From assembly GCF_947492715.1 (NCBI RefSeq), contig NZ_CANLNS010000003.1, positions 333,363-397,362 of the forward strand: a stretch of DNA of 64,000 bases, given 5' to 3'. A program made the position numbers and the translations under genes. This stretch comes from an uncultured Psychroserpens sp. GTDB taxonomy: Bacteria; Bacteroidota; Bacteroidia; Flavobacteriales; Flavobacteriaceae. The notes under the pieces are model-generated. The model ran no database searches, was not told the origin of the DNA, and saw nothing but the letters and a program-made list of their open reading frames with translations. This document shows, in pieces, positions 1 to 64,000 of the stretch; positions within the stretch are counted from its first letter, which is position 1; the number at the start of each line of letters is the position of its first letter.

Positions 1-1572
1 ATAATAATTGTTAATCCATGCACCATTTGGCAAATCTATGGTTGTTGCATATTCTGAAAATAAACGCTCGGTATTGGCGTTCGTGATTTCTAAATCAATC
101 CAGCTCGTCCATGTATTATCAACAGTATTATAGGTGCTTGATGATGAAACATTGGTGATGCTTACATCAGTATTTCTTATGTTTTCTGGCATAATACCAA
201 AAGATTCTTTGTTAAAAAAGACACGCTCTATGGTATTTATTTTGCCATCAGATAACGTTAAATTATCAAGAACAATCCAATTAAAAAATTTAGACAAATA
301 TGGTTTCTGACTCGAAGAAAAGAAATCATCATTTCGATCTTTATTATGACGAACCACATTTAATGTGTTTTGCAGCGATTGTTTGTCAATAGCATAACGC
401 TCAGAATAATTTGGACTATAGAGATAATCTAACGCCTCATGTAAAACCACTCTGTCTTTGGTGTATGATGCTGTAATGCATGCTGGAATGACTAAGAAAC
501 CTAAAAGGGCGAAAGTTATGAGAAGAGCTTTCGAGAAGTGTGCTTTTAGAAAGTTGTAATCTGAGGTTAATTCTTGGATGTGAATAACAAAAAGTACCAA
601 TGGCGTTAGCATTAAAAACCCTACACCAATGGCAATAATAGCAAATACCGAAAGTGGTAAATAGGGTAAGAATACAATAAAAAAGTACAGCGTATAGGCA
701 AATGTAATGCTACGCGCAATAAATAAAAAAAGCCTTTGAGTTGTATTTGAGCCGCTAGGTAAGCAAATTAAAATACCATTTACAAGTGCCAAAACATAAA
801 ACCAGTAATGACTGAAATCTCCAAAAATACCAGTATGTGTACCGCTAAAATGGTCAATTAGAAATCCACTGTTAACGGCAAGTCCCAATAAAGGGAAAAG
901 AATGGCTATGGGTATTTTCCATAAGAACTGATATTTTTTCCAAGCCTTTCCTTTTTTTGTGGCTAGAATATAGATGCCTCGAATTAAGAAGAATAAGAAT
1001 AAAATAACAGCTACAATAGATAAAACGACCATCACGTGTGATCCAAACCCCGAAGTTGTAAAATTCCATAGTGGTAAAATAATTTGGAAGAAAAGATAGC
1101 AAATTATGGGAATGGCTACTGCAGCCAAAATATTCTGCCAAGCTTTATAATCTTTATCTTTTGATGTTAATTTAATGACAATAATAAACAAGGAATGTGC
1201 AAACGTAGGCATTAAAAAAGTACCAACATACAATAGTATGTCTCCAGACAACATCCATCGTGGGATACTCCAAGGCAATATGTCTTGGGTATATAAACTA
1301 TAGATGTATATATAAGCGATATAAACAACCAAACTTATATAAGCATAATACATGGAGATATTTTGCTTCCTAACAATACATGTAATTGTATATCCTAAAT
1401 GTAAAAGGGTTAAGATAATTAAGGTTAGGCCAAACCCTTTCCACAACGATAGATTTTCTTCAGACAATAAGGTTTTAATAATGCTAAAATCGCTATATAC
1501 AATTAGTATTAGAAGCACTACTGGAAGTGTGTTTATAGCTAATAGCCATTTTGGGTTAAGCAAATTTCGCAT
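1..1572 (-). CDS. MSEP-CTERM-type membrane protein, presumed exosortase K target (3' end cut by window)
   Basis: This gene is not in the ORF track because it runs off the left edge. Reading the minus strand from ATG at 1572 gives 524 uninterrupted codons to base 1, beginning MRNLLNPKWLLAINTLPVV. The first roughly 400 residues hold about ten hydrophobic segments. The last part turns soluble and contains a VIT-like stretch (WIDLEITNANTERLFSEYA). As I recall it, the MSEP-CTERM family (about 900 residues) is nearly always encoded next to exosortase K and is its only known target; the C-terminal sorting signal would lie outside this window. The start overlaps the upstream xrtK stop by 17 nt, so the two are probably translationally coupled. 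The neighbour and the N-terminal sequence support the call; the sorting signal itself cannot be seen. Confidence 0.72.
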   Translation of the reverse strand, partial: MRNLLNPKWLLAINTLPVVLLILIVYSDFSIIKTLLSEENLSLWKGFGLTLIILTLLHLGYTITCIVRKQNISMYYAYISLVVYIAYIYIYSLYTQDILPWSIPRWMLSGDILLYVGTFLMPTFAHSLFIIVIKLTSKDKDYKAWQNILAAVAIPIICYLFFQIILPLWNFTTSGFGSHVMVVLSIVAVILFLFFLIRGIYILATKKGKAWKKYQFLWKIPIAILFPLLGLAVNSGFLIDHFSGTHTGIFGDFSHYWFYVLALVNGILICLPSGSNTTQRLFLFIARSITFAYTLYFFIVFLPYLPLSVFAIIAIGVGFLMLTPLVLFVIHIQELTSDYNFLKAHFSKALLITFALLGFLVIPACITASYTKDRVVLHEALDYLYSPNYSERYAIDKQSLQNTLNVVRHNKDRNDDFFSSSQKPYLSKFFNWIVLDNLTLSDGKINTIERVFFNKESFGIMPENIRNTDVSITNVSSSSTYNTVDNTWTSWIDLEITNANTERLFSEYATTIDLPNGAWINNYY

Positions 1573-2074
1573 GACGTATATTGGATTTAGAAATAAAATG
1601 ATTGGTTAGTAAATAGAACAGAATTAAAAACGTGAGGTATACAAAAACACCTTGGGCCTGATGCATCCATGTATAGTCAAAACTTGTGTTTTTTTCAATG
1701 AAAATTGATATAAGTATTCTAGATATATTTGCAAATAAGGTTAAGAGATAAGTAACTGCAAAAGCGATAGGAAAGACAATTATGTTTTCAAAAAGAGTGC
1801 GTGTATGTTTTAATAATGAAAACATGAAAAGCATAAAGCTAATAAGCCAGAAATTCACTCCAGAGCAGGATTTGTCTATAATGATGTTTAAATTTTCAAA
1901 ATAAAATCCAATAGCGCTTGTGTAAGTGGCATTCTGATTTGCAATGGTTTCGACGACACCATTAATAGGTTTTAGCATAAATAAAACCATATCATTATCT
2001 GCATGAGCATACATGAATTTTAGAATCACCACTAAAACAAAAGCAATAAGGTAATACATACTATTTTTTATCAT
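1556..2074 (-). CDS. xrtK: Exosortase K-like protein-sorting transpeptidase
   Basis: An integral membrane protein of 172 residues with about five hydrophobic segments. It carries the exosortase Cys-Arg-His set: Cys70 in DKSCSGVNFW, Arg119 in NISRILIS and His138 in MHQAQGVF. Exosortases cut short C-terminal signals (PEP-CTERM and relatives) at the membrane and transfer the protein to an acceptor. The small size and the adjacent MSEP-CTERM-like gene fit the XrtK subtype of Bacteroidota. The start overlaps the upstream DUF1361 gene by 14 nt within a compact operon. Family membership is well supported; the K subtype rests on context. Confidence 0.8.
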   Translation of the reverse strand: MIKNSMYYLIAFVLVVILKFMYAHADNDMVLFMLKPINGVVETIANQNATYTSAIGFYFENLNIIIDKSCSGVNFWLISFMLFMFSLLKHTRTLFENIIVFPIAFAVTYLLTLFANISRILISIFIEKNTSFDYTWMHQAQGVFVYLTFLILFYLLTNHFISKSNIRHAKFA

Positions 2075-2738
2075 CTGCGAGATCTATTTTTGGTATTGTA
2101 AATGCTTTGAGCATCCAATAAGAAATGGCTAAAAAGGAAGCAAAAGTTAATGTAAAAATCCAAGCTTCGGTATTAGGTTCCAATATAATTCTGAAAATAT
2201 CCGAGAATATTTGCAATGGTTCGTTTATAATTTCCCATGAATTATAGCGTAAAAAACGCCCTAAGTATATACCAAAGGCAGTGAGACCAAAAATACTAAG
2301 CATCAAAGGAAAGATATACCTTGATGGCACATACTGTTTTATACGCTTTTCCATATCTGACAGTGAAAGGAAAAATAAAATCAATCCGTTAAATGCGAAA
2401 GATAGAATCACAAGAATATCTAACCACATTAAATGCGATTTAGAGTTTATGAGGTGCAGTAAATCGGTAACAATATAAGGTGCGTTTGGTAAGAAGAGCA
2501 ACCAAATGCTAAACCATATTACGAATACCAATTTGTTTGTTTTAGGAGTACTTATAAGCCCAATTGTAATGGCATATGGAATGATGGCTAAGAATAAATT
2601 CCAGACTAAAAATAATAAATAAAAAGACTGATGCATTTTCATTCTAATCATGAGTAAAACGATACTCAAAGCCATTGAGATTGTGAGTAAAGACAAGATC
2701 TTAAATCGGGTAAAAATGAGTGTTTTTATAGATTCCAT
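2061..2738 (-). CDS. DUF1361 family integral membrane protein
   Basis: A 225-residue protein with about six membrane spans. The diagnostic stretch WLLFLPNAPYIVTDLLHL is typical of DUF1361. No enzymatic activity is established for the family. It overlaps xrtK by 14 nt and the upstream DUF2809 gene by 13 nt, so it belongs to the exosortase operon. Whether it helps exosortase sorting is unknown; co-transcription is the only evidence. Confidence 0.75.
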   Translation of the reverse strand: MESIKTLIFTRFKILSLLTISMALSIVLLMIRMKMHQSFYLLFLVWNLFLAIIPYAITIGLISTPKTNKLVFVIWFSIWLLFLPNAPYIVTDLLHLINSKSHLMWLDILVILSFAFNGLILFFLSLSDMEKRIKQYVPSRYIFPLMLSIFGLTAFGIYLGRFLRYNSWEIINEPLQIFSDIFRIILEPNTEAWIFTLTFASFLAISYWMLKAFTIPKIDLADDKK

Positions 2739-3109
2739 GAGTTTTTAATATTTATGTCGATTAATAAAATGACTAGAATGCCCAAGGTATAGGCAATAAG
2801 ATCGGTAACTTCAAAAGTGCTACCAAGTATGATAACTGCTAATTCACTATGCCTCAAGTTTAAATAATCTAACAGATTAAAAAGTTGTAAAAACTCTATG
2901 GTATAAGCAATAAAGAATACGACAATAGCGATATAGATGGGTTTGGTTTGAATGAAACTGCGGAAAAAACAATAGATCAAAATGACCACCAAGAAATCTC
3001 CAAAGGTGTGTCTTATAAAACCTTCAGATAAAAATATTGCTATACATACTTCTACAAGAAATAGCAACAGACTGGATGCAAAAAAGGATTTGTTGAATTT
3101 GATGGTCAT
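2726..3109 (-). CDS. DUF2809 family membrane protein
   Basis: A 127-residue protein with four predicted spans. The central motif GDFLVVILIYCFFRSF, followed by YTIEFLQLFNLLDYLNLR and a late TLGILVILLID helix, matches the DUF2809 pattern, a VanZ-like small membrane fold of unknown role. Its start overlaps the sanA-like stop by 4 nt (ATGA type), showing translational coupling. Function unknown. Confidence 0.7.
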   Translation of the reverse strand: MTIKFNKSFFASSLLLFLVEVCIAIFLSEGFIRHTFGDFLVVILIYCFFRSFIQTKPIYIAIVVFFIAYTIEFLQLFNLLDYLNLRHSELAVIILGSTFEVTDLIAYTLGILVILLIDINIKNSWNL

Positions 3110-3735
3110 TTGATTTCTATTTGTTGTCCTAAAAATTTCGGTTCTACATTAAACAATACATCCATTGATGCTTTTGCTCGTGCGAGATATTCTCTGAGCT
3201 GTACTTTAAGTCCGTAACGCCCTTGAACATTTTTAGCATTAAATGCAACGGCATTAATCTCATTATGTTTGGCGAGATAAATGGCACGCTCGTTATGAAA
3301 TTGCTGAGATATAATTGTTATAGAATCCTGACCAAAAATTGCTTTGGCACGTATGACAGAGTCTAATGTTCTGAACCCAGCATAATCTAAAAATATTTTG
3401 TTTTCGGGAATACCTCTGGCAATCAAATCGGTTTTAAATGTTGTAGGTTCGTCATAACTTTTACTTCCGTTATCACCACTTATCAGTATATATTCAATTT
3501 TACCAGACTTATATAGCGCTACGGCAGCATTAATTCTATAACTGTAATACAAGTTGATATTTCCGTTAGATAAAAACTTAGCTGTCCCAAGAAGTAAACC
3601 AACTTTATTTTTTGGTATAGAGCTTGTCGACTTATATATATAATCTTTAGCTTGATAACTTACCATATAGTTGGTGATAATGAGACCAAATAAGAGAAAT
3701 ACAGCGAGGAGCGCTAAAAGTTTAAGTTTCTTCAT
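3106..3735 (-). CDS. SanA/YdcF-type DUF218 envelope protein
   Basis: A 209-residue protein with one N-terminal membrane helix (about residues 5-25) followed by a DUF218 domain. Seen motifs are VGLLLGTAK at the first strand, ILISGDNGSKSYDEP and SQQFHNERAIYLA. SanA of enteric bacteria is a DUF218 protein linked to envelope permeability and vancomycin exclusion at high temperature. This protein has the SanA arrangement (anchor plus a single DUF218 domain). Located in the exosortase operon with 4-nt spacing to its upstream neighbour. An envelope role is inferred from the family. Confidence 0.75.
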   Translation of the reverse strand: MKKLKLLALLAVFLLFGLIITNYMVSYQAKDYIYKSTSSIPKNKVGLLLGTAKFLSNGNINLYYSYRINAAVALYKSGKIEYILISGDNGSKSYDEPTTFKTDLIARGIPENKIFLDYAGFRTLDSVIRAKAIFGQDSITIISQQFHNERAIYLAKHNEINAVAFNAKNVQGRYGLKVQLREYLARAKASMDVLFNVEPKFLGQQIEIK

Positions 3736-3739
3736 AATA

Positions 3740-4030
3740 TTAAAATAAGTTATAGTAAATCACCACATAGAAATAACCATCTGCGATGGGTATATTAGTG
3801 ATTAAAATGCCTATAGATTTTAAAGTTTTTAGTTTATTGTCTTTAATAATTAAGTATCCAATCAAAACCAAGAGGATCAGACTATTGATCACTATAGCAA
3901 ATAACAGATAGTATAGGTCAATTATTGCAATCCCAGATTCGGTTTTAAAACAAAGTTGTAGTATTAAAAGTAAGGTTCCAATACTAAAAAATGTTAATGC
4001 TGCTTTTGTCACAAATTGTAGTCTATCCAT
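3740..4030 (-). CDS. Small hypothetical membrane protein
   Basis: A 96-residue protein with three hydrophobic segments (about residues 9-28, 36-62 and 73-92) and no recognised motif. It sits between the sanA-like and Coq4-like genes with gaps of 4 nt and 1 nt, so it is almost certainly co-translated with them. Not recognised as a named family. Confidence 0.6.
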   Translation of the reverse strand: MDRLQFVTKAALTFFSIGTLLLILQLCFKTESGIAIIDLYYLLFAIVINSLILLVLIGYLIIKDNKLKTLKSIGILITNIPIADGYFYVVIYYNLF

Positions 4031-4031
4031 T

Positions 4032-4523
4032 TTAATTGAGTATAAGAGTTTTACGCTGTGATCTCGAAAAAATAGCCTGTCTTAAGTCGTTAATATCTAC
4101 ATGAAGCAGGTGTTTGTAATCAAAGTGATGAAACGTGTTAGCCTGTTTTCCAATATGATAAGAGCGGTAGTAATAGTTGTAATAATCGGGTAGTATAACA
4201 ATGCCTAAAATCATGGCACCATAGAGGTAGGGACTACGTTTTCCGTTACCAAAACATAAGCATTGTAAAGCAATTTCATCTTCTACTGTTACGCCATAGC
4301 CTGTTAAGGTGTGATAGGCATCATGGCGTTCTACTTTGGCAATGAGTTCAAAATCGTTAGTGTCTAAAAACTCACCTAGATGTCTACCAAATGAAGATTT
4401 AGGATAATTGAGGAGTTCTGCCCTATAAATACCCCAGGCTTCATGATTTTTAAATAGTTTGGTGTAAAGGTTTTGAGAGTGCTCAAATAACCATTCTATA
4501 AATTGTTTTCGTATGTTTTTCAT
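4032..4523 (-). CDS. Coq4-like metal-binding protein
   Basis: A 163-residue protein carrying the Coq4 zinc-binding signature HDxxH-x11-E exactly: His67, Asp68, His71 and Glu83 (RHDAYHTLTGYGVTVEDEIA). Coq4 acts in ubiquinone biosynthesis in eukaryotes and some proteobacteria. Flavobacteria make menaquinone rather than ubiquinone, so the substrate here is probably different. It overlaps its upstream neighbour by 4 nt and is part of the exosortase operon. The fold assignment is good; the function is unknown. Confidence 0.7.
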   Translation of the reverse strand: MKNIRKQFIEWLFEHSQNLYTKLFKNHEAWGIYRAELLNYPKSSFGRHLGEFLDTNDFELIAKVERHDAYHTLTGYGVTVEDEIALQCLCFGNGKRSPYLYGAMILGIVILPDYYNYYYRSYHIGKQANTFHHFDYKHLLHVDINDLRQAIFSRSQRKTLILN

Positions 4524-4894
4524 ACCTGTTTGTTTTTAGCAAACCAAATCCATGATTGGCTTGTGGTTATAAAAGCGGACGAAAAAAATGCGATGCTGAA
4601 AATGCTAAAATTGGTAGATATGATTCCAAATGCCGCAATCCCAAAAGTAAAAATAGCATAGTAGGGGAAATACCTTTTATAAACTTGTGTTTTGCTTAAA
4701 CCGTTTTTTTCTGTTATCCAAAACACAGAGCAAATTGTACTTAAAATAACTAGCGACGCTATAAAAAATATGGGTATAAAAGACACCAATACAAGAAGAA
4801 CCATATTGCTTTCTTCAAAGCCTAATCCAGTGATTATCCAAAAGACAAGCGCTGCCAAAACACAAGATTTTGCAAGGTTATTTCGAATATTCAT
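4520..4894 (-). CDS. Small hypothetical membrane protein
   Basis: A 124-residue protein with four hydrophobic segments (about residues 10-25, 28-57, 74-94 and 96-112). No recognisable motif. It overlaps the Coq4-like gene by 4 nt and starts 1 nt after the DUF4173 stop, so it is translated as part of that operon. A partner role for the Coq4-like protein is possible but only from coupling. Confidence 0.6.
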   Translation of the reverse strand: MNIRNNLAKSCVLAALVFWIITGLGFEESNMVLLVLVSFIPIFFIASLVILSTICSVFWITEKNGLSKTQVYKRYFPYYAIFTFGIAAFGIISTNFSIFSIAFFSSAFITTSQSWIWFAKNKQV

Positions 4895-4895
4895 A

Positions 4896-6293
4896 TTATT
4901 TAGTTCTAGTATTATGGTCTAATGCAATGTTGTCATAACTCCACTCTTGCCAATCCCGCTGTCTCACCGTACTTAGATAATTCCGGTATTTATTTTCGAT
5001 TCTAAGTCTATTGGCATTTGAAATGATGATATCATCTTTTTTGTTGTGGAGTAGAACAGCATTCCTATTTGTGAGTTTTATGAGATAATCAATGTCATAT
5101 GCTTTTGCCTTTGTAAGATTATAATTGGTGATGGTATAATCCCAATTTATGGCACTTAAAATAACCAACAGAGCAAAGGCTATTTGTGCATTTTTTCGAA
5201 ACAAGAAAATGAGGTTTTTTATATTCAAGACTTTAATAAATGTCGTAACCAGGCCAATAAGGGTAAGGAAAATATAAACATGTACACCAATACGTTTATA
5301 GGTAAGTCCAAATGAACTAATATAATTTTGATTTTTGATAGCAATAAGTGCAATAAGGACAATGTTTAAGATAATCCAGAGGTAAGTAACGGCTTTAAGG
5401 TTTTTATTATTGACGTAAAAATTGAGATCGCCTCTAAAGAAATATAGAATGATAATTATGGCAATAATAATAGAAGCGATAAGCGTATTAATGCCATTGT
5501 GTACTTGATAAGAAAGGGTAGATGCTTTAGTGATATCATGCGTTTTTAAGTACAGAATATCGGTAATGATATATATTACAATTAAAAGATTTAGCAATCC
5601 AAGCAATAAGGTTCCAAGTTGTTTTTCCTTTTTTAATTTTTCTTCGGAAATGTGCTCTGATTTGTTTAAATGGTTAGTTGTTTTTAAATCGGCCAAGGTT
5701 GCCTGTTCTACCTGAATAGGTTTAGAAATGTTGCTGAATAAATAATAGCCTAAAACAGAAAATAGTACCCATTGTATATTGATAAAGTTGAAATTAATTT
5801 GAGAGACTAAATTATTGAACATTGGATTTCCATTTTTATAGAGCATTACAAAAACGATAATAAACACCAACGGAATACCAACAAGTTTAGTGAGGTGAAT
5901 CCAATCTATTTCTTTTTTAGGTTTAACTTGTTCTTTCGTCTGGCTAGCTTCAAAATTTCTGTGAAAAAATCCAGCAATAGAAGTGTAAAGACCATTTAGC
6001 CAATAGATATACACCGAAGTATCACGTTGTGAAACTACACCTATTAAGGTGAAAAATGCGGCGCAATTGGCAATAATTGAAAGGTAAGAGTGTTGCATGA
6101 ATACAATTACAGCCGTTACCAAATAAATAAACGTATGCAGTATCGTTTGTTTGTTTTTAAAGGCGCTTAGATTGTAAAATGCCAATACACCAATCGTTAT
6201 TATAGAAAAAATGGAAAGATTTAGTCCTATATGCTTTTCATAAAAAAGTGTACTGAATGCTAAGGAGGCAATAATGGTTATTATATGTTTCAT
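4896..6293 (-). CDS. DUF4173-type polytopic membrane protein
   Basis: A 465-residue protein with about twelve membrane spans and a short soluble C-terminus ending in the family-like RDWQEWSYDNIALD segment. DUF4173/DUF4153 proteins are Bacteroidota membrane proteins of unknown function often encoded with small winged-helix regulators. It is the first gene of a nine-gene operon that ends in the exosortase K target. A perfect 17-bp palindrome starts 17 nt upstream of the ATG, so transcription of the whole operon is probably controlled there. Confidence 0.7.
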   Translation of the reverse strand: MKHIITIIASLAFSTLFYEKHIGLNLSIFSIITIGVLAFYNLSAFKNKQTILHTFIYLVTAVIVFMQHSYLSIIANCAAFFTLIGVVSQRDTSVYIYWLNGLYTSIAGFFHRNFEASQTKEQVKPKKEIDWIHLTKLVGIPLVFIIVFVMLYKNGNPMFNNLVSQINFNFINIQWVLFSVLGYYLFSNISKPIQVEQATLADLKTTNHLNKSEHISEEKLKKEKQLGTLLLGLLNLLIVIYIITDILYLKTHDITKASTLSYQVHNGINTLIASIIIAIIIILYFFRGDLNFYVNNKNLKAVTYLWIILNIVLIALIAIKNQNYISSFGLTYKRIGVHVYIFLTLIGLVTTFIKVLNIKNLIFLFRKNAQIAFALLVILSAINWDYTITNYNLTKAKAYDIDYLIKLTNRNAVLLHNKKDDIIISNANRLRIENKYRNYLSTVRQRDWQEWSYDNIALDHNTRTK

Positions 6294-6305
6294 AATGCTT
6301 GTTTT

Positions 6306-6327
6306 AAAGTACTTTGAATTTCAAAGT
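6306..6327 (-). promoter_or_regulatory. Candidate operator, DUF4173-exosortase operon
   Basis: ACTTTGAATTTCAAAGT at 6311-6327 is a perfect 8-1-8 inverted repeat; AAAGT at 6306-6310 adds a third half-site in inverted contact. The same element occurs before two neighbouring genes. On the minus strand the half AAACTTTG could serve as a one-mismatch -7 box (TAnnTTTG), so a bound protein would block the promoter. Confidence 0.65.
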
Positions 6328-6352
6328 TTAAGATTAAAAAAAATGACGTTAT

Positions 6353-7117
6353 CTAGGCGTTTATATGGTTTAATGATTTGATTTCTTTTTTATAATTTGA
6401 TGGCAATAGCATGTTTTTAAGTAGGGCGTCTAGCCTTATGGATCTACATAATTTATATAGATAAATAAGAGGTCTTAATAGTGATGCTTTTCTCTTATTT
6501 AAATAAGCATTAACCATTTTTGGGCAAATGAGTCGCTGAGACTCTAGTAACAGTTTATATCTCATAAACCCCAAATGTTTCCTATACTGTTTATAGAGAT
6601 CTTTCGTATAGCTGCTATTATGCAAATTCTCCGTAATATGTAATGAGCGCATGTGTTTAAAATGCACATAATCTTTGGGTAATTCTTGTATGTTCATGCG
6701 CTTTCCTACCTTATAAAAGACCTTATAAACCTCTTCCTTTTCTAGAATATCAAGTGGTCGTTCTAAAATTTCGAAAGATCGAATCGAATAGTCTATGAGC
6801 ATGAACAATACATCTTTATAAGCCCAATTTGGAATGGCTTGCCCGCGTTGTTGTTCTATAGCATGATGTATGCTTGTTATGGTATCAATAGCTTTGTGCG
6901 CCTTTTCTTTTTCAGAAAAAACAATTTTTCGGGCGTAAGAAACCGTAGAAAATAGACGTCCTAAGGGATCCTTGGGAAGTTGTCCGGTAAAATAGAGCCA
7001 ATCTACGGCTTTATTGAGGGCAAACTCGGCAGAAGCACCTGCAAAAACCAAGAGTATGGTGTCGCTTTTGCCCCAAATTTCTCTAACTATTGAGTTTTTA
7101 TCTACAAAGTATGCCAT
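6353..7117 (-). CDS. DUF2236 / MpaB-like oxygenase family protein
   Basis: A 254-residue protein matching the DUF2236 pattern: SIVREIWGKSDTILLVFAGA near the N-terminus, the GRLFSTVSYARKIVFSEKEK segment with the following SIHHAI helix, and FMLIDYSIRSFEIL. The family includes MpaB and the rubber oxygenase Lcp, which bind haem b, but many bacterial members have no known substrate. It is a single-gene unit between the DUF4173 operon and the winged-helix regulator, with its own copy of the palindrome 17 nt before the start. Oxygenase activity is inferred, not shown by residues I can verify. Confidence 0.65.
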   Translation of the reverse strand: MAYFVDKNSIVREIWGKSDTILLVFAGASAEFALNKAVDWLYFTGQLPKDPLGRLFSTVSYARKIVFSEKEKAHKAIDTITSIHHAIEQQRGQAIPNWAYKDVLFMLIDYSIRSFEILERPLDILEKEEVYKVFYKVGKRMNIQELPKDYVHFKHMRSLHITENLHNSSYTKDLYKQYRKHLGFMRYKLLLESQRLICPKMVNAYLNKRKASLLRPLIYLYKLCRSIRLDALLKNMLLPSNYKKEIKSLNHINA

Positions 7118-7134
7118 TTTGTTTGTGTTTTTTT

Positions 7135-7151
7135 ACTTTGAAATTCAAAGT
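7135..7151 (-). promoter_or_regulatory. Candidate operator, DUF2236 gene
   Basis: ACTTTGAAATTCAAAGT is a perfect 8-1-8 palindrome lying 17 nt upstream of the DUF2236 start codon (7117). Same element as at 6311-6327 and 8145-8161. Confidence 0.65.
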
Positions 7152-7167
7152 AGATTTATAAATTTTT

Positions 7168-7461
7168 TTATTGTTTATTAATTAATTTTTCGAGCGCTTC
7201 TATGTGTTTTTTAAATTCGGCTTTACCTAATTTAGTGGCAGAGTAGCGCGTATTTGGTTTTCTACCAATAAATTGTTTTTCCACTTTTATATAATCTGCT
7301 TTTTCTAAAGCTTTTGTATGACTTGCAAGGTTTCCATCTGTTGCGCCTAGTAGGTTTTTTAGCATATTGAAATCTGCATATTCATTAACCATTAAAATAG
7401 ACATAATGCCTAATCTAATGCGATGGTCAAATGCTTTGTTTATGTTGTTAATTATACTCAC
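7168..7461 (-). CDS. Winged-helix transcriptional regulator (HTH_34 type)
   Basis: A small DNA-binding protein of 97 residues when started at GTG 7461 (MSIINNINKAFDHRIRLGIM). The ORF track extends to a TTG at 7503, but members of this family normally begin a few residues before the NKAFxxRIRLGIMSxL helix, and a candidate -7 box (TAACTTTG, 7493-7486) lies between the two starts. The recognition segment is NLLGATDGNLASHTKALEKA, followed by the wing GRKPNTRYSATKLGK. Such regulators are MarR/ArsR-like dimers usually encoded with membrane proteins. Three palindromes and one half-site nearby make it the likely local regulator. Confidence 0.78.
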   Translation of the reverse strand: MSIINNINKAFDHRIRLGIMSILMVNEYADFNMLKNLLGATDGNLASHTKALEKADYIKVEKQFIGRKPNTRYSATKLGKAEFKKHIEALEKLINKQ

Positions 7462-7483
7462 GCTTCTGGTTTCAGATTCATAA

Positions 7484-7493
7484 TTCAAAGTTA
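7484..7493 (-). promoter_or_regulatory. Operator half-site overlapping candidate -7 box of the regulator gene
   Basis: On the minus strand the sequence reads ATAACTTTGAAT. TAACTTTG matches the Bacteroidota -7 consensus TAnnTTTG, and its ACTTTGAA portion equals one half of the neighbouring palindromes. This fits weak autoregulation. No -33 TTG at good spacing was found. Confidence 0.4.
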
Positions 7494-7506
7494 TGCAAAG
7501 CAAAAC

Positions 7507-8136
7507 TTATTTCATTCTATCGTACTTAAAATGCATAATAGTTCCATAGAAAATATGACAAACTCCAAATCCTAAGGCCCAAAAAAACAAGCCATAGCCT
7601 AAAAAGTAAGTAGAGATTAATCCAATAATAATCATTGTGATTCCTAAATATCTAATATATCCTAAAGTATACTTGCTGGCATTAACGCAAGCTAAGCCGT
7701 AAAAAATCATCGTTAGAGGAGCAACAAGGGCGTATACATTTTTTTCTAATAGCAACATGATAAAGATGCCTCCAGTAATCAACGGGATTAAAAAATTAAT
7801 AATCAGCCGTTTTGATGTTGAATCCCACATACTTTCGTTTTGCTTCTTGGCTTTTGCATAGCTTAGAACAATACCTGTAAGTATAGACATGACAACCACA
7901 GTGATAGCGACCAGAAAAATGTACATCGTGCTTTCCTCAGTTATGAGTAAGGTTCTGTATCCGTCAACAGTTACCATGTTGTCTGCGTAAATGATGCCAT
8001 AGCCTATGTAAGCCCCTATCAATGCATAGATACCTGCGAGTATTCCAGAGAGACCACTAATGGATAAAAAACGAGATGATTTGCTCATCATAGTTTTAAT
8101 ATCACTTATATCTTTAAGATAATCTTTTGATTCCAT
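7507..8136 (-). CDS. Six-helix membrane protein upstream of winged-helix regulator
   Basis: A 209-residue protein with a short soluble N-terminus (about 25 residues) and roughly six membrane spans. No catalytic motif seen. It is the first gene of a pair with the winged-helix regulator (46 nt apart using the GTG start). Its start codon lies only 8 nt from a copy of the palindrome, so it is likely a regulated target. Not assignable to a named function. Confidence 0.6.
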   Translation of the reverse strand: MESKDYLKDISDIKTMMSKSSRFLSISGLSGILAGIYALIGAYIGYGIIYADNMVTVDGYRTLLITEESTMYIFLVAITVVVMSILTGIVLSYAKAKKQNESMWDSTSKRLIINFLIPLITGGIFIMLLLEKNVYALVAPLTMIFYGLACVNASKYTLGYIRYLGITMIIIGLISTYFLGYGLFFWALGFGVCHIFYGTIMHFKYDRMK

Positions 8137-8139
8137 AAT

Positions 8140-8161
8140 AAAGTACTTTGAAATACAAAGT
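8140..8161 (-). promoter_or_regulatory. Candidate operator, membrane protein-regulator pair
   Basis: ACTTTGAAATACAAAGT at 8145-8161 is the same palindrome with one mismatched arm pair. It is preceded, as at 6306, by AAAGT, giving the identical composite AAAGTACTTTGAA. It begins 4 nt upstream of the start codon at 8136. Confidence 0.6.
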
Positions 8162-8186
8162 AAAAAAAATAAAGCGAAATACGCAA

Positions 8187-9167
8187 CTATTTTTCTATTT
8201 TAAAATCTAGAATCTTCTCGTTTTCAAAATAAAGACTCAGCACATCTGAAGAGGAGGTGTTTGATTTGTAATTTAGCGAAGCCACATAAAGATTGTGTTT
8301 GTTTTTTTTGAAGTGCAGCTCTTTAGAGTGTTTTTTGTTTTCAAATTTGTAATAAATTTTTGAAGCCTTGGCTTTTTCTTTAAACACAATTGTAATGGTA
8401 TTGTTTTTCTCTTTCAATTCGATAAGGCCTTTTTGATTATTAGCGATTCTAACGCCACTTTCAAAATATTTAGAGTAAAATACTGGTGTTTCAAAGAATG
8501 ACTTTATACTTATGGGATGCGATACAAATTGTAAATGTTGATATTGGGGAAGGTGAGAACTTAAAAATTCATAAGGATCTGTGAAAAAGTAAAAATCATT
8601 AAAGCGCTGAATCCAAGATTTTGTTTTCATATTTTCATAACCTGTAGACCATGTGACGTCTATAAGTTGCCATTTATTGTTGATTTTTACAGCATTCCAA
8701 GCATGATTCTTTATGTTTCGAGTTGTGTTAATTTCGTTCGTAGACAATTTAGTAATGCCTTTTATAATTTGGGATTGAATTCCAGAGCGTAAACAGAGTT
8801 CGTTAAACAACGTACTAAATTCTATACACATTGCTTTTTTATACGTTAATATTCTTTTTACCAATTTCGCGTTGCGCTGCTTTTGAATACTTCTATTGAG
8901 CCGCTCAGAGTCAAAAGTGATTCGCATTTCAGGTGGATTAAAACTATAGTATCGATTAAGATCATAAGTAATATTATGTGCTATCCAAGTATAATAGGCT
9001 CTTACCTTTTCTTCTTCAGTATTGAAGTCTTTGGAAACCCTGTCAACCAATACTTCAAGAGTACCATAATTAGGGTATTGTTTTACTTTGTTATCTATCC
9101 ATTCATAGTTTTGCGAATAGACAAAAGTGGTCATCAACAACGATAATGTTAAAAAAATGTATCTCAT
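8187..9167 (-). CDS. Secreted transglutaminase-like protein
   Basis: A 326-residue protein with a signal peptide (MRYIFLTLSLLMTTFVYSQ). The transglutaminase-like core has a full papain-type triad: Cys114 in KKAMCIEFS, His155 in NHAWNAV and Asp170 in WQLIDVTWSTGY. These bacterial proteins are usually protease-like or structural; substrates are unknown. The C-terminal 150 residues look like a beta-rich domain. The gene is monocistronic and divergent from the small membrane protein at 9217. Confidence 0.8.
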   Translation of the reverse strand: MRYIFLTLSLLMTTFVYSQNYEWIDNKVKQYPNYGTLEVLVDRVSKDFNTEEEKVRAYYTWIAHNITYDLNRYYSFNPPEMRITFDSERLNRSIQKQRNAKLVKRILTYKKAMCIEFSTLFNELCLRSGIQSQIIKGITKLSTNEINTTRNIKNHAWNAVKINNKWQLIDVTWSTGYENMKTKSWIQRFNDFYFFTDPYEFLSSHLPQYQHLQFVSHPISIKSFFETPVFYSKYFESGVRIANNQKGLIELKEKNNTITIVFKEKAKASKIYYKFENKKHSKELHFKKNKHNLYVASLNYKSNTSSSDVLSLYFENEKILDFKIEK

Positions 9168-9216
9168 TAACTAAAGATAATAATTATATTTATGGGATAA
9201 CAATTAATATTTTTAA

Positions 9217-9573
9217 ATGATGACTGGATTTTTATTGACTATTGCCTTTATTTCTGGAGGACTATTATTAGGGCTTGCAACTTTAGATAAATGGGATGGA
9301 GAGAGTAACTTCTTTAACAAAATTGCTGGTGTTTTAGCACCTTTTCAAACGGTTATTGGAGGTGGATTAATAGTATTGGCTATTTTAAAGTTTTGGAGTG
9401 CTCCTATCTATAATACTGTTGGCATCGTTGGTGGGTTTTTACTCTTAACACATGTTATTGGTAAGGCACCAGCCTTTGGTGATAGTTTGAAGAAATTGTC
9501 TGATAAATTAATGCCATTTAAAGCCATTATTGGTATTGGACTTTTAGTGGTTGGAATTCTTCGAATTTTTTAA
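9217..9573 (+). CDS. Small membrane protein with internal duplication
   Basis: A 118-residue protein with four hydrophobic segments. Two halves resemble each other: LAPFQTVIGGGLIVLAILKF and LMPFKAIIGIGLLVVGILRI, each preceded by a short amphipathic K/L-rich helix. This indicates an ancient tandem duplication of a two-helix unit. No named family recognised. Followed after 6 nt by the DUF1801 gene on the same strand. Confidence 0.6.
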   Translation: MMTGFLLTIAFISGGLLLGLATLDKWDGESNFFNKIAGVLAPFQTVIGGGLIVLAILKFWSAPIYNTVGIVGGFLLLTHVIGKAPAFGDSLKKLSDKLMPFKAIIGIGLLVVGILRIF

Positions 9574-9579
9574 ATTGAT

Positions 9580-9939
9580 GTGAATCCTGCCGAAGCGTAT
9601 ATCCTTAAACAACCCGAGCCATACAAATCGATTCTTTTGCATGTGCAGATACTCATTGAGCATACGTTTCCAAATGCTGAAATGAAATATAAATGGCGTA
9701 TTCCGTGTTATTACCTTGGAACACGTCCTATTTGCTATCTCAATCAAAGTAAAGACTATGTGGATGTTGGGTTTTGGCATTCGGCGCACTTAACCAAATA
9801 CACCGAATATATGGTGTCTGAAAATCGTAAAGTTGTAAAATCTATGCGTTATAAAACTTTAGATGACATTGACGATATAATTTTTATTGGAATTTTAAAA
9901 GAGGTTGAGACCCATAAAAACAAGTCGTTTTTGAAGTGA
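9580..9939 (+). CDS. DUF1801 family protein
   Basis: A 119-residue soluble protein. The pattern YKSILLHVQILIEHTFPNAE, MKYKWRIPCYYL and YVDVGFWHSAHL is that of DUF1801 (YdhG-like). Function is not established for the family. The start is a GTG, since the ATG two bases earlier is followed at once by TGA. It is probably co-transcribed with the preceding small membrane protein. Confidence 0.72.
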   Translation: MNPAEAYILKQPEPYKSILLHVQILIEHTFPNAEMKYKWRIPCYYLGTRPICYLNQSKDYVDVGFWHSAHLTKYTEYMVSENRKVVKSMRYKTLDDIDDIIFIGILKEVETHKNKSFLK

Positions 9940-9988
9940 TTTTATAGGGTTTTATTTAAACAATCTTAAATTAGTAACTGGAATTGTC

Positions 9989-10462
9989 CTATAGGTCTTT
10001 GTAGATGATATAATTTTCAAATACTTGCCCTTTATGAGATTTCTTTTGCTTTTTTTCAACTTCATAAAAGTGAGAGTCAAAAAACTCAAGAGCCGTTATA
10101 CTGACATCAGATTTGATGGTATCGTAACCATTTAACGACACACGAGATTCCATTATGCGCAGTAGTTTTGATGCAATGGTACGCCTTTGGAAGTCTTTAT
10201 GAACAAATAGACCATCTAAATAATAGCCTTTAGTTAAATATGAGAAACCAACAATGGTTGTTCCAACTTCGGCAACGAGAAAGTAGAATTTTTTAATACG
10301 CTCTTCCCATTTTTCAATATCATCTGCGCCAGACGACCAAACTTCAATTTGTTTCTCATTGTAATCTCTACTGTTAACAGCTCTTACAGTGTCTCTGAAA
10401 ATTGCAGTAATTTCTGGGATATCATCTAGAGTTGCTTCTCTAATTTCAATATCGTCTATCAT
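9989..10462 (-). CDS. GNAT family N-acetyltransferase
   Basis: A 157-residue protein with the GNAT layout: IREATLDDIPEITAIF at the N-terminus, the beta4 segment YYLDGLFVHKDFQRRTIA giving the acetyl-CoA pyrophosphate loop (QRRTIA), and a C-terminal ALEFFDSHFYEVEKKQKK helix. Substrate unknown. It starts 3 nt after the kdsA stop and is probably co-transcribed with it. Confidence 0.78.
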   Translation of the reverse strand: MIDDIEIREATLDDIPEITAIFRDTVRAVNSRDYNEKQIEVWSSGADDIEKWEERIKKFYFLVAEVGTTIVGFSYLTKGYYLDGLFVHKDFQRRTIASKLLRIMESRVSLNGYDTIKSDVSITALEFFDSHFYEVEKKQKKSHKGQVFENYIIYKDL

Positions 10463-10465
10463 GGT

Positions 10466-11284
10466 CTATAATTGATTAACCGTTTTTCTAATGGCAACAA
10501 GATTAGCTAATAGTTGCTCTAAATTATCCAAATGTAACATGTTAGCCCCATCACTCTTAGCGTTAGCTGGATCAAAATGGGTTTCAATAAATAAACCATC
10601 TACGCCATTTACAACACCAGCTCTGGCAATAGTTTCTATCATATCTGGACGACCTCCTGTTACACCAACACTTTGGTTAGGCTGTTGTAATGAATGTGTA
10701 ACATCTAAAACAGTTGGAGCAATAGCTTTCATGGTTGGAATACCTCTAAAATCTACAATCATATCCTGGTAGCCAAACATGGTTCCGCGATCTGTTATCC
10801 ATGCTTTGTTGCTCCCTGAATCTTTTACTTTTTGAACGGCATGTTTCATAGCTTCAGGACTCATAAACTGTCCTTTTTTAAGATTTACTACTTTGCCCGT
10901 TTTAGCGGCTGCAACTACTAAATCTGTTTGACGTACTAAAAACGCAGGAATTTGAAGCACATCAACAAATTCTGCTGCTTTAGCTGCATCTGAAGCTTCA
11001 TGAATATCGGTTACAGTTGGAATGTCAAATGTTTGAGAAACTTTTTGAAGAATTTTAAGTGCTTTGTCGTCTCCAATACCTGTAAAACTATCTATCCTAC
11101 TTCTATTAGCCTTTTTGAAACTTCCTTTAAACACATAAGGAATTTCTAATTTATCGGTTATTGTAACCACTTTTTCGGCAATGCGTAAGGCCATGTCTTC
11201 ACCTTCAATGGCACAAGGACCACAAAGTAAAAAAAAGTTGTTAGAATTAGTGTGTTTCAGTTTTGGAACGTCTGATAATTGCAT
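10466..11284 (-). CDS. kdsA: 3-deoxy-8-phosphooctulonate synthase (Kdo8P synthase)
   Basis: A 272-residue enzyme condensing phosphoenolpyruvate with arabinose 5-phosphate to make Kdo 8-phosphate for lipopolysaccharide core. Clear family motifs: FLLCGPCAIEGED, VFKGSFKKANRSR, ITDRGTMFGY, VTHSLQQPNQ and THFDPANAKSDG. Cys24 in GPCAIE sits where E. coli KdsA has Asn (the GGMNVLES segment), indicating the metal-dependent class as in Aquifex. Followed by a GNAT gene. The presence of kdsA shows the host makes a Kdo-containing envelope lipid. Confidence 0.95.
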   Translation of the reverse strand: MQLSDVPKLKHTNSNNFFLLCGPCAIEGEDMALRIAEKVVTITDKLEIPYVFKGSFKKANRSRIDSFTGIGDDKALKILQKVSQTFDIPTVTDIHEASDAAKAAEFVDVLQIPAFLVRQTDLVVAAAKTGKVVNLKKGQFMSPEAMKHAVQKVKDSGSNKAWITDRGTMFGYQDMIVDFRGIPTMKAIAPTVLDVTHSLQQPNQSVGVTGGRPDMIETIARAGVVNGVDGLFIETHFDPANAKSDGANMLHLDNLEQLLANLVAIRKTVNQL

Positions 11285-11332
11285 CTGCTTAAAATTTCAA
11301 ATTTCAGCGCAAAGATACAAATCACGAATGGT

Positions 11333-11692
11333 TTAAAAGCTTCTATTAAGACTATTTCTTATCATCCATAAGGCCATAATGAAGTTAGCAATCACAAATA
11401 TTCCACCATATACCATAAATTGTTTAGCAAGATTCGACACATTTACAATATTGAACATATCAGATAAGTAAGCCAAAATTAAATACGATGATAAGCACAC
11501 AAATGTAATTCCTAGGGTGAAATTTAATCTTTTGTTAGGTTTAATTAACTGCCAAAGAAATGGAATTCCAAATAAAAGAATAGGATACGCTGTAAGACCT
11601 TCGCTTTTGTTAACGTTGGTGAACCAATAGGCAATTACCGCTAAAAAATAGAGGTAAGGCACAAATTTTGAATATTTGCTAATCGTTTGCAT
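11333..11692 (-). CDS. Small hypothetical membrane protein
   Basis: A 119-residue protein with four hydrophobic segments (about residues 10-28, 35-49, 57-77 and 90-111). No recognised domain. It lies 48 nt upstream of kdsA on the same strand and could share a transcript. Function unknown. Confidence 0.55.
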   Translation of the reverse strand: MQTISKYSKFVPYLYFLAVIAYWFTNVNKSEGLTAYPILLFGIPFLWQLIKPNKRLNFTLGITFVCLSSYLILAYLSDMFNIVNVSNLAKQFMVYGGIFVIANFIMALWMIRNSLNRSF

Positions 11693-12016
11693 CTGTTAGA
11701 GTTTTTCAGATGTAAATCGCCCAATATTTTGGTTGGTTTGGGAGGCTATTTACTATTAATCAATTTGATAACGTAAGATACGTACTGAAATTATATTCTT
11801 TTATCAGAATAACATTTAATTAACTAAAGTTTCGAAAATTTTAACAACGCAAACGCCTAAATTCAATAGTATTAATTATCAGTGTTTTAGCTAAATTTAA
11901 GGTGCTTCTATCGACTTCTGTCAATAATAAAAATAGTGGATTTCGAATTATTCCTTAAGATTGAGTATTTAAGCGGAATTTAACGTACCTTTGCACGCTT
12001 AAAATAAGGCATCATT
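11693..12016. other. Intergenic region between divergent genes
   Basis: A 324-nt AT-rich spacer between the minus-strand membrane protein and typA. Apart from the typA promoter near its right end, no ORF, RNA gene or strong hairpin was seen. Confidence 0.6.
11961..11993 (+). promoter_or_regulatory. typA promoter
   Basis: TTG (11961-11963), 22-nt spacer, then TACCTTTG (11986-11993): a full match to the Bacteroidota -33/-7 consensus. The start codon follows 23 nt after the -7 box. Confidence 0.7.
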
Positions 12017-13816
12017 ATGGCTACAATTAAAAATATTGCAATTATTGCACACGTCGATCACGGAAAAACAACATTGGTTGATAAAATCATGTATCATTGC
12101 CAGTTATTTCGTGAGAACGAAAATACTGGAGATTTAATTTTAGATAATAACGATTTAGAGCGAGAGCGAGGGATTACTATTACATCTAAAAATGTATCTG
12201 TAATATATAAGGACACAAAAATCAATATTATTGATACGCCTGGTCACGCCGATTTTGGAGGAGAGGTAGAGCGTGTATTAAATATGGCTGATGGTGTTTT
12301 GTTATTGGTTGATGCTTTTGAAGGTCCAATGCCACAAACACGTTTTGTATTGCAAAAAGCTATCGATTTAGGATTAAAACCATGCGTGGTTATTAATAAG
12401 GTTGATAAAGAAAATTGTACGCCAGACGAAGTTCATGAAAAGGTATTTGATTTAATGTTTGAATTAGGTGCAGAAGAATGGCAGTTAGATTTTCCAACGG
12501 TATATGGTTCTGCAAAGAACAACTGGATGAGTGATGACTGGCAAAATGAAACTGAAAATATCGAGCCACTTTTGGATATGGTTATTGAACACATTCCAGA
12601 ACCTAAAATTGAAGAAGGAACAACACAAATGTTAATTACATCTTTAGATTTCTCTTCATTTACTGGTCGTATTGCGATTGGGAGATTAACTCGTGGTGAA
12701 CTTAAGGTTGGTCAAAATATTTCGTTGGTAAAACGCGACGGAAGCATTGTGAAATCTAGAATAAAAGAGTTACATACTTTTGAAGGTTTAGGACGTAAAA
12801 AAGTAGATCAAGTTCAGGCAGGTGATATTTGTGCGATTGTAGGCTTGGAAGGTTTTGAAATTGGTGATACTGTTGCTGATTGGGAAACGCCAGAAGGTCT
12901 AAAAACGATCGCAATTGATGAGCCTACCATGAGTATGTTATTTACAATCAATGATTCGCCTTTCTTTGGTAAAGATGGTAAATATGTAACCTCAAGACAC
13001 ATTAAAGAGCGTTTAACCAAAGAGCTTGAAAAGAATTTAGCATTGCGCGTTGAAGATACAGATAGTGCAGATAAATTTATGGTGTTTGGTCGTGGTGTTT
13101 TACACTTATCAGTTTTAATAGAAACAATGCGTCGTGAAGGTTATGAATTACAAATTGGACAGCCACAAGTGATTATTAAAGAGGTTGATGGTGTTAAATG
13201 TGAGCCTGTGGAAGAAATGACCATTGATTTGCCAGAAACAGTTTCTGGTAAAGCTATTGAAATGGTTACGATGAGAAAAGGTGAAATGCTAAGCATGGAA
13301 GCTAAAGGAGAACGTATGATTTGCGAATTTATAGTGCCTTCTCGTGGGATTATTGGTTTACGTAATCAGTTATTAACGGCAACAGCAGGTGAGGCGATTA
13401 TGGCACACCGTTTTAAAGAATATCAACCCTTAAAAGGCGGGATTCCAGAACGTCAAAATGGAAGTTTAGTCTCAATGGAAAATGGACAAGCGATTCCTTA
13501 TTCAATTGATAAGTTACAAGATAGAGGGAAGTTTTTTATCGATCCAGGTGAAGATATCTATGAAGGTCAGGTTATTGGAGAAAATTCTCGAGGTGATGAT
13601 ATGACTGTTAATGTTACAAAAACTAAAAAATTAAGTAACGTACGTAGTGCAGGTGCAGATGATAAAGCGAAGATTGTTCCGGCAATTAAATTCTCTTTAG
13701 AAGAAGCCTTAGAATATATTCAAAAAGATGAGTATGTTGAGGTAACACCAAATCACATAAGACTGCGTAAAATATTCTTAAAAGAAGTTGAGCGTAAGCG
13801 TAATAAAAGCATTTAA
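12017..13816 (+). CDS. typA: Translational GTPase TypA/BipA
   Basis: A 599-residue ribosome-associated GTPase of the elongation-factor family. G-domain motifs are in order: AHVDHGKTT (P-loop, about 11-19), RERGITI (switch I), DTPGHADF (switch II) and NKVDK. They are followed by the domain II, EF-G III/V-like and BipA C-terminal regions ([17 protein letters not shown]). Full family length. BipA assists 50S assembly and stress or cold adaptation. It has its own promoter and a strong terminator. Confidence 0.97.
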
Positions 13817-13830
13817 TAATTATGACTATA

Positions 13831-13861
13831 AAAAAGGAATCTAAGATTGGATTCCTTTTTT
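13831..13861 (+). terminator. Rho-independent terminator after typA
   Basis: AAAAAGGAATC pairs with GATTCCTTTTT across an 8-nt loop, followed by a T-rich tract. It lies 15 nt after the typA stop. Confidence 0.85.
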
Positions 13862-13886
13862 ATTTTGAGTTTTCTATATTTACAAC

Positions 13887-14111
13887 ATGTTAGAAATGAT
13901 ACATATGTTATATTTTGATCCAGGGTTGGGAGCGATGATTATTCAGGCCATTGTTGCCGCAATAGCTGGAGTTGTGTTGTTTTCTAAAAATTTAATGTTT
14001 AAAATAAAATCATTTCTGGGAATTGCTAAGCCAGAAAATGACGTATTTGACGACATTGATATTAAAGATTCTGATATAGAAAGCAAACCTCATAGTGACA
14101 ATAAACAATAG
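13887..14111 (+). CDS. Small membrane protein of glycan locus (YFDPG...IQ type)
   Basis: A 74-residue protein: MLYFDPGLGAMIIQAIVAAI leads into one long hydrophobic helix, then a basic KIKSFLG segment and an acidic tail (DVFDDIDIKDSDIES). Small proteins with a Y-x-DPG-x-G-x-x-IQ start and a K-SF basic end are often found beside NoeA-like methyltransferases and membrane sulfatases. It overlaps the next gene by 17 nt, so it is translationally coupled. A membrane adaptor role is a guess. Confidence 0.65.
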   Translation: MLEMIHMLYFDPGLGAMIIQAIVAAIAGVVLFSKNLMFKIKSFLGIAKPENDVFDDIDIKDSDIESKPHSDNKQ

Positions 14112-15489
14112 ACATTCATCATCATTTAGAGATCCTTCTGGTTTTATTTTTGATGACCATGGCGTAATAAAACGCTCTATTTCACCGCTCTATTTTGATC
14201 AGTATAGATCACTTAAAGATTCTCATTTTTTAAAAAAATTACAAGATGCAGGTTTATTAATTAATCACAAGGAACTGTCTAGCTCCAATACTGAAATAAT
14301 TATTGAACCAGAGCAAATACCATTTTTTACATATCCGTTTGAATGGAGTTTCGATATGTACAAAGAAGCGGCATTACTCACTTTGAAAATTCAAAAGTTC
14401 GCTTTAGAACATGGGTTTTCTTTAAAAGATGCCTCGTCTTTTAATGTGACATTTCACCAAGGACGGATGGTTTTTATAGATACGTTGTCATTCGATTTTT
14501 ATCAAGAAAATACGCCTTGGAGGGCATATAAACAGTTTGTGTCTCACTTTTTTGGGCCATTGGTATTGGCTAAATATTGTGGTGCCGAATCATTAAAATT
14601 CATGAATACCTTTATGGAAGGTATACCTGTGAAAATGCTATCTTCAATGTTACCATATAAAACAAAATTGAACCCTTTTTTATATACTAATATTCACTTA
14701 TTAGCAAAATATGAGGATAAGCATAATGAAGACTATAAAGGTAAGCATAAGGTTGGGCAGCTGTCAAAAAAAGCACAATTAAATATTATTAGAAGTCTAT
14801 ATGACCACATTAAAAAACTATCCCTAAATGAATCTAGTGAATGGGGAGATTATTACGATAAAACCAATTATGCTCCTAAGGCATTTGATCAAAAATCTGA
14901 GATTATAGATAACTGGGTACAACAACTTAACGCCAAGACTTTGATTGATATTGGAGGCAATGACGGGACATTTGTTAGAAAGATAAATCAAAATCTAGAA
15001 CTCACTTTGGTTTGTGACGTCGATAATAATGCTGTTGATGCCAATTTTCGATATACGAAAAAGAACAATGACGCCTCAATGTTGCCATTTATGTTTGATG
15101 TTTTGAATCCTTCTGCGAATATTGGTTTTAATAATAAAGAAAGAGATTCGTTTTTAAAACGTATTATAAGCCTATCTCCAGATGTGACCATGGCTTTGGC
15201 TGTGATTCATCATATGAGTTTAAGCGGTAATATCCCTTTTAAGATGTCGGCAGAGTTTTTCGCTAACTTTTCTAAACATCTTATTATAGAATTTCCGAAG
15301 CGTAAAGATTCTTGGGTGCAGCGCTTGTTAGCTACGAAAGGAGCATTTAAAGGTCATTTTGATTTTTATACTATTGAGCATTTTGAAGATTGTTATCTTA
15401 AATACTTCACTTTAATAGAAAAAAAGATTATTAAGGATTCACAAAGAGTTATGTATTTTTTTAAAGCGAACACTATTGAAAAATCCTAG
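14095..15489 (+). CDS. NoeA-like SAM-dependent methyltransferase
   Basis: A 464-residue protein. The N-terminal 230 residues start FRDPSGFIFDDHGVIKRSIS and include a kinase-like FNVTFHQGRMVFIDTLSFDF patch. The C-terminal half is a class I methyltransferase with the SAM loop TLIDIGGNDGTFVRK and the later MALAVIHHM. This layout resembles NoeA nodulation-type methyltransferases acting on glycans. The start is GTG at 14095, inside the preceding ORF; the stop overlaps the next gene by 14 nt. Substrate unknown; context suggests a surface glycan. Confidence 0.7.
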   Translation: MTINNRHSSSFRDPSGFIFDDHGVIKRSISPLYFDQYRSLKDSHFLKKLQDAGLLINHKELSSSNTEIIIEPEQIPFFTYPFEWSFDMYKEAALLTLKIQKFALEHGFSLKDASSFNVTFHQGRMVFIDTLSFDFYQENTPWRAYKQFVSHFFGPLVLAKYCGAESLKFMNTFMEGIPVKMLSSMLPYKTKLNPFLYTNIHLLAKYEDKHNEDYKGKHKVGQLSKKAQLNIIRSLYDHIKKLSLNESSEWGDYYDKTNYAPKAFDQKSEIIDNWVQQLNAKTLIDIGGNDGTFVRKINQNLELTLVCDVDNNAVDANFRYTKKNNDASMLPFMFDVLNPSANIGFNNKERDSFLKRIISLSPDVTMALAVIHHMSLSGNIPFKMSAEFFANFSKHLIIEFPKRKDSWVQRLLATKGAFKGHFDFYTIEHFEDCYLKYFTLIEKKIIKDSQRVMYFFKANTIEKS

Positions 15490-16963
15490 AAAATATATTT
15501 TAGAGTTTATAGATAATAAAAAGGAATACCCTATTCTAACTTTTATTGCAGCATGTTTGTTTCCCTTATTGCATTATTTCAATACTCATTTTTATATAGT
15601 TAGTTCTTTTAAACACTTGCTTTTTTTTACTGGAATATTTTTAATTCTTCCTACAATGGTTTTTTATGCCATTAATCAAATCATAAGAAAAACATCTGTA
15701 TTTAGTGCTTACCATAAATTTGTATTGCCTTTAATTAGTTTTGGTTTATTCGCAATTCTTATTGTACTAATTACTGTTGGGATTAAAAAAAAATTACTCT
15801 TATTAGTTTTTGTTATTGCAGCGTTACTTGCAATTCTCATGTATAAGAGTTTAAAAAAAGTTGTTGTTATTCAATATATATTGGCTATCATTTCTTTTTC
15901 TATTTTAGTGTCAAAGTGTATTGAAAGGAATACTTCCTCTTATAAATGGGTCGAACAGCCTGATAAAATAGAGTCTGTAATATTTAAGAAAACCCCAAAT
16001 ATTTACGTAATTCAGGCCGATGGTTATCCAAGTTTTAATGAGATTAATAAAGGTTATTATAATTTCGATAATAGTACGTTTAATTCTTTTTTGAGAAGCC
16101 AGGAATTTAAGTTGTATGGAGATTATAGGAGTAATTACGAATCAACGCTATATTCGAATAGTTCTTTATTAGCCATGAAACACCATTATTATAAGGTTAG
16201 TTCTAATGCAGAAAACGAAACTTACGATTTCGGGAAAGTAATTATAGAAAGTAACCCTGTATTAACTATTTTAAAGAATAATAATTACAAAACTCATTTA
16301 CTTATTCAAGAACCTTACTTTGTTTTAGGTAAGTCAAATTTAGGCTTTGATTACAGTAATATTATGAATGAAGACGTATCATATTTTTCTAATGGATTTG
16401 ATATGAATAAGGATATTAAATCTGACCTAATGACACTTATTAACGCAAATGGCGCAAGTAATAATTTCTATTTTATTGAGAAAATTAAGCCTTGGCATGT
16501 AGCGAGTAGTAAATCATACTCAAAAGGAAAAAAGGAAGAACGATATTTGTATTTAGAACGTTTAAAGGAAGTCAATACATGGTTAACAGATGTTGTATCT
16601 TCAATTCATGAAGGTGATGCTAATAGTTTGGTTATTATAGTTGCAGATCATGGCGGTTATGTAGGCTTTGATTATCAAACGCAATCTAGGGCAAAGACTC
16701 TGGACCGAGATTTATTATATTCTGTTTTTGGTTCTGCCTTAGCCGTGAAATGGCCAAATGGAGACATCCCGAAATATGATAATAAGATAAAGACTTCAGT
16801 AAATTTATTTAGAGTATTATTTTCGTATTTAAGTGATAATGAAGCCTATTTAGATCATTTGCAGGATGATAAAAGTTATTTGATCATAGAAGAGAAAACA
16901 CCTTTTGGTGTTTATGAAGTGATTGATAATGAAGGTAATATTTCGTTTGAAAAACATAAATAA
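15476..16963 (+). CDS. Membrane-anchored alkaline phosphatase superfamily (sulfatase-like) enzyme
   Basis: A 495-residue protein with about five N-terminal membrane spans (to residue 150) and a periplasmic alkaline-phosphatase-type domain. Metal-site segments are NIYVIQADGYPS, a Thr/Ser nucleophile region around NYESTLYSNSS and IIVADHGGYVGF. Relatives include membrane sulfatases and phosphoglycerol or phosphoethanolamine transferases; the exact reaction cannot be told. It starts at TTG and overlaps the methyltransferase by 14 nt, so the two are co-translated. Confidence 0.7.
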   Translation: MKNPRKYILEFIDNKKEYPILTFIAACLFPLLHYFNTHFYIVSSFKHLLFFTGIFLILPTMVFYAINQIIRKTSVFSAYHKFVLPLISFGLFAILIVLITVGIKKKLLLLVFVIAALLAILMYKSLKKVVVIQYILAIISFSILVSKCIERNTSSYKWVEQPDKIESVIFKKTPNIYVIQADGYPSFNEINKGYYNFDNSTFNSFLRSQEFKLYGDYRSNYESTLYSNSSLLAMKHHYYKVSSNAENETYDFGKVIIESNPVLTILKNNNYKTHLLIQEPYFVLGKSNLGFDYSNIMNEDVSYFSNGFDMNKDIKSDLMTLINANGASNNFYFIEKIKPWHVASSKSYSKGKKEERYLYLERLKEVNTWLTDVVSSIHEGDANSLVIIVADHGGYVGFDYQTQSRAKTLDRDLLYSVFGSALAVKWPNGDIPKYDNKIKTSVNLFRVLFSYLSDNEAYLDHLQDDKSYLIIEEKTPFGVYEVIDNEGNISFEKHK

Positions 16964-17029
16964 TGAGCTCTTATAATTGTATTATTTTAACCTAAGAGAT
17001 CTTAGCAAAAGCAAACATCAAAATCAGTA

Positions 17030-17584
17030 ATGAAATACGTCGATAGAGTTTTACGAAATTGGAGAATAAAAGTTGCAAGTCAGTTTGTTAGAACTAATGA
17101 TAGAATACTTGATATTGGGTGTTTTGATGGTTATTTATTCAGTGCTTTAAAAGACAAGAAAATCCAGCCAAGTATTGGCGTAGATCCTTTATTACAAGAG
17201 ACTACAAAGAAAGATGAACACCTTTTGTTTTCTGGTTTTTTTCCAAATGACATTCCAAAGAATGAAACTTTTGATTGTATAATTATGCTAGCCGTATTAG
17301 AGCATATTCCAAGAGAGCAACAGCAATTGTTTAATGCTGAGTTTTTTCGGTTTTTGAACACTTCAGGTCGTATTATTATAACAGTTCCTTCACCTTTTGT
17401 AGATCAGATTTTATGGGTTTTGAAAAAAATGAGGTTGATTGATGGCATGTCATTAGATGAACATTATGGTTTTAAGACGAGTGAAGTTTACACCATGTTA
17501 GACTCTAGACAATTTAAATTATTGACTCACAAAAAATTTCAGTTGGGTCTAAATAATTTATTTGTTTTTGAAAAGATTAACTAA
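17030..17584 (+). CDS. Class I SAM-dependent methyltransferase
   Basis: A 184-residue enzyme with the SAM loop RILDIGCFDGYLFS (about residue 24-37), an acidic VDPLL strand end and the post-II motif FDCIIMLAVLEHIP. Lacks extra domains. It follows the sulfatase-like gene by 66 nt on the same strand and converges with the GT2 at 17600. Probably methylates a sugar or lipid-linked glycan of the same locus. Confidence 0.78.
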   Translation: MKYVDRVLRNWRIKVASQFVRTNDRILDIGCFDGYLFSALKDKKIQPSIGVDPLLQETTKKDEHLLFSGFFPNDIPKNETFDCIIMLAVLEHIPREQQQLFNAEFFRFLNTSGRIIITVPSPFVDQILWVLKKMRLIDGMSLDEHYGFKTSEVYTMLDSRQFKLLTHKKFQLGLNNLFVFEKIN

Positions 17585-17599
17585 TGTGACGTTGTTATA

Positions 17600-18760
17600 T
17601 TATTCAGGTTTACTTTTTAAACTAAGAATACTAAAAAATAAACTAAATAAAATAATTTGAATCCCAAATAGGATTGTAAACACGGCAGGTATAATTATTC
17701 GAAAAGTATATGAAGGGTCGAGGCTTCCAAAGTTTACAGATTCCCAAAAAAAGAGGCCTTTAATACTTAAGATAATACCAAAAAGGAATAAAAGCACGCC
17801 TGTTATAAGCCCTTTTTCTAAGTTCAAATATTTAAACAGATTATTGTATCGTTTACTCTTAGGTAAGAGACCATTTTCAACTGCAAAAATTTTGGTCAAT
17901 GCATAAAAAACGAAAAATTGAAATCCTATAAGAGTCATACTCGCTGTATAGAGCAAAGTATGCACATCAAACATGATGTTTTCATAAGCGATAGGTTTTA
18001 TAATAAGAGCAATAGAAGATATTAAACCAAAGGTGAATAAAATTAAACTAGGGTAAAGAAATAACCATTTAGGACTATAAAGCAATAAAAATCGCAAGTG
18101 TCTCCAGCCATCACTCCAGGTATTAAGATGTGGGGCTCTAGTTCTTCCGTCTTTATGCAGAATTGTTGGAACCTCAGTAATAGAAAGATTATTTAGTTTT
18201 GATTTAACAATCATTTCTGACGCAAACTCCATCCCTGTTGTTTTTAAGTTCATTTTCGAAAATGCTGTTTTCGAAAACCCTCTTAATCCGCAATGGAAAT
18301 CACCTATTTTTATTTTAAAAAAAAGCCTACCAATGAAGGATAAAACTGGGTTTCCTAAGTATTTATGTAAAAAAGGCATTGCTCCCTTTTTTATGCCTCC
18401 TTTAAAACGATTACCCATAACCAAATCATAGCCTTCTCTTAGCTTTTCTACAAAAGGCATTAACTTTTCAAAATCATAACTGTCATCTGCATCAGCCATT
18501 ATGATGTAAGCACCATCGGCGGCCTTTATCCCTCCTTTAAGAGCATTTCCATAGCCTTTTTCTTCTACGTTAATGATTCTAACATTATGACGCGTTGCAA
18601 TAGCTATAGAATTGTCGGTACTGCCATTATCTGCAATTATAATTTCACCAACCACGTTATTAGTTTGCAAAAAGTTCTTGGCCTTAGAAATACAGATAGC
18701 CAATGTTTCCTCTTCATTTAAACATGGCATTACAATAGATAGTTCAATTTTTGATTCCAT
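17600..18760 (-). CDS. DPM-type GT2 polyprenyl-phosphate glycosyltransferase
   Basis: A 386-residue protein. The N-terminal GT-A domain has SIVMPCLNEEETL, IIADNGSTDNS and the DADDSYDF metal site (about residue 88-95). About four C-terminal membrane spans follow from residue 230. This matches polyprenyl-phosphate mannose/glucose synthases, which charge a lipid carrier with a sugar. It overlaps the upstream GT-C-like gene by 17 nt, an enzyme type that uses exactly such donors. Confidence 0.78.
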   Translation of the reverse strand: MESKIELSIVMPCLNEEETLAICISKAKNFLQTNNVVGEIIIADNGSTDNSIAIATRHNVRIINVEEKGYGNALKGGIKAADGAYIIMADADDSYDFEKLMPFVEKLREGYDLVMGNRFKGGIKKGAMPFLHKYLGNPVLSFIGRLFFKIKIGDFHCGLRGFSKTAFSKMNLKTTGMEFASEMIVKSKLNNLSITEVPTILHKDGRTRAPHLNTWSDGWRHLRFLLLYSPKWLFLYPSLILFTFGLISSIALIIKPIAYENIMFDVHTLLYTASMTLIGFQFFVFYALTKIFAVENGLLPKSKRYNNLFKYLNLEKGLITGVLLFLFGIILSIKGLFFWESVNFGSLDPSYTFRIIIPAVFTILFGIQIILFSLFFSILSLKSKPE

Positions 18761-20057
18761 GCTTTAAAAGTTTAATTAAAATTATGACTGAGATAAATAT
18801 TAAAACGTAATTGTAAAAGAGATACCTTATAATTGAATGACTAGCAAAAGCAATCAACATAGCGTTGGATAAAGTAAAAGCAGATAAAACAAATAACAAG
18901 AGTATGAGTTTGTTGTCTGGATGAAACAAAAATTTAATAAGACTAAAAAGAAAAACACCAAGAACTAACAAAAAAAAGACGCTAGAATAAAAACCATGTG
19001 AAATATTAGCATAATAAATACGCATCCATTTTTTAAAATTACTATTAATGAGAGTTAACGTAATATTTCTGCATGTTTTTTCAATATTATAATACGCCTT
19101 AGCATGCGCTAATTTTGTGTTGTTTTCATTTAGTATTTCCTTTTGGTAATAAAAATCTTTGCCTAAATAATGAACGGTTTGGTTACATATTTCTGGAACC
19201 TTGTTATGAAAATAATTGTAATTTAAAGCGTCAGACTGAGCATTGTCTTGCTGGGAAAGTAGCAATTTTTCTTGCGATAGTTTGGCGTAGCACAATTTGA
19301 AAACTGTTTTATCATTTACGCTTTCTATACTATCTATATCGGAACTTTCAGACACATAAAATGCTGAGCCAGATGCCGCTACAAAACCAAAGGGGGTCGT
19401 CATAAAAATACCATCTTTCAGCTTGTGGTAAGTAGAATCTATTAAGGATAGAAAAAAAGGAAGACTAATGATTAGTGCAGATTTTAAAATGATTGATCGC
19501 CTTGGACGTTTGCTTTTATTATTAAAAATATATACAAATGCAATGATGAAGGGCATTAAAATAAATTGCCCTCTAGTAAGAGTAAGTGCCAAGTATATTA
19601 TGATAAAGGCAATCCATTTTTTACGGTTTTCATTAAACAATATCTCTAACCCATAAACTACGAACAACAAGTATAACCCATAACTAATACCTTCAGGACA
19701 TATATTATTGGCAACCGATAAAGGTTTGAAGAATGGAAACAACAAAATAATGAGCAGGGCAATTCGTGCAATACTATTAATTTTAAGTATCTGAGATATT
19801 TTTTTTAAAAACAGATGTACAGCAGTTAAGGTAAATGCCGCTTGAAAGATAAGGACACTTAGATCAAAAAAGCCACTAAAGATAAATTTAAAAACCTTTA
19901 AAAAGATAACGTAACCTAAATGTCTATAAGGTAAAGCATTGATGTAGCTTCTTGTATCAGGAGAATAAATGGCGTCATTGGTGACAACAAATAAAAAAAC
20001 AATCAAATAAATAACCCACAGATATAGGTTTTTATCAAGTACCCGCTTATAACTCAA
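18744..20057 (-). CDS. GT-C-like polytopic membrane protein
   Basis: A 437-residue protein with about ten membrane spans and one large soluble loop (about residues 210-330). The first loop carries IYSPDTRSYINALPYRHLGY, where an acidic residue after span 1 is typical of GT-C enzymes (ArnT/PMT-like). Other members of this type transfer sugars from polyprenyl phosphate donors outside the inner membrane. Coupling with the DPM-type GT2 supports this. Could alternatively be a Wzy-like polymerase. Confidence 0.5.
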   Translation of the reverse strand: MSYKRVLDKNLYLWVIYLIVFLFVVTNDAIYSPDTRSYINALPYRHLGYVIFLKVFKFIFSGFFDLSVLIFQAAFTLTAVHLFLKKISQILKINSIARIALLIILLFPFFKPLSVANNICPEGISYGLYLLFVVYGLEILFNENRKKWIAFIIIYLALTLTRGQFILMPFIIAFVYIFNNKSKRPRRSIILKSALIISLPFFLSLIDSTYHKLKDGIFMTTPFGFVAASGSAFYVSESSDIDSIESVNDKTVFKLCYAKLSQEKLLLSQQDNAQSDALNYNYFHNKVPEICNQTVHYLGKDFYYQKEILNENNTKLAHAKAYYNIEKTCRNITLTLINSNFKKWMRIYYANISHGFYSSVFFLLVLGVFLFSLIKFLFHPDNKLILLLFVLSAFTLSNAMLIAFASHSIIRYLFYNYVLIFISVIILIKLLKHGIKN

Positions 20058-20212
20058 AATTCAGTTTTACAATTGATCAAATATAAAATAATCGAACCAA
20101 AAAGTGATTTTAAGATTTAAAAATATCGTAATTTGAGCCAAAATATAGAACTTAACTTACATGTTTAACATTGAATGTGGTTTACAATTTTAAAATATAT
20201 AAAGCCTGTTGC

Positions 20213-20220
20213 TATATTTG
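20213..20220 (+). promoter_or_regulatory. Candidate -7 box for the amino-sugar operon
   Basis: TATATTTG matches TAnnTTTG and ends only 9 nt before the ATG at 20230, implying a very short leader. No convincing -33 TTG was found. Confidence 0.45.
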
Positions 20221-20229
20221 AAATGAGTT

Positions 20230-21183
20230 ATGACGATAACTGATATTACCATAAAGCGCTATGATAGCACATACAAATCTGATTGGGATGAGTTCTTAAA
20301 CCTGTCGGAGAACGCCACGTTTTTATTTAAAAGAAATTTCATGGATTACCATCAAGATCGCTTTGATGATTTTTCCTTGATGATATATGACACGGATGAT
20401 CTCGTAGCGGTTTTTCCAGCTAATCATAAAGATCATCTGTTATATTCTCATCAAGGTTTAACCTATGGAGGGCTTGTATATTTAAGTGATTTGGATATTA
20501 ATAGTGTAAAAAAAATAAATAAAGCGCTAGTCGATTATTTGTCTAAAGAAGGCATAACACTTATGACCATAAAAACAATGCTCAAAATATATCAGTCTGA
20601 GGTTCTAAATCAAGTTGAAGGTTTTGAAAATGTAGAGCTTATTGCCAGTCATATGGTTTTGGCAATAGATTATAATTCAGATTTTAAAATTCATAAAACA
20701 AAGATTAAGAGATATAAAAAGCTAAATAGTAATGGCTTGACCATAAGAGAAGGTGAAGCAGAGTTTGATGTATTTTGGAATACTATTTTGGTGCCTCGAT
20801 TAAAAGAAAAGCACAACTCGAAACCTGTACATAGCTTATCTGAAATAAAATACTTGCGGGAGCAATTTAAGAAGGAAATTTTGCAATATAATGTTTATAG
20901 AGATGATGAAGTTCTTGCTGGAATAACCATTTTCAATAAAGGAAACGTTGTGAAGTCTCAATATGGCATTGCTACTGCCGAAGGAGAGCGACTCAATGCT
21001 TTGGATATGCTTTTTGTATATTTAATTTATAAATATAGAGATGAAGGGAAGCAGTACTTTTCTATGGGTACTGTTAGTAATGATTCTCAGTTAGGTTATA
21101 GCTCTGGTATGTTAAAGCAAAAACAAGAATTTGGTTGTGATACCTATTTTCAGGAGATAATGAAAGTGACGATAAATGATTAA
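20230..21183 (+). CDS. FemAB/GNAT-fold acyltransferase of glycan locus
   Basis: A 317-residue protein of the FemAB-like double-GNAT type. Visible are [14 protein letters not shown] in the first lobe and [20 protein letters not shown] followed by a KYFSMGTVS-like segment ([20 protein letters not shown]) in the second. In Bacteroidota polysaccharide loci such proteins accompany DegT aminotransferases and FdtA-like cupins and are thought to N-acylate amino-sugars. The gene overlaps the DegT gene by 8 nt. Confidence 0.68.
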
Positions 21184-22279
21184 ATTTTTAGACTTAAACA
21201 AGATTAATTCGAGATATGAAGAGGCGTTTACTTCAAAGTTCAAAACGTTCTTAAATTCTGGATACTATATAAAAGGCTCTAGTGTAAAATCTTTTGAAAA
21301 GAACTTTGCCGAGTACTGTAATACCAAATATTGTATTGGTGTTGGCAATGGTTTGGATGCACTTACTTTAATATTTAAAGCCTATATAGAACTTGGTAAA
21401 TTAACTCAGGGAGATCAAGTTATTGTTCCTGCTAATACGTACATCGCGTCGTTATTAGCGGTTATAAATTCTGGATTGGAGCCAGTTTTTGTTGAACCTG
21501 ATGAAAAGACCTACAATATATCTCCAACAGAGATTGAAAAGCATATTTCGACTAAAACCAAAGCAATCCTTGCCGTTCATTTATATGGTCAATTGGCAGA
21601 TATGACAGCTATAAATAAAATCGCTAAGGTTAATAAGTTATTAGTTATCGAAGACGCTGCCCAAGCTCATGGGGCTGTGTCTATTTCCGAAGAACAAAAA
21701 GCAGGAAATCTATCTGATGCAGCTGGGTTTAGCTTCTATCCTACAAAAAACCTTGGGGCTTTGGGTGATGCTGGGGCTGTGACAACTAATGACGAACAAC
21801 TTGCCAACTGTATCTCATTATTACATAACTATGGAAGTTCTAAAAAGTATATCAATGAGATTATAGGTGTTAATAGTAGATTAGATGAGTTACAAGCTCT
21901 ATTCTTAAATGTTAAACTTGATGACCTAGATGACGATAATAAAAGGCGTCAGGACATAGCGAAACGCTATTTAGAAGGAATTAATAACCCTAAAATAGAG
22001 CTGCCGTATTATGATTTATCGTCTAACCACGTGTTTCATGTGTTCGTAGTACGCGTGCAAAATAGAGAAGAATTTACTAATTATTTAGAAAAAGTTCAAA
22101 TAGGTTATCTTATTCATTATCCTATTGCTCCACATAGGCAAAAAGCGCTATTGCAATATAAATCTTTATATTTGCCAATCACAGAAGCTATACATGAGAC
22201 CGTTGTAAGTATTCCAATGAGCCCTGTAATGACTAATGATGAGATTGAAACAATTATTAATGCCCTAAACAATTATTAA
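21176..22279 (+). CDS. DegT/DnrJ/EryC1 sugar aminotransferase (FdtB-like)
   Basis: A 367-residue PLP enzyme. Lys191 in [17 protein letters not shown] is the Schiff-base lysine; Asp160 in [11 protein letters not shown] contacts the PLP ring nitrogen; the substrate region [15 protein letters not shown] is also typical. It converts a nucleotide-linked keto-sugar to an amino-sugar. The FdtA-like cupin 5.3 kb downstream suggests a 3-keto dTDP-6-deoxyhexose substrate, giving Fuc3N or Qui3N. Its 3' end lies in a 19-bp tandem duplication. Confidence 0.85.
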
Positions 22280-22301
22280 TGCCCTAAACCTTTATTAATT
22301 G
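22251..22301 (+). repeat. 19-bp tandem repeat at the aminotransferase-flippase junction
   Basis: CAATTATTAATGCCCTAAA occurs twice without mismatch (22251-22269 and 22270-22288). A degenerate partial third copy (CCTTTATTAATTG) ends on the TTG start codon of the flippase. The aminotransferase stop TAA lies inside copy two. Confidence 0.85.
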
Positions 22302-23600
22302 AAAAACTTAATAAAATACATTAACACTAATGTATTGTTTAAAGTTGCACACCTTAATTCGGCAACGATTGTCACCAAAATCATAGCTGGTATTTTAACA
22401 TCAAAGGCTATTGCTATATTTATTGGTGTTGAGGGTATGGCGCTTATTGGAAATCTGAGGAATTTTTTAAGTGCGTCACAATCGGTGTCTATTTTAGGAT
22501 CCTACAATGGTGTTGTTAAAACCATCGCAAAATTTAAAGACGATAGTATAAAATTAAGCCAAACCTTATCTACGGCTTATTATCTGTGTTTTTTTTCTAC
22601 TCTAATCGTATCGTTTCTATGCTATTATAACGCCCAGTTTGTAAACGATTTTTTGTTTTCTTCAAACTATAATTTTGCCTACATCATAAAAATAATGGCT
22701 TTAGCGCTACCCTTTTATGCATTGAATATGATGAGTTTTTCAATAATGAATGGGTTTTCAAATTACAAGATGCTACTCATTATTAACATCATTGGTCAAA
22801 TTTTAGGCTTACTCATTACGTTACTTTTAATTTATCAAAACCATATTGATGGAGCATTAATAGCAGCTGTAATTGCACCTTCTCTTATATTTTTAATCAC
22901 CTTGGTTGGTATTATTAATAGACGAAATTTAATGACTTATATTAAAACAGATCATATCAGTTTTGATATTCTGAAATCGTTTGGACCTTATGCAGCAATG
23001 GCACTGGTTACCGCAATTGCTTTGCCTGTGATTTCAATATTTATACGTAATTACATTATTGCTGAAGTAGGTATAAAGGAGGCTGGTTATTGGGAGGCCA
23101 TGAATAGAATATCAAACTATTATTTGATGTTTATTACCTCTGTTATTACCTTGTATATTGTTCCAAGGTTTAGCGAAATTGATAGTAAAAAAGAATTTAG
23201 AAAAGAGGTTTTTGGCTTTTATAAATCGGTGATGCCTATTTTTGGAGCTGGTCTTATACTGCTCTACTTTTTAAAACCACTCATTGTACCGCTTATCTTT
23301 TCCGACGAATTTAAACCTGTAGAAGATTTGTTTTTATGGCAACTCCTAGGAGATTTTGTCAAAGTATTATCAATTGTTATTGCCTATCAATTTTTGGCAA
23401 AGAAAATGTTTACGCACTTTATTATAATTGAAGTGTTCTTGGTGATAATGCTATATATTTCTAGTATTTACCTCATTGATGTTTTTGGAGTTGAAGGTGC
23501 GGTCATAGCACATTTCTTAAGTTACTTAATGCACTTTGGTATTGTCTTGCTTATTTTTGGATCGTCCTTATTTGGAATTATTCCGCAAGAAGATAAATGA
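22299..23600 (+). CDS. Wzx-type O-antigen flippase (first copy)
   Basis: A 433-residue polytopic protein with about twelve spans, of the WzxE/O-antigen translocase type (AIFIGVEGMALIGNLRNF near the N-terminus; YWEAMNRISNYYLMFITSVI mid-protein; LFLWQLLGDFVKVLS near the C-terminus). It moves lipid-linked glycan units across the inner membrane. Starts with TTG directly after a tandem repeat. It is a clear paralogue of the next gene. Confidence 0.85.
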   Translation: MKNLIKYINTNVLFKVAHLNSATIVTKIIAGILTSKAIAIFIGVEGMALIGNLRNFLSASQSVSILGSYNGVVKTIAKFKDDSIKLSQTLSTAYYLCFFSTLIVSFLCYYNAQFVNDFLFSSNYNFAYIIKIMALALPFYALNMMSFSIMNGFSNYKMLLIINIIGQILGLLITLLLIYQNHIDGALIAAVIAPSLIFLITLVGIINRRNLMTYIKTDHISFDILKSFGPYAAMALVTAIALPVISIFIRNYIIAEVGIKEAGYWEAMNRISNYYLMFITSVITLYIVPRFSEIDSKKEFRKEVFGFYKSVMPIFGAGLILLYFLKPLIVPLIFSDEFKPVEDLFLWQLLGDFVKVLSIVIAYQFLAKKMFTHFIIIEVFLVIMLYISSIYLIDVFGVEGAVIAHFLSYLMHFGIVLLIFGSSLFGIIPQEDK

Positions 23601-23640
23601 TATACATAAATAGTGTATTTTTATAGAGAGTTACTTTATA

Positions 23641-24954
23641 ATGAAACAGAGACTAAAGCATCTTATAAATAATAATTTACTTCTTAAAATAGCATCGATA
23701 AACTCTGTTTCTGTTGCGTTAAGGATTTTTTCAGGACTTATAACTTCTAAACTTTTGGCTATTTTTATTGGACCAAATGGATTAGCTTACATTGGAAACT
23801 TACACGATGTTATAAACTCAGGAAAAGCATTTTCAACCTTAGGACTTGGTAACGGTATTGTAAAGTATGTTGCCGAGTTTAGAGATAACATCATAGAGTT
23901 AGGTAAAATAGTGTCTACAGTGTTTTACTGTATTCTAGGGGCTTTAATAATCATATCTTTGTTTGTTTATTTTAATGCTCAAACTCTTAATGACATTATT
24001 TTTACATCAGATAATGATTATGCCTACATTATTAGATTTCTGGGTGTTGTTTTACCTCTCTATGCATTTAAAACAGTCATGTTTTCAATTTTAAATGGCT
24101 TATCGAGGTTCAAGCAAATATTACACATAACAATCGTAGCTCAAATTATAGGATTACTCCTCAATGTCCTACTTATATGGAAGTTTCAGCTTAAAGGTGC
24201 GTTGTTGTCTATCTTAATTGTTGAGATCGTATTGTTCTTGATAACTTTAGTTAGTGCGTCTGATCTCTGGAAATATTTTAGATTAATTTCATTAAAGAAA
24301 ATAGCTGTAGTACATATTAAAAATTTAGGTGCATTTACAATAATGGCTTTGTTTTCAGCTACTGTTTTACCTCTTGTGAGTGTGTTTATTAGAAATTATA
24401 TTATAGATGATTATGGTGAAAGCCAAGCAGGATTCTGGGTTGCGATGCAAAGGATTTCTAATTATTATCTAATGTTTGTGACGTCGCTAATTACCTTATA
24501 TATCCTACCACGCTTTTCGCAAATTAATACGAGTATGGGGTTTAGAAAAGAAGTGTTTTCTTTTTATAAAACGATAGTGCCTCTGTTTTTTGTAGGTCTC
24601 GTTATTATATACTTTTTGAGAAGTTTTATTATTAACCTCGTTTTTGATAAAGACTTTCAGCCAGTTACAGACTTGTTTTTATGGCAGCTTTTAGGTGATT
24701 TTATAAAAGTACTTTCTTTAGTGATATCCTACCAGTTTATTGCTAAAAAAATGGTTTGGCACTATATTATTGTTGAAACTTTGGCTATTGCTACAATATT
24801 AGTAACAAGTATAATATGTATTGACTATTACGGTTTGATAGGAGTAGTTAAAGCACATTTTGTGTCTTATCTTATTCATTTTGCTATATTGTTGTTTATA
24901 TTTAGAAAGTCACTCTTTGGTAAATTCAATACACTAAAAGAAAACCATGATTAA
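23641..24954 (+). CDS. Wzx-type O-antigen flippase (second copy)
   Basis: A 437-residue protein colinear with the previous flippase over its whole length; shared blocks include AIFIG-x-x-G-x-A-x-IGNL, RISNYYLMF-TS-ITLYI-PRFS and LFLWQLLGDF-KVLS. It arose by tandem duplication. It starts with ATG 40 nt downstream and overlaps the acyltransferase gene by 8 nt. Two flippases in tandem suggest two different lipid-linked substrates. Confidence 0.85.
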   Translation: MKQRLKHLINNNLLLKIASINSVSVALRIFSGLITSKLLAIFIGPNGLAYIGNLHDVINSGKAFSTLGLGNGIVKYVAEFRDNIIELGKIVSTVFYCILGALIIISLFVYFNAQTLNDIIFTSDNDYAYIIRFLGVVLPLYAFKTVMFSILNGLSRFKQILHITIVAQIIGLLLNVLLIWKFQLKGALLSILIVEIVLFLITLVSASDLWKYFRLISLKKIAVVHIKNLGAFTIMALFSATVLPLVSVFIRNYIIDDYGESQAGFWVAMQRISNYYLMFVTSLITLYILPRFSQINTSMGFRKEVFSFYKTIVPLFFVGLVIIYFLRSFIINLVFDKDFQPVTDLFLWQLLGDFIKVLSLVISYQFIAKKMVWHYIIVETLAIATILVTSIICIDYYGLIGVVKAHFVSYLIHFAILLFIFRKSLFGKFNTLKENHD

Positions 24955-25513
24955 ACGCATAGCTGCTAATTTATATATGAGACTAAGAAAACTAATCTAT
25001 TCTAGTTTTTCTAACAATACTGATGTAGAAGGAACTTATATTGCTTTGCAGCCTGTTGTCATTAGAGGTAAAGGTAAAATTTGCCTTGATGAAAATGTTA
25101 AATTTGGAGTAACCAATTCTCCATTTTTCTATAACACGTATGCTTATTTGGAGGCGCGACATGAAAATGCCATAATAAAAATTGGAAAAAATGTTAACTG
25201 CAATAACTCGATAAGTATTACTGCAGAGAAATCAATTATTATAAAAGATGACGTGTTAATTGGTTACAATTGCCAAATTAGTGATAGCAATTTTCATGAT
25301 TTACATCCAGAAAAACGTTTGGAAACTGATCCGAAACCTGAGAGAGTCACTATCGAAAATAATGTATTTATTGGTAATAATGTTACCATCTTAAAAGGAG
25401 TTACAATCGGAGAGAATACTGTAATTGCTGCTGGTTCTATTGTTACAAAATCATTCCCTTCTAATGTCATCATTGGGGGCTGCCCAGCATCTGTCATTAA
25501 TGCTCTAGACTAA
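24947..25513 (+). CDS. Left-handed beta-helix (hexapeptide) acyltransferase
   Basis: A 188-residue protein with hexapeptide repeats, clear in the C-terminal half: VTIENNVFIGNNVTILKGVT and IGENTVIAAGSIVTKS. This is the WcaF/maa-like O- or N-acetyltransferase fold. It may acetylate the amino-sugar (FdtC-like role) or O-acetylate the glycan. Overlaps the flippase by 8 nt and the convergent glycosyltransferase by 4 nt (shared stop bases CTAA). Confidence 0.8.
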   Translation: MIKRIAANLYMRLRKLIYSSFSNNTDVEGTYIALQPVVIRGKGKICLDENVKFGVTNSPFFYNTYAYLEARHENAIIKIGKNVNCNNSISITAEKSIIIKDDVLIGYNCQISDSNFHDLHPEKRLETDPKPERVTIENNVFIGNNVTILKGVTIGENTVIAAGSIVTKSFPSNVIIGGCPASVINALD

Positions 25514-26649
25514 TTTTTGTTCCAGATATCAACATATTTGCCTGCTATATTTATATAGTTATGTTCTTTTTCTATAAACGCTCTGGCATTATTAGAAATA
25601 CTAATAATTTGCTCTGGGTTAGTGATGAGCCATTCTAAATTTTTAACTAAGCTGTCTACCTCAGGTTTTGCATTTATGGCTACTTTGTTTTTTTCCAATC
25701 CATAATAGTCAAGCCATTCTTTTTCTGCACCAGTAAATACAACTTTGCCCTTGGCCATGGCTTCTAAAGCATTATAACCTTGATCGTATCCGTAGGCTTG
25801 ATCAAGTAAGATATGACATTCAGCGTAAAGTTTAATGTATTGCTCATAGGGTATACTATATGTTGTTTTGATCTCTACTTTGTCGGGATATTTTTGTTCA
25901 ATAATTTTTAATGCCTCTTCGAAGTATTTGTTTCCTTTTTTGACAACAGCACTTTTATTCACACCATGGAAAATTTTAATTTTCCCATCAATAGAAAATG
26001 GAATACATTTTATTTTTTCAGTGTTTATGGCATTAGGGATTAAGCCCAAATATTTAGAATGTCCTAATAAAGGCAAATGATAATCCATGTCTGTAGCAAT
26101 GACTCCATTAGCATGTTTGTAAATGAAATGATGTAAATTGGTAAACTCTGGGTTTAAATATTGAAGCTGAAATTTATAAAGTTTATGAAGAGATTCATCT
26201 GCTAAATAAGGACTCATGATACTGTATCTAAATTTCCCTTCCATCATAAATGTCATACATTGGTGGTCAATACCGCACGATAGCAAAAACAACTTCTTAT
26301 TATGCTTAAGTAAACGTTTGATAAACCGTTTCTCATACTTGGCTTGAATTACTAATGGTGACTCATTAATTAGCTGAACCACATCAAATCCCTTCATCTT
26401 TTTGAAATGATAAAGTGCTTTTAAATAAACTTCAATAGAACCTAAATCAATTGATGTAAGTTTATAAAAAGCGACTTTTAATTTTTTGAGTAGAGGTTTA
26501 TGAAACGAATGGTCTACGAAAATATCAACGGGATAGTTTTTAAACCCATCACCATTTCCAACGATAACCACATCATGACCTAATTTAGTAAGACCTTCTT
26601 TTAAAGAATTATGAAGCCTACTATATTCTCCAACCAACAATATTCGCAT
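25510..26649 (-). CDS. GT4-like glycosyltransferase
   Basis: A 379-residue protein with a GT-B layout. The N-terminal Rossmann start is MRILLVGEYSRLHNSLKEGL, and the C-terminal nucleotide-sugar site includes ILLDQAYGYDQGYNALEAMA with Glu in the NALEAMA helix, typical of GT4. Acceptor and donor unknown. It is transcribed against the surrounding genes as a single unit, converging with the acyltransferase. Confidence 0.72.
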   Translation of the reverse strand: MRILLVGEYSRLHNSLKEGLTKLGHDVVIVGNGDGFKNYPVDIFVDHSFHKPLLKKLKVAFYKLTSIDLGSIEVYLKALYHFKKMKGFDVVQLINESPLVIQAKYEKRFIKRLLKHNKKLFLLSCGIDHQCMTFMMEGKFRYSIMSPYLADESLHKLYKFQLQYLNPEFTNLHHFIYKHANGVIATDMDYHLPLLGHSKYLGLIPNAINTEKIKCIPFSIDGKIKIFHGVNKSAVVKKGNKYFEEALKIIEQKYPDKVEIKTTYSIPYEQYIKLYAECHILLDQAYGYDQGYNALEAMAKGKVVFTGAEKEWLDYYGLEKNKVAINAKPEVDSLVKNLEWLITNPEQIISISNNARAFIEKEHNYINIAGKYVDIWNKN

Positions 26650-26708
26650 AAAAAATATTACTTTTAAGCAAAAATAAGAATTCCCTTAACATAGCAATTG
26701 TTTAGCTA

Positions 26709-27542
26709 ATGTCATTACACATCGAAATTTTAATATCTACAATGTTTAAAGAGGATCTAAGTTTCTTAGAGCCAATGTTTCAACATAATGATATTAACGA
26801 CTTTGATATTATTATTGTTAATCAAACTACCGAAGACAAATTTTTGACCTCTGAGAACTCCAAAATTAAAGTTATTAATTCTTTGGAACGTGGTTCACCA
26901 GCGAGTCGAAATTTGGCGATACAAAATGCTACAAAGGATATTTGCTTGATGTCTGATGATGATATTGTGTATCAATCCAATTTATTGAAAACAATAGAGA
27001 TGGCATATGCGAATTGCCCAGAAGCCTCTATGATTTCTTTTGAAGCTATTGATGAAGATGGACAATTATATACAAACTATTACCCCGAAGGAGAGCATAC
27101 TAAAGAAACGCTAAAGAGAATTTACACTTGGGTCATTACATTTAGAAGATCAGTTTTTAAAGAAGAACAGATTTACTTTAATCACTATTTTGGAGTTGGA
27201 TCTGTTTTTAAAGGTGTTACAGAGTACGTTTTTTTAAGAAATGCTTATGATAAGGGCTTGCTAATGCATCATGTGGCAGAGACCATAGTGATGCATCCCA
27301 ATGAAAGTTCGGGGAGGAGAATGGGTGGTGATAATGCCATATATGCCAGAGCAGCAATGCATCAAAGGTTTTATGGTAATTTGAGTTATCTTTGGCTCGT
27401 CAAGTATATCTTTTTTCTTGTAAGACACCGTTTTATTGCTTTTAAAGAGATTATTTATAAATTTTCCGTAGGAATTAAAGGCATTAAAATGTATAAGACG
27501 TTGAAATCTCAAGGTAAAATAGATGAACTCCATGAATATTGA
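26709..27542 (+). CDS. GT2 family glycosyltransferase
   Basis: A 277-residue GT-A enzyme. It shows the GT2 path: HIEILISTMFKEDLSFL start, ERGSPASRNLAIQNA and the metal-binding LMSDDDIVYQ (about residue 81-90). A C-terminal VRHRFIAFKE region may be membrane-associated. Its 3' end overlaps the FdtA-like gene by 20 nt, so both are on one transcript. Confidence 0.75.
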   Translation: MSLHIEILISTMFKEDLSFLEPMFQHNDINDFDIIIVNQTTEDKFLTSENSKIKVINSLERGSPASRNLAIQNATKDICLMSDDDIVYQSNLLKTIEMAYANCPEASMISFEAIDEDGQLYTNYYPEGEHTKETLKRIYTWVITFRRSVFKEEQIYFNHYFGVGSVFKGVTEYVFLRNAYDKGLLMHHVAETIVMHPNESSGRRMGGDNAIYARAAMHQRFYGNLSYLWLVKYIFFLVRHRFIAFKEIIYKFSVGIKGIKMYKTLKSQGKIDELHEY

Positions 27543-27927
27543 AATCATAAACATACCAAAAATCACTGATCCAAGAGGTAACCTAGCCGTCATTGAAAAA
27601 GATAATATTCCTTATGCAATAAAGAGAGTTTACTATTTATATGACGTACCTAGCGATGCCTACAGAGGAGGGCATGCACATAAAGATCAAATTGAACTTT
27701 TAATTGCTTTAAGTGGAAGTTTTGAAGTCGTCTTAGATGATGGGACAGTTAAGAAAAAAGTGATGCTAAATAAACCCGATAAAGGCTTGTTGATTCCTAC
27801 AGGAGTTTGGAGAGAACTTGAAAACTTTTCATCAGGAGCTATTTGTCTGGTTTTAGCCTCTGATAGTTTTGATGAATCTGATTATATCAGGAATTATAAA
27901 GACTTTAAGACTTATAAAGGTTTATAG
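27523..27927 (+). CDS. fdtA: FdtA/QdtA-like sugar 3,4-ketoisomerase (WxcM-like cupin)
   Basis: A 134-residue single-domain cupin. The signature YRGGHAHKDQIELLIALSGS, the strand FEVVLDDG and the KGLLIPTGVWRELENFS segment match dTDP-4-oxo-6-deoxyglucose-3,4-oxoisomerase (FdtA/QdtA). It would feed a 3-keto sugar to the DegT aminotransferase at 21176. The rmlA and rmlB genes needed to make the precursor are not in this window. Overlaps the upstream GT2 by 20 nt and the convergent GT2 by 16 nt. FdtA versus QdtA stereochemistry cannot be told by eye. Confidence 0.8.
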   Translation: MNSMNIEIINIPKITDPRGNLAVIEKDNIPYAIKRVYYLYDVPSDAYRGGHAHKDQIELLIALSGSFEVVLDDGTVKKKVMLNKPDKGLLIPTGVWRELENFSSGAICLVLASDSFDESDYIRNYKDFKTYKGL

Positions 27928-28835
27928 TATACTTTCTTACCGTTTAAACTTTTGATTTTTAAAAGCGAATTGATGACCCATTTTGGAACCATCAATAATA
28001 AATTTTGCTTCCAAGTAAGATTCTTGGGATTAATAGCATTTTTATAAAATTTAAAGGATGTTTTGTCATCATATAACTTACTAAATATAGCCAAAGTATA
28101 ACGGTTACGGTCTAAATACGTTTTTAGATGTAGGTTTTTTTTCTCTTCTTCATGATAACTATCATATTTGGGTTTGCCAGCTACACCCTTAATATTATTT
28201 GATAAACTATCACGATTGTAAACATAATAAACCAAAATTTTAGGACTAAACACAATAGGATAATGTAGGCCTACTCTAATCCAAAAATCAGTGTCTTCTC
28301 CAGAGGTGTAGTTCGTATTAAAAGGTCCAGTAGTAGCAATAATAGAGGTTTTAAAAACAACACTAGAACCAGAGAGTATCGCATGCTTTTTGCTAGCTTC
28401 AAAAAAATCTAAAATCAAGAGATCTTCGGTTAAACTGAAACTATAAGAAACAGGAATGTGTTTGCTATCATATTGATGAGCTATGGCACACGAAAATACT
28501 GCGTGATTAGGATGCGTTTTTATAGCATGTTCAATATGTTCTAAAAATTGCTTGTCCCAGATATCGTCACCATCTAAAAGCGCAATAAACTTACCTTTTG
28601 CAATATCAATACCTTTATTACGTGCATGCGAAGCGCCGAGGTTGTCCTGAATAATGATGTTTAGCCTTGAATCTTCAAATTCGTTTAATACCTGTAAACT
28701 CCCATCTGTAGAACCATCATTTACTACAATAATTTCAAAATCGTCAAAAGTCTGGTCAAGTACCGAATTTATGGTAGCGCCAATATACTTTTCCTTATTG
28801 TAAACCGAAATGATAACTGAAAAAAAGGGAGTCAT
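27912..28835 (-). CDS. GT2 family glycosyltransferase
   Basis: A 307-residue GT-A enzyme with canonical GT2 motifs: FSVIISVYNKEKYIGATINS, VNDGSTDGSL and the ALLDGDDIWD metal site (about residue 88-97), plus GEDTDFWIRVGL for the catalytic region. A -7 box (TATTTTTG) lies upstream on the minus strand. Transfers an unknown sugar in the locus. Confidence 0.85.
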   Translation of the reverse strand: MTPFFSVIISVYNKEKYIGATINSVLDQTFDDFEIIVVNDGSTDGSLQVLNEFEDSRLNIIIQDNLGASHARNKGIDIAKGKFIALLDGDDIWDKQFLEHIEHAIKTHPNHAVFSCAIAHQYDSKHIPVSYSFSLTEDLLILDFFEASKKHAILSGSSVVFKTSIIATTGPFNTNYTSGEDTDFWIRVGLHYPIVFSPKILVYYVYNRDSLSNNIKGVAGKPKYDSYHEEEKKNLHLKTYLDRNRYTLAIFSKLYDDKTSFKFYKNAINPKNLTWKQNLLLMVPKWVINSLLKIKSLNGKKVYYKPL

Positions 28836-28863
28836 AGTTGAAAATCTTCACGACATAATCATC

Positions 28864-28871
28864 CAAAAATA
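28864..28871 (-). promoter_or_regulatory. Candidate -7 box of the GT2 gene at 27912
   Basis: On the minus strand TATTTTTG matches TAnnTTTG, with a TTG 23 nt further upstream (28895-28897). It lies 28 nt before the start codon. Confidence 0.4.
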
Positions 28872-29042
28872 GTAAATATTATGCCAACATATTTCAATAA
28901 TTTACAAAGACAGAAATATCTTACAAATAATTACAGAAAAATCGTAACTAGTAATTGATTGTCAATAATTTAACACTAAATTTATGATATTTTAATTGTA
29001 AGTTTTTACCTTCATTGATATTAACTTTAAATCTATTATATC

Positions 29043-29849
29043 ATGAAAAAATTATTATGTATGGCAGTATTTGCCGGATTTTTAACAACAAACGCTCAAA
29101 ATACCTTTCCTGTGCCTACAGGAAATGTAGGTATAGGCACATTAACGCCATCCGAAGCTTTGGAAGTTGTAGGGACTGTTAAAGCTAAATTTGCTTTTTT
29201 TAATAATTCTCTCCCCGATGGGACAATTTTTATAGATGCTGCAGACAGAGGTGCACAAACACAATTGCTTGGGGCAGGGACCGACTCTAATGGTCAACCT
29301 TTAATGGCTTTTTTCGATTTCCCTCAATCTAATATTGATGCTAAAGCTACAATTTGGTTTCATTTAGAAGATAGAAATGATGCCGCGAGATTACGATTTA
29401 TAGCCCAAGCTAATGGTGCAACTAATTATAAAATTTACAATAAAAGTCAGGAGTTTGTATATTCCTTATATGAAAACAGTGATAATGTTTATGTACAAAT
29501 GCCAAAAGAGAACTCTTATGTTACTATAGGAACTAATTCTTTTAACGATAATGGTGAATTGTATAACCTAACAGTTAATGGTAAGGTAAGGGCGCATTCG
29601 GTGAAAGTCTATACTGATTGGGCTGACTATGTGTTTGAAGAGGATTACAATTTGCCGACTTTAGAAGAGGTTGAAAAGCATATAAAGACACATGGCCATT
29701 TAAAAGACATACCTAGTGCAGCGGAAGTCGAAGATAATGGTATTGAGTTAGGTGAGATGAACAAACTTCTACTTCAAAAAATCGAAGAATTAACACTTTA
29801 CACTATTGAGCTTAAAAAGGAGATAGACGAATTAAAAGCTAAAAAGTAA
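29043..29849 (+). CDS. Secreted coiled-coil protein with VGIGT-x-x-P repeat start
   Basis: A 268-residue protein with a signal peptide (MKKLLCMAVFAGFLTTNAQ). The N-terminus has the phrase GNVGIGTLTPSEALEVVGTV found in many Bacteroidota tail-fibre-like surface proteins. The C-terminus (YTDWADYVFEEDYNLPTLEE, then NGIELGEMNKLLLQKIEEL) ends in a lysine/glutamate coiled coil. Such proteins are common in flavobacteria but lack an assigned function. It is followed after 1 nt by the metalloprotease, so the two are made together. Confidence 0.75.
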   Translation: MKKLLCMAVFAGFLTTNAQNTFPVPTGNVGIGTLTPSEALEVVGTVKAKFAFFNNSLPDGTIFIDAADRGAQTQLLGAGTDSNGQPLMAFFDFPQSNIDAKATIWFHLEDRNDAARLRFIAQANGATNYKIYNKSQEFVYSLYENSDNVYVQMPKENSYVTIGTNSFNDNGELYNLTVNGKVRAHSVKVYTDWADYVFEEDYNLPTLEEVEKHIKTHGHLKDIPSAAEVEDNGIELGEMNKLLLQKIEELTLYTIELKKEIDELKAKK

Positions 29850-29850
29850 A

Positions 29851-31707
29851 ATGAAATTAAAGCGTAAAATAAAAACTATAGGTGTCTTAATTATTTCATT
29901 GATATTTAGTTTTTCAATGTGGGCACAAGATAGAATTAATAAGAAAACAGTGGTAGATCTGTTTGAGGTAGATAAAAATTCTAGCTTAAGAGATAAATAC
30001 ATTACTGATGATATTGACGGTGAAATATTGAGCTTAAATCAACAAAAATTATTAGAATTAATAAATAGTGATTTGAATTCATTTGTTTTAAAAGTACCAG
30101 TTCAAGATCGAATAATTGAATTGAATTTGAAAAGATCTAATTTTATTGTTGATGGCGCCAAAGGAAAAACCACGCACAGTAAATTTGAAACAAAGTTAAT
30201 GGGAAGAGGAGCCCATTTTTGGGGTCATGTAGAAGATGATAAATATAGTGGAGCCATTATAGCGTTCTCATTTTATAAGGATCAAGTATATGGCTTTTTG
30301 TCTTCACAATATGGAAATTACAGTTTACATAAACTCAATGAAAAATCTGATAATTATGCTTTTTATAAATACAAAGAAGAAGTTAACGATTTTGAATGTG
30401 CCACGGATACAAATGGTTTTCCTAAGAAAGACAGTAACGCTTTTCAATTAGAAAATAGTAATGTCTCTCAAAGTGCATTAGATTATCCATTGGAAATTTC
30501 CATGAATGCCAATAACTGTGTTATTAATAACCCTTTTATGGGAAATGGGTCGATAACACATTCCATAGACTACATATTAAGTCATTTTAATCTCTATTCA
30601 TTAATATTTGCTAATGAAGAGGTGTCCATAAAAATTTCTGAAATTGTACTAGAAGATTCAGTTCCAAATGGTACAGGTCAAGAAGTTTGTTTATTTGGTG
30701 TAAATGCATCTACAGATTTTTACGGACCAGGTATGACTTTTAGTGGAGGAAATTGCCCTCCAAGTGGAACTACGCATTATCTTCAGCAATTTCAGGATAT
30801 CTTGGGCAATTCATATGTTGGTGATTATGCCTATATGTATGTGGGAAGCAGCTGCCGCGCTTCAGGCAGGGCTGCTACTATTGGCGCATTTTGTAATGCA
30901 CCTAAAACATCAAGAATGGGAGTAGGATTAGCTCCTAATGCCTTGTTAGATGACCACCCACTTCCTGATTATTTTCATCGATTAAATATTTTTCCGCATG
31001 AAATAGGCCATTTGTTAGGTGCTGTTCATACTTTTTGTTCTTCTACACCTTATTACAACATCATGTTATCCGGAGGAGGAAGTTGTTTCGATGTTGACAA
31101 AGATTTTAGAAGAGGATTTGGTGTAGCTCGTGGTAACACAATTAGAAACAATATATTAAATAATATGACTTGTTTTAATGAAAGTAATTCATGTGAACAA
31201 GACGATCTTTATATTTTTCATAGAATTGAAGATTTAGGGAGTGTTGATTACGCAGCTTTTTATAAAGCAACAAATATAGTTGCAGATAATCTAATACTAA
31301 ACAATTCTGAAGCCTTATATACTGCTGAAGCGGCTATTGAGCTTATTCCAGGGTTTGAGGTAGAAGAGAACTCAGAATTTGAAGCTAGAATAGAAGCATG
31401 TAATAACGGAGCTAGTAGAATTGGAGTAGATCCTATTTCTAATAATGATGTCAGTGGGATTGCTATACTAATTTCTCCAACAGCAATTGAAGATATTGTC
31501 AATGTCGAGAATAAAAGTATTGAAGGTGTTGAGATGTCATCTATCAAGGTTTACAACCTTATAGGAACGGAGGTATTTAAGCTAAATGGTATAAAAGAAA
31601 GAAAAGCTAACTTAGATTTGAGTCATTTATCAAAAGGCTTTTATGTGGTAAAAATATCGGCAACTAATGGAAATGTATTACACACTCAAAAAATAATAAA
31701 AAAGTAA
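29851..31707 (+). CDS. Secreted M12-type zinc metalloprotease with T9SS sorting domain
   Basis: A 618-residue protein: signal peptide (to about residue 25), pro-region, catalytic domain and C-terminal sorting domain. The zinc site is HEIGHLLGAVH (His383, Glu384, His387, His393), with a downstream Met-turn (YNIML), as in reprolysin-type metzincins. After this comes a PGF-x-x-x-x-x-SEFEARIEAC linker and a type A T9SS domain with IKVYNLIGTEVF and LSKGFYVVKI. It is exported by the Por system. Coupled to the preceding coiled-coil gene; located inside the glycan locus. Confidence 0.88.
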   Translation: MKLKRKIKTIGVLIISLIFSFSMWAQDRINKKTVVDLFEVDKNSSLRDKYITDDIDGEILSLNQQKLLELINSDLNSFVLKVPVQDRIIELNLKRSNFIVDGAKGKTTHSKFETKLMGRGAHFWGHVEDDKYSGAIIAFSFYKDQVYGFLSSQYGNYSLHKLNEKSDNYAFYKYKEEVNDFECATDTNGFPKKDSNAFQLENSNVSQSALDYPLEISMNANNCVINNPFMGNGSITHSIDYILSHFNLYSLIFANEEVSIKISEIVLEDSVPNGTGQEVCLFGVNASTDFYGPGMTFSGGNCPPSGTTHYLQQFQDILGNSYVGDYAYMYVGSSCRASGRAATIGAFCNAPKTSRMGVGLAPNALLDDHPLPDYFHRLNIFPHEIGHLLGAVHTFCSSTPYYNIMLSGGGSCFDVDKDFRRGFGVARGNTIRNNILNNMTCFNESNSCEQDDLYIFHRIEDLGSVDYAAFYKATNIVADNLILNNSEALYTAEAAIELIPGFEVEENSEFEARIEACNNGASRIGVDPISNNDVSGIAILISPTAIEDIVNVENKSIEGVEMSSIKVYNLIGTEVFKLNGIKERKANLDLSHLSKGFYVVKISATNGNVLHTQKIIKK

Positions 31708-31728
31708 ATTTTCTTTGATAAGAATACT

Positions 31729-31756
31729 AAAAGGTCGTAATTAATTACGGCCTTTT
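31729..31756. terminator. Bidirectional terminator between convergent genes
   Basis: AAAAGGTCGTAATTAATTACGGCCTTTT is a near-perfect palindrome (one G-T pair) with A and T tracts on both sides. It serves the metalloprotease (plus) and the GT2 (minus), whose stop codon lies inside the stem. Confidence 0.8.
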
Positions 31757-32649
31757 TCTTTTACATCGTGATAACACAAGTAACTCAGTTTATATAACTG
31801 CAAACCAAACATGCTTGGTGTTTTACCCAATAAATTAGTGTGAAACCGGTTTTTGAATCGTTTAAAAATCCAAGAAAAAAGAAGATTCAGTTTCCACTGC
31901 TTTAGTGTTCTATACACTACAATTAGGCTGTTCTCGGTTGAGTTAATTAAACCTTCCTTATCTAATGCTAATAAAGTGTCTACAGATTGCTCTACTTTTT
32001 TGAGATAAGAGGCATTAGGTTCTAATCCCAAATGAAAAACTTCATTATTAATATGAACGATAAGCACTTTTTTGGTTTTTAAAAGCGATCCAAAGTAATT
32101 ATCGTAACCATAGCCTTTATAGGTGATTTGAGAATTTATCTGTTTAAACAGTATCTTCTTAATTAGGAAATTTGCCGAAATCGTAATTTTATATGGTTTT
32201 TTATTTCGAATTGCCGCATCAACTTGCTCTTTAGACTTTCCGTAGGTCCAACGCAACACAAGATGGTCATCAGGTCGTTCTTTTTTATAAGCAAAACCGC
32301 CATAAACGGCATCGTATTCAGCATTTATAAACACCAAATAATCTTTAATGAATGTCTCCGATTTTGGGACGACATCTGCATCTAAAAATAAAAGCCAATC
32401 AAATGAGGCCTGTTCTGCTAAACGTTGCCTCACTGCCACTCTTCCCACATTATTTGATGCTACGTGATATGTAGTATGACTTAGGCTTGCTACGTTAGAG
32501 TTGGTCGTACCAATATCGTCTTGAGAACCATCGTCCATACAGATAATTTCAAAGACGACATTTGCAGAAATCAGCTGCTCATGAAGGCTGTTCACTAGCA
32601 GTCTTATATCGTAATTGTAAACAGGAATGAGTACAGAAAGCATAGACAT
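31741..32649 (-). CDS. GT2 family glycosyltransferase
   Basis: A 302-residue GT-A enzyme: SVLIPVYNYDIRLLVNSL, CMDDGSQDD, VGRVAVRQRLAEQA and LLFLDADVVPKSE (metal site, about residue 92). A basic C-terminal region (RFKNRFHTN) may bind membrane. It faces the metalloprotease gene, sharing its terminator, and is divergent from the beta-helix gene with a promoter box TATTTTTG at 32661-32668. Confidence 0.82.
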   Translation of the reverse strand: MSMLSVLIPVYNYDIRLLVNSLHEQLISANVVFEIICMDDGSQDDIGTTNSNVASLSHTTYHVASNNVGRVAVRQRLAEQASFDWLLFLDADVVPKSETFIKDYLVFINAEYDAVYGGFAYKKERPDDHLVLRWTYGKSKEQVDAAIRNKKPYKITISANFLIKKILFKQINSQITYKGYGYDNYFGSLLKTKKVLIVHINNEVFHLGLEPNASYLKKVEQSVDTLLALDKEGLINSTENSLIVVYRTLKQWKLNLLFSWIFKRFKNRFHTNLLGKTPSMFGLQLYKLSYLCYHDVKEKGRN

Positions 32650-32660
32650 ACGTTATTATT

Positions 32661-32668
32661 CAAAAATA
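32661..32668 (-). promoter_or_regulatory. Candidate -7 box of the GT2 gene at 31741
   Basis: Minus-strand TATTTTTG ends 11 nt before the start codon (32649), giving a leader of only a few bases. Paired with a divergent TATTTTTG at 32701. Confidence 0.4.
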
Positions 32669-32700
32669 CACTTTTTATGGTATTAACTATTTCGAATACT

Positions 32701-32708
32701 TATTTTTG
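32701..32708 (+). promoter_or_regulatory. Candidate -7 box of the beta-helix gene
   Basis: TATTTTTG lies within the ORF-track extension of the beta-helix gene and supports the later ATG (32734) as the true start. Confidence 0.4.
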
Positions 32709-32733
32709 GTATAGTAATTGGAATTACAAATTT

Positions 32734-34356
32734 ATGATACAACGTTTACTCTATATTTTATGTTGCTTTGTTGGGCTTTATGCTAGTGCCCAACAAGAAT
32801 TTCATGTGTTTCCAATAGATCACAAAAGTACACCTGGAACTCAAAATGGTACAGGGCATATAGATAATCCCTGGGATCTTCAAACGGCGATACAGCAAAA
32901 AACAAAGATTACCTCTGGCGATACTATTTGGCTGCATGAAGGTATCTATAATGGCCGATTTGTAAGCACGCTCCAAAGTCTTACCCCTAAATCATTTATA
33001 ACGGTTGCAGCTTTTAAAGACGATAAAGTGGTTTTAAACGGAAATGTGCCGTCGTCAAAAACATCTGTTTTAGAGGTGAGAGGCCAGCAAATTATGTTTA
33101 AAGATTTTGAGATTACGTTTTTGGGTAACTTTTGGAGAAATGCGACAGTCGAAGGCTTTAAAAGTGTATCCGGAATTTCCCATAATAGTGGTATAGATTG
33201 TAAGTTTGTAAATCTTAAAATTCATAATAATCCAGGTTCTGGAATAGGCTCATGGAAACGTGCTGGTGGATCAGAAATTCTGGATTGTATAATATATAAC
33301 AACGGATATATTACCAAAAAAGGAAAAGGTGGTGGTGTTGGTATTTATGTTCAAAATGCCTCAGATGAAATGAGAATTATTGAAAATAATATCATCTTCA
33401 ATAATTTCTATAAAGGCGTACAAATATGGTCCGCAAATAAAAAGGCAAAGGAGTCCTTTGTGAAAAACGTTGAATTAAAAAATAATGCAATTTTTAATAA
33501 TGGATCTCCGGCAGGCACTTTTAAAGATAATGTGATTGTTGGATCTGGAGACAGAAATGGTGTCAATAACCCTAAACATATTAGAATCTTTAATAATGTG
33601 TTATATCATAATACTAAGGTGTCCGACGGACAAGTGAGTGGAGATGGCGCTTCATTAACTTTAGGGTTTCATAAAAATGCACCAATTGAAGATGTTATTG
33701 CGCGAAACAACATTGTTATTGGTAGAAATAATGCACTTCGGATTTTACACGCAAAATCATTGATATTTGAGAATAATATGGCGTACTGTGGTTATCTGCA
33801 TTTAGAATCTTCGGTTTTGGAACATATTAAAAATTGGGATTTTAAAGATAACACCTACTACACCAAGAAGCAATCGAGTTTTAGAGTTTTAAAGGACAAA
33901 GACTATAGTATTGAACGGTGGCGATCTGATTTTGGATTAGATCAAAACAGTACATGGAAACAGGTTAATACTTATGACTTTGAACCAGTTGCAAGGCTTA
34001 CTAAATATAAGTCTAGAGATCGCACCTATAAAGTAACGGCACTCGATGAAAATGGAGATCCTGTGCTTACAAAGTTCTCAGGCCTTGGTTTGAAACCAGG
34101 AATGACCTATTCTATTTATGATGTTGAAAATTTAGATACAGTTTTAAAGTCGGGTACACTTTCTGACGATTTTGTCATTACATTTCCTATGCAACAAAAG
34201 GAATTTATTAAGCCGCTTCATAATACAAAAGCACGTAAAACATTATCTAATTTTGGTGTGTTTATTATAGAGTTTAATACAGAGGCAACGACAGAAGTTC
34301 CAGTCAAAAAAAAGGATAACGCATTTAAACGATTTTTTAAATGGTTAGGTTTTTAA
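32734..34356 (+). CDS. Secreted right-handed parallel beta-helix protein
   Basis: The start is placed at ATG 32734, giving a clean signal peptide (MIQRLLYILCCFVGLYASAQ); the track start at 32677 would put 19 odd residues ahead of it. The 540-residue protein has pectin-lyase-like coils: repeated N-N and I-x-x-N-x-I turns such as IIENNIIFNNFYKGVQIWSA and RIFNNVLYHNT. This fold is typical of polysaccharide lyases, epimerases and NosD-like proteins. It may trim or modify the exported polysaccharide. The stop overlaps the convergent ftsE stop (TTAA). Confidence 0.72.
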   Translation: MIQRLLYILCCFVGLYASAQQEFHVFPIDHKSTPGTQNGTGHIDNPWDLQTAIQQKTKITSGDTIWLHEGIYNGRFVSTLQSLTPKSFITVAAFKDDKVVLNGNVPSSKTSVLEVRGQQIMFKDFEITFLGNFWRNATVEGFKSVSGISHNSGIDCKFVNLKIHNNPGSGIGSWKRAGGSEILDCIIYNNGYITKKGKGGGVGIYVQNASDEMRIIENNIIFNNFYKGVQIWSANKKAKESFVKNVELKNNAIFNNGSPAGTFKDNVIVGSGDRNGVNNPKHIRIFNNVLYHNTKVSDGQVSGDGASLTLGFHKNAPIEDVIARNNIVIGRNNALRILHAKSLIFENNMAYCGYLHLESSVLEHIKNWDFKDNTYYTKKQSSFRVLKDKDYSIERWRSDFGLDQNSTWKQVNTYDFEPVARLTKYKSRDRTYKVTALDENGDPVLTKFSGLGLKPGMTYSIYDVENLDTVLKSGTLSDDFVITFPMQQKEFIKPLHNTKARKTLSNFGVFIIEFNTEATTEVPVKKKDNAFKRFFKWLGF

Positions 34357-35036
34357 CCCTTACGTTGTACCACTTCAAACACCTTGTTTTCATCACATTT
34401 TAAGGTCTTACTAGGATATTTCAGTAAAAGCGCATAATCATGTGTAGCCATTAAAATAGTGTTGCCATTTTTATTAATATCAAGCAATACCTCCATGACT
34501 TCGATACTCGTTTGCGGATCTAAATTTCCTGTAGGCTCATCGGCTAGAATAAGCTCAGGGTCGTTCAATAAAGCTCTGGCAATAGCAATACGCTGTTGTT
34601 CACCTCCAGATAACTCATGTGGGAATTTGAAACCTTTAGTTTTCATAGCCACTTTATCTAAAACGGTTTCAATACGTTCGCTAATTTTAGTCTTGTCTTT
34701 CCATCCAGTAGCTTTTAAAACAAATTCAAGATTACCGTTTATGGTTCTATCTGGGAGTAATTTAAAATCTTGGAAGACAATACCCAATTTTCGTCTTAAA
34801 AAAGGGATATCCTTCTCCTTCATGGTTCTTAAATCGTAATCCACAACATGACCTTCGCCTTCTGTTAATTCTAGATCACCATAAAGTGTTTTCATAAAAC
34901 TACTTTTACCACTTCCAGTTTTACCGATGAGGTAGACAAAGTCGCCTTTGTTCATTTCAAAATTCACATCGGATAAGACCATGCTATCCCCTTGATAGAT
35001 AGAAGCATTTTTAAGTTGTAAAATAGTTTCAGACAT
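34353..35036 (-). CDS. ftsE: FtsE-type ABC transporter ATP-binding protein
   Basis: A 227-residue ABC ATPase. Walker A is IGKTGSGKSS (about 37-46), Q-loop VFQDFKLLPD, signature ELSGGEQQRIAIARALL (142-) and Walker B LILADEPTGNLD. The DFKLLPDRTINGNLEF segment is characteristic of FtsE, which with FtsX regulates cell-wall hydrolases at division. No ftsX is next to it here, as is common in Bacteroidota. Convergent with the beta-helix gene, sharing the stop bases TTAA. Confidence 0.85.
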   Translation of the reverse strand: MSETILQLKNASIYQGDSMVLSDVNFEMNKGDFVYLIGKTGSGKSSFMKTLYGDLELTEGEGHVVDYDLRTMKEKDIPFLRRKLGIVFQDFKLLPDRTINGNLEFVLKATGWKDKTKISERIETVLDKVAMKTKGFKFPHELSGGEQQRIAIARALLNDPELILADEPTGNLDPQTSIEVMEVLLDINKNGNTILMATHDYALLLKYPSKTLKCDENKVFEVVQRKG

Positions 35037-35200
35037 AATTTAAATACGCATTTAAATGAAATGTAAATGTATTATAAAAACTAGCAACTACCAATAGCCA
35101 AAAACTAAATTCTAGATTGCTTTAGATGAAACGTAAACTGTAACATAATCTTGTGTAAAGAGTCTGTTTAATAAGTTCGTGTATAATTATAGCACGATTC

Positions 35201-35233
35201 TTGCGTTATAGGAAAGAGATAAATTATCTTTGA
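35201..35233 (+). promoter_or_regulatory. Promoter of the TPR gene
   Basis: TTG (35201-35203), 22-nt spacer and TATCTTTG (35226-35233), the same spacing as the typA promoter. The ATG follows 22 nt later. Confidence 0.65.
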
Positions 35234-35255
35234 CATCAATTAAAAATCGAACTTA

Positions 35256-38200
35256 ATGACTTTCAGAAAAATAAGTTTTGTACTTAGCTTTTTGTTACTG
35301 GCTTCTTATTTACAAGCCCAACAAACTGCTGCCTATACTAGTGACCTAGTAGACTACCAAAAAGCACTCACATTATATAATAACAAGCAATATCAAGCTG
35401 CTCAGTCTTTATTTGAAGCTATAAAAAATGATGCGCCCAATGAGACCTTAGAATCTGATTGTGCCTATTATATTGCCAATTGCGCTGTGCGTTTAAATCA
35501 GAGAAATGCCGATGATCTTATTCAAGATTTTGTAGATAATTATCCAACAAGTACGAAGAGAAATACTGCGTTTCTTGATGTAGCCGACTATTATTTTACC
35601 AACGGAAAATATGCCTATGCTAGAAAATGGTATGATAAAGTTGATGAAAATAGCATTTCTCGTTCAGAACGTGATAAATTCAATTTTAACTATGGTTATA
35701 CGTTATACTCTACAGGCGATGAAACAGGAGCTAACAAATACTTAAATAGGGTAATCACCTCAAAAAAATATGGATCTCAGGCTAAGTATTATATTGGTTT
35801 TATGGCCTATGAAGGCGATGACTATGATAAGGCCAATGAGTATTTTGATCAGGTAAGTGACCAAGAAAAATACAAAGAAAAGCTATCGTATTATCAGGCT
35901 GATCTTAACTTTAAATTAGGTAAGTTCGAAAAAGCCATAACACTGGCTAAAGAACAAATAGATAATAGCAATCCTCAAGAAAAATCGGAACTTTCAAAAA
36001 TTATTGGTGAGAGTTATTTCAATTTAGAACAGTATGCTGATGCCATTCCTTACTTGAAAAACTATAAAGGAAGACGTGGTAAATGGAATAATGTTGATTA
36101 TTATCAACTAGGTTATGCGTATTATAAACAAAACGATTTTGAAAGTGCTATTTCAGAATTCAATAAAATTATTGATGGCGATAACAGTGTTGCCCAAAAT
36201 GCTTACTACCATTTAGGGGAAAGCTATATTAATCTTGATAAAAAACAAGAGGCTTTGAATGCTTTTAGAAATGCGTCTCAAATGGATTATGATTTAAAAA
36301 TTCAAGAAGATGCATGGTTAAATTATGCTAAGATAAGCTACGATATTGGTAACCCTTACCAATCGGTTCCACAAGTCTTAACAAGTTATCTTAATAAATA
36401 CCCAGAAACGAGTTATAAAGAGGAAATAGAAACCTTATTAATAGATTCTTATATCACATCTAGAAACTATAAAGAAGCCATAAAGTTACTCGAAAACAAG
36501 AAGAGTTTTGAAAACCGTGTTGCCTATCAGAAAGTTGCTTTTTATAGAGGAATTGAAGTGTATAATGAAGGAGATTATAACCAAGCTAAAGCGTTGTTTA
36601 ATAAGTCTATTGATGAAGCAAAAGATGCTCTGTTCACCACAAGAGCTACATTCTGGAAAGCTGAAACCGATTATCACTTAAATAATTTTGATGAAGCACT
36701 CATTGGGTTTAAACAATTTATGCAACAGAGTGAGTCGGCTAATGTGAATGAAATCAATAACATCGATTATAATATTGCCTATACCTATTTTAAACTTAAA
36801 GACTACAACCAAGCTACTGCAAATTTCCAAAAATTCATTACGAGTCATAAGGATGATAAACTACGCTTGAATGATGCGTATTTGAGGCTAGGTGATGGCT
36901 ATTTTGTGTCTACTAATTACAATAAAGCAATCGCAGCTTATGATGAGGCCATTGCAATAAATGAAATTGAAGGCGATTATGCATCTTTTCAAAAGACCAT
37001 GAGTTATGGGTATATAGGTCAAGGGGCAAAAAAAATACAAGGACTAATATCATTTATTGATGATTTTCCTAGATCGTCTCTACGCGATGATGCCATGTAC
37101 GAATTGGCAAATTCTTATGTGAAATCTAACGAAACTGAAAAAGCTATGGCCACGTATGAAAGGCTTATTTCAGAATATAGAACAAGCGTTTTTATATCAA
37201 AAGTTTTATTGCGACAAGGCTTGTCTTATTACAATAGTAATGATAACGAACGCGCCTTGCGAAAGCTCAAATTAGTGGCTAATAATTATCCATCTACAGA
37301 AGAAGCGAACCAAGCGGTTTCTACAGCGCGTTTAATTTATATCGATTTAGGTCGAGTTGATGAATATGCGGCGTGGATAAAAACTTTGGATTATGTTGAT
37401 GTTACCGATGCAGAGCTCGATAATACGGCATATTTAGCGGCCGAGAAACAGTATTTAGATAATAATACAGATGGAGCAATTCGTCAATTCAATAAATACT
37501 TGAACGAATTTCCTAATGGCATTCATGCACTTAAATCACATTTCTATGTGGCTCAACTGTATTCTAAAAAAGAATTACCAGATAATGCGCGTCCTCATTA
37601 TGAGTATGTCGTGAGTAAGCAAAGAGGCGAATTTACAGAACAAGCCATGGTTAGGTTATCTGAGATTTATTTAAATGCATCAGATTGGGATAAAGCAATT
37701 CCTTTGCTAAAACGTTTAGAGACAGATGCCGATTATCCTCAAAATGTAACCTATGCGCAATCTAATTTGATGAATGCATACTATCAAAAAGAGAATTATT
37801 CAGAAGCCGTTAATTATGCTGAAAAGGTGCTTCAAAATTCGAAAATTGATAATAATGTAAAGAGCGATGCTCAAGTGATTATTGCACGTTCGGCTATTAA
37901 AACAGGAAATGAAGCCAAGGCCAAAGAGGCTTATGCTAGAGTCGAAAAGATAGCTACAGGTGCATTAGCCGCCGAAGCATTATACTATAATGCCTATTTC
38001 AAACACAAAGAAAGGAAATTCCAATCATCAAATACAACCGTTCAGAAATTAGCAAGAGATTATAGTAGCTATAAATATTATAGTGCTAAAGGTTTGGTTG
38101 TTATGGCCAAAAACTATGACGCCTTAGGCGATGCTTTTCAGGCTACTTACATTTTAGAAAGTGTCATCACGAATTTTGCAGAATTTGATGATGTTGTTAG

Positions 38201-38279
38201 TGAAGCTCAAGAAGAATTGAATCGAATAAAAGCCGAAGAAGCCAAGACAAATGCCTCTGTCGAATCTGAACAAAATTAG
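35256..38279 (+). CDS. Large periplasmic tetratricopeptide-repeat protein
   Basis: A 1007-residue protein with a signal peptide (MTFRKISFVLSFLLLASYLQA) and TPR-type helical repeats along nearly its whole length, for example YQAAQSLFEAIKNDAP, YADAIPYLKNYKG, FEKAITLAKEQID and YNKAIAAYDEAIAIN. It is not a lipoprotein. TPR arrays act as protein scaffolds. It starts an operon with an outer-membrane barrel gene 4 nt downstream, suggesting an envelope assembly role, not shown directly. Confidence 0.82.
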   Translation: MTFRKISFVLSFLLLASYLQAQQTAAYTSDLVDYQKALTLYNNKQYQAAQSLFEAIKNDAPNETLESDCAYYIANCAVRLNQRNADDLIQDFVDNYPTSTKRNTAFLDVADYYFTNGKYAYARKWYDKVDENSISRSERDKFNFNYGYTLYSTGDETGANKYLNRVITSKKYGSQAKYYIGFMAYEGDDYDKANEYFDQVSDQEKYKEKLSYYQADLNFKLGKFEKAITLAKEQIDNSNPQEKSELSKIIGESYFNLEQYADAIPYLKNYKGRRGKWNNVDYYQLGYAYYKQNDFESAISEFNKIIDGDNSVAQNAYYHLGESYINLDKKQEALNAFRNASQMDYDLKIQEDAWLNYAKISYDIGNPYQSVPQVLTSYLNKYPETSYKEEIETLLIDSYITSRNYKEAIKLLENKKSFENRVAYQKVAFYRGIEVYNEGDYNQAKALFNKSIDEAKDALFTTRATFWKAETDYHLNNFDEALIGFKQFMQQSESANVNEINNIDYNIAYTYFKLKDYNQATANFQKFITSHKDDKLRLNDAYLRLGDGYFVSTNYNKAIAAYDEAIAINEIEGDYASFQKTMSYGYIGQGAKKIQGLISFIDDFPRSSLRDDAMYELANSYVKSNETEKAMATYERLISEYRTSVFISKVLLRQGLSYYNSNDNERALRKLKLVANNYPSTEEANQAVSTARLIYIDLGRVDEYAAWIKTLDYVDVTDAELDNTAYLAAEKQYLDNNTDGAIRQFNKYLNEFPNGIHALKSHFYVAQLYSKKELPDNARPHYEYVVSKQRGEFTEQAMVRLSEIYLNASDWDKAIPLLKRLETDADYPQNVTYAQSNLMNAYYQKENYSEAVNYAEKVLQNSKIDNNVKSDAQVIIARSAIKTGNEAKAKEAYARVEKIATGALAAEALYYNAYFKHKERKFQSSNTTVQKLARDYSSYKYYSAKGLVVMAKNYDALGDAFQATYILESVITNFAEFDDVVSEAQEELNRIKAEEAKTNASVESEQN

Positions 38280-38283
38280 AATT

Positions 38284-40002
38284 ATGCAAAACAAACTTAA
38301 ATATATCGTCTTAGTCATTTTAACGTTTAACGTTACAATAACCATTGCTCAGGAGCGAGAAAAAGATACTATTGATACCGACGTGGTAAATGTGGTAAAA
38401 CCATATACACCAACAATTTCTGATGCCTTTAAAATTAAAGAAACACCATCTCTAAATGATTCTGTTACGGCGAAGAAAAAAGAAATCAAGTACAATATCT
38501 TTTCAATTCCAGTGGCGTCTACATTTACGCCTGCTAAAGGTAAAGCGGCTAATGTTGATAAAGAAAAGCCTGTGAAGTTATTTGACAACTATGCTTCGCT
38601 AGGCGTTGGTACGTATACTACGATTTTAGGTGAAGTTTATCTTAATCATGCTCTTAATAGTACTGAAAGAGTAGGAGGATATTTCAGTCATCATTCGTCG
38701 GCAGGTGAAATTGATGGCGTAAATTTTGATAATAATTTTTCTGAAACAGGACTCAATGCACATTATAGTCAGAAACTTAATGACTATTCATGGAAAGTTG
38801 AAGGTGGTTTCCAGCTACAAACGTTCAATTGGTATGGCGTTCCCGATCAAAGTATTCCAACTTTTGACGTAGATCATTCGTTTTATGCAGCTAATTTTGG
38901 AGGACAAATCAATTTTGAAGATGCTATAATTAATAAAGGAAGTGTGCTGTATAGACGTTTTGGTGATAATCAAGATTCTGGGGAAAACAGATTTGTTTTA
39001 AAATCAGAATTTGATGTTCCAATCAATGATGAGCTTATCAATACCGAAGTTACAATTGATTATCTCGGCGGTTCTTTTGATAGGGCTTATTTCAATACAG
39101 ACGAGTTAAACTACAGTAATATTAACTTTGGATTAGCTCCAAGTTATCAAATGAAACAAGATGATTTAACAGTAAGTCTTGGTGTAAATCTCGTATATCT
39201 TAATGATACCGAAGCTAGTGATGGGAAGTTCTTTATTTATCCAAATGTTACAGCAAGTTATCGTCTGGTAGATGAACTTTTGATTGCTTATGGAGGAATA
39301 GAAGGTGGCTTAATTCAAAATTCATATTTCGATTTCGCTCAGGAAAACCCGTTTGTGTCACCTACCTTGTTTATTGTACCTACAGATCAGGCTTATAATG
39401 TGTCTTTAGGACTTAAAGGTAAATTGTCCAATAGCGTGAGTTATGATATTAGCGGCCATTACTTAGCCGATAATAATCGCGCATTGTTTAAATCTAATCC
39501 AGATGCAGGATTAGACCGACAAGCCTATCAGTATGGGAATTCTTTTGGAATAACCTATGACGATGTGACTACATTTTCTGTGGCTGGAGCACTTAATATT
39601 GATGTCAATAGAAACTTTAAATTAGGTTTAAAAGCCGAGTATTTCGCTTACGATACAGACAACGAAGCAGAACCATGGAATTTACCAGATATTAAGGCAT
39701 CTGCCTTTTTAGATTATCAAATTAATAGGCATTGGTTTGCAGGTGCTAATTTATTCTTTATTGGAGAGCGTAAGGACGAATTTATTACAGGTGTTGGCAC
39801 ATTAACATTGCCAATAGCAGAAACGATCACATTGGATAGCTATTTTGATGTTAATGCCCACTTAGGTTATAGAATTAACGATCAGTTGTCTGCATTTGCT
39901 AAGGCTAATAATATTGCCAATCAAGATTATAACCGTTGGCTTAATTATCCAGTGCAAGGCATCCAGTTTTTGGCAGGAGCAACGTATCAATTTGATTTTT
40001 AA
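38284..40002 (+). CDS. Outer-membrane beta-barrel protein, TonB-receptor-like
   Basis: The start is set to ATG 38284 (signal MQNKLKYIVLVILTFNVTITIAQ), since the track start overlaps the TPR gene. The 573-residue protein has an N-terminal linker (VVNVVKPYTPTISDAFKIKE) and then alternating aromatic beta strands, ending in GATYQFDF with the terminal Phe of outer-membrane barrels. No TonB plug domain is visible. It is translationally tied to the TPR gene. Confidence 0.75.
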   Translation: MQNKLKYIVLVILTFNVTITIAQEREKDTIDTDVVNVVKPYTPTISDAFKIKETPSLNDSVTAKKKEIKYNIFSIPVASTFTPAKGKAANVDKEKPVKLFDNYASLGVGTYTTILGEVYLNHALNSTERVGGYFSHHSSAGEIDGVNFDNNFSETGLNAHYSQKLNDYSWKVEGGFQLQTFNWYGVPDQSIPTFDVDHSFYAANFGGQINFEDAIINKGSVLYRRFGDNQDSGENRFVLKSEFDVPINDELINTEVTIDYLGGSFDRAYFNTDELNYSNINFGLAPSYQMKQDDLTVSLGVNLVYLNDTEASDGKFFIYPNVTASYRLVDELLIAYGGIEGGLIQNSYFDFAQENPFVSPTLFIVPTDQAYNVSLGLKGKLSNSVSYDISGHYLADNNRALFKSNPDAGLDRQAYQYGNSFGITYDDVTTFSVAGALNIDVNRNFKLGLKAEYFAYDTDNEAEPWNLPDIKASAFLDYQINRHWFAGANLFFIGERKDEFITGVGTLTLPIAETITLDSYFDVNAHLGYRINDQLSAFAKANNIANQDYNRWLNYPVQGIQFLAGATYQFDF

Positions 40003-40021
40003 AACATTGACGGGTTTTTAA

Positions 40022-40039
40022 GGGTTGCTTAGCAACCTT
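40022..40039 (+). terminator. Small hairpin after barrel gene
   Basis: GGGTTGCTTAGCAACCTT forms a tight stem (GGTTGC/GCAACC) with a 3-nt loop but lacks a T tract. It may back up the terminator that follows. Confidence 0.4.
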
Positions 40040-40056
40040 ATAAGATAAAACATATT

Positions 40057-40098
40057 AAAAAGCATTCAATACCTAAACCTAGAGATTGAATGCTTTTT
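40057..40098 (+). terminator. Strong terminator after the TPR-barrel operon
   Basis: AAAAAGCATTCAAT and ATTGAATGCTTTTT form a perfect 14-bp stem with T run. It overlaps the ORF-track extension of the next gene, confirming the later start for that gene. Confidence 0.88.
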
Positions 40099-40127
40099 GT
40101 ATTTTTATACGTCTAAAAAAACCAACA

Positions 40128-41744
40128 ATGAAAAAACTAATCATTCTTATACTTTTAATAGGGGCTTATTCTTGTTCAAATGAACCTCAAAATGTAGATA
40201 CAATTGTTATTAATGCTAATGTTTATACAGTTAACGACGATTTTTCTAGAGCCGAAGCCTTTGCTGTTAAGGACGGAAAATTTCTTGAAATAGGCAGCTC
40301 CAAAGATATTCAGGAAAAGTACATTTCAGAACGACTTATTGATGCTCAAGGAAAAACAATTGTGCCAGGATTGATTGATGCTCACTGTCACTTTTTAGGT
40401 TTAGGATTTAATCAGCAAGCGGTTAATTTAGTTGGAACTAAAAGTTTTGAAGATGTTGTAAAACGCGTATTGGATTTTCAGAATAAAAATAATGTGTCGT
40501 TTATAACAGGAAGAGGATGGGACCAAAATGATTGGGAAGACAAGACGTTTCCTAATAATACACTTTTAAATAAGTTGTTTCCAGAGACACCTGTTGCTTT
40601 AACCCGTGTAGATGGCCACGCGATACTGTGTAATCAAGCGGCTTTAAATTTAGGGAACGTTACAAAAGAGAGTAGGGTTGATGGAGGAGAAGTTGTAATA
40701 GAAAATGGAGAACTCACAGGTGTTTTGGTTGATAATGCCGAAAACTTAGTTATGAATTACTGGCCTAAACCAACGAGAGATGATATTGTAAAGGCCTTAA
40801 TGACAGCACAGGATATTTGCTTTGATTTGGGTTTAACGACGGTTGATGATGCTGGATTAAGTCAGTCTTCAATTGAAATCATAGATAGCTTACAACAAAC
40901 AGGTGACTTAAAAATGCGTGTGTATGCAATGGTGTCATTTTCAAAAGATAATGTCGATTACTATACTAAAAAAGGAATCATTAAAACCGATAGGTTAAAT
41001 GTACGTTCGTTTAAGTTTTATGCCGATGGTGCTTTAGGGTCGCGTGGTGCGATGTTAAGGGCTCCTTATAGCGATAAACCTAATCATTTTGGATTATTGG
41101 TAACCGACTTGGAAACATTTAATGCTTCGGCTCAAAAAATTGCCAATTCAGAGTATCAAATGAATACACATGCCATTGGAGATTCAGCAAATCATGCCGT
41201 TTTAGAAACGTACAATAAGGTATTACAAGGTAAGCCAAATAGACGTTGGCGTGTAGAACATGCTCAGGTTGTATCTCAAGAAGATTTTGATCTCTATAAA
41301 AATGTATTGCCTTCAATTCAACCAACACACGCCACTAGCGATATGTATTGGGCAGAGGACCGTTTAGGTAGTGAGCGTGTAAAAGGAGCTTATGCTTATA
41401 AGCAACTGTTAAACGCCTACGGAAAAGTAGCATTAGGGACCGATTTCCCTGTAGAGCAGGTAAGTCCGTTTTTAACCTTTTATGCGGCTGTTGCGCGACA
41501 AGATTTGGAGCAATTTCCTGATGGAGGATTTCAAAAAGAAAATGGTTTAACTAGAGAGGAAACGTTAAAAGGAATGACCATTTGGGCAGCTTATTCTAAT
41601 TTTGAAGAGCATGAAAAAGGAAGTATAGAGGCAGGCAAACTTGCCGATTTTATTATATTGGATAAGGATATTATGACTGTAAATCAAAATGAAATTCCTA
41701 ATATTAGAGTAGAGCAAACATTTGTTAATGGAGAGAAGCAGTAA
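40128..41744 (+). CDS. Lipoprotein amidohydrolase family 3 (YtcJ-like)
   Basis: The start is taken at ATG 40128 because the track start lies in a terminator; this gives a lipoprotein signal MKKLIILILLIGAYSC. The 538-residue enzyme has VPGLIDAHCHFLGLG (HxH metal site), ITGRGWDQNDW, the later NTHAIGD and WRVEHAQ histidines, ALGTDFPVE (Asp) and a C-terminal LADFIILDKD strand typical of YtcJ-type amidohydrolases. Substrate unknown. Likely on the periplasmic face of a membrane. Confidence 0.85.
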   Translation: MKKLIILILLIGAYSCSNEPQNVDTIVINANVYTVNDDFSRAEAFAVKDGKFLEIGSSKDIQEKYISERLIDAQGKTIVPGLIDAHCHFLGLGFNQQAVNLVGTKSFEDVVKRVLDFQNKNNVSFITGRGWDQNDWEDKTFPNNTLLNKLFPETPVALTRVDGHAILCNQAALNLGNVTKESRVDGGEVVIENGELTGVLVDNAENLVMNYWPKPTRDDIVKALMTAQDICFDLGLTTVDDAGLSQSSIEIIDSLQQTGDLKMRVYAMVSFSKDNVDYYTKKGIIKTDRLNVRSFKFYADGALGSRGAMLRAPYSDKPNHFGLLVTDLETFNASAQKIANSEYQMNTHAIGDSANHAVLETYNKVLQGKPNRRWRVEHAQVVSQEDFDLYKNVLPSIQPTHATSDMYWAEDRLGSERVKGAYAYKQLLNAYGKVALGTDFPVEQVSPFLTFYAAVARQDLEQFPDGGFQKENGLTREETLKGMTIWAAYSNFEEHEKGSIEAGKLADFIILDKDIMTVNQNEIPNIRVEQTFVNGEKQ

Positions 41745-41802
41745 TCAATGTAAGTGCTTTGGAACGCTTCTTGTAAACGTTTAGATATATAACATTATAG
41801 AT

Positions 41803-42525
41803 ATGAAACAATTATTAGCATTATCATTTATTTTTTTATCGCTAGTTGTGAACGCTCAGCAGGTGAGAATTATTGAAAGCGAAATTACGTGTGAAAGTGG
41901 TGAAGATATGGCCACTAAGGATTTCGATAAAGGTATATATAAAGTATACTCATTTGGACTTCTAGGTAAAATTGAAGATTACGGTTTTGGCGAATATTAT
42001 AAAGACTATGTATTTAAAAAATATGGTGTTCTATTTATTCATCAAGGATGTGTTATAGTGAAAGACGAAGAGTGTTACACTATCAAAATGGAAGAATTGT
42101 TATACCAAAAGTATGGTAAGAATATGTTTGAAATTGCTAGAAAGGAAGCAGGTTTGGCCTTTAAACAAACACTAAAGTATGAAAAAATAAAGGAGAGAAT
42201 GGATGCAAACAAGGTGTTTTTTATTGTACACCAACCACCGAAGTTTGAGAAGGGAAAGGAAGGTCTTGACGACTTTATTTTAAAAAACTTTGGTAAGGGA
42301 GACCCAACAAACTACGATACATATATTCGAGCATCGTTTGTTGTAGAAAAAGATGGGTCGATAAGTAATATTAAGTTAACCAGTTTTTGGCAAAGTAAAC
42401 CATACAAGGGCGATGATGCAGAATCCATTCTTAAAAAATTACAGGAAATGCCTAAGTGGAAGCCTGGAAGTCATTTTAGTGAGGTCGTAAGAACTGGAGA
42501 ATCTATTAGTATACCTATAGGTTAA
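41803..42525 (+). CDS. Secreted protein with TonB-C-like domain
   Basis: A 240-residue protein with a signal peptide (MKQLLALSFIFLSLVVNAQ). The last 80 residues read IRASFVVEKDGSISNIKL, then a MPKWKPGSH turn, which is the TonB C-terminal domain pattern without the membrane anchor or Pro-rich spacer. Similar stand-alone domains are common in Bacteroidota and their role is unclear. Convergent with the methyltransferase, sharing stop bases TTAA. Confidence 0.68.
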   Translation: MKQLLALSFIFLSLVVNAQQVRIIESEITCESGEDMATKDFDKGIYKVYSFGLLGKIEDYGFGEYYKDYVFKKYGVLFIHQGCVIVKDEECYTIKMEELLYQKYGKNMFEIARKEAGLAFKQTLKYEKIKERMDANKVFFIVHQPPKFEKGKEGLDDFILKNFGKGDPTNYDTYIRASFVVEKDGSISNIKLTSFWQSKPYKGDDAESILKKLQEMPKWKPGSHFSEVVRTGESISIPIG

Positions 42526-43217
42526 AATAGTTTTACTAAAAAATCATGATGATCTCCATTCATGATTTTTTCACATTGTAAACCTACAGTTTTGCAAGCT
42601 AATTGCAAACGTTCGAAATCTAAATATAGCCATTTCATAGGAGTTTCATTTTCGCCTTTATAGCTTAAAAAATAGTCTAACTCGCCGTAGTAGTTAGCAT
42701 TAGTGTCTATCCAGAGCCCGCCATCGTCATCCTCATACATGTATTTAATGTCGGAGGAATCGATTAAAATTTGACCTTTCGGATTTAAAAGTGATTTTAA
42801 GTGTTTAAGGTATTTTGGAACCTGAGATAGTTCCTGAAAAATACCAGTACCATTCATTAATAGTAAAATGGTATCAAACGTTTCAGTTTCAGAGAGCACA
42901 TCTTTTAATTCTACATGAACAACACCTCGTTCCTTACAGACCTTAACAGCACCTTTTGAAATGTCAATGGCTTTTACTTTAAGGCCTTTATTTTGAATAT
43001 ATAAACTATGGCTTCCTGCTCCGCATCCAACATCTAGAACCGATCCTTTAGCTAATTGTAAAGCCTTTTGTTCTAGCTTTGGCATTTCAGAAAAACGTCT
43101 AAACAAATAAGGAAGAGGAAGTTCATCTTCACCAGAAATATTAGTTGATGTGATGAGGTCTTCGGTATAATTATTGGTGTAATAATCTTGTAAGGCTTTC
43201 CCAAAAAGGTCTTTCAT
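42522..43217 (-). CDS. Class I SAM-dependent methyltransferase
   Basis: A 231-residue enzyme with the SAM loop SVLDVGCGAGSHSLYI (about residue 59-74), KAIDISKGAV and FDTILLLMNGTGIF. Acceptor unknown. It is divergent from the YkgJ-like gene with only 20 nt between start codons. Confidence 0.82.
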   Translation of the reverse strand: MKDLFGKALQDYYTNNYTEDLITSTNISGEDELPLPYLFRRFSEMPKLEQKALQLAKGSVLDVGCGAGSHSLYIQNKGLKVKAIDISKGAVKVCKERGVVHVELKDVLSETETFDTILLLMNGTGIFQELSQVPKYLKHLKSLLNPKGQILIDSSDIKYMYEDDDGGLWIDTNANYYGELDYFLSYKGENETPMKWLYLDFERLQLACKTVGLQCEKIMNGDHHDFLVKLF

Positions 43218-43225
43218 AAAAGTAG

Positions 43226-43233
43226 TATTTTTG
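43226..43233 (+). promoter_or_regulatory. Candidate -7 box of the YkgJ-like gene
   Basis: TATTTTTG ends 4 nt before the ATG at 43238, so a transcript from it would be leaderless or nearly so. Confidence 0.45.
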
Positions 43234-43237
43234 TATT

Positions 43238-43732
43238 ATGCAAGACTTTATTAATCATCTTCCAAAGCTCGCCAAAGATAAGCATAAGGAAAATAAAACC
43301 TTCTTTACGAAGCTAAAAAAACGCCCTCCAAAATGGCTCGACTATTTAATGCAAGAATTGCACGATACTGAGTTTGAGCGTACAGATTGTCTAGAATGCG
43401 CGAATTGTTGTAAAACAACTGGGCCGTTATTTACGCCAAAGGATATTGATCGCATTGCAAAACACTTTAAAATGAAACAACAACAGTTTATAGATGTTTA
43501 CTTACGATTGGATGAAGAGAACGATTATGTTTTGCAATCTGTACCATGTACATTTTTGGGTGCAGATAACTATTGTTCTATTTATGATGTAAGACCAAAG
43601 GCTTGCCGTGAATTTCCGCATACAGATCGAAAGAAGTTCCAGCAAATATCTAATCTTACCTTAAAAAATGTAGCAATTTGCCCTGCTGCATTCAATATTG
43701 TAGAAGACATGAAGCGTCGAATTAAAATGTGA
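43238..43732 (+). CDS. YkgJ family cysteine-cluster protein
   Basis: A 164-residue protein with the YkgJ zinc/iron-cluster cysteines: CLECANCCKTTG, then VPCTFLGADNYCSIYDVRPKAC and a final ICPAAF. The family (UPF0153) is thought to bind a metal cluster; its role is unknown. It is the first gene of a short plus-strand run with tight spacing (6 nt to the next gene). Confidence 0.85.
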   Translation: MQDFINHLPKLAKDKHKENKTFFTKLKKRPPKWLDYLMQELHDTEFERTDCLECANCCKTTGPLFTPKDIDRIAKHFKMKQQQFIDVYLRLDEENDYVLQSVPCTFLGADNYCSIYDVRPKACREFPHTDRKKFQQISNLTLKNVAICPAAFNIVEDMKRRIKM

Positions 43733-43738
43733 TATGAT

Positions 43739-44638
43739 ATGAAAAAAATTGCCCTAATGTTATTACTTATTTGTCCCTTGTTTGCGATGTCTCAGCAAAA
43801 AGAATGGTATACGTCTCTTGACGCCGCAAAGCGATTAGCACTCATTCAAAACAAACTCATTTTGATGGTATGGGCAGAAACAACTGTATATCCAGAACCT
43901 GTTATAATTAGTAACGATAATGGTCAAAGTGTAGTGATTGAAAATATGTTTGAAAACGAATTTATAAGCAATTTAATTTGGGATAATTTTATTCCAGTGG
44001 TTGTGAACGAATCTGAACATGCCGATCTATATAATGAAATTAAAGGAAAGCGTACTCAGAAATATATTGATAAGTTCAACGATGATTCTATTAAGATATT
44101 AGATGTAAATGGAACTATAATAAATAAGATTGTTATTTACGACGGATTCTATTTGAACATGACGAATTTCGTCAAGAAATATGCCTTGAATACATCAATC
44201 TTAAAAGGAGAGTTGACTAATTATTCGAGGCAAAAGGATTTTTATACAACCTTACGTCTGGCATCAAAATATATAGATTTTGGAATTTACGTCAATAAAG
44301 ATGTACGGGAAGAAATCATAAAAGTGTCTTCTATATATTTAAATGAGGTTTCAGCACTTGTTACCGACGCAATAGATAATAAAGAAGGTCTTTTGCAGCA
44401 TATAGAATTACTTAAGATAAAGCAAAGTCTAATTTTAAATAAACCGAGACGCGTACTAAGACAGCTTAAACGAATAGACCCATCTGAAATTATAGAAACC
44501 AATACCTCATTAATAGATTTTCTATACTATACGTCTTATAAGTTACTTAAGGATGAAAAAAATGCGAGTATCTTAAAAAGTAAACTTTCTTTAGTAAATT
44601 TGAAAAAAGCAAATCAAATCATCAATAAGAATTTTTAG
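43739..44638 (+). CDS. Secreted thioredoxin-fold-like protein lacking CxxC
   Basis: A 299-residue protein with a signal peptide (MKKIALMLLLICPLFAMSQ). The segment SLDAAKRLALIQNKLILMVW resembles the start of DUF255/thioredoxin-like folds, but the redox CxxC is replaced by ETTVYPE. The C-terminal 150 residues are helical. Function unknown. It lies between the YkgJ-like and sterol-desaturase-like genes with gaps of 6 and 5 nt. Confidence 0.55.
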   Translation: MKKIALMLLLICPLFAMSQQKEWYTSLDAAKRLALIQNKLILMVWAETTVYPEPVIISNDNGQSVVIENMFENEFISNLIWDNFIPVVVNESEHADLYNEIKGKRTQKYIDKFNDDSIKILDVNGTIINKIVIYDGFYLNMTNFVKKYALNTSILKGELTNYSRQKDFYTTLRLASKYIDFGIYVNKDVREEIIKVSSIYLNEVSALVTDAIDNKEGLLQHIELLKIKQSLILNKPRRVLRQLKRIDPSEIIETNTSLIDFLYYTSYKLLKDEKNASILKSKLSLVNLKKANQIINKNF

Positions 44639-44643
44639 AACCA

Positions 44644-45483
44644 TTGGAAGCGCTCTTTAATTATTTTGAAACCATACCTTCGCATCATAGAAGTTTAATT
44701 CTCGTTGGTGGATTAACAGTATTCTGGTTATTAGAAGGAACATTACCTTTATATAATTTTAAGTACAAAAAATGGAAACACGCTATTCCTAACTTGTTTT
44801 TTACGTTAACAACAATCATCATTAATTTTGGTTTGGCTTTTTTATTAGTAGGTACGGCAAACTGGGTTGGAAAACATGATTTTGGTATTATAAACTGGAT
44901 GCCTAACTTACCGCTTTGGGCCTATATACTTTTAGGTGTTTTGTTATTAGATTTTATTGGAGCTTATTTGGCGCATTATGTAGAGCACAAGGTAAAGCCA
45001 CTTTGGATGGTGCATCTGGTGCATCATACAGATCATAAAGTAGATACGACTACGGCAAATAGACATCATCCCTTAGAGAGCATTATACGTTTTGTGTTTA
45101 CCTTATTTGGTGTGTTTATTATTGGCGCTCCAATAGCTATTGTTATGCTATATCAGTCAATGTCGTTGGTTGCAACACAGTTTAGTCATGCCAATATTAA
45201 ACTTCCTAAAAAAGTAGATAAAATCCTTAGTTACGTTTTGGTGTCACCAGATATGCATAAAGTTCATCATCATTATATGTTGCCTTATACAGATTCAAAC
45301 TATGGAAATATCTTTTCTATTTGGGACCGAATTTTTGGAACTTTTATGAGCCTTGATAGAGATGCTATTGTCTATGGCGTAGATACATTTCCAGATGAAG
45401 AAGCTAACGGTAAAATAGGAGAACTTTTAAAACAGCCGTTTCATAAATATCGAAAACCAACTATTACAGAAACTTTAGAGTGA
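44644..45483 (+). CDS. Sterol desaturase / fatty acid hydroxylase superfamily protein
   Basis: A 279-residue membrane enzyme with four or five spans and the eight-histidine di-iron pattern: HYVEH, HLVHHTDH, RHHPLE and MHKVHHHY. The family hydroxylates or desaturates lipids using O2. It begins with a TTG codon 5 nt after the previous stop, so it is translationally linked. The lipid substrate cannot be told. Confidence 0.85.
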   Translation: MEALFNYFETIPSHHRSLILVGGLTVFWLLEGTLPLYNFKYKKWKHAIPNLFFTLTTIIINFGLAFLLVGTANWVGKHDFGIINWMPNLPLWAYILLGVLLLDFIGAYLAHYVEHKVKPLWMVHLVHHTDHKVDTTTANRHHPLESIIRFVFTLFGVFIIGAPIAIVMLYQSMSLVATQFSHANIKLPKKVDKILSYVLVSPDMHKVHHHYMLPYTDSNYGNIFSIWDRIFGTFMSLDRDAIVYGVDTFPDEEANGKIGELLKQPFHKYRKPTITETLE

Positions 45484-45661
45484 GTATTTCGATTAAAGCA
45501 CTTGCTATAAATATTAAATCATATAAAACACCTTACTTCGGTTTTATTTACCGTTCATGGAGTTTTTTGTTCTCTATTCAAAAAAGAAATTAGTTTTAAG
45601 GTTCGGGATTATAAAAAATGCTATTAGTTTAGATGTTGTTGACGTTAACCAACGTTTATAA

Positions 45662-46060
45662 ATGAGAACAGTATTTGTTATAATCTTTTTTAGTATAATG
45701 ACCTTAACGAGCTATACAATTCAAGCTCAAAATGACTTCGCAAAACTTGAAAAGAATGTCAATATAAGGGCCAAAGGTTTAATTCAAAAGTTAAATCATA
45801 CCAAAGACACTTTAATTCTTAAAAGTGATTCACTTATTCGTAAAGTGTATTCTGTTAGTACAGATTATAAACGAGAAATTGACATGGCTGTTAACGCTAA
45901 GGATGTCAAGATTCCACTTAATAGACTAAGTAAAGGGAAGCATGTGTTTGTTGCCGTACAATCACCTATTCGTATTGTATTTGTCGTTAAAGTTTTTAGA
46001 GATAACGAGTGGTTGTTAGCAATGGAAGAGGAGCGCTTAGCTTCTAAGAATGATAAGTAA
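45662..46060 (+). CDS. Small secreted hypothetical protein
   Basis: A 132-residue protein with a signal peptide (MRTVFVIIFFSIMTLTSYTIQAQ). Charged, with no recognised motif; the middle (LNRLSKGKHVFVAVQSPIRI) looks like a short beta-rich domain. It stands alone with about 180 nt of empty sequence upstream and is convergent with the NamZ-like gene. Confidence 0.55.
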   Translation: MRTVFVIIFFSIMTLTSYTIQAQNDFAKLEKNVNIRAKGLIQKLNHTKDTLILKSDSLIRKVYSVSTDYKREIDMAVNAKDVKIPLNRLSKGKHVFVAVQSPIRIVFVVKVFRDNEWLLAMEEERLASKNDK

Positions 46061-46072
46061 AGACCTTACGCA

Positions 46073-47365
46073 TCAATCGTATATCAAATACTTTGATCTG
46101 GTCTTTTTAAATGCTTCAAGACCTTTAATCCAAGTTTCACGTATGTCTTTTTCAGAAATACCAGCTTCTATTTGTGATTGTAAAGATTTTGTTCCAGCAA
46201 GTGTTGTAAAGTAATCATTAAAAAAGACCTTTTTGTCAATCGAATTTTGATAGGCTCTAATGAGGTATCCTAAGTCTAATTTGTTCATTTTTTGATGTTT
46301 ACTTAAATCCTCACCATAACACAATACACCATCATTTTTTGGGTATTTAGAACCTTCATTTGGTGAAGGAATATATTTAAAAGTATAAATGGTTTTATCT
46401 AAATATGGGCTTCCATAAATTTGAAATTGCTTAGAAGTTCCTCGGCCAGCATTAACATTTGTGCCTTCAAAGAAACAAAGGCTAGGGTAGAGGTTAATAC
46501 TTTGGTCGTTTGGTAAGTTTGGAGATGGTTTAACAGGTAAATTGTAATTTTTATCATGCGTGTAATTTTGCATATCTATCACTGTAATATCGCATGTTAT
46601 CTTATCTTTTAACCAACCTTCGCCATTAATCATCTTTGCATATTCACCTATGGTCATACCATGAACAACAGGTATAGGATGCATACCAACAAAACTTTCA
46701 TGCTCTCGCTCTAAAATAGGACCATCTATATAACGTCCATTAGGGTTGGGCCTATCAAAAATGAGCATTGGAATATTTGCTTCTGCACAAGCCTCCATTA
46801 CATAATGTAAACTAGAAATATAGGTGTAAAAGCGTGCGCCTACATCCTGAATATCGAAGATTACAATATCTAAATTTGCCAATTGCTCTGGAGAAGGTTT
46901 TTTGTTTTTAGCGTAAATCGATACAATTGGAATTCCCGTTTTTGTGTCAACACCATCTTTTAATAGTTCTCCCGCATCTGCTTTGCCTCTAAACCCATGT
47001 TCGGGAGCAAAAACTTTAGAGACGGTAATCCCATCGTAATTGTGTAAATAATCAACCAAATGGTAAGTTTTAGTAGCGCTTCCCATCGTTGAGGCATCAA
47101 TAGCTCGGCGTTCTAAAACGCTCATTATAGACGTTTGATTGGCAACAATTCCAACGCGTTTTCCTTTAAGTAACGGTACATATACACCTATTCGATTTGC
47201 CCCAACAATAATACTATCGCTCAATTTAGTGAAGGTTTCACTTTGGTGATTCATCTCATTATTTATAGCAGAATCAGTATTAGTTTTATTCCCACAGGAA
47301 ATCAAGACTAAAACTAGCATTGTAATTATTGGGAAAACCCTATTTTTGAACATCGATAAACGCAT
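46073..47365 (-). CDS. namZ: DUF1343 exo-beta-N-acetylmuramidase (NamZ-like) lipoprotein
   Basis: A 430-residue protein. A lipoprotein signal ends at LVLISCGNK (starting from MFKN at 47353, which may be the true start). The DUF1343 core is plain: KRVGIVANQTSI, KVFAPEHGFRG, GIPIVSIYAKNKKPS and IFDIQDVGARFYTYIS. NamZ enzymes remove terminal MurNAc from peptidoglycan fragments and support cell-wall recycling in Bacteroidota. Divergent from the permease gene with 9 nt between start codons. Confidence 0.9.
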   Translation of the reverse strand: MRLSMFKNRVFPIITMLVLVLISCGNKTNTDSAINNEMNHQSETFTKLSDSIIVGANRIGVYVPLLKGKRVGIVANQTSIMSVLERRAIDASTMGSATKTYHLVDYLHNYDGITVSKVFAPEHGFRGKADAGELLKDGVDTKTGIPIVSIYAKNKKPSPEQLANLDIVIFDIQDVGARFYTYISSLHYVMEACAEANIPMLIFDRPNPNGRYIDGPILEREHESFVGMHPIPVVHGMTIGEYAKMINGEGWLKDKITCDITVIDMQNYTHDKNYNLPVKPSPNLPNDQSINLYPSLCFFEGTNVNAGRGTSKQFQIYGSPYLDKTIYTFKYIPSPNEGSKYPKNDGVLCYGEDLSKHQKMNKLDLGYLIRAYQNSIDKKVFFNDYFTTLAGTKSLQSQIEAGISEKDIRETWIKGLEAFKKTRSKYLIYD

Positions 47366-47374
47366 TTTTTAATT

Positions 47375-48613
47375 TTGAATTACGAGTTTTTTATAGCTAA
47401 ACGAATTATTGGTAGTAAATCGTATAAAAGTAGTGTTTCGGCGCCAATAATAAAAATTGGTATTGCTGCTATTACTATTGGCATTGTTGTAATGCTTATT
47501 GCGATTGCAACTGGTTTGGGGCTGCAGAAAAAGGTGAGAGAAAAAGTTGTAGCCTTTAATGGACATATCACTATAAATGAGTTTAATAGTAATGAGTCTA
47601 ATGAGTCTATCGTTCCTATTTCTGTTACGCAGAATTTTTATCCTAAATTTAATAACGTAGATGGTGTCAAACATATACAGGCTGTGGCAACAAAATTTGG
47701 TATTGTTAGAACTGAAACCGATTTTGAAGGCATAGTATTAAAGGGTGTTGGTGCAGATTATGACTGGACTTATATCCAAGATTTTCTTGTAGAGGGTGAG
47801 TTGCCAGTTTATGAAGGTAAACTCAGTAATGATGTAGTCATTTCGAGCTATTTGGCAAACCGTTTAGGATTTAAATTAAATGATACTTTCCAGGTTGTTT
47901 TTAAAAAGGAGAGTATCGAAGACATTCCTTTTCAACGACGTTTTAAGATAGTTGGAATTTTTAACTCAGGATTTCAAGACATCGATAAAAATTTTATGAT
48001 TGGAGACATAAGTCATATTCAACGTATGAATAAGTGGGAATCTAATGAGATTGGAAATTTTGAAGTCTACCTTAACGATTTTACTGAGCTTTCCGAGATT
48101 GAACAACAAATTAGAAACCAAACGCCTTCATTTTTAGATACACAGACCATAGAAGAAAAGTTTGACACCACTTTTGAATGGATTAAAATCTTTGACAATA
48201 ATACCTACGGCATTATAGCTATTATGATTATAGTGGCAGGAATTAATATGATTACGGCTTTGCTTGTGCTTATTTTGGAACGTACGCAAATGATTGGGAT
48301 TTTAAAGGCTTTAGGTAGTAGTAACTGGAGCATAAGGAAGATGTTTTTATACAATGCTACTTATCTCGTATGTTTAGGATTGTTTTGGGGCAACCTTATA
48401 GGTCTTGGTCTCCTCTTTGCTCAACAGAAATTTGGCGTGCTTAAATTTCCAGATCCAGAACAATATTATGTATCTATTATCCCAGTGCATATAGGATTAG
48501 ATTATATTATTTTATTAAATATAGGCACCTTTATTGCCTGTTTCTTAATGCTATTGATACCGTCAATAATTATCACAAAGATTTCGCCTGTCAAAGCGAT
48601 TCGATTTGAATAG
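47375..48613 (+). CDS. LolC/LolE-like ABC transporter permease (FtsX/MacB fold)
   Basis: A 412-residue protein with four spans: one near residue 25-45 and three after 270. It has the large periplasmic MacB-type domain between. Typical pieces are FIAKRIIGSKSYKSSVSAPI and the C-terminal ITALLVLILERTQMIGILKA. It resembles the lipoprotein-releasing permeases. The start is TTG, keeping the conserved MNYEFFIAKR opening. No ATPase gene is adjacent. Confidence 0.85.
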   Translation: MNYEFFIAKRIIGSKSYKSSVSAPIIKIGIAAITIGIVVMLIAIATGLGLQKKVREKVVAFNGHITINEFNSNESNESIVPISVTQNFYPKFNNVDGVKHIQAVATKFGIVRTETDFEGIVLKGVGADYDWTYIQDFLVEGELPVYEGKLSNDVVISSYLANRLGFKLNDTFQVVFKKESIEDIPFQRRFKIVGIFNSGFQDIDKNFMIGDISHIQRMNKWESNEIGNFEVYLNDFTELSEIEQQIRNQTPSFLDTQTIEEKFDTTFEWIKIFDNNTYGIIAIMIIVAGINMITALLVLILERTQMIGILKALGSSNWSIRKMFLYNATYLVCLGLFWGNLIGLGLLFAQQKFGVLKFPDPEQYYVSIIPVHIGLDYIILLNIGTFIACFLMLLIPSIIITKISPVKAIRFE

Positions 48614-48637
48614 CTAGCTAACTATTTCTTTTTATTT

Positions 48638-48759
48638 GGGCGTTCCACTTTATCACTTTTTAGAGCTAAAGTGTCAGGCTGTTCGTTATATCTTTTTATT
48701 GTTTGAATTTTCACTGCGCTCAATTCCTATAAAAAGGATGCCACTGCCATCCTTAACGC
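48638..48759. repeat. Structured intergenic element with complementary ends
   Basis: The segment begins GGGCGTTCC and ends CCTTAACGC; GCGTT pairs with AACGC at the two ends. Inside, CACTTTA pairs with TAAAGTG, CTTTTTAT pairs with ATAAAAAG and GGATG pairs with CATCC. It lies between the permease stop and the cysteine synthase promoter. The sequence resembles dispersed repeats I recall from many flavobacterial genomes. Only one copy was noticed in this window. Confidence 0.55.
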
Positions 48760-48858
48760 GACTAGCTTAAAACCATATGGGCTTTCGTTTCATTTTTAAT
48801 CTCATGTTATGAGAACTAAGATTTCCGAAGAAAACCTATTTAAATCTTGAGTTTTGTC

Positions 48859-48866
48859 TATTTTTG
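48859..48866 (+). promoter_or_regulatory. Candidate -7 box of the cysteine synthase gene
   Basis: TATTTTTG lies 18 nt before ATG 48885 and overlaps the longer ORF-track start at 48864, which argues for the later start. It is followed by the small inverted repeat TTTTGCATCGCAAAA. Confidence 0.5.
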
Positions 48867-48884
48867 CATCGCAAAATAAAGACA

Positions 48885-49865
48885 ATGGACTACGCAGAAA
48901 ATATATTAGGTACAATTGGTAATACGCCATTAGTAAAATTAAATAAATTAACATCAGACTTGCCTTGTTTGGTATTGTCAAAATATGAAACATTTAACCC
49001 AGGGAACTCGGTTAAAGATCGTATGGCATTAAAAATGATTGAGGATGCCGAAGCCGATGGTCGTTTAAAACCAGGAGGAACAATTATTGAAGGGACTTCA
49101 GGAAACACAGGAATGGGTTTAGCCTTGGCAGCCATAGTAAAAGGTTATAAATGTATTTTCGTTATTAGCGATAAGCAATCTAAAGAGAAGATGGATATTC
49201 TTAGAGCTGTAGGAGCAGAGGTTGTTGTATGTCCAACAGATGTAGAGCCAGATGATCCAAGAAGTTATTATTCGGTATCAAAACGCTTAGGGGAAGAAAC
49301 ACCTAACTCTTGGTATGTGAACCAATATGATAATCCAAGCAACGCCAAAGCACATTACGAAAGTACTGGTCCAGAGATTTGGAAGCAAACCGATGGAAAA
49401 GTGACACATTTTGTTGTAGGTGTTGGAACAGGAGGAACTATTTCTGGCGTAGGAAAATATCTAAAAGAACAAAATCCAGATGTGAAAGTTTGGGGTGTTG
49501 ATACCTATGGAAGCGTGTTTAAAAAATACCATGAGACAGGTGTCTTTGATGAGAAAGAAATCTATCCTTATGTGACCGAAGGTATCGGTGAAGATATTTT
49601 ACCCGAAAATGTAGATTTTTCGATTATCAACGGGTTTACAAAAGTAACCGATAAAGATGCCGCTGTATACACTCAGCTATTAGCTAAAGAAGAAGGTATG
49701 TTCTTGGGAAATAGCGCAGGAGCAGCGATTAAAGGTTTATTGCAGTTAAAAGACGAGTTTACTAAAGACGATGTTGTTGTGGTATTATTTCATGATCATG
49801 GCAGTCGTTATGTAGGTAAAATGTTTAACAACGAGTGGATGCGTGAGATGGGATATATAGATTAG
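48885..49865 (+). CDS. cysM: PLP-dependent cysteine synthase family protein
   Basis: The start is set at ATG 48885 (MDYAENILGTIGNTPLVKLN), the normal opening of the family. The 326-residue fold-type II PLP enzyme has the lysine in FNPGNSVKDRMAL, the substrate loop GTSGNTGMGLA and the phosphate cup GVGTGGTISGVGKYL. It makes cysteine from O-acetylserine and sulfide, or belongs to the closely related cystathionine beta-synthase branch. The subtype is not certain. Confidence 0.85.
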   Translation: MDYAENILGTIGNTPLVKLNKLTSDLPCLVLSKYETFNPGNSVKDRMALKMIEDAEADGRLKPGGTIIEGTSGNTGMGLALAAIVKGYKCIFVISDKQSKEKMDILRAVGAEVVVCPTDVEPDDPRSYYSVSKRLGEETPNSWYVNQYDNPSNAKAHYESTGPEIWKQTDGKVTHFVVGVGTGGTISGVGKYLKEQNPDVKVWGVDTYGSVFKKYHETGVFDEKEIYPYVTEGIGEDILPENVDFSIINGFTKVTDKDAAVYTQLLAKEEGMFLGNSAGAAIKGLLQLKDEFTKDDVVVVLFHDHGSRYVGKMFNNEWMREMGYID

Positions 49866-49872
49866 TCCCTAT

Positions 49873-50343
49873 CTAAATGTCTTTTTTAATCAATTTTTTA
49901 AGTATGGCTATTTGTCCTAAATGGTAATGGGTATGTTCTATGATACCTGTAATATTACTATAGTAACTTCCGTATTTAGGATCTGTGAAATTTTGCCATA
50001 ATTGATCTTCGGTTAAAATTTCGATGTGTTTTGCTAAGGCTTCAGCGTTTGTCCAAACACGTTCTAGCATGTTTTGCCATTCGCTTTCCGATGTAATTTT
50101 TGGATGGTCGTAACTAAACTTGTCTCTAATTTCGAGAGGTTTATTATTAAAAACGTCTAATACACCTGTAACATAATAACTTACATGGAAGGTAAGAGCT
50201 AGTATAGTATTGCAGTCAGATATTTCAGTTGTAGCATCTTTATAGCTAACATTGGCTAACTGATCTCTAAGGTTAGATGTCGTCCAATTTCCACCAAAAT
50301 GAATGGCTCTAAAATGTTTGGCTAGTACTGTACTTAAGTTCAT
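49873..50343 (-). CDS. DinB family protein
   Basis: A 156-residue four-helix-bundle protein. Metal-binding His residues are in ALTFHVSYYVTGVL and the C-terminal IIEHTHYHLGQIAIL. DinB/YfiT proteins are thiol-linked transferases or stress proteins of mostly unknown role. Single gene, facing cysM. Confidence 0.82.
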   Translation of the reverse strand: MNLSTVLAKHFRAIHFGGNWTTSNLRDQLANVSYKDATTEISDCNTILALTFHVSYYVTGVLDVFNNKPLEIRDKFSYDHPKITSESEWQNMLERVWTNAEALAKHIEILTEDQLWQNFTDPKYGSYYSNITGIIEHTHYHLGQIAILKKLIKKDI

Positions 50344-50370
50344 TTTTAGCTTAAAGGTAGTAAAAGTTAC

Positions 50371-51420
50371 TTAACCTTCTTCATTGAAAAAGACCTTGTA
50401 ATAGTGCATTTTTTTGTCTTCATCGTAACCCCGTTCTAAATACTCTGCTGAGGCATCTGGAGCATCAACATCCAGTTTTATTTGAATATTGGTGTCGAGC
50501 TTGATTTCCGTTTTAATCTTCTGCTTTTGTTTTTTTAGAACTTTTTCAGAAACGTCAAATTGATTTCTAATCAGCACATTATGGTCGCTTTCGTATGTTT
50601 TTTTATAATCTTCGAAAAGCTGAATAGCGTCTTCTTTTTCAAAAACGTCTTCCTTAAAAGATTCGATATTCACAACTTCATGTTCCTTAAAGAAATCGAC
50701 TGTTTTAGCCAAGAAATTACTTTGTTCTTGACCGCCAAACTGTGGCTGCATCACATCTTTTGAGAATTCCCGACACATTTCGATATAGTTCTTTGTATGT
50801 TGGTTTGAATCATCGGGATATTTAATGTTTAAAAAGCTCTTAATCCAATACTGCGCATCGTAGTTATTATTATCTACACTTAAAACTATTTTGCCTTCGG
50901 TGTCTGCTGCATTTAAAATTAAAACCCCTTTATCTACTTTTTTAGTGGCGATTCCTTTTTGGGTAATAATGTCATAACTCCCCTGTTCTAAATAGGTTTG
51001 AAAGAAATGGGATTTGTTTTCAATTTTAAAAATACCAACAGCATCTGTTTGATAATCTTCGTATTGGATATCATGAAAAAGACAAACTATAACGTCTCCA
51101 GTCTTTATTTGAGCAGAATTTGATTGCTCAAACAAATGCATTACAATATGCTTTGAAATGTCTACAAAGTCGGTGTCGTCTTGCAAAATTTGAGAGGCAT
51201 AGCTGTTAATTTCATTGAGATCTATATTAGCATGATGATTAAATCTATACGACTCAGCAAGGCTTGTGAAAGGACGCAATAAATAAGGTAATATTAAATC
51301 ATAACTTATTTCTTCAAAGTCTATAGGTTGCTCTGAAAATGCGTTTTTGGTGCTATTAAATTTATTCCCAACTTTGTGTAAAATACACTTAGAAATTGAT
51401 GCTTTATTACGTTTGATCAT
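50371..51420 (-). CDS. Nucleoid-associated protein (NdpA/YejK family)
   Basis: The start is taken at 51420 (MIKRNKASISKCILHKVGNK), dropping seven residues from the track ORF, to match the usual opening. The 349-residue protein shows the NdpA pattern: CILHKVGNKFN, a middle GVLILNAADTEGK and the ending YNLE-like EYLERGYDEDKKMHYYKVFF. It binds DNA or RNA non-specifically in E. coli. Located on its own. Confidence 0.75.
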   Translation of the reverse strand: MIKRNKASISKCILHKVGNKFNSTKNAFSEQPIDFEEISYDLILPYLLRPFTSLAESYRFNHHANIDLNEINSYASQILQDDTDFVDISKHIVMHLFEQSNSAQIKTGDVIVCLFHDIQYEDYQTDAVGIFKIENKSHFFQTYLEQGSYDIITQKGIATKKVDKGVLILNAADTEGKIVLSVDNNNYDAQYWIKSFLNIKYPDDSNQHTKNYIEMCREFSKDVMQPQFGGQEQSNFLAKTVDFFKEHEVVNIESFKEDVFEKEDAIQLFEDYKKTYESDHNVLIRNQFDVSEKVLKKQKQKIKTEIKLDTNIQIKLDVDAPDASAEYLERGYDEDKKMHYYKVFFNEEG

Positions 51421-51470
51421 GACAAAAATTTTGAGCCACAATACTACTAAATTTTGTGGTTAATAAATAC

Positions 51471-51497
51471 AAAAACGCCAAAGAAAACTCTTTGGCG
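51471..51497 (-). terminator. Terminator after the OmpA-family gene
   Basis: On the minus strand CGCCAAAG-loop-CTTTGGCG is followed by TTTTTG, a stable 8-bp stem and T run. It lies 45 nt after the stop at 51542. Confidence 0.85.
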
Positions 51498-51541
51498 CCT
51501 TCATAAAGACTGAGGCATCGATTTGGTTGCTTTAAATGCGG

Positions 51542-53101
51542 TTATTGCTTAATAAATTCTACACGACGGTTTTGGGCTTTTCCTTCGGTTGTACTATTAT
51601 CTCCTACAGGTTCGCTTTCTCCTTTTCCATCCGATATGAGTCTGCTTTTGTCAATTTTATAAACTTTAACAAGGGCCTGTTTAACAGCCTCTGCACGCGC
51701 TTTTGAAAGCGCCATATTGGTGTTGTCACCACCGTCAGAATCTGTATGTCCTACTATTTTTAATTTTATGCTTTCGTCTTGCATTAATACTTGAGATATT
51801 TGACGAATAATGCCGTATGATTGGGTTTGAATATTTGATGATCCTGAATCGAACAATATACCATTTGTAGAGATTTTGCCTTCAGAAAGTAATTTGCGCC
51901 TTAAGTCGACACCACCTTCCGCAATTTTTAAATTTTGAATAAATATAAATTCTTCGCCATCTTTAAAACCGTAAAGATTAAATTTGAGATAACCAATAGA
52001 TGCGGGATCATAAATTAATTGGGGAATATCAACATACTTTTTCTCGTTTACCCAAAGTCTAAATCGTTTTTTGTTGACAGCAATAGAAATATGGGGCTTA
52101 TTGATTACCGCTTTTCTTATATCTGCCGTTAATGTTGCATTAATTTTTTTGTCTGAGGGATCGGTGTTTCGCACTTGAATTCCGAAAGCTCCATATTGTC
52201 CAAAAGGGATAGTTACAAGAGCGTTTGTACGACCATCGGAAAACCCATTGTTGTCGTCTAAAACTATATATAGTCGTGCGGTTGAAGATGTTGGGCTGCC
52301 AACGCCTTTAGTTAGTATATCAAACTCAATAGTATATTCTTCTGGTAGTTTATCATCAATTAATGGAAGATATTTAATGCCGTAACCAGATTTTAGCTGA
52401 AACCAATTTCCTTCAGCCTTATTCGTTTTAACCACTTCACCAGAACCATTTGTATTCCATTTAGATGGGAAATCACCTATGAAATCTTGAGAAAAGTCGT
52501 CAAAAAACAAGAGTTTGTCGCCTGGAACGAAATCGTATTTACTTAATATTTCTAGATTGTCTGAAATATTGCTGTTAGCCTCTTCTTCACTATTGTTCGT
52601 GTCTTTGGTGTTGCCCGAATCTTCAGTTGACGATGAGTTGTTATCTGAATCTTCAGAAGTGTCGGTTTTGTTGTCTTTCTCTTCTTTCCGTTTTCGCTCT
52701 CCTAACAGGAGTTCTTTAGCTGTTTTTATGCTATATTTCAAGGCTTTTTTAGCTCTGTTAATTTGTAATGTAGCTTTCCCTTGTTTAAGCACATTTTGAC
52801 CATCTAAATCTGATAGAATATCTGGGGCACTGTCACTTAAAATAGAAAGATCTTCCAATGCCTCCTCTAAAACATCAATATCTTCATCATCTAATGGTGT
52901 ACCTGCGGCTGCATAACCATCATATTTGTATACTTTATCATAAATATCGAAAGACTCCCTAACAAAATTATCAACGCTAGAGATTCCAACACTACTTTTT
53001 GGTCTTTTAATTTTTTTGGTTTGCGCATGCGATAGGGGAAGAATAAATAGAAATAAGAAACAGGTAAGAAGGGGTTTTGAATATATTGATTTATATTCCA
53101 T
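51542..53101 (-). CDS. OmpA-family outer-membrane protein with LamG-like domain
   Basis: A 519-residue protein: signal peptide (to about residue 27), a helical N-terminal region, a very acidic Ser/Asn/Asp linker (about residues 137-180), a concanavalin-like middle domain starting LLFFDDFSQDFIGDFPSKWN, and a C-terminal OmpA peptidoglycan-binding domain (LKIVGHTDSDGGDNTNMALS, KGESEPVGDN, AQNRRVEF). It probably tethers the outer membrane to the wall. It has its own promoter and terminator. Confidence 0.88.
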   Translation of the reverse strand: MEYKSIYSKPLLTCFLFLFILPLSHAQTKKIKRPKSSVGISSVDNFVRESFDIYDKVYKYDGYAAAGTPLDDEDIDVLEEALEDLSILSDSAPDILSDLDGQNVLKQGKATLQINRAKKALKYSIKTAKELLLGERKRKEEKDNKTDTSEDSDNNSSSTEDSGNTKDTNNSEEEANSNISDNLEILSKYDFVPGDKLLFFDDFSQDFIGDFPSKWNTNGSGEVVKTNKAEGNWFQLKSGYGIKYLPLIDDKLPEEYTIEFDILTKGVGSPTSSTARLYIVLDDNNGFSDGRTNALVTIPFGQYGAFGIQVRNTDPSDKKINATLTADIRKAVINKPHISIAVNKKRFRLWVNEKKYVDIPQLIYDPASIGYLKFNLYGFKDGEEFIFIQNLKIAEGGVDLRRKLLSEGKISTNGILFDSGSSNIQTQSYGIIRQISQVLMQDESIKLKIVGHTDSDGGDNTNMALSKARAEAVKQALVKVYKIDKSRLISDGKGESEPVGDNSTTEGKAQNRRVEFIKQ

Positions 53102-53133
53102 GAGGTTTATAACGAATTGATTAATAGCGAGTT

Positions 53134-53163
53134 TAAAGGTAATTAATCATATTCAATTAGCAA
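53134..53163 (-). promoter_or_regulatory. Promoter of the OmpA-family gene
   Basis: On the minus strand TTTG with TTG at 53163-53161, an exact 19-nt spacer, then TACCTTTA (53141-53134). One mismatch from the -7 consensus, ideal spacing. Confidence 0.55.
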
Positions 53164-53226
53164 AGAACGATGTATAAATAGTTACTTTTTGTGTATAGTT
53201 GGTTAAGGAATGTTTTAGGCTTTTTA

Positions 53227-55665
53227 TTAAAATTCGTAAACAATTATAGCATCATTATCACCCTTTGTAATAACTTCTAAAGCATTATCTCTATCTATGT
53301 TATTTAATTCTAATTGAGAGTTCGCATACACAGGGAAATTTCCAATTGGTTTGGCTTGACTATCGAAAAGGTAACCTCTCTTTGATTGAAGATCTGTAAC
53401 CGTAACATATATTTTATTGTTGATATAGAAAATTTTTGGAGCTGTATAATCTCCAAAATCTAATTCAATGGTTTTGGATTTTATCGTCAGTTTATTATCG
53501 TTAAGAACAACAAGGGTTTTGCTCGTTGTCGAGATTTTGTGGTCTGTATTAGCATTGAGATTTTTGTGGCTTACATGTCCAGATTGATTGATCTCTATAA
53601 GTTCTCCATTAGTGTTTGAAGTGGTAAATTTATTATTGTAAAGGTAGATTTCATTATCTGAAAAACTGATGTTTTCTTTGGCTGTAATTCTCTTTTTGCC
53701 AACACGATCAAGGATCTCAATTTTGTTGCCGTGAGCAAAAACGATATAGTCTTTACTTCCAATTCTGAAATGTTTAGGTTGAGAGGTGATTGTGTTTTCT
53801 GAAGACTTATACTTAAACCCTTCAACAATTTTTCCTTTTTTGTCATACATCAAAACAGACTTACCTTGAGTAATCATTAGTCTGTAATTTTTTCTTTTAT
53901 CGTAATCAAATACAGATACAGGTTCCGTTATGTTGTCGTTAAATTTTAAAGGAAAAGCGCCTACATCTTTGCCGTTTCTATCTAAAACATAGAGTCGTTT
54001 TGTAGTATTGAATACCAGTTGTAATCGCCCATTTTTATAAGTGTCTATTTGATTAACGTCTCCAAGAATTGGGCCTTCAAGTTGTTTTTTCCAGAACACT
54101 TTTCCTGTATTAGAAATTAGATAGAGGTTGTTTTGTACATCTTGAACCACAATGTCCATTTGATTATTGGTGTGGTTTTTTAATAACTGCGGTTTTGATA
54201 TTAAGTCCGAATCAATGGAAATATTAAATTCTTCACTTACGCTGTTATAACTAGCTTTTCTTTTTTGAGTTTTAAAAACGGCATTAACATGCGCGAAATT
54301 TATGTCGTAAACATATTGTATTGCAGACGTTTTAAAACGAGATATGTCTAAGTTTTTATCGTCAGTAAAATTTGCGTTTAAAATGTTGTTTAGCTCTGAA
54401 GAGTCTCCAAAAATTAATAAAGATGCTTCGTCACTAAGGTTTAGTTTTAGGTTTTTGTAAGACGAACTTTCAGATAAAACTAAATTATTTTGATAGGCCG
54501 AGATAATTGATTTTAGAACATCAACTTGATCCGAAAAAATAAAGAAGTCGTCAATATTGATATAGTGCGTGATTGATTGAGGTGTTTTTATTAGTGGAGA
54601 AACATAATTTAAGAACATGTCAGAACTGTTCAGTTGAAATAAATTGATTCCTCTATAGGTTTCAGTCGTGACTGTAGAATTCAAATTGTCTAGAGTAGAG
54701 ATTGCATCAATCGATCTTAAAATGATGGTACTGGTCTCATTATCATGATGTACAGATCCAATTTCAACAATGTTCTGATATACGTCTGCATAGTCTTGTA
54801 TAGAATCTTGAAATTTGTGTGCTATTAAATTTTCTTTGAAAACATCATAGTTATCAAAAGTGATACTTGAGAATCCAGAAATGTTTACTGGTAAAATACG
54901 TGCGATTTGATTTTCTTGAGGAATCGTATTCCTGAAAATGTTTATTAGGCTCTCAGTAGAATCTGACGCTTTTGTAATGCCGTTCAATAGAATTTCATTT
55001 TGAGAAATGTCACTATCTATAAGTGTATAATTCGAAAACTGTAAATCGTTTGTTACAGCGTTATTAAATATGGTAGGTTGCAACTGGTCTGTCTGGTGAT
55101 TAAAAAAAATGGAAACCATTTTTTTGGAATCGGAGGTTTTAAAAATTGTTTCTAATTCGGCATTGACCTGCTTCTTAGGTTTAGCATTTTTAGTTGTTTC
55201 CAGAACATTTGAAACAAAAAGCACACTATCTATAATGGTGCTATAAAAACGTTTGCCATTAAAATTTAATTGTCTAACCTTTGAGCTTGTGTCATAAAAT
55301 GTTGAGTCGATTTGGAGATTTGGGATAGAATCGAGAGTAATGCCGTTTTTTGATAAAGGCGCTATAAAGCTAATTTCCAAACTGTCATTTTTGTCCTTGG
55401 ATAAGGCAATTAAGCTATTGGTGTTATCTACATTATATATAGGTATAAGTTGAGCGTCAAAATTTTTGATGCTGGTATAGCTCTTCACTGCTTGTATTAA
55501 GGTGTTGTTTTTTAATCCATTTTCTAAACCTTCCGAAGAATTAATCTTTATAATGATTTGCGAATTTTCGGGAACAAGGGATAATAAACTTGTAGATTTT
55601 GACTTAGAATTTTTGCAGTTATATAATATGGTACAGCAAAAAAAGATGAACCAGACTTTTTTCAT
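53227..55665 (-). CDS. Large lipoprotein with DUF3352-like N-terminus and beta-propeller C-terminus
   Basis: An 812-residue lipoprotein (ILYNCKNSKS, Cys17). Residues 30-480 resemble DUF3352-type proteins (SLLSLVPENSQIIIKINSS; many S/T/N-rich strands). From about 490 on it has PQQ-like propeller strands such as VQDVQNNLYLISNTGKVFWK and LYVLDRNGKDVGAFPLKF. Not recognised as a named protein; probably binds a partner at the inner face of the outer membrane. A -7 box TATATTTG lies just upstream. Confidence 0.65.
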   Translation of the reverse strand: MKKVWFIFFCCTILYNCKNSKSKSTSLLSLVPENSQIIIKINSSEGLENGLKNNTLIQAVKSYTSIKNFDAQLIPIYNVDNTNSLIALSKDKNDSLEISFIAPLSKNGITLDSIPNLQIDSTFYDTSSKVRQLNFNGKRFYSTIIDSVLFVSNVLETTKNAKPKKQVNAELETIFKTSDSKKMVSIFFNHQTDQLQPTIFNNAVTNDLQFSNYTLIDSDISQNEILLNGITKASDSTESLINIFRNTIPQENQIARILPVNISGFSSITFDNYDVFKENLIAHKFQDSIQDYADVYQNIVEIGSVHHDNETSTIILRSIDAISTLDNLNSTVTTETYRGINLFQLNSSDMFLNYVSPLIKTPQSITHYINIDDFFIFSDQVDVLKSIISAYQNNLVLSESSSYKNLKLNLSDEASLLIFGDSSELNNILNANFTDDKNLDISRFKTSAIQYVYDINFAHVNAVFKTQKRKASYNSVSEEFNISIDSDLISKPQLLKNHTNNQMDIVVQDVQNNLYLISNTGKVFWKKQLEGPILGDVNQIDTYKNGRLQLVFNTTKRLYVLDRNGKDVGAFPLKFNDNITEPVSVFDYDKRKNYRLMITQGKSVLMYDKKGKIVEGFKYKSSENTITSQPKHFRIGSKDYIVFAHGNKIEILDRVGKKRITAKENISFSDNEIYLYNNKFTTSNTNGELIEINQSGHVSHKNLNANTDHKISTTSKTLVVLNDNKLTIKSKTIELDFGDYTAPKIFYINNKIYVTVTDLQSKRGYLFDSQAKPIGNFPVYANSQLELNNIDRDNALEVITKGDNDAIIVYEF

Positions 55666-55679
55666 GTAATAGATTTTTA

Positions 55680-55687
55680 CAAATATA
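55680..55687 (-). promoter_or_regulatory. Candidate -7 box of the large lipoprotein gene
   Basis: Minus-strand TATATTTG ends 14 nt before the start codon (55665), in the 27-nt gap after rnhB. This suggests the lipoprotein gene can be transcribed apart from rnhB. Confidence 0.4.
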
Positions 55688-55692
55688 AAAAG

Positions 55693-56295
55693 TTACAGGT
55701 CTAATTTAAGTTGTTCTGGTAATAATCTAAAAGATTTTCTATGGTACTTCGTTATACCATATTTTTTTATTGCAGCGCGATGTTCTTTTGTTGGATAGCC
55801 TTTGTTTTGTTTCCAATTATACATTGGGAATTCTTTATGTATGCATTCCATATATTCATCTCTATATGTTTTAGCTAATACCGAAGCGGCTGCAATTGAT
55901 AAGAACTTACTATCGCCTTTAACGATGGTCTCATGTTTAATAGAGCCATATGGTTTAAATCTATTACCATCTACAATAATAAACTCAGGAGTTGTGTTTA
56001 GTTGCTCAATAGATTTATGCATGGCAAGTATGGAGGCATTCAATATATTGATGTCGTCAATAGTATTTGGGAAAATATGAGCATAGGCATGTGTAACGGC
56101 GTCACTTTCAATAATTGGTTTGAGAATATTTCTATTCTTTTCTGAAAGTTGTTTGGAGTCATTCAATATATCGTTGTTGTAGGTTGGTGGCAAGATTACT
56201 GCAGCAGCAGTGACTGGCCCAGCCAAACAACCCCTTCCAGCTTCGTCGGTGCCACATTCTAAATTCAAATTGGAAAAAGATGATTTAAGTCTCAA
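55693..56295 (-). CDS. rnhB: Ribonuclease HII
   Basis: A 200-residue RNase HII that cuts RNA in RNA-DNA hybrids and removes misincorporated ribonucleotides. The signature [14 protein letters not shown] gives Asp17 and Glu18; a third Asp is in [10 protein letters not shown], and [12 protein letters not shown] is the late conserved block. Full length. It starts with TTG, with a possible -7 box TAACTTTG at 56319-56312. Confidence 0.95.
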
Positions 56296-56440
56296 AATGT
56301 TAAAGTTTGGACAAAGTTAAAATTTTAACGCAACCTAATTCATGTTTATGTATCTAATTACTAGTAATAACAAGGTTTTAGAAGCTAAAAATGGATTAAA
56401 GCTATTTAATTACTTGTTAACATTTTTTTAGTATAAATAC

Positions 56441-56471
56441 TTGTTTATTTAATATATTATTAAGATGTTTG
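56441..56471 (+). promoter_or_regulatory. Promoter of the susC operon
   Basis: TTG (56441-56443), 20-nt spacer, GATGTTTG (56464-56471), one base off TAnnTTTG. The ATG follows 27 nt later. Confidence 0.5.
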
Positions 56472-56498
56472 CGCTAGACTAACTCAAATAATTGTTTT

Positions 56499-59400
56499 AT
56501 GAAATTAAAGTTAACATGGTTAATGACGCTATTTATGGCGTTTGTGATGCAACTCTCTTTCGCGCAAGAGAAAACGGTCACAGGAACAGTTACATCGGCT
56601 GTAGACGGATTTCCGTTGCCTGGTGTAAGTGTAATAGTAAAAGGAACTGCACGTGGAGTTCAAACAGATTTTGATGGTAATTATTCTATCAAAGCGAGTG
56701 CAAATGAAACTTTAGTTTTTACGTATGTAGGAACTAAAACTGTTGAAGAAGTTGTTGGAAGTAGATCTTCTATCAATGTTTCAATGCAGGAAGATGCAGC
56801 TGTTTTGGACGAAGTAGTAGTTACAGGGTATAGAACCCAAAGTAAAGCGACGTCAAGTGTTTCTCAAGTAAGAGTAACAGCTGAAACTATTGAAAACAGA
56901 CCGAATGCGAGTTTTGTTCAAACATTATCTGGTCAAGCTCCAGGTTTGAATATTACAACTAGTTCTGGTCAGCCAGGTGGTAATTCATTAGTTCAACTTC
57001 GTGGTGTTGCATCTATTAATGGTAACACTGAACCATTATTTATTATAGATGGTGCTCCTGTTGATGAAGACAACTTTAGATCTCTTAACCCACAGGATAT
57101 TGCGTCTATCGACATCTTAAAGGATGCTGGTGCAACTGCAATTTATGGTAACAGAGGTGCAAATGGTGTTATCATCATTAAAACACGTCAAGGTAATTTT
57201 GGAGAAGGACTTAAAGTAAACTACAATGGATATGTAGCTTACAGTACACTTCAGGATAATGATTACAATATCATGGATGCTCAAGATTTACTTCGTTATG
57301 AAAGATTGAGAGGAAATGGTGCTGGTGCTGGTAACAGTACAGGTGTATTTAACCCTGGTGCTGGTTCACCTTTAACAGATGCTCAAATTGAAGCGGCTCC
57401 TAATTTCGACTGGACAGATTTCTTTTTCCGTACAGGTGTAACACAGAGTCATACTTTATCATTAACAAGTGGTAGTGATAATGCATCTCAATTTACTTCT
57501 TTTGGTTTTCAAGATACTGAAGGGGTATTACAGGATTCAGATTTAAAACGTTTCAACTTAAGAACAAACGTTACTGGAAAATCTAGTAATGACAAATTTA
57601 GATATGGCGCTAACTTGAGTATTAACTACTCTAAGTCAAATGAGCCAAATAGTATTGGTAGTGGAGCGATTAACAGAAACTATGTACTAGGTGCATACCA
57701 ATCTGTTCCTTACATCTCTACTGCAGATTACTCTAATGGTGCAGATTTATTATCACCATTATCATTTACAAACACACCTTTATTCTTATATGATAGATTA
57801 TTAACTTATACTCGTTTCGAGGAAGAGGTTAAGGCTATTGGTAGTGTTAATTTTAGTTATGATATTACAGACTGGTTAACTGCTGGGGTTGTATTATCTG
57901 GTGATTATCAAAGTGAGTTCTTAACTCGTGCTGAAGGACCAGAATCGTTTAACGCGATTTTATTCGGTGGAGCTGAAAACCCAACTTCTGGTTTCCAAGA
58001 TCAACAATCAACAAGACAGTTTGCTTACAACCAAGTAACATCTTTAAACTTTAACAAAACCTTTGCTGATAAGCATACGGTTGACGTTGGATTATATACT
58101 GAGTACTTTAAGGCTCACTTCAGAACTTTCGGATATAGACAAAATGGTTTAGATCCTAAAACGTTCTTCCCTGGAGATGGTAGTGGATTTATTACTCCTG
58201 CAAATGGTTTATTCGGAGATTTTGCTAATGCAAACATCTTAAACGCAGGTTTATTCTCTTACTTCGCTTCTTTAGATTATGATTACGATACAAAGTATGG
58301 TTTCTCTGCGACTGTTCGTCGTGATGCATCTTACCGTTTTGCTGGTTCTAATAGATGGGCAACTTTCTATTCTGTTTCTGGTCGTTGGAATATTTCTAAC
58401 GAATCATTTATGGATGATTCAGCAATTGACAACTTAAAGTTAAGAGCATCTTACGGTACAGCGGGTAACCAAGATATCGTTGGATTAGGATACTTTGGAG
58501 GTCCAGATTTAACTGAAGATTTCTTCGGAACAGGTCCTGGATACGGAAATGCTAACTCAATTGGTTTAGCTCAGTTAGGTAACCGTTCATTAGAATGGGA
58601 AACTGTTACACAAACAAACATCGGTATTGATTTCGGTGTATGGAACAGTAGATTACGTGGTGCTGTAGATGTATATGAAAAAGAAACTTCGGATCTTTTC
58701 CAAAGTACACCTTTATCAGCTACAACTGGTGTAACTCAACAAAATGCAAATACAGGTTTATTATATAACAGAGGTATTGACTTTACTGTTGACTATGATG
58801 TATTTAAACCAAAAACTGAAGGTGGTTTCGGAATGTCTGTTGGAATCGTAGGTAACTACAATCAAACAGAATTACAAGATATTCCAAATACTGAAGGTGA
58901 AATAATCGGTTTAGGTCGTAATGGAGGTATCTTATTTGAAATCTTTTCTTTACGATATGCAGGTGTTAACCCAGCAAATGGTAACTTACTTTACTTAACT
59001 GCTAATGGTGATGTTACTGAAAGTCCTGATGCTGATACTGACCGTGTATGGTTAGATAAAAACTTAACTCCTGAGTGGAATGGTAGTTTCAAAGTTAATT
59101 TTGATTACAAAAACTTCTTCTTACAAACTCAGTTTAACTATGTTCTTGGTGTAGATCGTTTTGACAATGATTACGCTGGATTTATTAACGCAGATAACGT
59201 TGGACAGTTTAACTTCTCTAGAGATATCTTAAGAGAGTGGACTCAGCCAGGTGATATCACTGATATTCCTTCTCCAACTGCAACAAACAGAAACTCTTTT
59301 GGATCTGACCGTTTCTTAAGAAGCGCTGACTACTTAAGATTACGTTTTGCAAGTTTTGGATACAATGTTCCTGCTAAATTTTTAGAGAACACAGGTATCT

Positions 59401-59540
59401 CTAATGCAAGAGTATATGTAAACGGAGAAAACTTAATCACATGGTCTGAATGGAGAGGTTTTGATGCTGAATCTAACGGTGGACAAAGATCATATCCAAC
59501 TCCAAGAACAATCTCTGTAGGATTTGAATTAGGATTTTAA
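56499..59540 (+). CDS. susC: SusC/RagA-type TonB-linked outer-membrane transporter
   Basis: A 1013-residue outer-membrane transporter. In order: signal peptide to about 22; carboxypeptidase-D-like domain VTGTVTSAVDGFPLPGVSVI to about 100; a TonB-box-like region AVLDEVVVTGYRTQSKAT; plug domain with VQLRGVASINGNTEPLFIID; then a large barrel ending GFELGF. SusC works with a SusD lid to import oligosaccharides or peptides. It starts a three-gene operon. Codon use favours AAC, TTC, TAC and GGT more than its neighbours, suggesting strong expression. Confidence 0.95.
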   Translation: MKLKLTWLMTLFMAFVMQLSFAQEKTVTGTVTSAVDGFPLPGVSVIVKGTARGVQTDFDGNYSIKASANETLVFTYVGTKTVEEVVGSRSSINVSMQEDAAVLDEVVVTGYRTQSKATSSVSQVRVTAETIENRPNASFVQTLSGQAPGLNITTSSGQPGGNSLVQLRGVASINGNTEPLFIIDGAPVDEDNFRSLNPQDIASIDILKDAGATAIYGNRGANGVIIIKTRQGNFGEGLKVNYNGYVAYSTLQDNDYNIMDAQDLLRYERLRGNGAGAGNSTGVFNPGAGSPLTDAQIEAAPNFDWTDFFFRTGVTQSHTLSLTSGSDNASQFTSFGFQDTEGVLQDSDLKRFNLRTNVTGKSSNDKFRYGANLSINYSKSNEPNSIGSGAINRNYVLGAYQSVPYISTADYSNGADLLSPLSFTNTPLFLYDRLLTYTRFEEEVKAIGSVNFSYDITDWLTAGVVLSGDYQSEFLTRAEGPESFNAILFGGAENPTSGFQDQQSTRQFAYNQVTSLNFNKTFADKHTVDVGLYTEYFKAHFRTFGYRQNGLDPKTFFPGDGSGFITPANGLFGDFANANILNAGLFSYFASLDYDYDTKYGFSATVRRDASYRFAGSNRWATFYSVSGRWNISNESFMDDSAIDNLKLRASYGTAGNQDIVGLGYFGGPDLTEDFFGTGPGYGNANSIGLAQLGNRSLEWETVTQTNIGIDFGVWNSRLRGAVDVYEKETSDLFQSTPLSATTGVTQQNANTGLLYNRGIDFTVDYDVFKPKTEGGFGMSVGIVGNYNQTELQDIPNTEGEIIGLGRNGGILFEIFSLRYAGVNPANGNLLYLTANGDVTESPDADTDRVWLDKNLTPEWNGSFKVNFDYKNFFLQTQFNYVLGVDRFDNDYAGFINADNVGQFNFSRDILREWTQPGDITDIPSPTATNRNSFGSDRFLRSADYLRLRFASFGYNVPAKFLENTGISNARVYVNGENLITWSEWRGFDAESNGGQRSYPTPRTISVGFELGF

Positions 59541-59552
59541 AAAAAAACACAC

Positions 59553-61046
59553 ATGAAAAAATTTAGTAAAATATTATTTGTCGGACTCTTAACTATAGTT
59601 ATGGGTTGTAACGACGCAATTGATATCAGACAACCAGGTAGACTTGATGCACAAAATGCATTCCGTTCGGTTGATGATTTACAGCAAGGTTTACTTTCTG
59701 TATATAACCAGTGGGATTTAACTCCTGAGATCGCTTTCGCTTCTAACTTTACTGATGAGTTATCTGTCGGATTTGATAGTGGTGGACAAGGTTTTGCATT
59801 ATATGACTTTGTATTAAACGCAGGAAGTGTTGCGGCTTCAAATTTTTGGGTACGTAACTATAGAGTAAATAACAGAGCAACGCTTCTTATTGAAGCTGCT
59901 GCTAATATTACTCCTGAAGCTGATGAACAAGATCAGTACAATAACATTTTAGCTCAAGTATATGCAATTAGAGCATATGCTAACTTAGAGTTATTAACTT
60001 ACTTTAGTCCAGACCCTACAGATGACACAACTTTAGCTGCTCCTGTGGTTGATTTTGTAGCACCTTTAGATTACCAGCCATTAAGAAATACAACTGGTGA
60101 GATGTGGGATTATGTTAATGCTGATTTAAATACGGCATTAAGTTTAAGTAATGTACAGTCTAATGCAACATTTATTTCTACTGATGCTATTAACGCAATG
60201 AGAGCGAGAGCAGCATTAACTAGAAAAGATTATGGTACTGCTCAAACATTATCTAGTCAATTATTATCTGCTTACCCATTGGCTAATCAAGCGCAATACC
60301 AAGCAATGTTCTTAGATAATGATAATACTGAGATTATTTTCAAATTAGAAAGAGTTGTAAACGGTCCTTATGATGGACAAGGAACTACTGGTTCTGTTAC
60401 AGCTGGAGGATGGGCTGGTGCTCGTTTTGCATTCGTTGATGCAACTTTAGCAGGTTCTCCTTATTTTGAAATGGACAGAGGTTTATTTAATTTAATTGAT
60501 ACTGACGATGTGAGATTTGATGTGAATATCGCTCCTACATCTGTAATCAATCCAGATTATGCTACAGATCCAGATCCAGTAAATACTGATATCTTAGTGA
60601 TTCAAAAGTACCCAGGTTCTGAAGGTAGACCATTAATGAATGATTTAAAAGTATTTAGATCTTCTGAAATGTTATTAATCCTTGCTGAATCTAGAGTTGC
60701 AATTAGTAACGATTTAACTGGTGCGGCTACATTGATTAAGCAAATTAGAGATGCAAGATTAGGTTCTGCTCAACCATTACCATCTTATGCTTCTGCTCAA
60801 GAAGCTTACGCGGCTATCTTAGATGAAAGAAGAGTAGAGCTTTGTTTTGAAGGATTCCGTTACAAAGATTTAAAGCGTATTGGAGTTGCTGCTAACAGAG
60901 GAATTGATAGAGATCAGACTGATTGTACGACACAAAGTGGTGCTTGTACATTAGCTGCTTCTGATTTTAGATTTACTTTACCTATTCCAATTATCGAGAT
61001 TAACGCTAATGCTGGAATTGGATCGCAACAAAATCCTGGTTACTAA
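59553..61046 (+). CDS. susD: SusD/RagB-type nutrient-binding outer-membrane lipoprotein
   Basis: A 497-residue lipoprotein (VMGCNDAIDIRQPG, Cys19). Typical SusD helices are seen: AYANLELLTYFSPD, INAMRARAALTRKDYGTAQ, SEMLLILAESRVAI and the late AILDERRVELCFEGFRYKDL. It forms the lid over SusC and binds the transported ligand. The 12-nt gap from susC supports one operon. The ligand is not predicted by sequence. Confidence 0.93.
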   Translation: MKKFSKILFVGLLTIVMGCNDAIDIRQPGRLDAQNAFRSVDDLQQGLLSVYNQWDLTPEIAFASNFTDELSVGFDSGGQGFALYDFVLNAGSVAASNFWVRNYRVNNRATLLIEAAANITPEADEQDQYNNILAQVYAIRAYANLELLTYFSPDPTDDTTLAAPVVDFVAPLDYQPLRNTTGEMWDYVNADLNTALSLSNVQSNATFISTDAINAMRARAALTRKDYGTAQTLSSQLLSAYPLANQAQYQAMFLDNDNTEIIFKLERVVNGPYDGQGTTGSVTAGGWAGARFAFVDATLAGSPYFEMDRGLFNLIDTDDVRFDVNIAPTSVINPDYATDPDPVNTDILVIQKYPGSEGRPLMNDLKVFRSSEMLLILAESRVAISNDLTGAATLIKQIRDARLGSAQPLPSYASAQEAYAAILDERRVELCFEGFRYKDLKRIGVAANRGIDRDQTDCTTQSGACTLAASDFRFTLPIPIIEINANAGIGSQQNPGY

Positions 61047-61064
61047 TCAAAAATTCTTATAATT

Positions 61065-61832
61065 ATGAAAAATAATATATTAAAATTAACCCTTGCTTTA
61101 TTAGTTGCGTTTTCGTACACTAGTTGTGAGGAAGACCTTATAATCTATGATGCAGATGGAGGTCAAACAGGACTGTCTTTTGCAAGAGCTTCTCAAACTG
61201 TTGAGTTCTGTGCTGGAAGTGGTACTGTAACTGTTGAGTCTACGACTAGGTCTAGCTCAGATAGAACGATTTCTATCAATGTAAATTCTGAGTTAACAAC
61301 AGCTATGGCGGCAGAATATACTGTTGCAAACTCTGTAACAATTCCTGCAGGTGAGTTTGTTGGAACGACTGTTGTAGATGTTAACTTTGCGGCTATCCCA
61401 GAGGGATCGTCTAGAGTGTTAGCCTTAGATGTAGTTGCTGCAGATGGAAGTGTTATTAATACTAGAGGAACAACTCAATTGTCATTCTCGAGTGCATGTA
61501 CATTAAACGAGGTTAAATTTGACTTTATCTTCGATAACTATCCTGAAGAAACTGCTTGGCAATTATTTGATGCTGATTCTGGTGACTTTATCGATGGAGA
61601 TACTGGATTTGGAAACTATGATGATTTAGAGACATTCTCTGTAACATTATGTATTCCTGATGGAAACTATGATTTCGTAGTTTTCGATCAGTTCCAAGAT
61701 GGTATCTGCTGTGCATATGGTAACGGGTCTATCAATGGTAACCTTATAGCTTGTGATGGAAACACTGCGCTATTTGATCAAATTGATGCTTTCGGAGCTA
61801 ATATTGTTAGATCTTTCTCAGTAGGAAACTAA
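61065..61832 (+). CDS. SusE/F-like surface lipoprotein with ICCAYGNG domain
   Basis: A 255-residue lipoprotein (SYTSCEEDL, Cys21). The N-terminal domain resembles DUF1735/DUF4843-type Sus accessory domains (TRSSSDRTISINVNSE, NSVTIPAGEFVGTTVVDVN). The C-terminal domain begins FIFDNYPEETAWQLFDADSG and has DFVVFDQFQDGICCAYGNGS, seen in many secreted Bacteroidota proteins. It follows susD by 18 nt and closes the operon. A ligand-capture role is likely from context. Confidence 0.72.
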   Translation: MKNNILKLTLALLVAFSYTSCEEDLIIYDADGGQTGLSFARASQTVEFCAGSGTVTVESTTRSSSDRTISINVNSELTTAMAAEYTVANSVTIPAGEFVGTTVVDVNFAAIPEGSSRVLALDVVAADGSVINTRGTTQLSFSSACTLNEVKFDFIFDNYPEETAWQLFDADSGDFIDGDTGFGNYDDLETFSVTLCIPDGNYDFVVFDQFQDGICCAYGNGSINGNLIACDGNTALFDQIDAFGANIVRSFSVGN

Positions 61833-61853
61833 TCATATATTACATATAGATAT

Positions 61854-61881
61854 AAAAAGCGACCAAATTGGTCGCTTTTTT
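61854..61881 (+). terminator. Terminator of the susCD operon
   Basis: AAAAAGCGACC and GGTCGCTTTTT form a long stem around AAATT, followed by a T run, 21 nt after the stop. Confidence 0.9.
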
Positions 61882-61944
61882 ATTTTTTTTATGATTTCCT
61901 TATTCTAGAATTATTAATTTGCGCCTTAATTGAATTTTAATAAT

Positions 61945-63924
61945 ATGCTTAGATCATATATTGTTTATGTCTTTATCTTCTTTTCTATAAGCACATTTTA
62001 TGCCCAAACTTTGGAGCCTAATAAGAATGTAAAAGCTAACAAAAAAATCTTGCAACCAAATACTTTAAATGATAGTGTAAGAACCAGAGGTAAAACCAAT
62101 AAGGTAAATAGTAGTGTTGCTAAAATTGAGCAGTATAAAATGTATGACCTTGATGGTAATATTGAATTAGTTGATACATCATTAACCATACAAAAGGAAT
62201 ATAAATTTAATTACTTACGAAAAGACAATTTTGGATTGATAGCATTTGCTAATCTAGGACAAACGTATAATCAGCTTTCAAGGGATTTTAAAGGGCATAG
62301 ATTACTTCCAGAGTTTGGGGCTCGGGCAAGGCACTTTAATTATATGGAAGTTGAAGACATTAGATATTATGAAGTACCGACACCTCTAACCGAATTATTT
62401 TTTAAAACTGCGTTTAAACAGGGGCAACTCCTTGATGCTTTTTTTACGGTGAATACATCAAGAGAGTTTAACTTTTCAGTTGCATATAAAGGTCTTAGAT
62501 CTCTTGGAAACTACCAACACACCCTTACTAGCACTGGTAATTTAAGATTTACCACGAATTTTAAAACTAAAAATGGTAAATATGCTGCAAAGGCTCACAT
62601 CACGACTCAAGATTTGATGAATGAAGAAAACGGAGGATTAAGAACTGAGGATTTACCTAATTTCGAATCTGGTAATCCAGATTTCATCGATAGGGCAGTT
62701 TTCGACCCTAATTTTGAAAATGCCGAAAATATTTTAGTTGGAAAGAGATTCTATTTGAATCATCAGTATAATCTGATAAGAGCTAAAGATTCTTTAGGTA
62801 GCACATTAGCGATAAAGAATATAATAAATTTTGAAGATAAATATTTTCAATATGACCAAACAACTAGTAGTGTCAACTTTTTTGGCGACTCCTTTAATCA
62901 GAGTAATATCAAAGATAGAGCAACATTAGAGAACTTTCACACTGAGTTGGCAGTAAATTATATTCAACCTGTTCTTGGTAATATTGATTTTGGTATTGGC
63001 TATAACGATATTAATTATGGCTACGATAAGGTGACTATTCTGAATAATGAACAAATTCCCAATAGAATAAAGGATCAAATTGTTAATCTAAACGGAAGCT
63101 ATTCTAATCAGTTCGGTAATGTCCTATTGAACTTTGACTTTGGTTTTAATGTGATTGGCGACTTTGAGGGCAGTTATTTTTTAGGTCAATTACAATATAA
63201 TTTGAATAAAGACATAAAGATTGAAGGAGCGGTTGGAAGAAATTCTAATGCTCCAAATTATAATCTTTTACTTAATCAAAGCGATTATATCAATTATAAT
63301 TGGAATAATATTAACACCTTTAGTAATCAAATAAATAACAATATTTCAGTTAAAGTTGTTTCTGATAAGTTTTTCAATGTTTCTGCACAGTTTACGACAA
63401 TTGATAATTTATCTTTCTTTTCGACAGAAGGAGAATCTAATGTAATTAAACCTAAACAATTAGACCAATCCATTAATTTATATAAAATTAGACTTGATAA
63501 AGAATTTAGATATGGCAAATTTGCATTAGACAACTCTATATTATATCAAAATGTGAAAGATGACAGTAAGTCGCTTAACTTGCCAGAACTTGTTGTTAGA
63601 AATAGTTTATATTATTCAAATCACTTTTTTAAGAAAAATGCATTATTTCTTCAGACAGGAATAACCTTTAATTATTTTACGGATTACTACATGGATGGTT
63701 ATGACCCTCTATTGGCAGAATTTTATACTCAAACCCAAAGTAAGATCGGTGGATTTCCAAGACTAGATTTCTTTCTTAATGCTAAAATAAGGCAAACTAG
63801 GTTCTTTTTTAAGTTAGAACATTTCAATGCTTCCTTTACAGGTTACGACTATTTTTCTGCACCAAACAATCCTTATCGTGATTTTAATGTTCGATTTGGA
63901 CTAGTTTGGGATTTCTTTTTATAA
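61945..63924 (+). CDS. Porin_10-type putative outer-membrane porin
   Basis: The start is set to ATG 61945 (MLRSYIVYVFIFFSISTFYAQ), since the TTG at 61930 adds five residues before the signal peptide. The 659-residue protein is of the length and layout of Bacteroidota putative porins: the N-terminal KEYKFNYLRKDNFGLIAFAN strand, a TVNTSREFNFSVAYKGLRSL stretch and a barrel ending RFGLVWDFFL. The solute is unknown. It lies beyond the susCD terminator and so is an independent unit. Confidence 0.78.
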   Translation: MLRSYIVYVFIFFSISTFYAQTLEPNKNVKANKKILQPNTLNDSVRTRGKTNKVNSSVAKIEQYKMYDLDGNIELVDTSLTIQKEYKFNYLRKDNFGLIAFANLGQTYNQLSRDFKGHRLLPEFGARARHFNYMEVEDIRYYEVPTPLTELFFKTAFKQGQLLDAFFTVNTSREFNFSVAYKGLRSLGNYQHTLTSTGNLRFTTNFKTKNGKYAAKAHITTQDLMNEENGGLRTEDLPNFESGNPDFIDRAVFDPNFENAENILVGKRFYLNHQYNLIRAKDSLGSTLAIKNIINFEDKYFQYDQTTSSVNFFGDSFNQSNIKDRATLENFHTELAVNYIQPVLGNIDFGIGYNDINYGYDKVTILNNEQIPNRIKDQIVNLNGSYSNQFGNVLLNFDFGFNVIGDFEGSYFLGQLQYNLNKDIKIEGAVGRNSNAPNYNLLLNQSDYINYNWNNINTFSNQINNNISVKVVSDKFFNVSAQFTTIDNLSFFSTEGESNVIKPKQLDQSINLYKIRLDKEFRYGKFALDNSILYQNVKDDSKSLNLPELVVRNSLYYSNHFFKKNALFLQTGITFNYFTDYYMDGYDPLLAEFYTQTQSKIGGFPRLDFFLNAKIRQTRFFFKLEHFNASFTGYDYFSAPNNPYRDFNVRFGLVWDFFL

Positions 63925-64000
63925 AAAAAAGAGGTTTGTAAAGCGTTCATTATAAGGGGTTGTGGGGTTTGAAAAAAAATAGTTTAAAAAAAGCTTGAAA

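Follow-up and report, generated by a model that had tools for sequence, protein, structure and literature searches.

The window, by which we mean the whole 64,000-nucleotide stretch of DNA that was analysed, carries three minus-strand transcription units near one edge, each preceded by a copy of a 17-bp palindrome. The first unit encodes a 209-aa membrane protein, here called MEM (7507..8136), and a winged-helix regulator of the HTH_34 family (PF13601; 7168..7461; Pfam E 3.8e-30). The second comprises a gene for a DUF2236/MPAB_Lcp_cat protein (PF09995 by Pfam; 6353..7117), a family that also lies under the palindrome at loci L088, L119, L218 and L389. The third is a nine-gene operon. It begins with a DUF4153 membrane protein (PF13687 by Pfam; 4896..6293) and a 124-aa hydrophobic protein (4520..4894) whose orthologues come after DUF4153 in relatives, and continues with a Coq4-like protein (PF05019 by Pfam; 4032..4523), a translated ORF for a 96-aa hydrophobic protein (3740..4030), a SanA-like DUF218 protein (PF02698 by profile match; 3106..3735), a DUF2809 protein (PF10990 by Pfam; 2726..3109) and a DUF1361 protein (PF07099 by profile match; 2061..2738). 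It ends with exosortase K, XrtK (TIGR04287, E 1.4e-42; 1556..2074), and its presumed substrate, an MSEP-CTERM protein that is cut by the window edge (TIGR04286, E 6.5e-149; 1..1572). An earlier reading made from the sequence alone had described a nine-gene operon running from DUF4173 to MSEP; the nine genes and the MSEP end stand, but Pfam assigns the first gene to DUF4153. The matches to the XrtK and MSEP-CTERM models adjoin, which identifies an exosortase K system. A gene for a transglutaminase-like protein (8187-9167) is the next gene upstream of the MEM-HTH_34 pair, and relatives have it in that place at L097, L138, L142, L375, L377 and L378.

The three palindrome copies lie within 1.9 kb of each other on the minus strand. 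The copies before the nine-gene operon (O3, 6311-6327) and before the DUF2236 gene (O2, 7135-7151) match ACTTTGAAWTTCAAAGT exactly, and each is 17 nt from its ATG. The third copy, before the MEM-HTH_34 pair (O1, 8145-8161), reads ACTTTGTATTTCAAAGT on the minus strand, differs from ACTTTGAAWTTCAAAGT by one mismatch and is 8 nt from the ATG. An extra AAAGT is found at 6306-6310 and 8140-8144; read on the minus strand, it places ACTTT (6306..6310) next to O3 and ACTTTA (8139..8144) next to O1, both in direct orientation, while O2 has no such addition. The sequence-only reading had reported all of this (a full palindrome before three minus-strand units, 8-17 nt from the start codons, with AAAGT at two sites and no other full copy in 64 kb), and each point was borne out. 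A window scan allowing up to three mismatches found ACTTTGAAWTTCAAAGT nowhere beyond the three sites.

We then extended the scan to the whole source genome (4.2 Mb, 41 contigs), a check the earlier reading had proposed, and copies were few. Exact matches to ACTTTGAAWTTCAAAGT are confined to O2 and O3, one-mismatch copies to O1 and C7:30489, and seven further copies have two mismatches; the reversed pattern, used as a control, gave five genome matches at up to two mismatches. With the spacer left free, ACTTTGN5CAAAGT occurs at exactly three genome sites, all in the window region. Chance copies were considered as a reading of the palindrome and rejected. The one-mismatch copy at C7:30489-30505 (L004:1501) falls inside a hypothetical-protein ORF and is probably due to chance.

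The regulator scores 104.3 bits against PF13601 (gathering cut-off 27), covers model positions 1-80 of 80 and is the only close HTH_34 member in the source genome. Its likely start is the GTG at 7461 rather than the TTG at 7503, because orthologues start there. In the structural model (pLDDT 94.6) the recognition helix begins at D42 of TDGNLASH, and D42, G43, L45 and H48 of this helix are invariant in 35 regulators from Bacteroidota and other phyla. No such operator was seen with distant HTH_34 paralogues, which have TAGNLSVQ instead of TDGNLASH. The nearest solved structure is PH1061 (1ub9; TM 0.88), which has the fold of the ArsR/MarR-type winged-helix repressors, and these share with the system described here a dimer-type palindrome one turn apart and predicted self-control. 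Unlike them, the regulator reaches only 20.3 bits against the NCBIfam ArsR/SmtB metalloregulator model NF033788 (cut-off 55), and a search of its 97-aa core for metal- or thiol-sensing Cys found none. The operator sequence was not found in the open-access full text searched. A single ACTTTG half-site between MEM and the regulator (7486-7491, minus strand) had been placed by the sequence-only reading at the regulator gene's own candidate -7; it is not conserved, with a counterpart in only 7 of 77 loci, and is probably incidental.

The structural model of MEM, which is of high confidence (pLDDT 91), shows six TM helices preceded by a helix at the N-terminus. Ten of its 25 invariant or near-invariant residues fall between the N-terminus and the first part of TM1, and its K/R-rich segments fit a cytosolic N-terminus. 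A search of the fold against the PDB gave no match below E 0.001. Of 77 family loci, 76 have MEM ahead of HTH_34, and it is presumably co-transcribed with the regulator as its partner. The near-obligate pairing and the conserved N-terminal helix lead us to read MEM as a sensor or tether through which disturbance of the inner membrane or envelope would relieve repression; we hold this role, which rests on operon conservation and topology, with roughly even confidence. In Capnocytophaga (L225:1991) the site and MEM are kept and no HTH_34 gene adjoins.

The earlier reading had suggested a scan of related flavobacteria. Presence of the regulator and of the palindrome was compared across a family set of 151 genomes, sampled at close to one per genus: both are present in 72, HTH_34 alone in five, the palindrome alone in two and neither in 72, counts for which Fisher statistics ignore kinship. 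In the five genomes with HTH_34 alone the site is present but its spacer differs, and in the two palindrome-only genomes no gene start lies beside the copies. Where the regulator is truncated (G122/L151), the sites are lost. The palindrome is thus kept where the regulator is kept and absent where it is absent or truncated. The earlier reading came through those of its refuting conditions that are open to computation.

In stretches of up to 20 kb around the 77 family regulators, a site precedes MEM in 76 loci, at 8-9 nt from the MEM ATG in 65 of these; in the one locus without MEM (L144), it stands directly before HTH_34. In 74 of the 77 loci there is another site after HTH_34, mostly 5-20 nt from the next gene, which encodes CreD (34 sites), a Coq4-like protein (18), DUF4153 (10), a 95-aa membrane protein (4) or DUF2236 (3). 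The core arrangement is site, six-TM MEM, HTH_34, second site and an envelope operon headed by CreD, DUF4153, a Coq4-like protein or DUF2236. As anticipated, sites lie almost solely upstream of orthologues of the genes named in the window.

The sites also accompany predicted target genes located elsewhere, which, together with the co-occurrence, points to a probable regulon of the winged-helix protein. XrtK exceeds its model cut-off in 10 of 400 family genomes, and xrtK-MSEP is under an operator in all eight that have both XrtK and a regulator with sites. In six of the eight, xrtK-MSEP closes the operon at the regulator locus or lies close to its last genes. In G033 and G900 it is on another contig with its own site copy close upstream (the G900 regulator is located in L383), and this backs the earlier inclusion of the exosortase operon in the regulon. 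The remaining two XrtK genomes (G083, G879) have no site near xrtK, and G083 has no regulator match. The XrtN system is found under the operator as well: in two Flavobacterium species (L184:4445, L223:3881) a site lies 20-24 nt before its VIT protein, followed by XrtN, and in Mucilaginibacter dorajii (L192:6925) the VIT protein comes directly after HTH_34 and the second operator. Because xrtK-MSEP and XrtN-VIT are repeatedly found under the predicted operator, the exosortase link is recurrent, although xrtK itself is rare. Further unlinked sites precede DUF2236 (G008) and a small membrane protein (G024, G144). The term 'local' used for this regulon in the sequence-only reading holds for the three units in the window and does not hold as a restriction, given the unlinked targets and the larger set in relatives. 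Two Flavobacterium loci remote from the regulator (L190:3200, tested, and L191:7068, alike) have the operator in front of a gene for a YiiX-type permuted papain-like amidase.

To define the full element, we aligned 152 family sites, 76 before MEM and 76 downstream. Both halves of the palindrome are near-invariant and conserved alike. Immediately after the 17 bp comes ACTTT, a third half-site in direct orientation, conserved at 92-100% per base over the 152 sites (at +1..+5, 94-100% in MEM sites and 89-94% in downstream sites); it has no mirror counterpart on the palindrome's other side. This conserved, directional element accounts for the extra AAAGT at O1 and O3, and the copy at O3 is kept in downstream sites of relatives. 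The third half-site is probably part of the operator, since in MEM operons it is too near the ATG to be a -7 box. Its conservation was judged from the family loci, as the pattern used in the scan described below already contained ACTTT. A T-tract, TTTTTTTA, lies 7-14 bp upstream of the palindrome at L074 and most other downstream-type sites and not at MEM sites; it is also present at L190 and L191, whose sites have no HTH_34 gene upstream.

The association extends beyond the family. Among 346 Bacteroidota genomes, the palindrome accompanies 97 of 109 close regulators, against 6 of 77 distant HTH_34 homologues; stray copies are present in 27 of the 142 genomes that lack the regulator. When 85,462 GTDB species genomes were scanned with ACTTTGN5CAAAGTACTTT, at least 117 stretches were returned. 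Among the 117 matches listed, 80 hold the regulator, 78 of those within 1.2 kb (median 32 bp), and the palindrome is mostly within 5-30 nt of start codons. The Aminicenantes, Chloroflexota and Campylobacterota matches are each the genome's only palindrome and lie upstream of a membrane protein-HTH_34 pair. In an Acidobacteriota sample, HTH_34 is within 1.5 kb at 10 of 27 palindrome loci; two of these 10 lead into creD, with L349 confirmed in full by Pfam. None of 29 palindrome loci in a Campylobacterota phylum sample is near HTH_34 besides L230, and the others therefore look like chance or coding repeats. Across these comparisons, the linkage of the predicted operator to the regulator, its position, the gene content and the conservation are read from the sequences themselves.

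We next considered where the operator lies relative to promoters. In five non-Bacteroidota MEM promoters (L298, L337, L341, L176 and L230), 11-12 of 12 sigma70 bases are matched and the -10 hexamer is just before the palindrome or overlaps it; the same comparison at five other MEM-type or upstream sites gave no clear promoter. Since the operator sits at -10/+1 in consensus sigma70 promoters, its position points to a putative repressor. In the family, MEM promoters are enriched for TTG at -24 (27 of 76, background 1.6) and have an invariant T at -1, which fits -33/-7 boxes with the first half-site within the -7. The Bacteroidota sigma-A promoter has TTG at -33 and TAnnTTTG at -7, about 20 nt apart. 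The earlier suggestion that the ACTTTG half forms a -7 TAnnTTTG box holds in part: MEM sites would fit the -33/-7 arrangement, but exact TAnnTTTG is present at 16 of 76 MEM sites and 10 of 76 downstream sites, and the -33 TTG was not found at the 76 downstream sites. The -7 box spans -12 to -5 (PMC9723704). With the box so placed, the start of Bacteroidota MEM transcripts is predicted near position 11 of the palindrome, and because this predicted start lies within the palindrome, autorepression by steric blocking is favoured.

We propose that the HTH_34 protein encoded at 7168-7461 has as its operator ACTTTG-N5-CAAAGT, usually with the third ACTTT. An HTH_34 dimer would sit on the two half-sites, one helical turn apart, and cover the core promoter from -7/-10 to +1. 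Judged on sequence, it very probably binds there and holds down transcription of the MEM-HTH_34 operon, its own, and of a few envelope operons. Predicted targets are DUF2236 and the DUF4153-to-XrtK/MSEP operon in the source genome, and CreD, Coq4-like, YiiX-type and XrtN operons in relatives. Six-TM MEM would lift this repression in response to a disturbed inner membrane or envelope. That the palindrome is the operator of an HTH_34 repressor of envelope operons is, in our view, highly probable.

Activator sites normally lie upstream of -35. The operator here is at -10/+1 in the five consensus sigma70 promoters, and most MEM operons have it 8-9 nt before their ATG, which makes it unlikely that HTH_34 binds the palindrome but activates, perhaps once released by MEM, as in LytTR regulatory systems. 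In favour of activation, a membrane partner in the operon and autoregulation are common to LytTR systems (PMC6193735), and the Bacteroidota promoter assignment rests on sequence.

It is very unlikely that another, unlinked factor binds the site and that the adjacency of HTH_34 is incidental. The Capnocytophaga locus, with a site and MEM and no neighbouring HTH_34, would suit such a factor, but regulator and site are found linked again and again in Bacteroidota and Acidobacteriota and also in single genomes from other phyla, and a truncated or distant regulator goes with loss of the palindrome. We give hardly any credence to a 5' leader RNA hairpin controlling translation beside the start codon. 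The palindrome can fold (-3.6 to -4.2 kcal/mol) and among the matches listed is mostly close to start codons; against this, its half-sites are near-invariant (a one-mismatch scan could miss compensatory double changes), its presence tracks the gene for a DNA-binding protein, and in several promoters the hairpin could not form because the start would fall inside the palindrome. Equally improbable is a palindrome-looking promoter element (-7 TAnnTTTG) that is no regulator site, for although the first half and flanking T resemble TAnnTTTG and sometimes match it exactly, both half-sites are conserved alike, copies number about 2-3 per genome and depend on the regulator gene, and the same site accompanies classical -35/-10 promoters in other phyla.

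In kind, the proposed HTH_34 system would be a repressor regulon in which a winged-helix protein has a membrane partner, and the nearest described logic is that of the LytTR regulatory systems. HdrRM and BrsRM likewise combine a DNA-binding regulator with a multi-TM protein in a small two-gene operon; LytTR systems are also widespread, with a mostly unknown signal, and are autoregulated, as MEM-HTH_34 is predicted to be (PMC6193735). The regulator here, however, is an HTH_34 winged helix and not a LytTR domain, and its operator is a palindrome at -10/+1, whereas LytTR sites are direct repeats just upstream of -35. MEM-HTH_34 thus differs in regulator family, site type and site position and probably in sign, with predicted repression in place of positive feedback, and it has several further target operons. 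CreBC-CreD (PMC4689548) has CreD, a main target in relatives, in common with this system. Here, control is predicted to lie with HTH_34 and its operator and not with a two-component pair, and CreD is outside the window. HrcA-CIRCE is also a repressor with an inverted-repeat operator near the promoter, conserved across phyla, but its regulator is unrelated, its operator differs and it controls chaperone genes rather than envelope genes.

The sequence-only reading knew of no described regulon of this kind, and we found none: open-access full text held no description of the operator or of a PF13601/HTH_34 regulon. Searches there gave nothing relevant for exosortase K/MSEP or for CreD in Bacteroidetes, nothing on the MEM-HTH_34 system under DUF4153, DUF4173 or PH1061, and background papers only for exosortase or flavobacterial regulons. 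This analysis assigns a likely regulator and operator to a set of genes comprising creD, those for exosortases K and N and their presumed substrates, and Coq4-like, DUF2236 and DUF4153 genes, for whose control in Bacteroidota open-access full text yielded no description. A site so short, rare and close to invariant could help in annotating members of the regulon and in probing the stress that requires exosortase sorting.

CreD keeps envelope integrity in Stenotrophomonas, where its loss damages the envelope (PMC4689548), and the targets therefore suggest envelope maintenance. More tentatively, MEM/HTH_34 may be a repressor pair found across phyla, with one operator that is ancient and has hardly changed; the pair may sense the state of the inner membrane and turn on genes for envelope maintenance, CreD among them, and in Bacteroidota control XrtK-MSEP and XrtN-VIT as well. 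If MEM is a sensor, the pair would add a sensory module outside the two-component and ECF systems, and if an envelope-sensing pair does control XrtK and XrtN, exosortase sorting would be part of an envelope-stress response.

Other genes were seen at sites outside the family. In Acidobacteriota L344, L345 and L346, a uppS-like gene (undecaprenyl diphosphate synthase) comes next after the regulator or operator. In a Planctomycetota MAG (L173:794-810) and a Puia MAG (L179:705), the site precedes members of a common family that reads like a B12-binding radical SAM protein.
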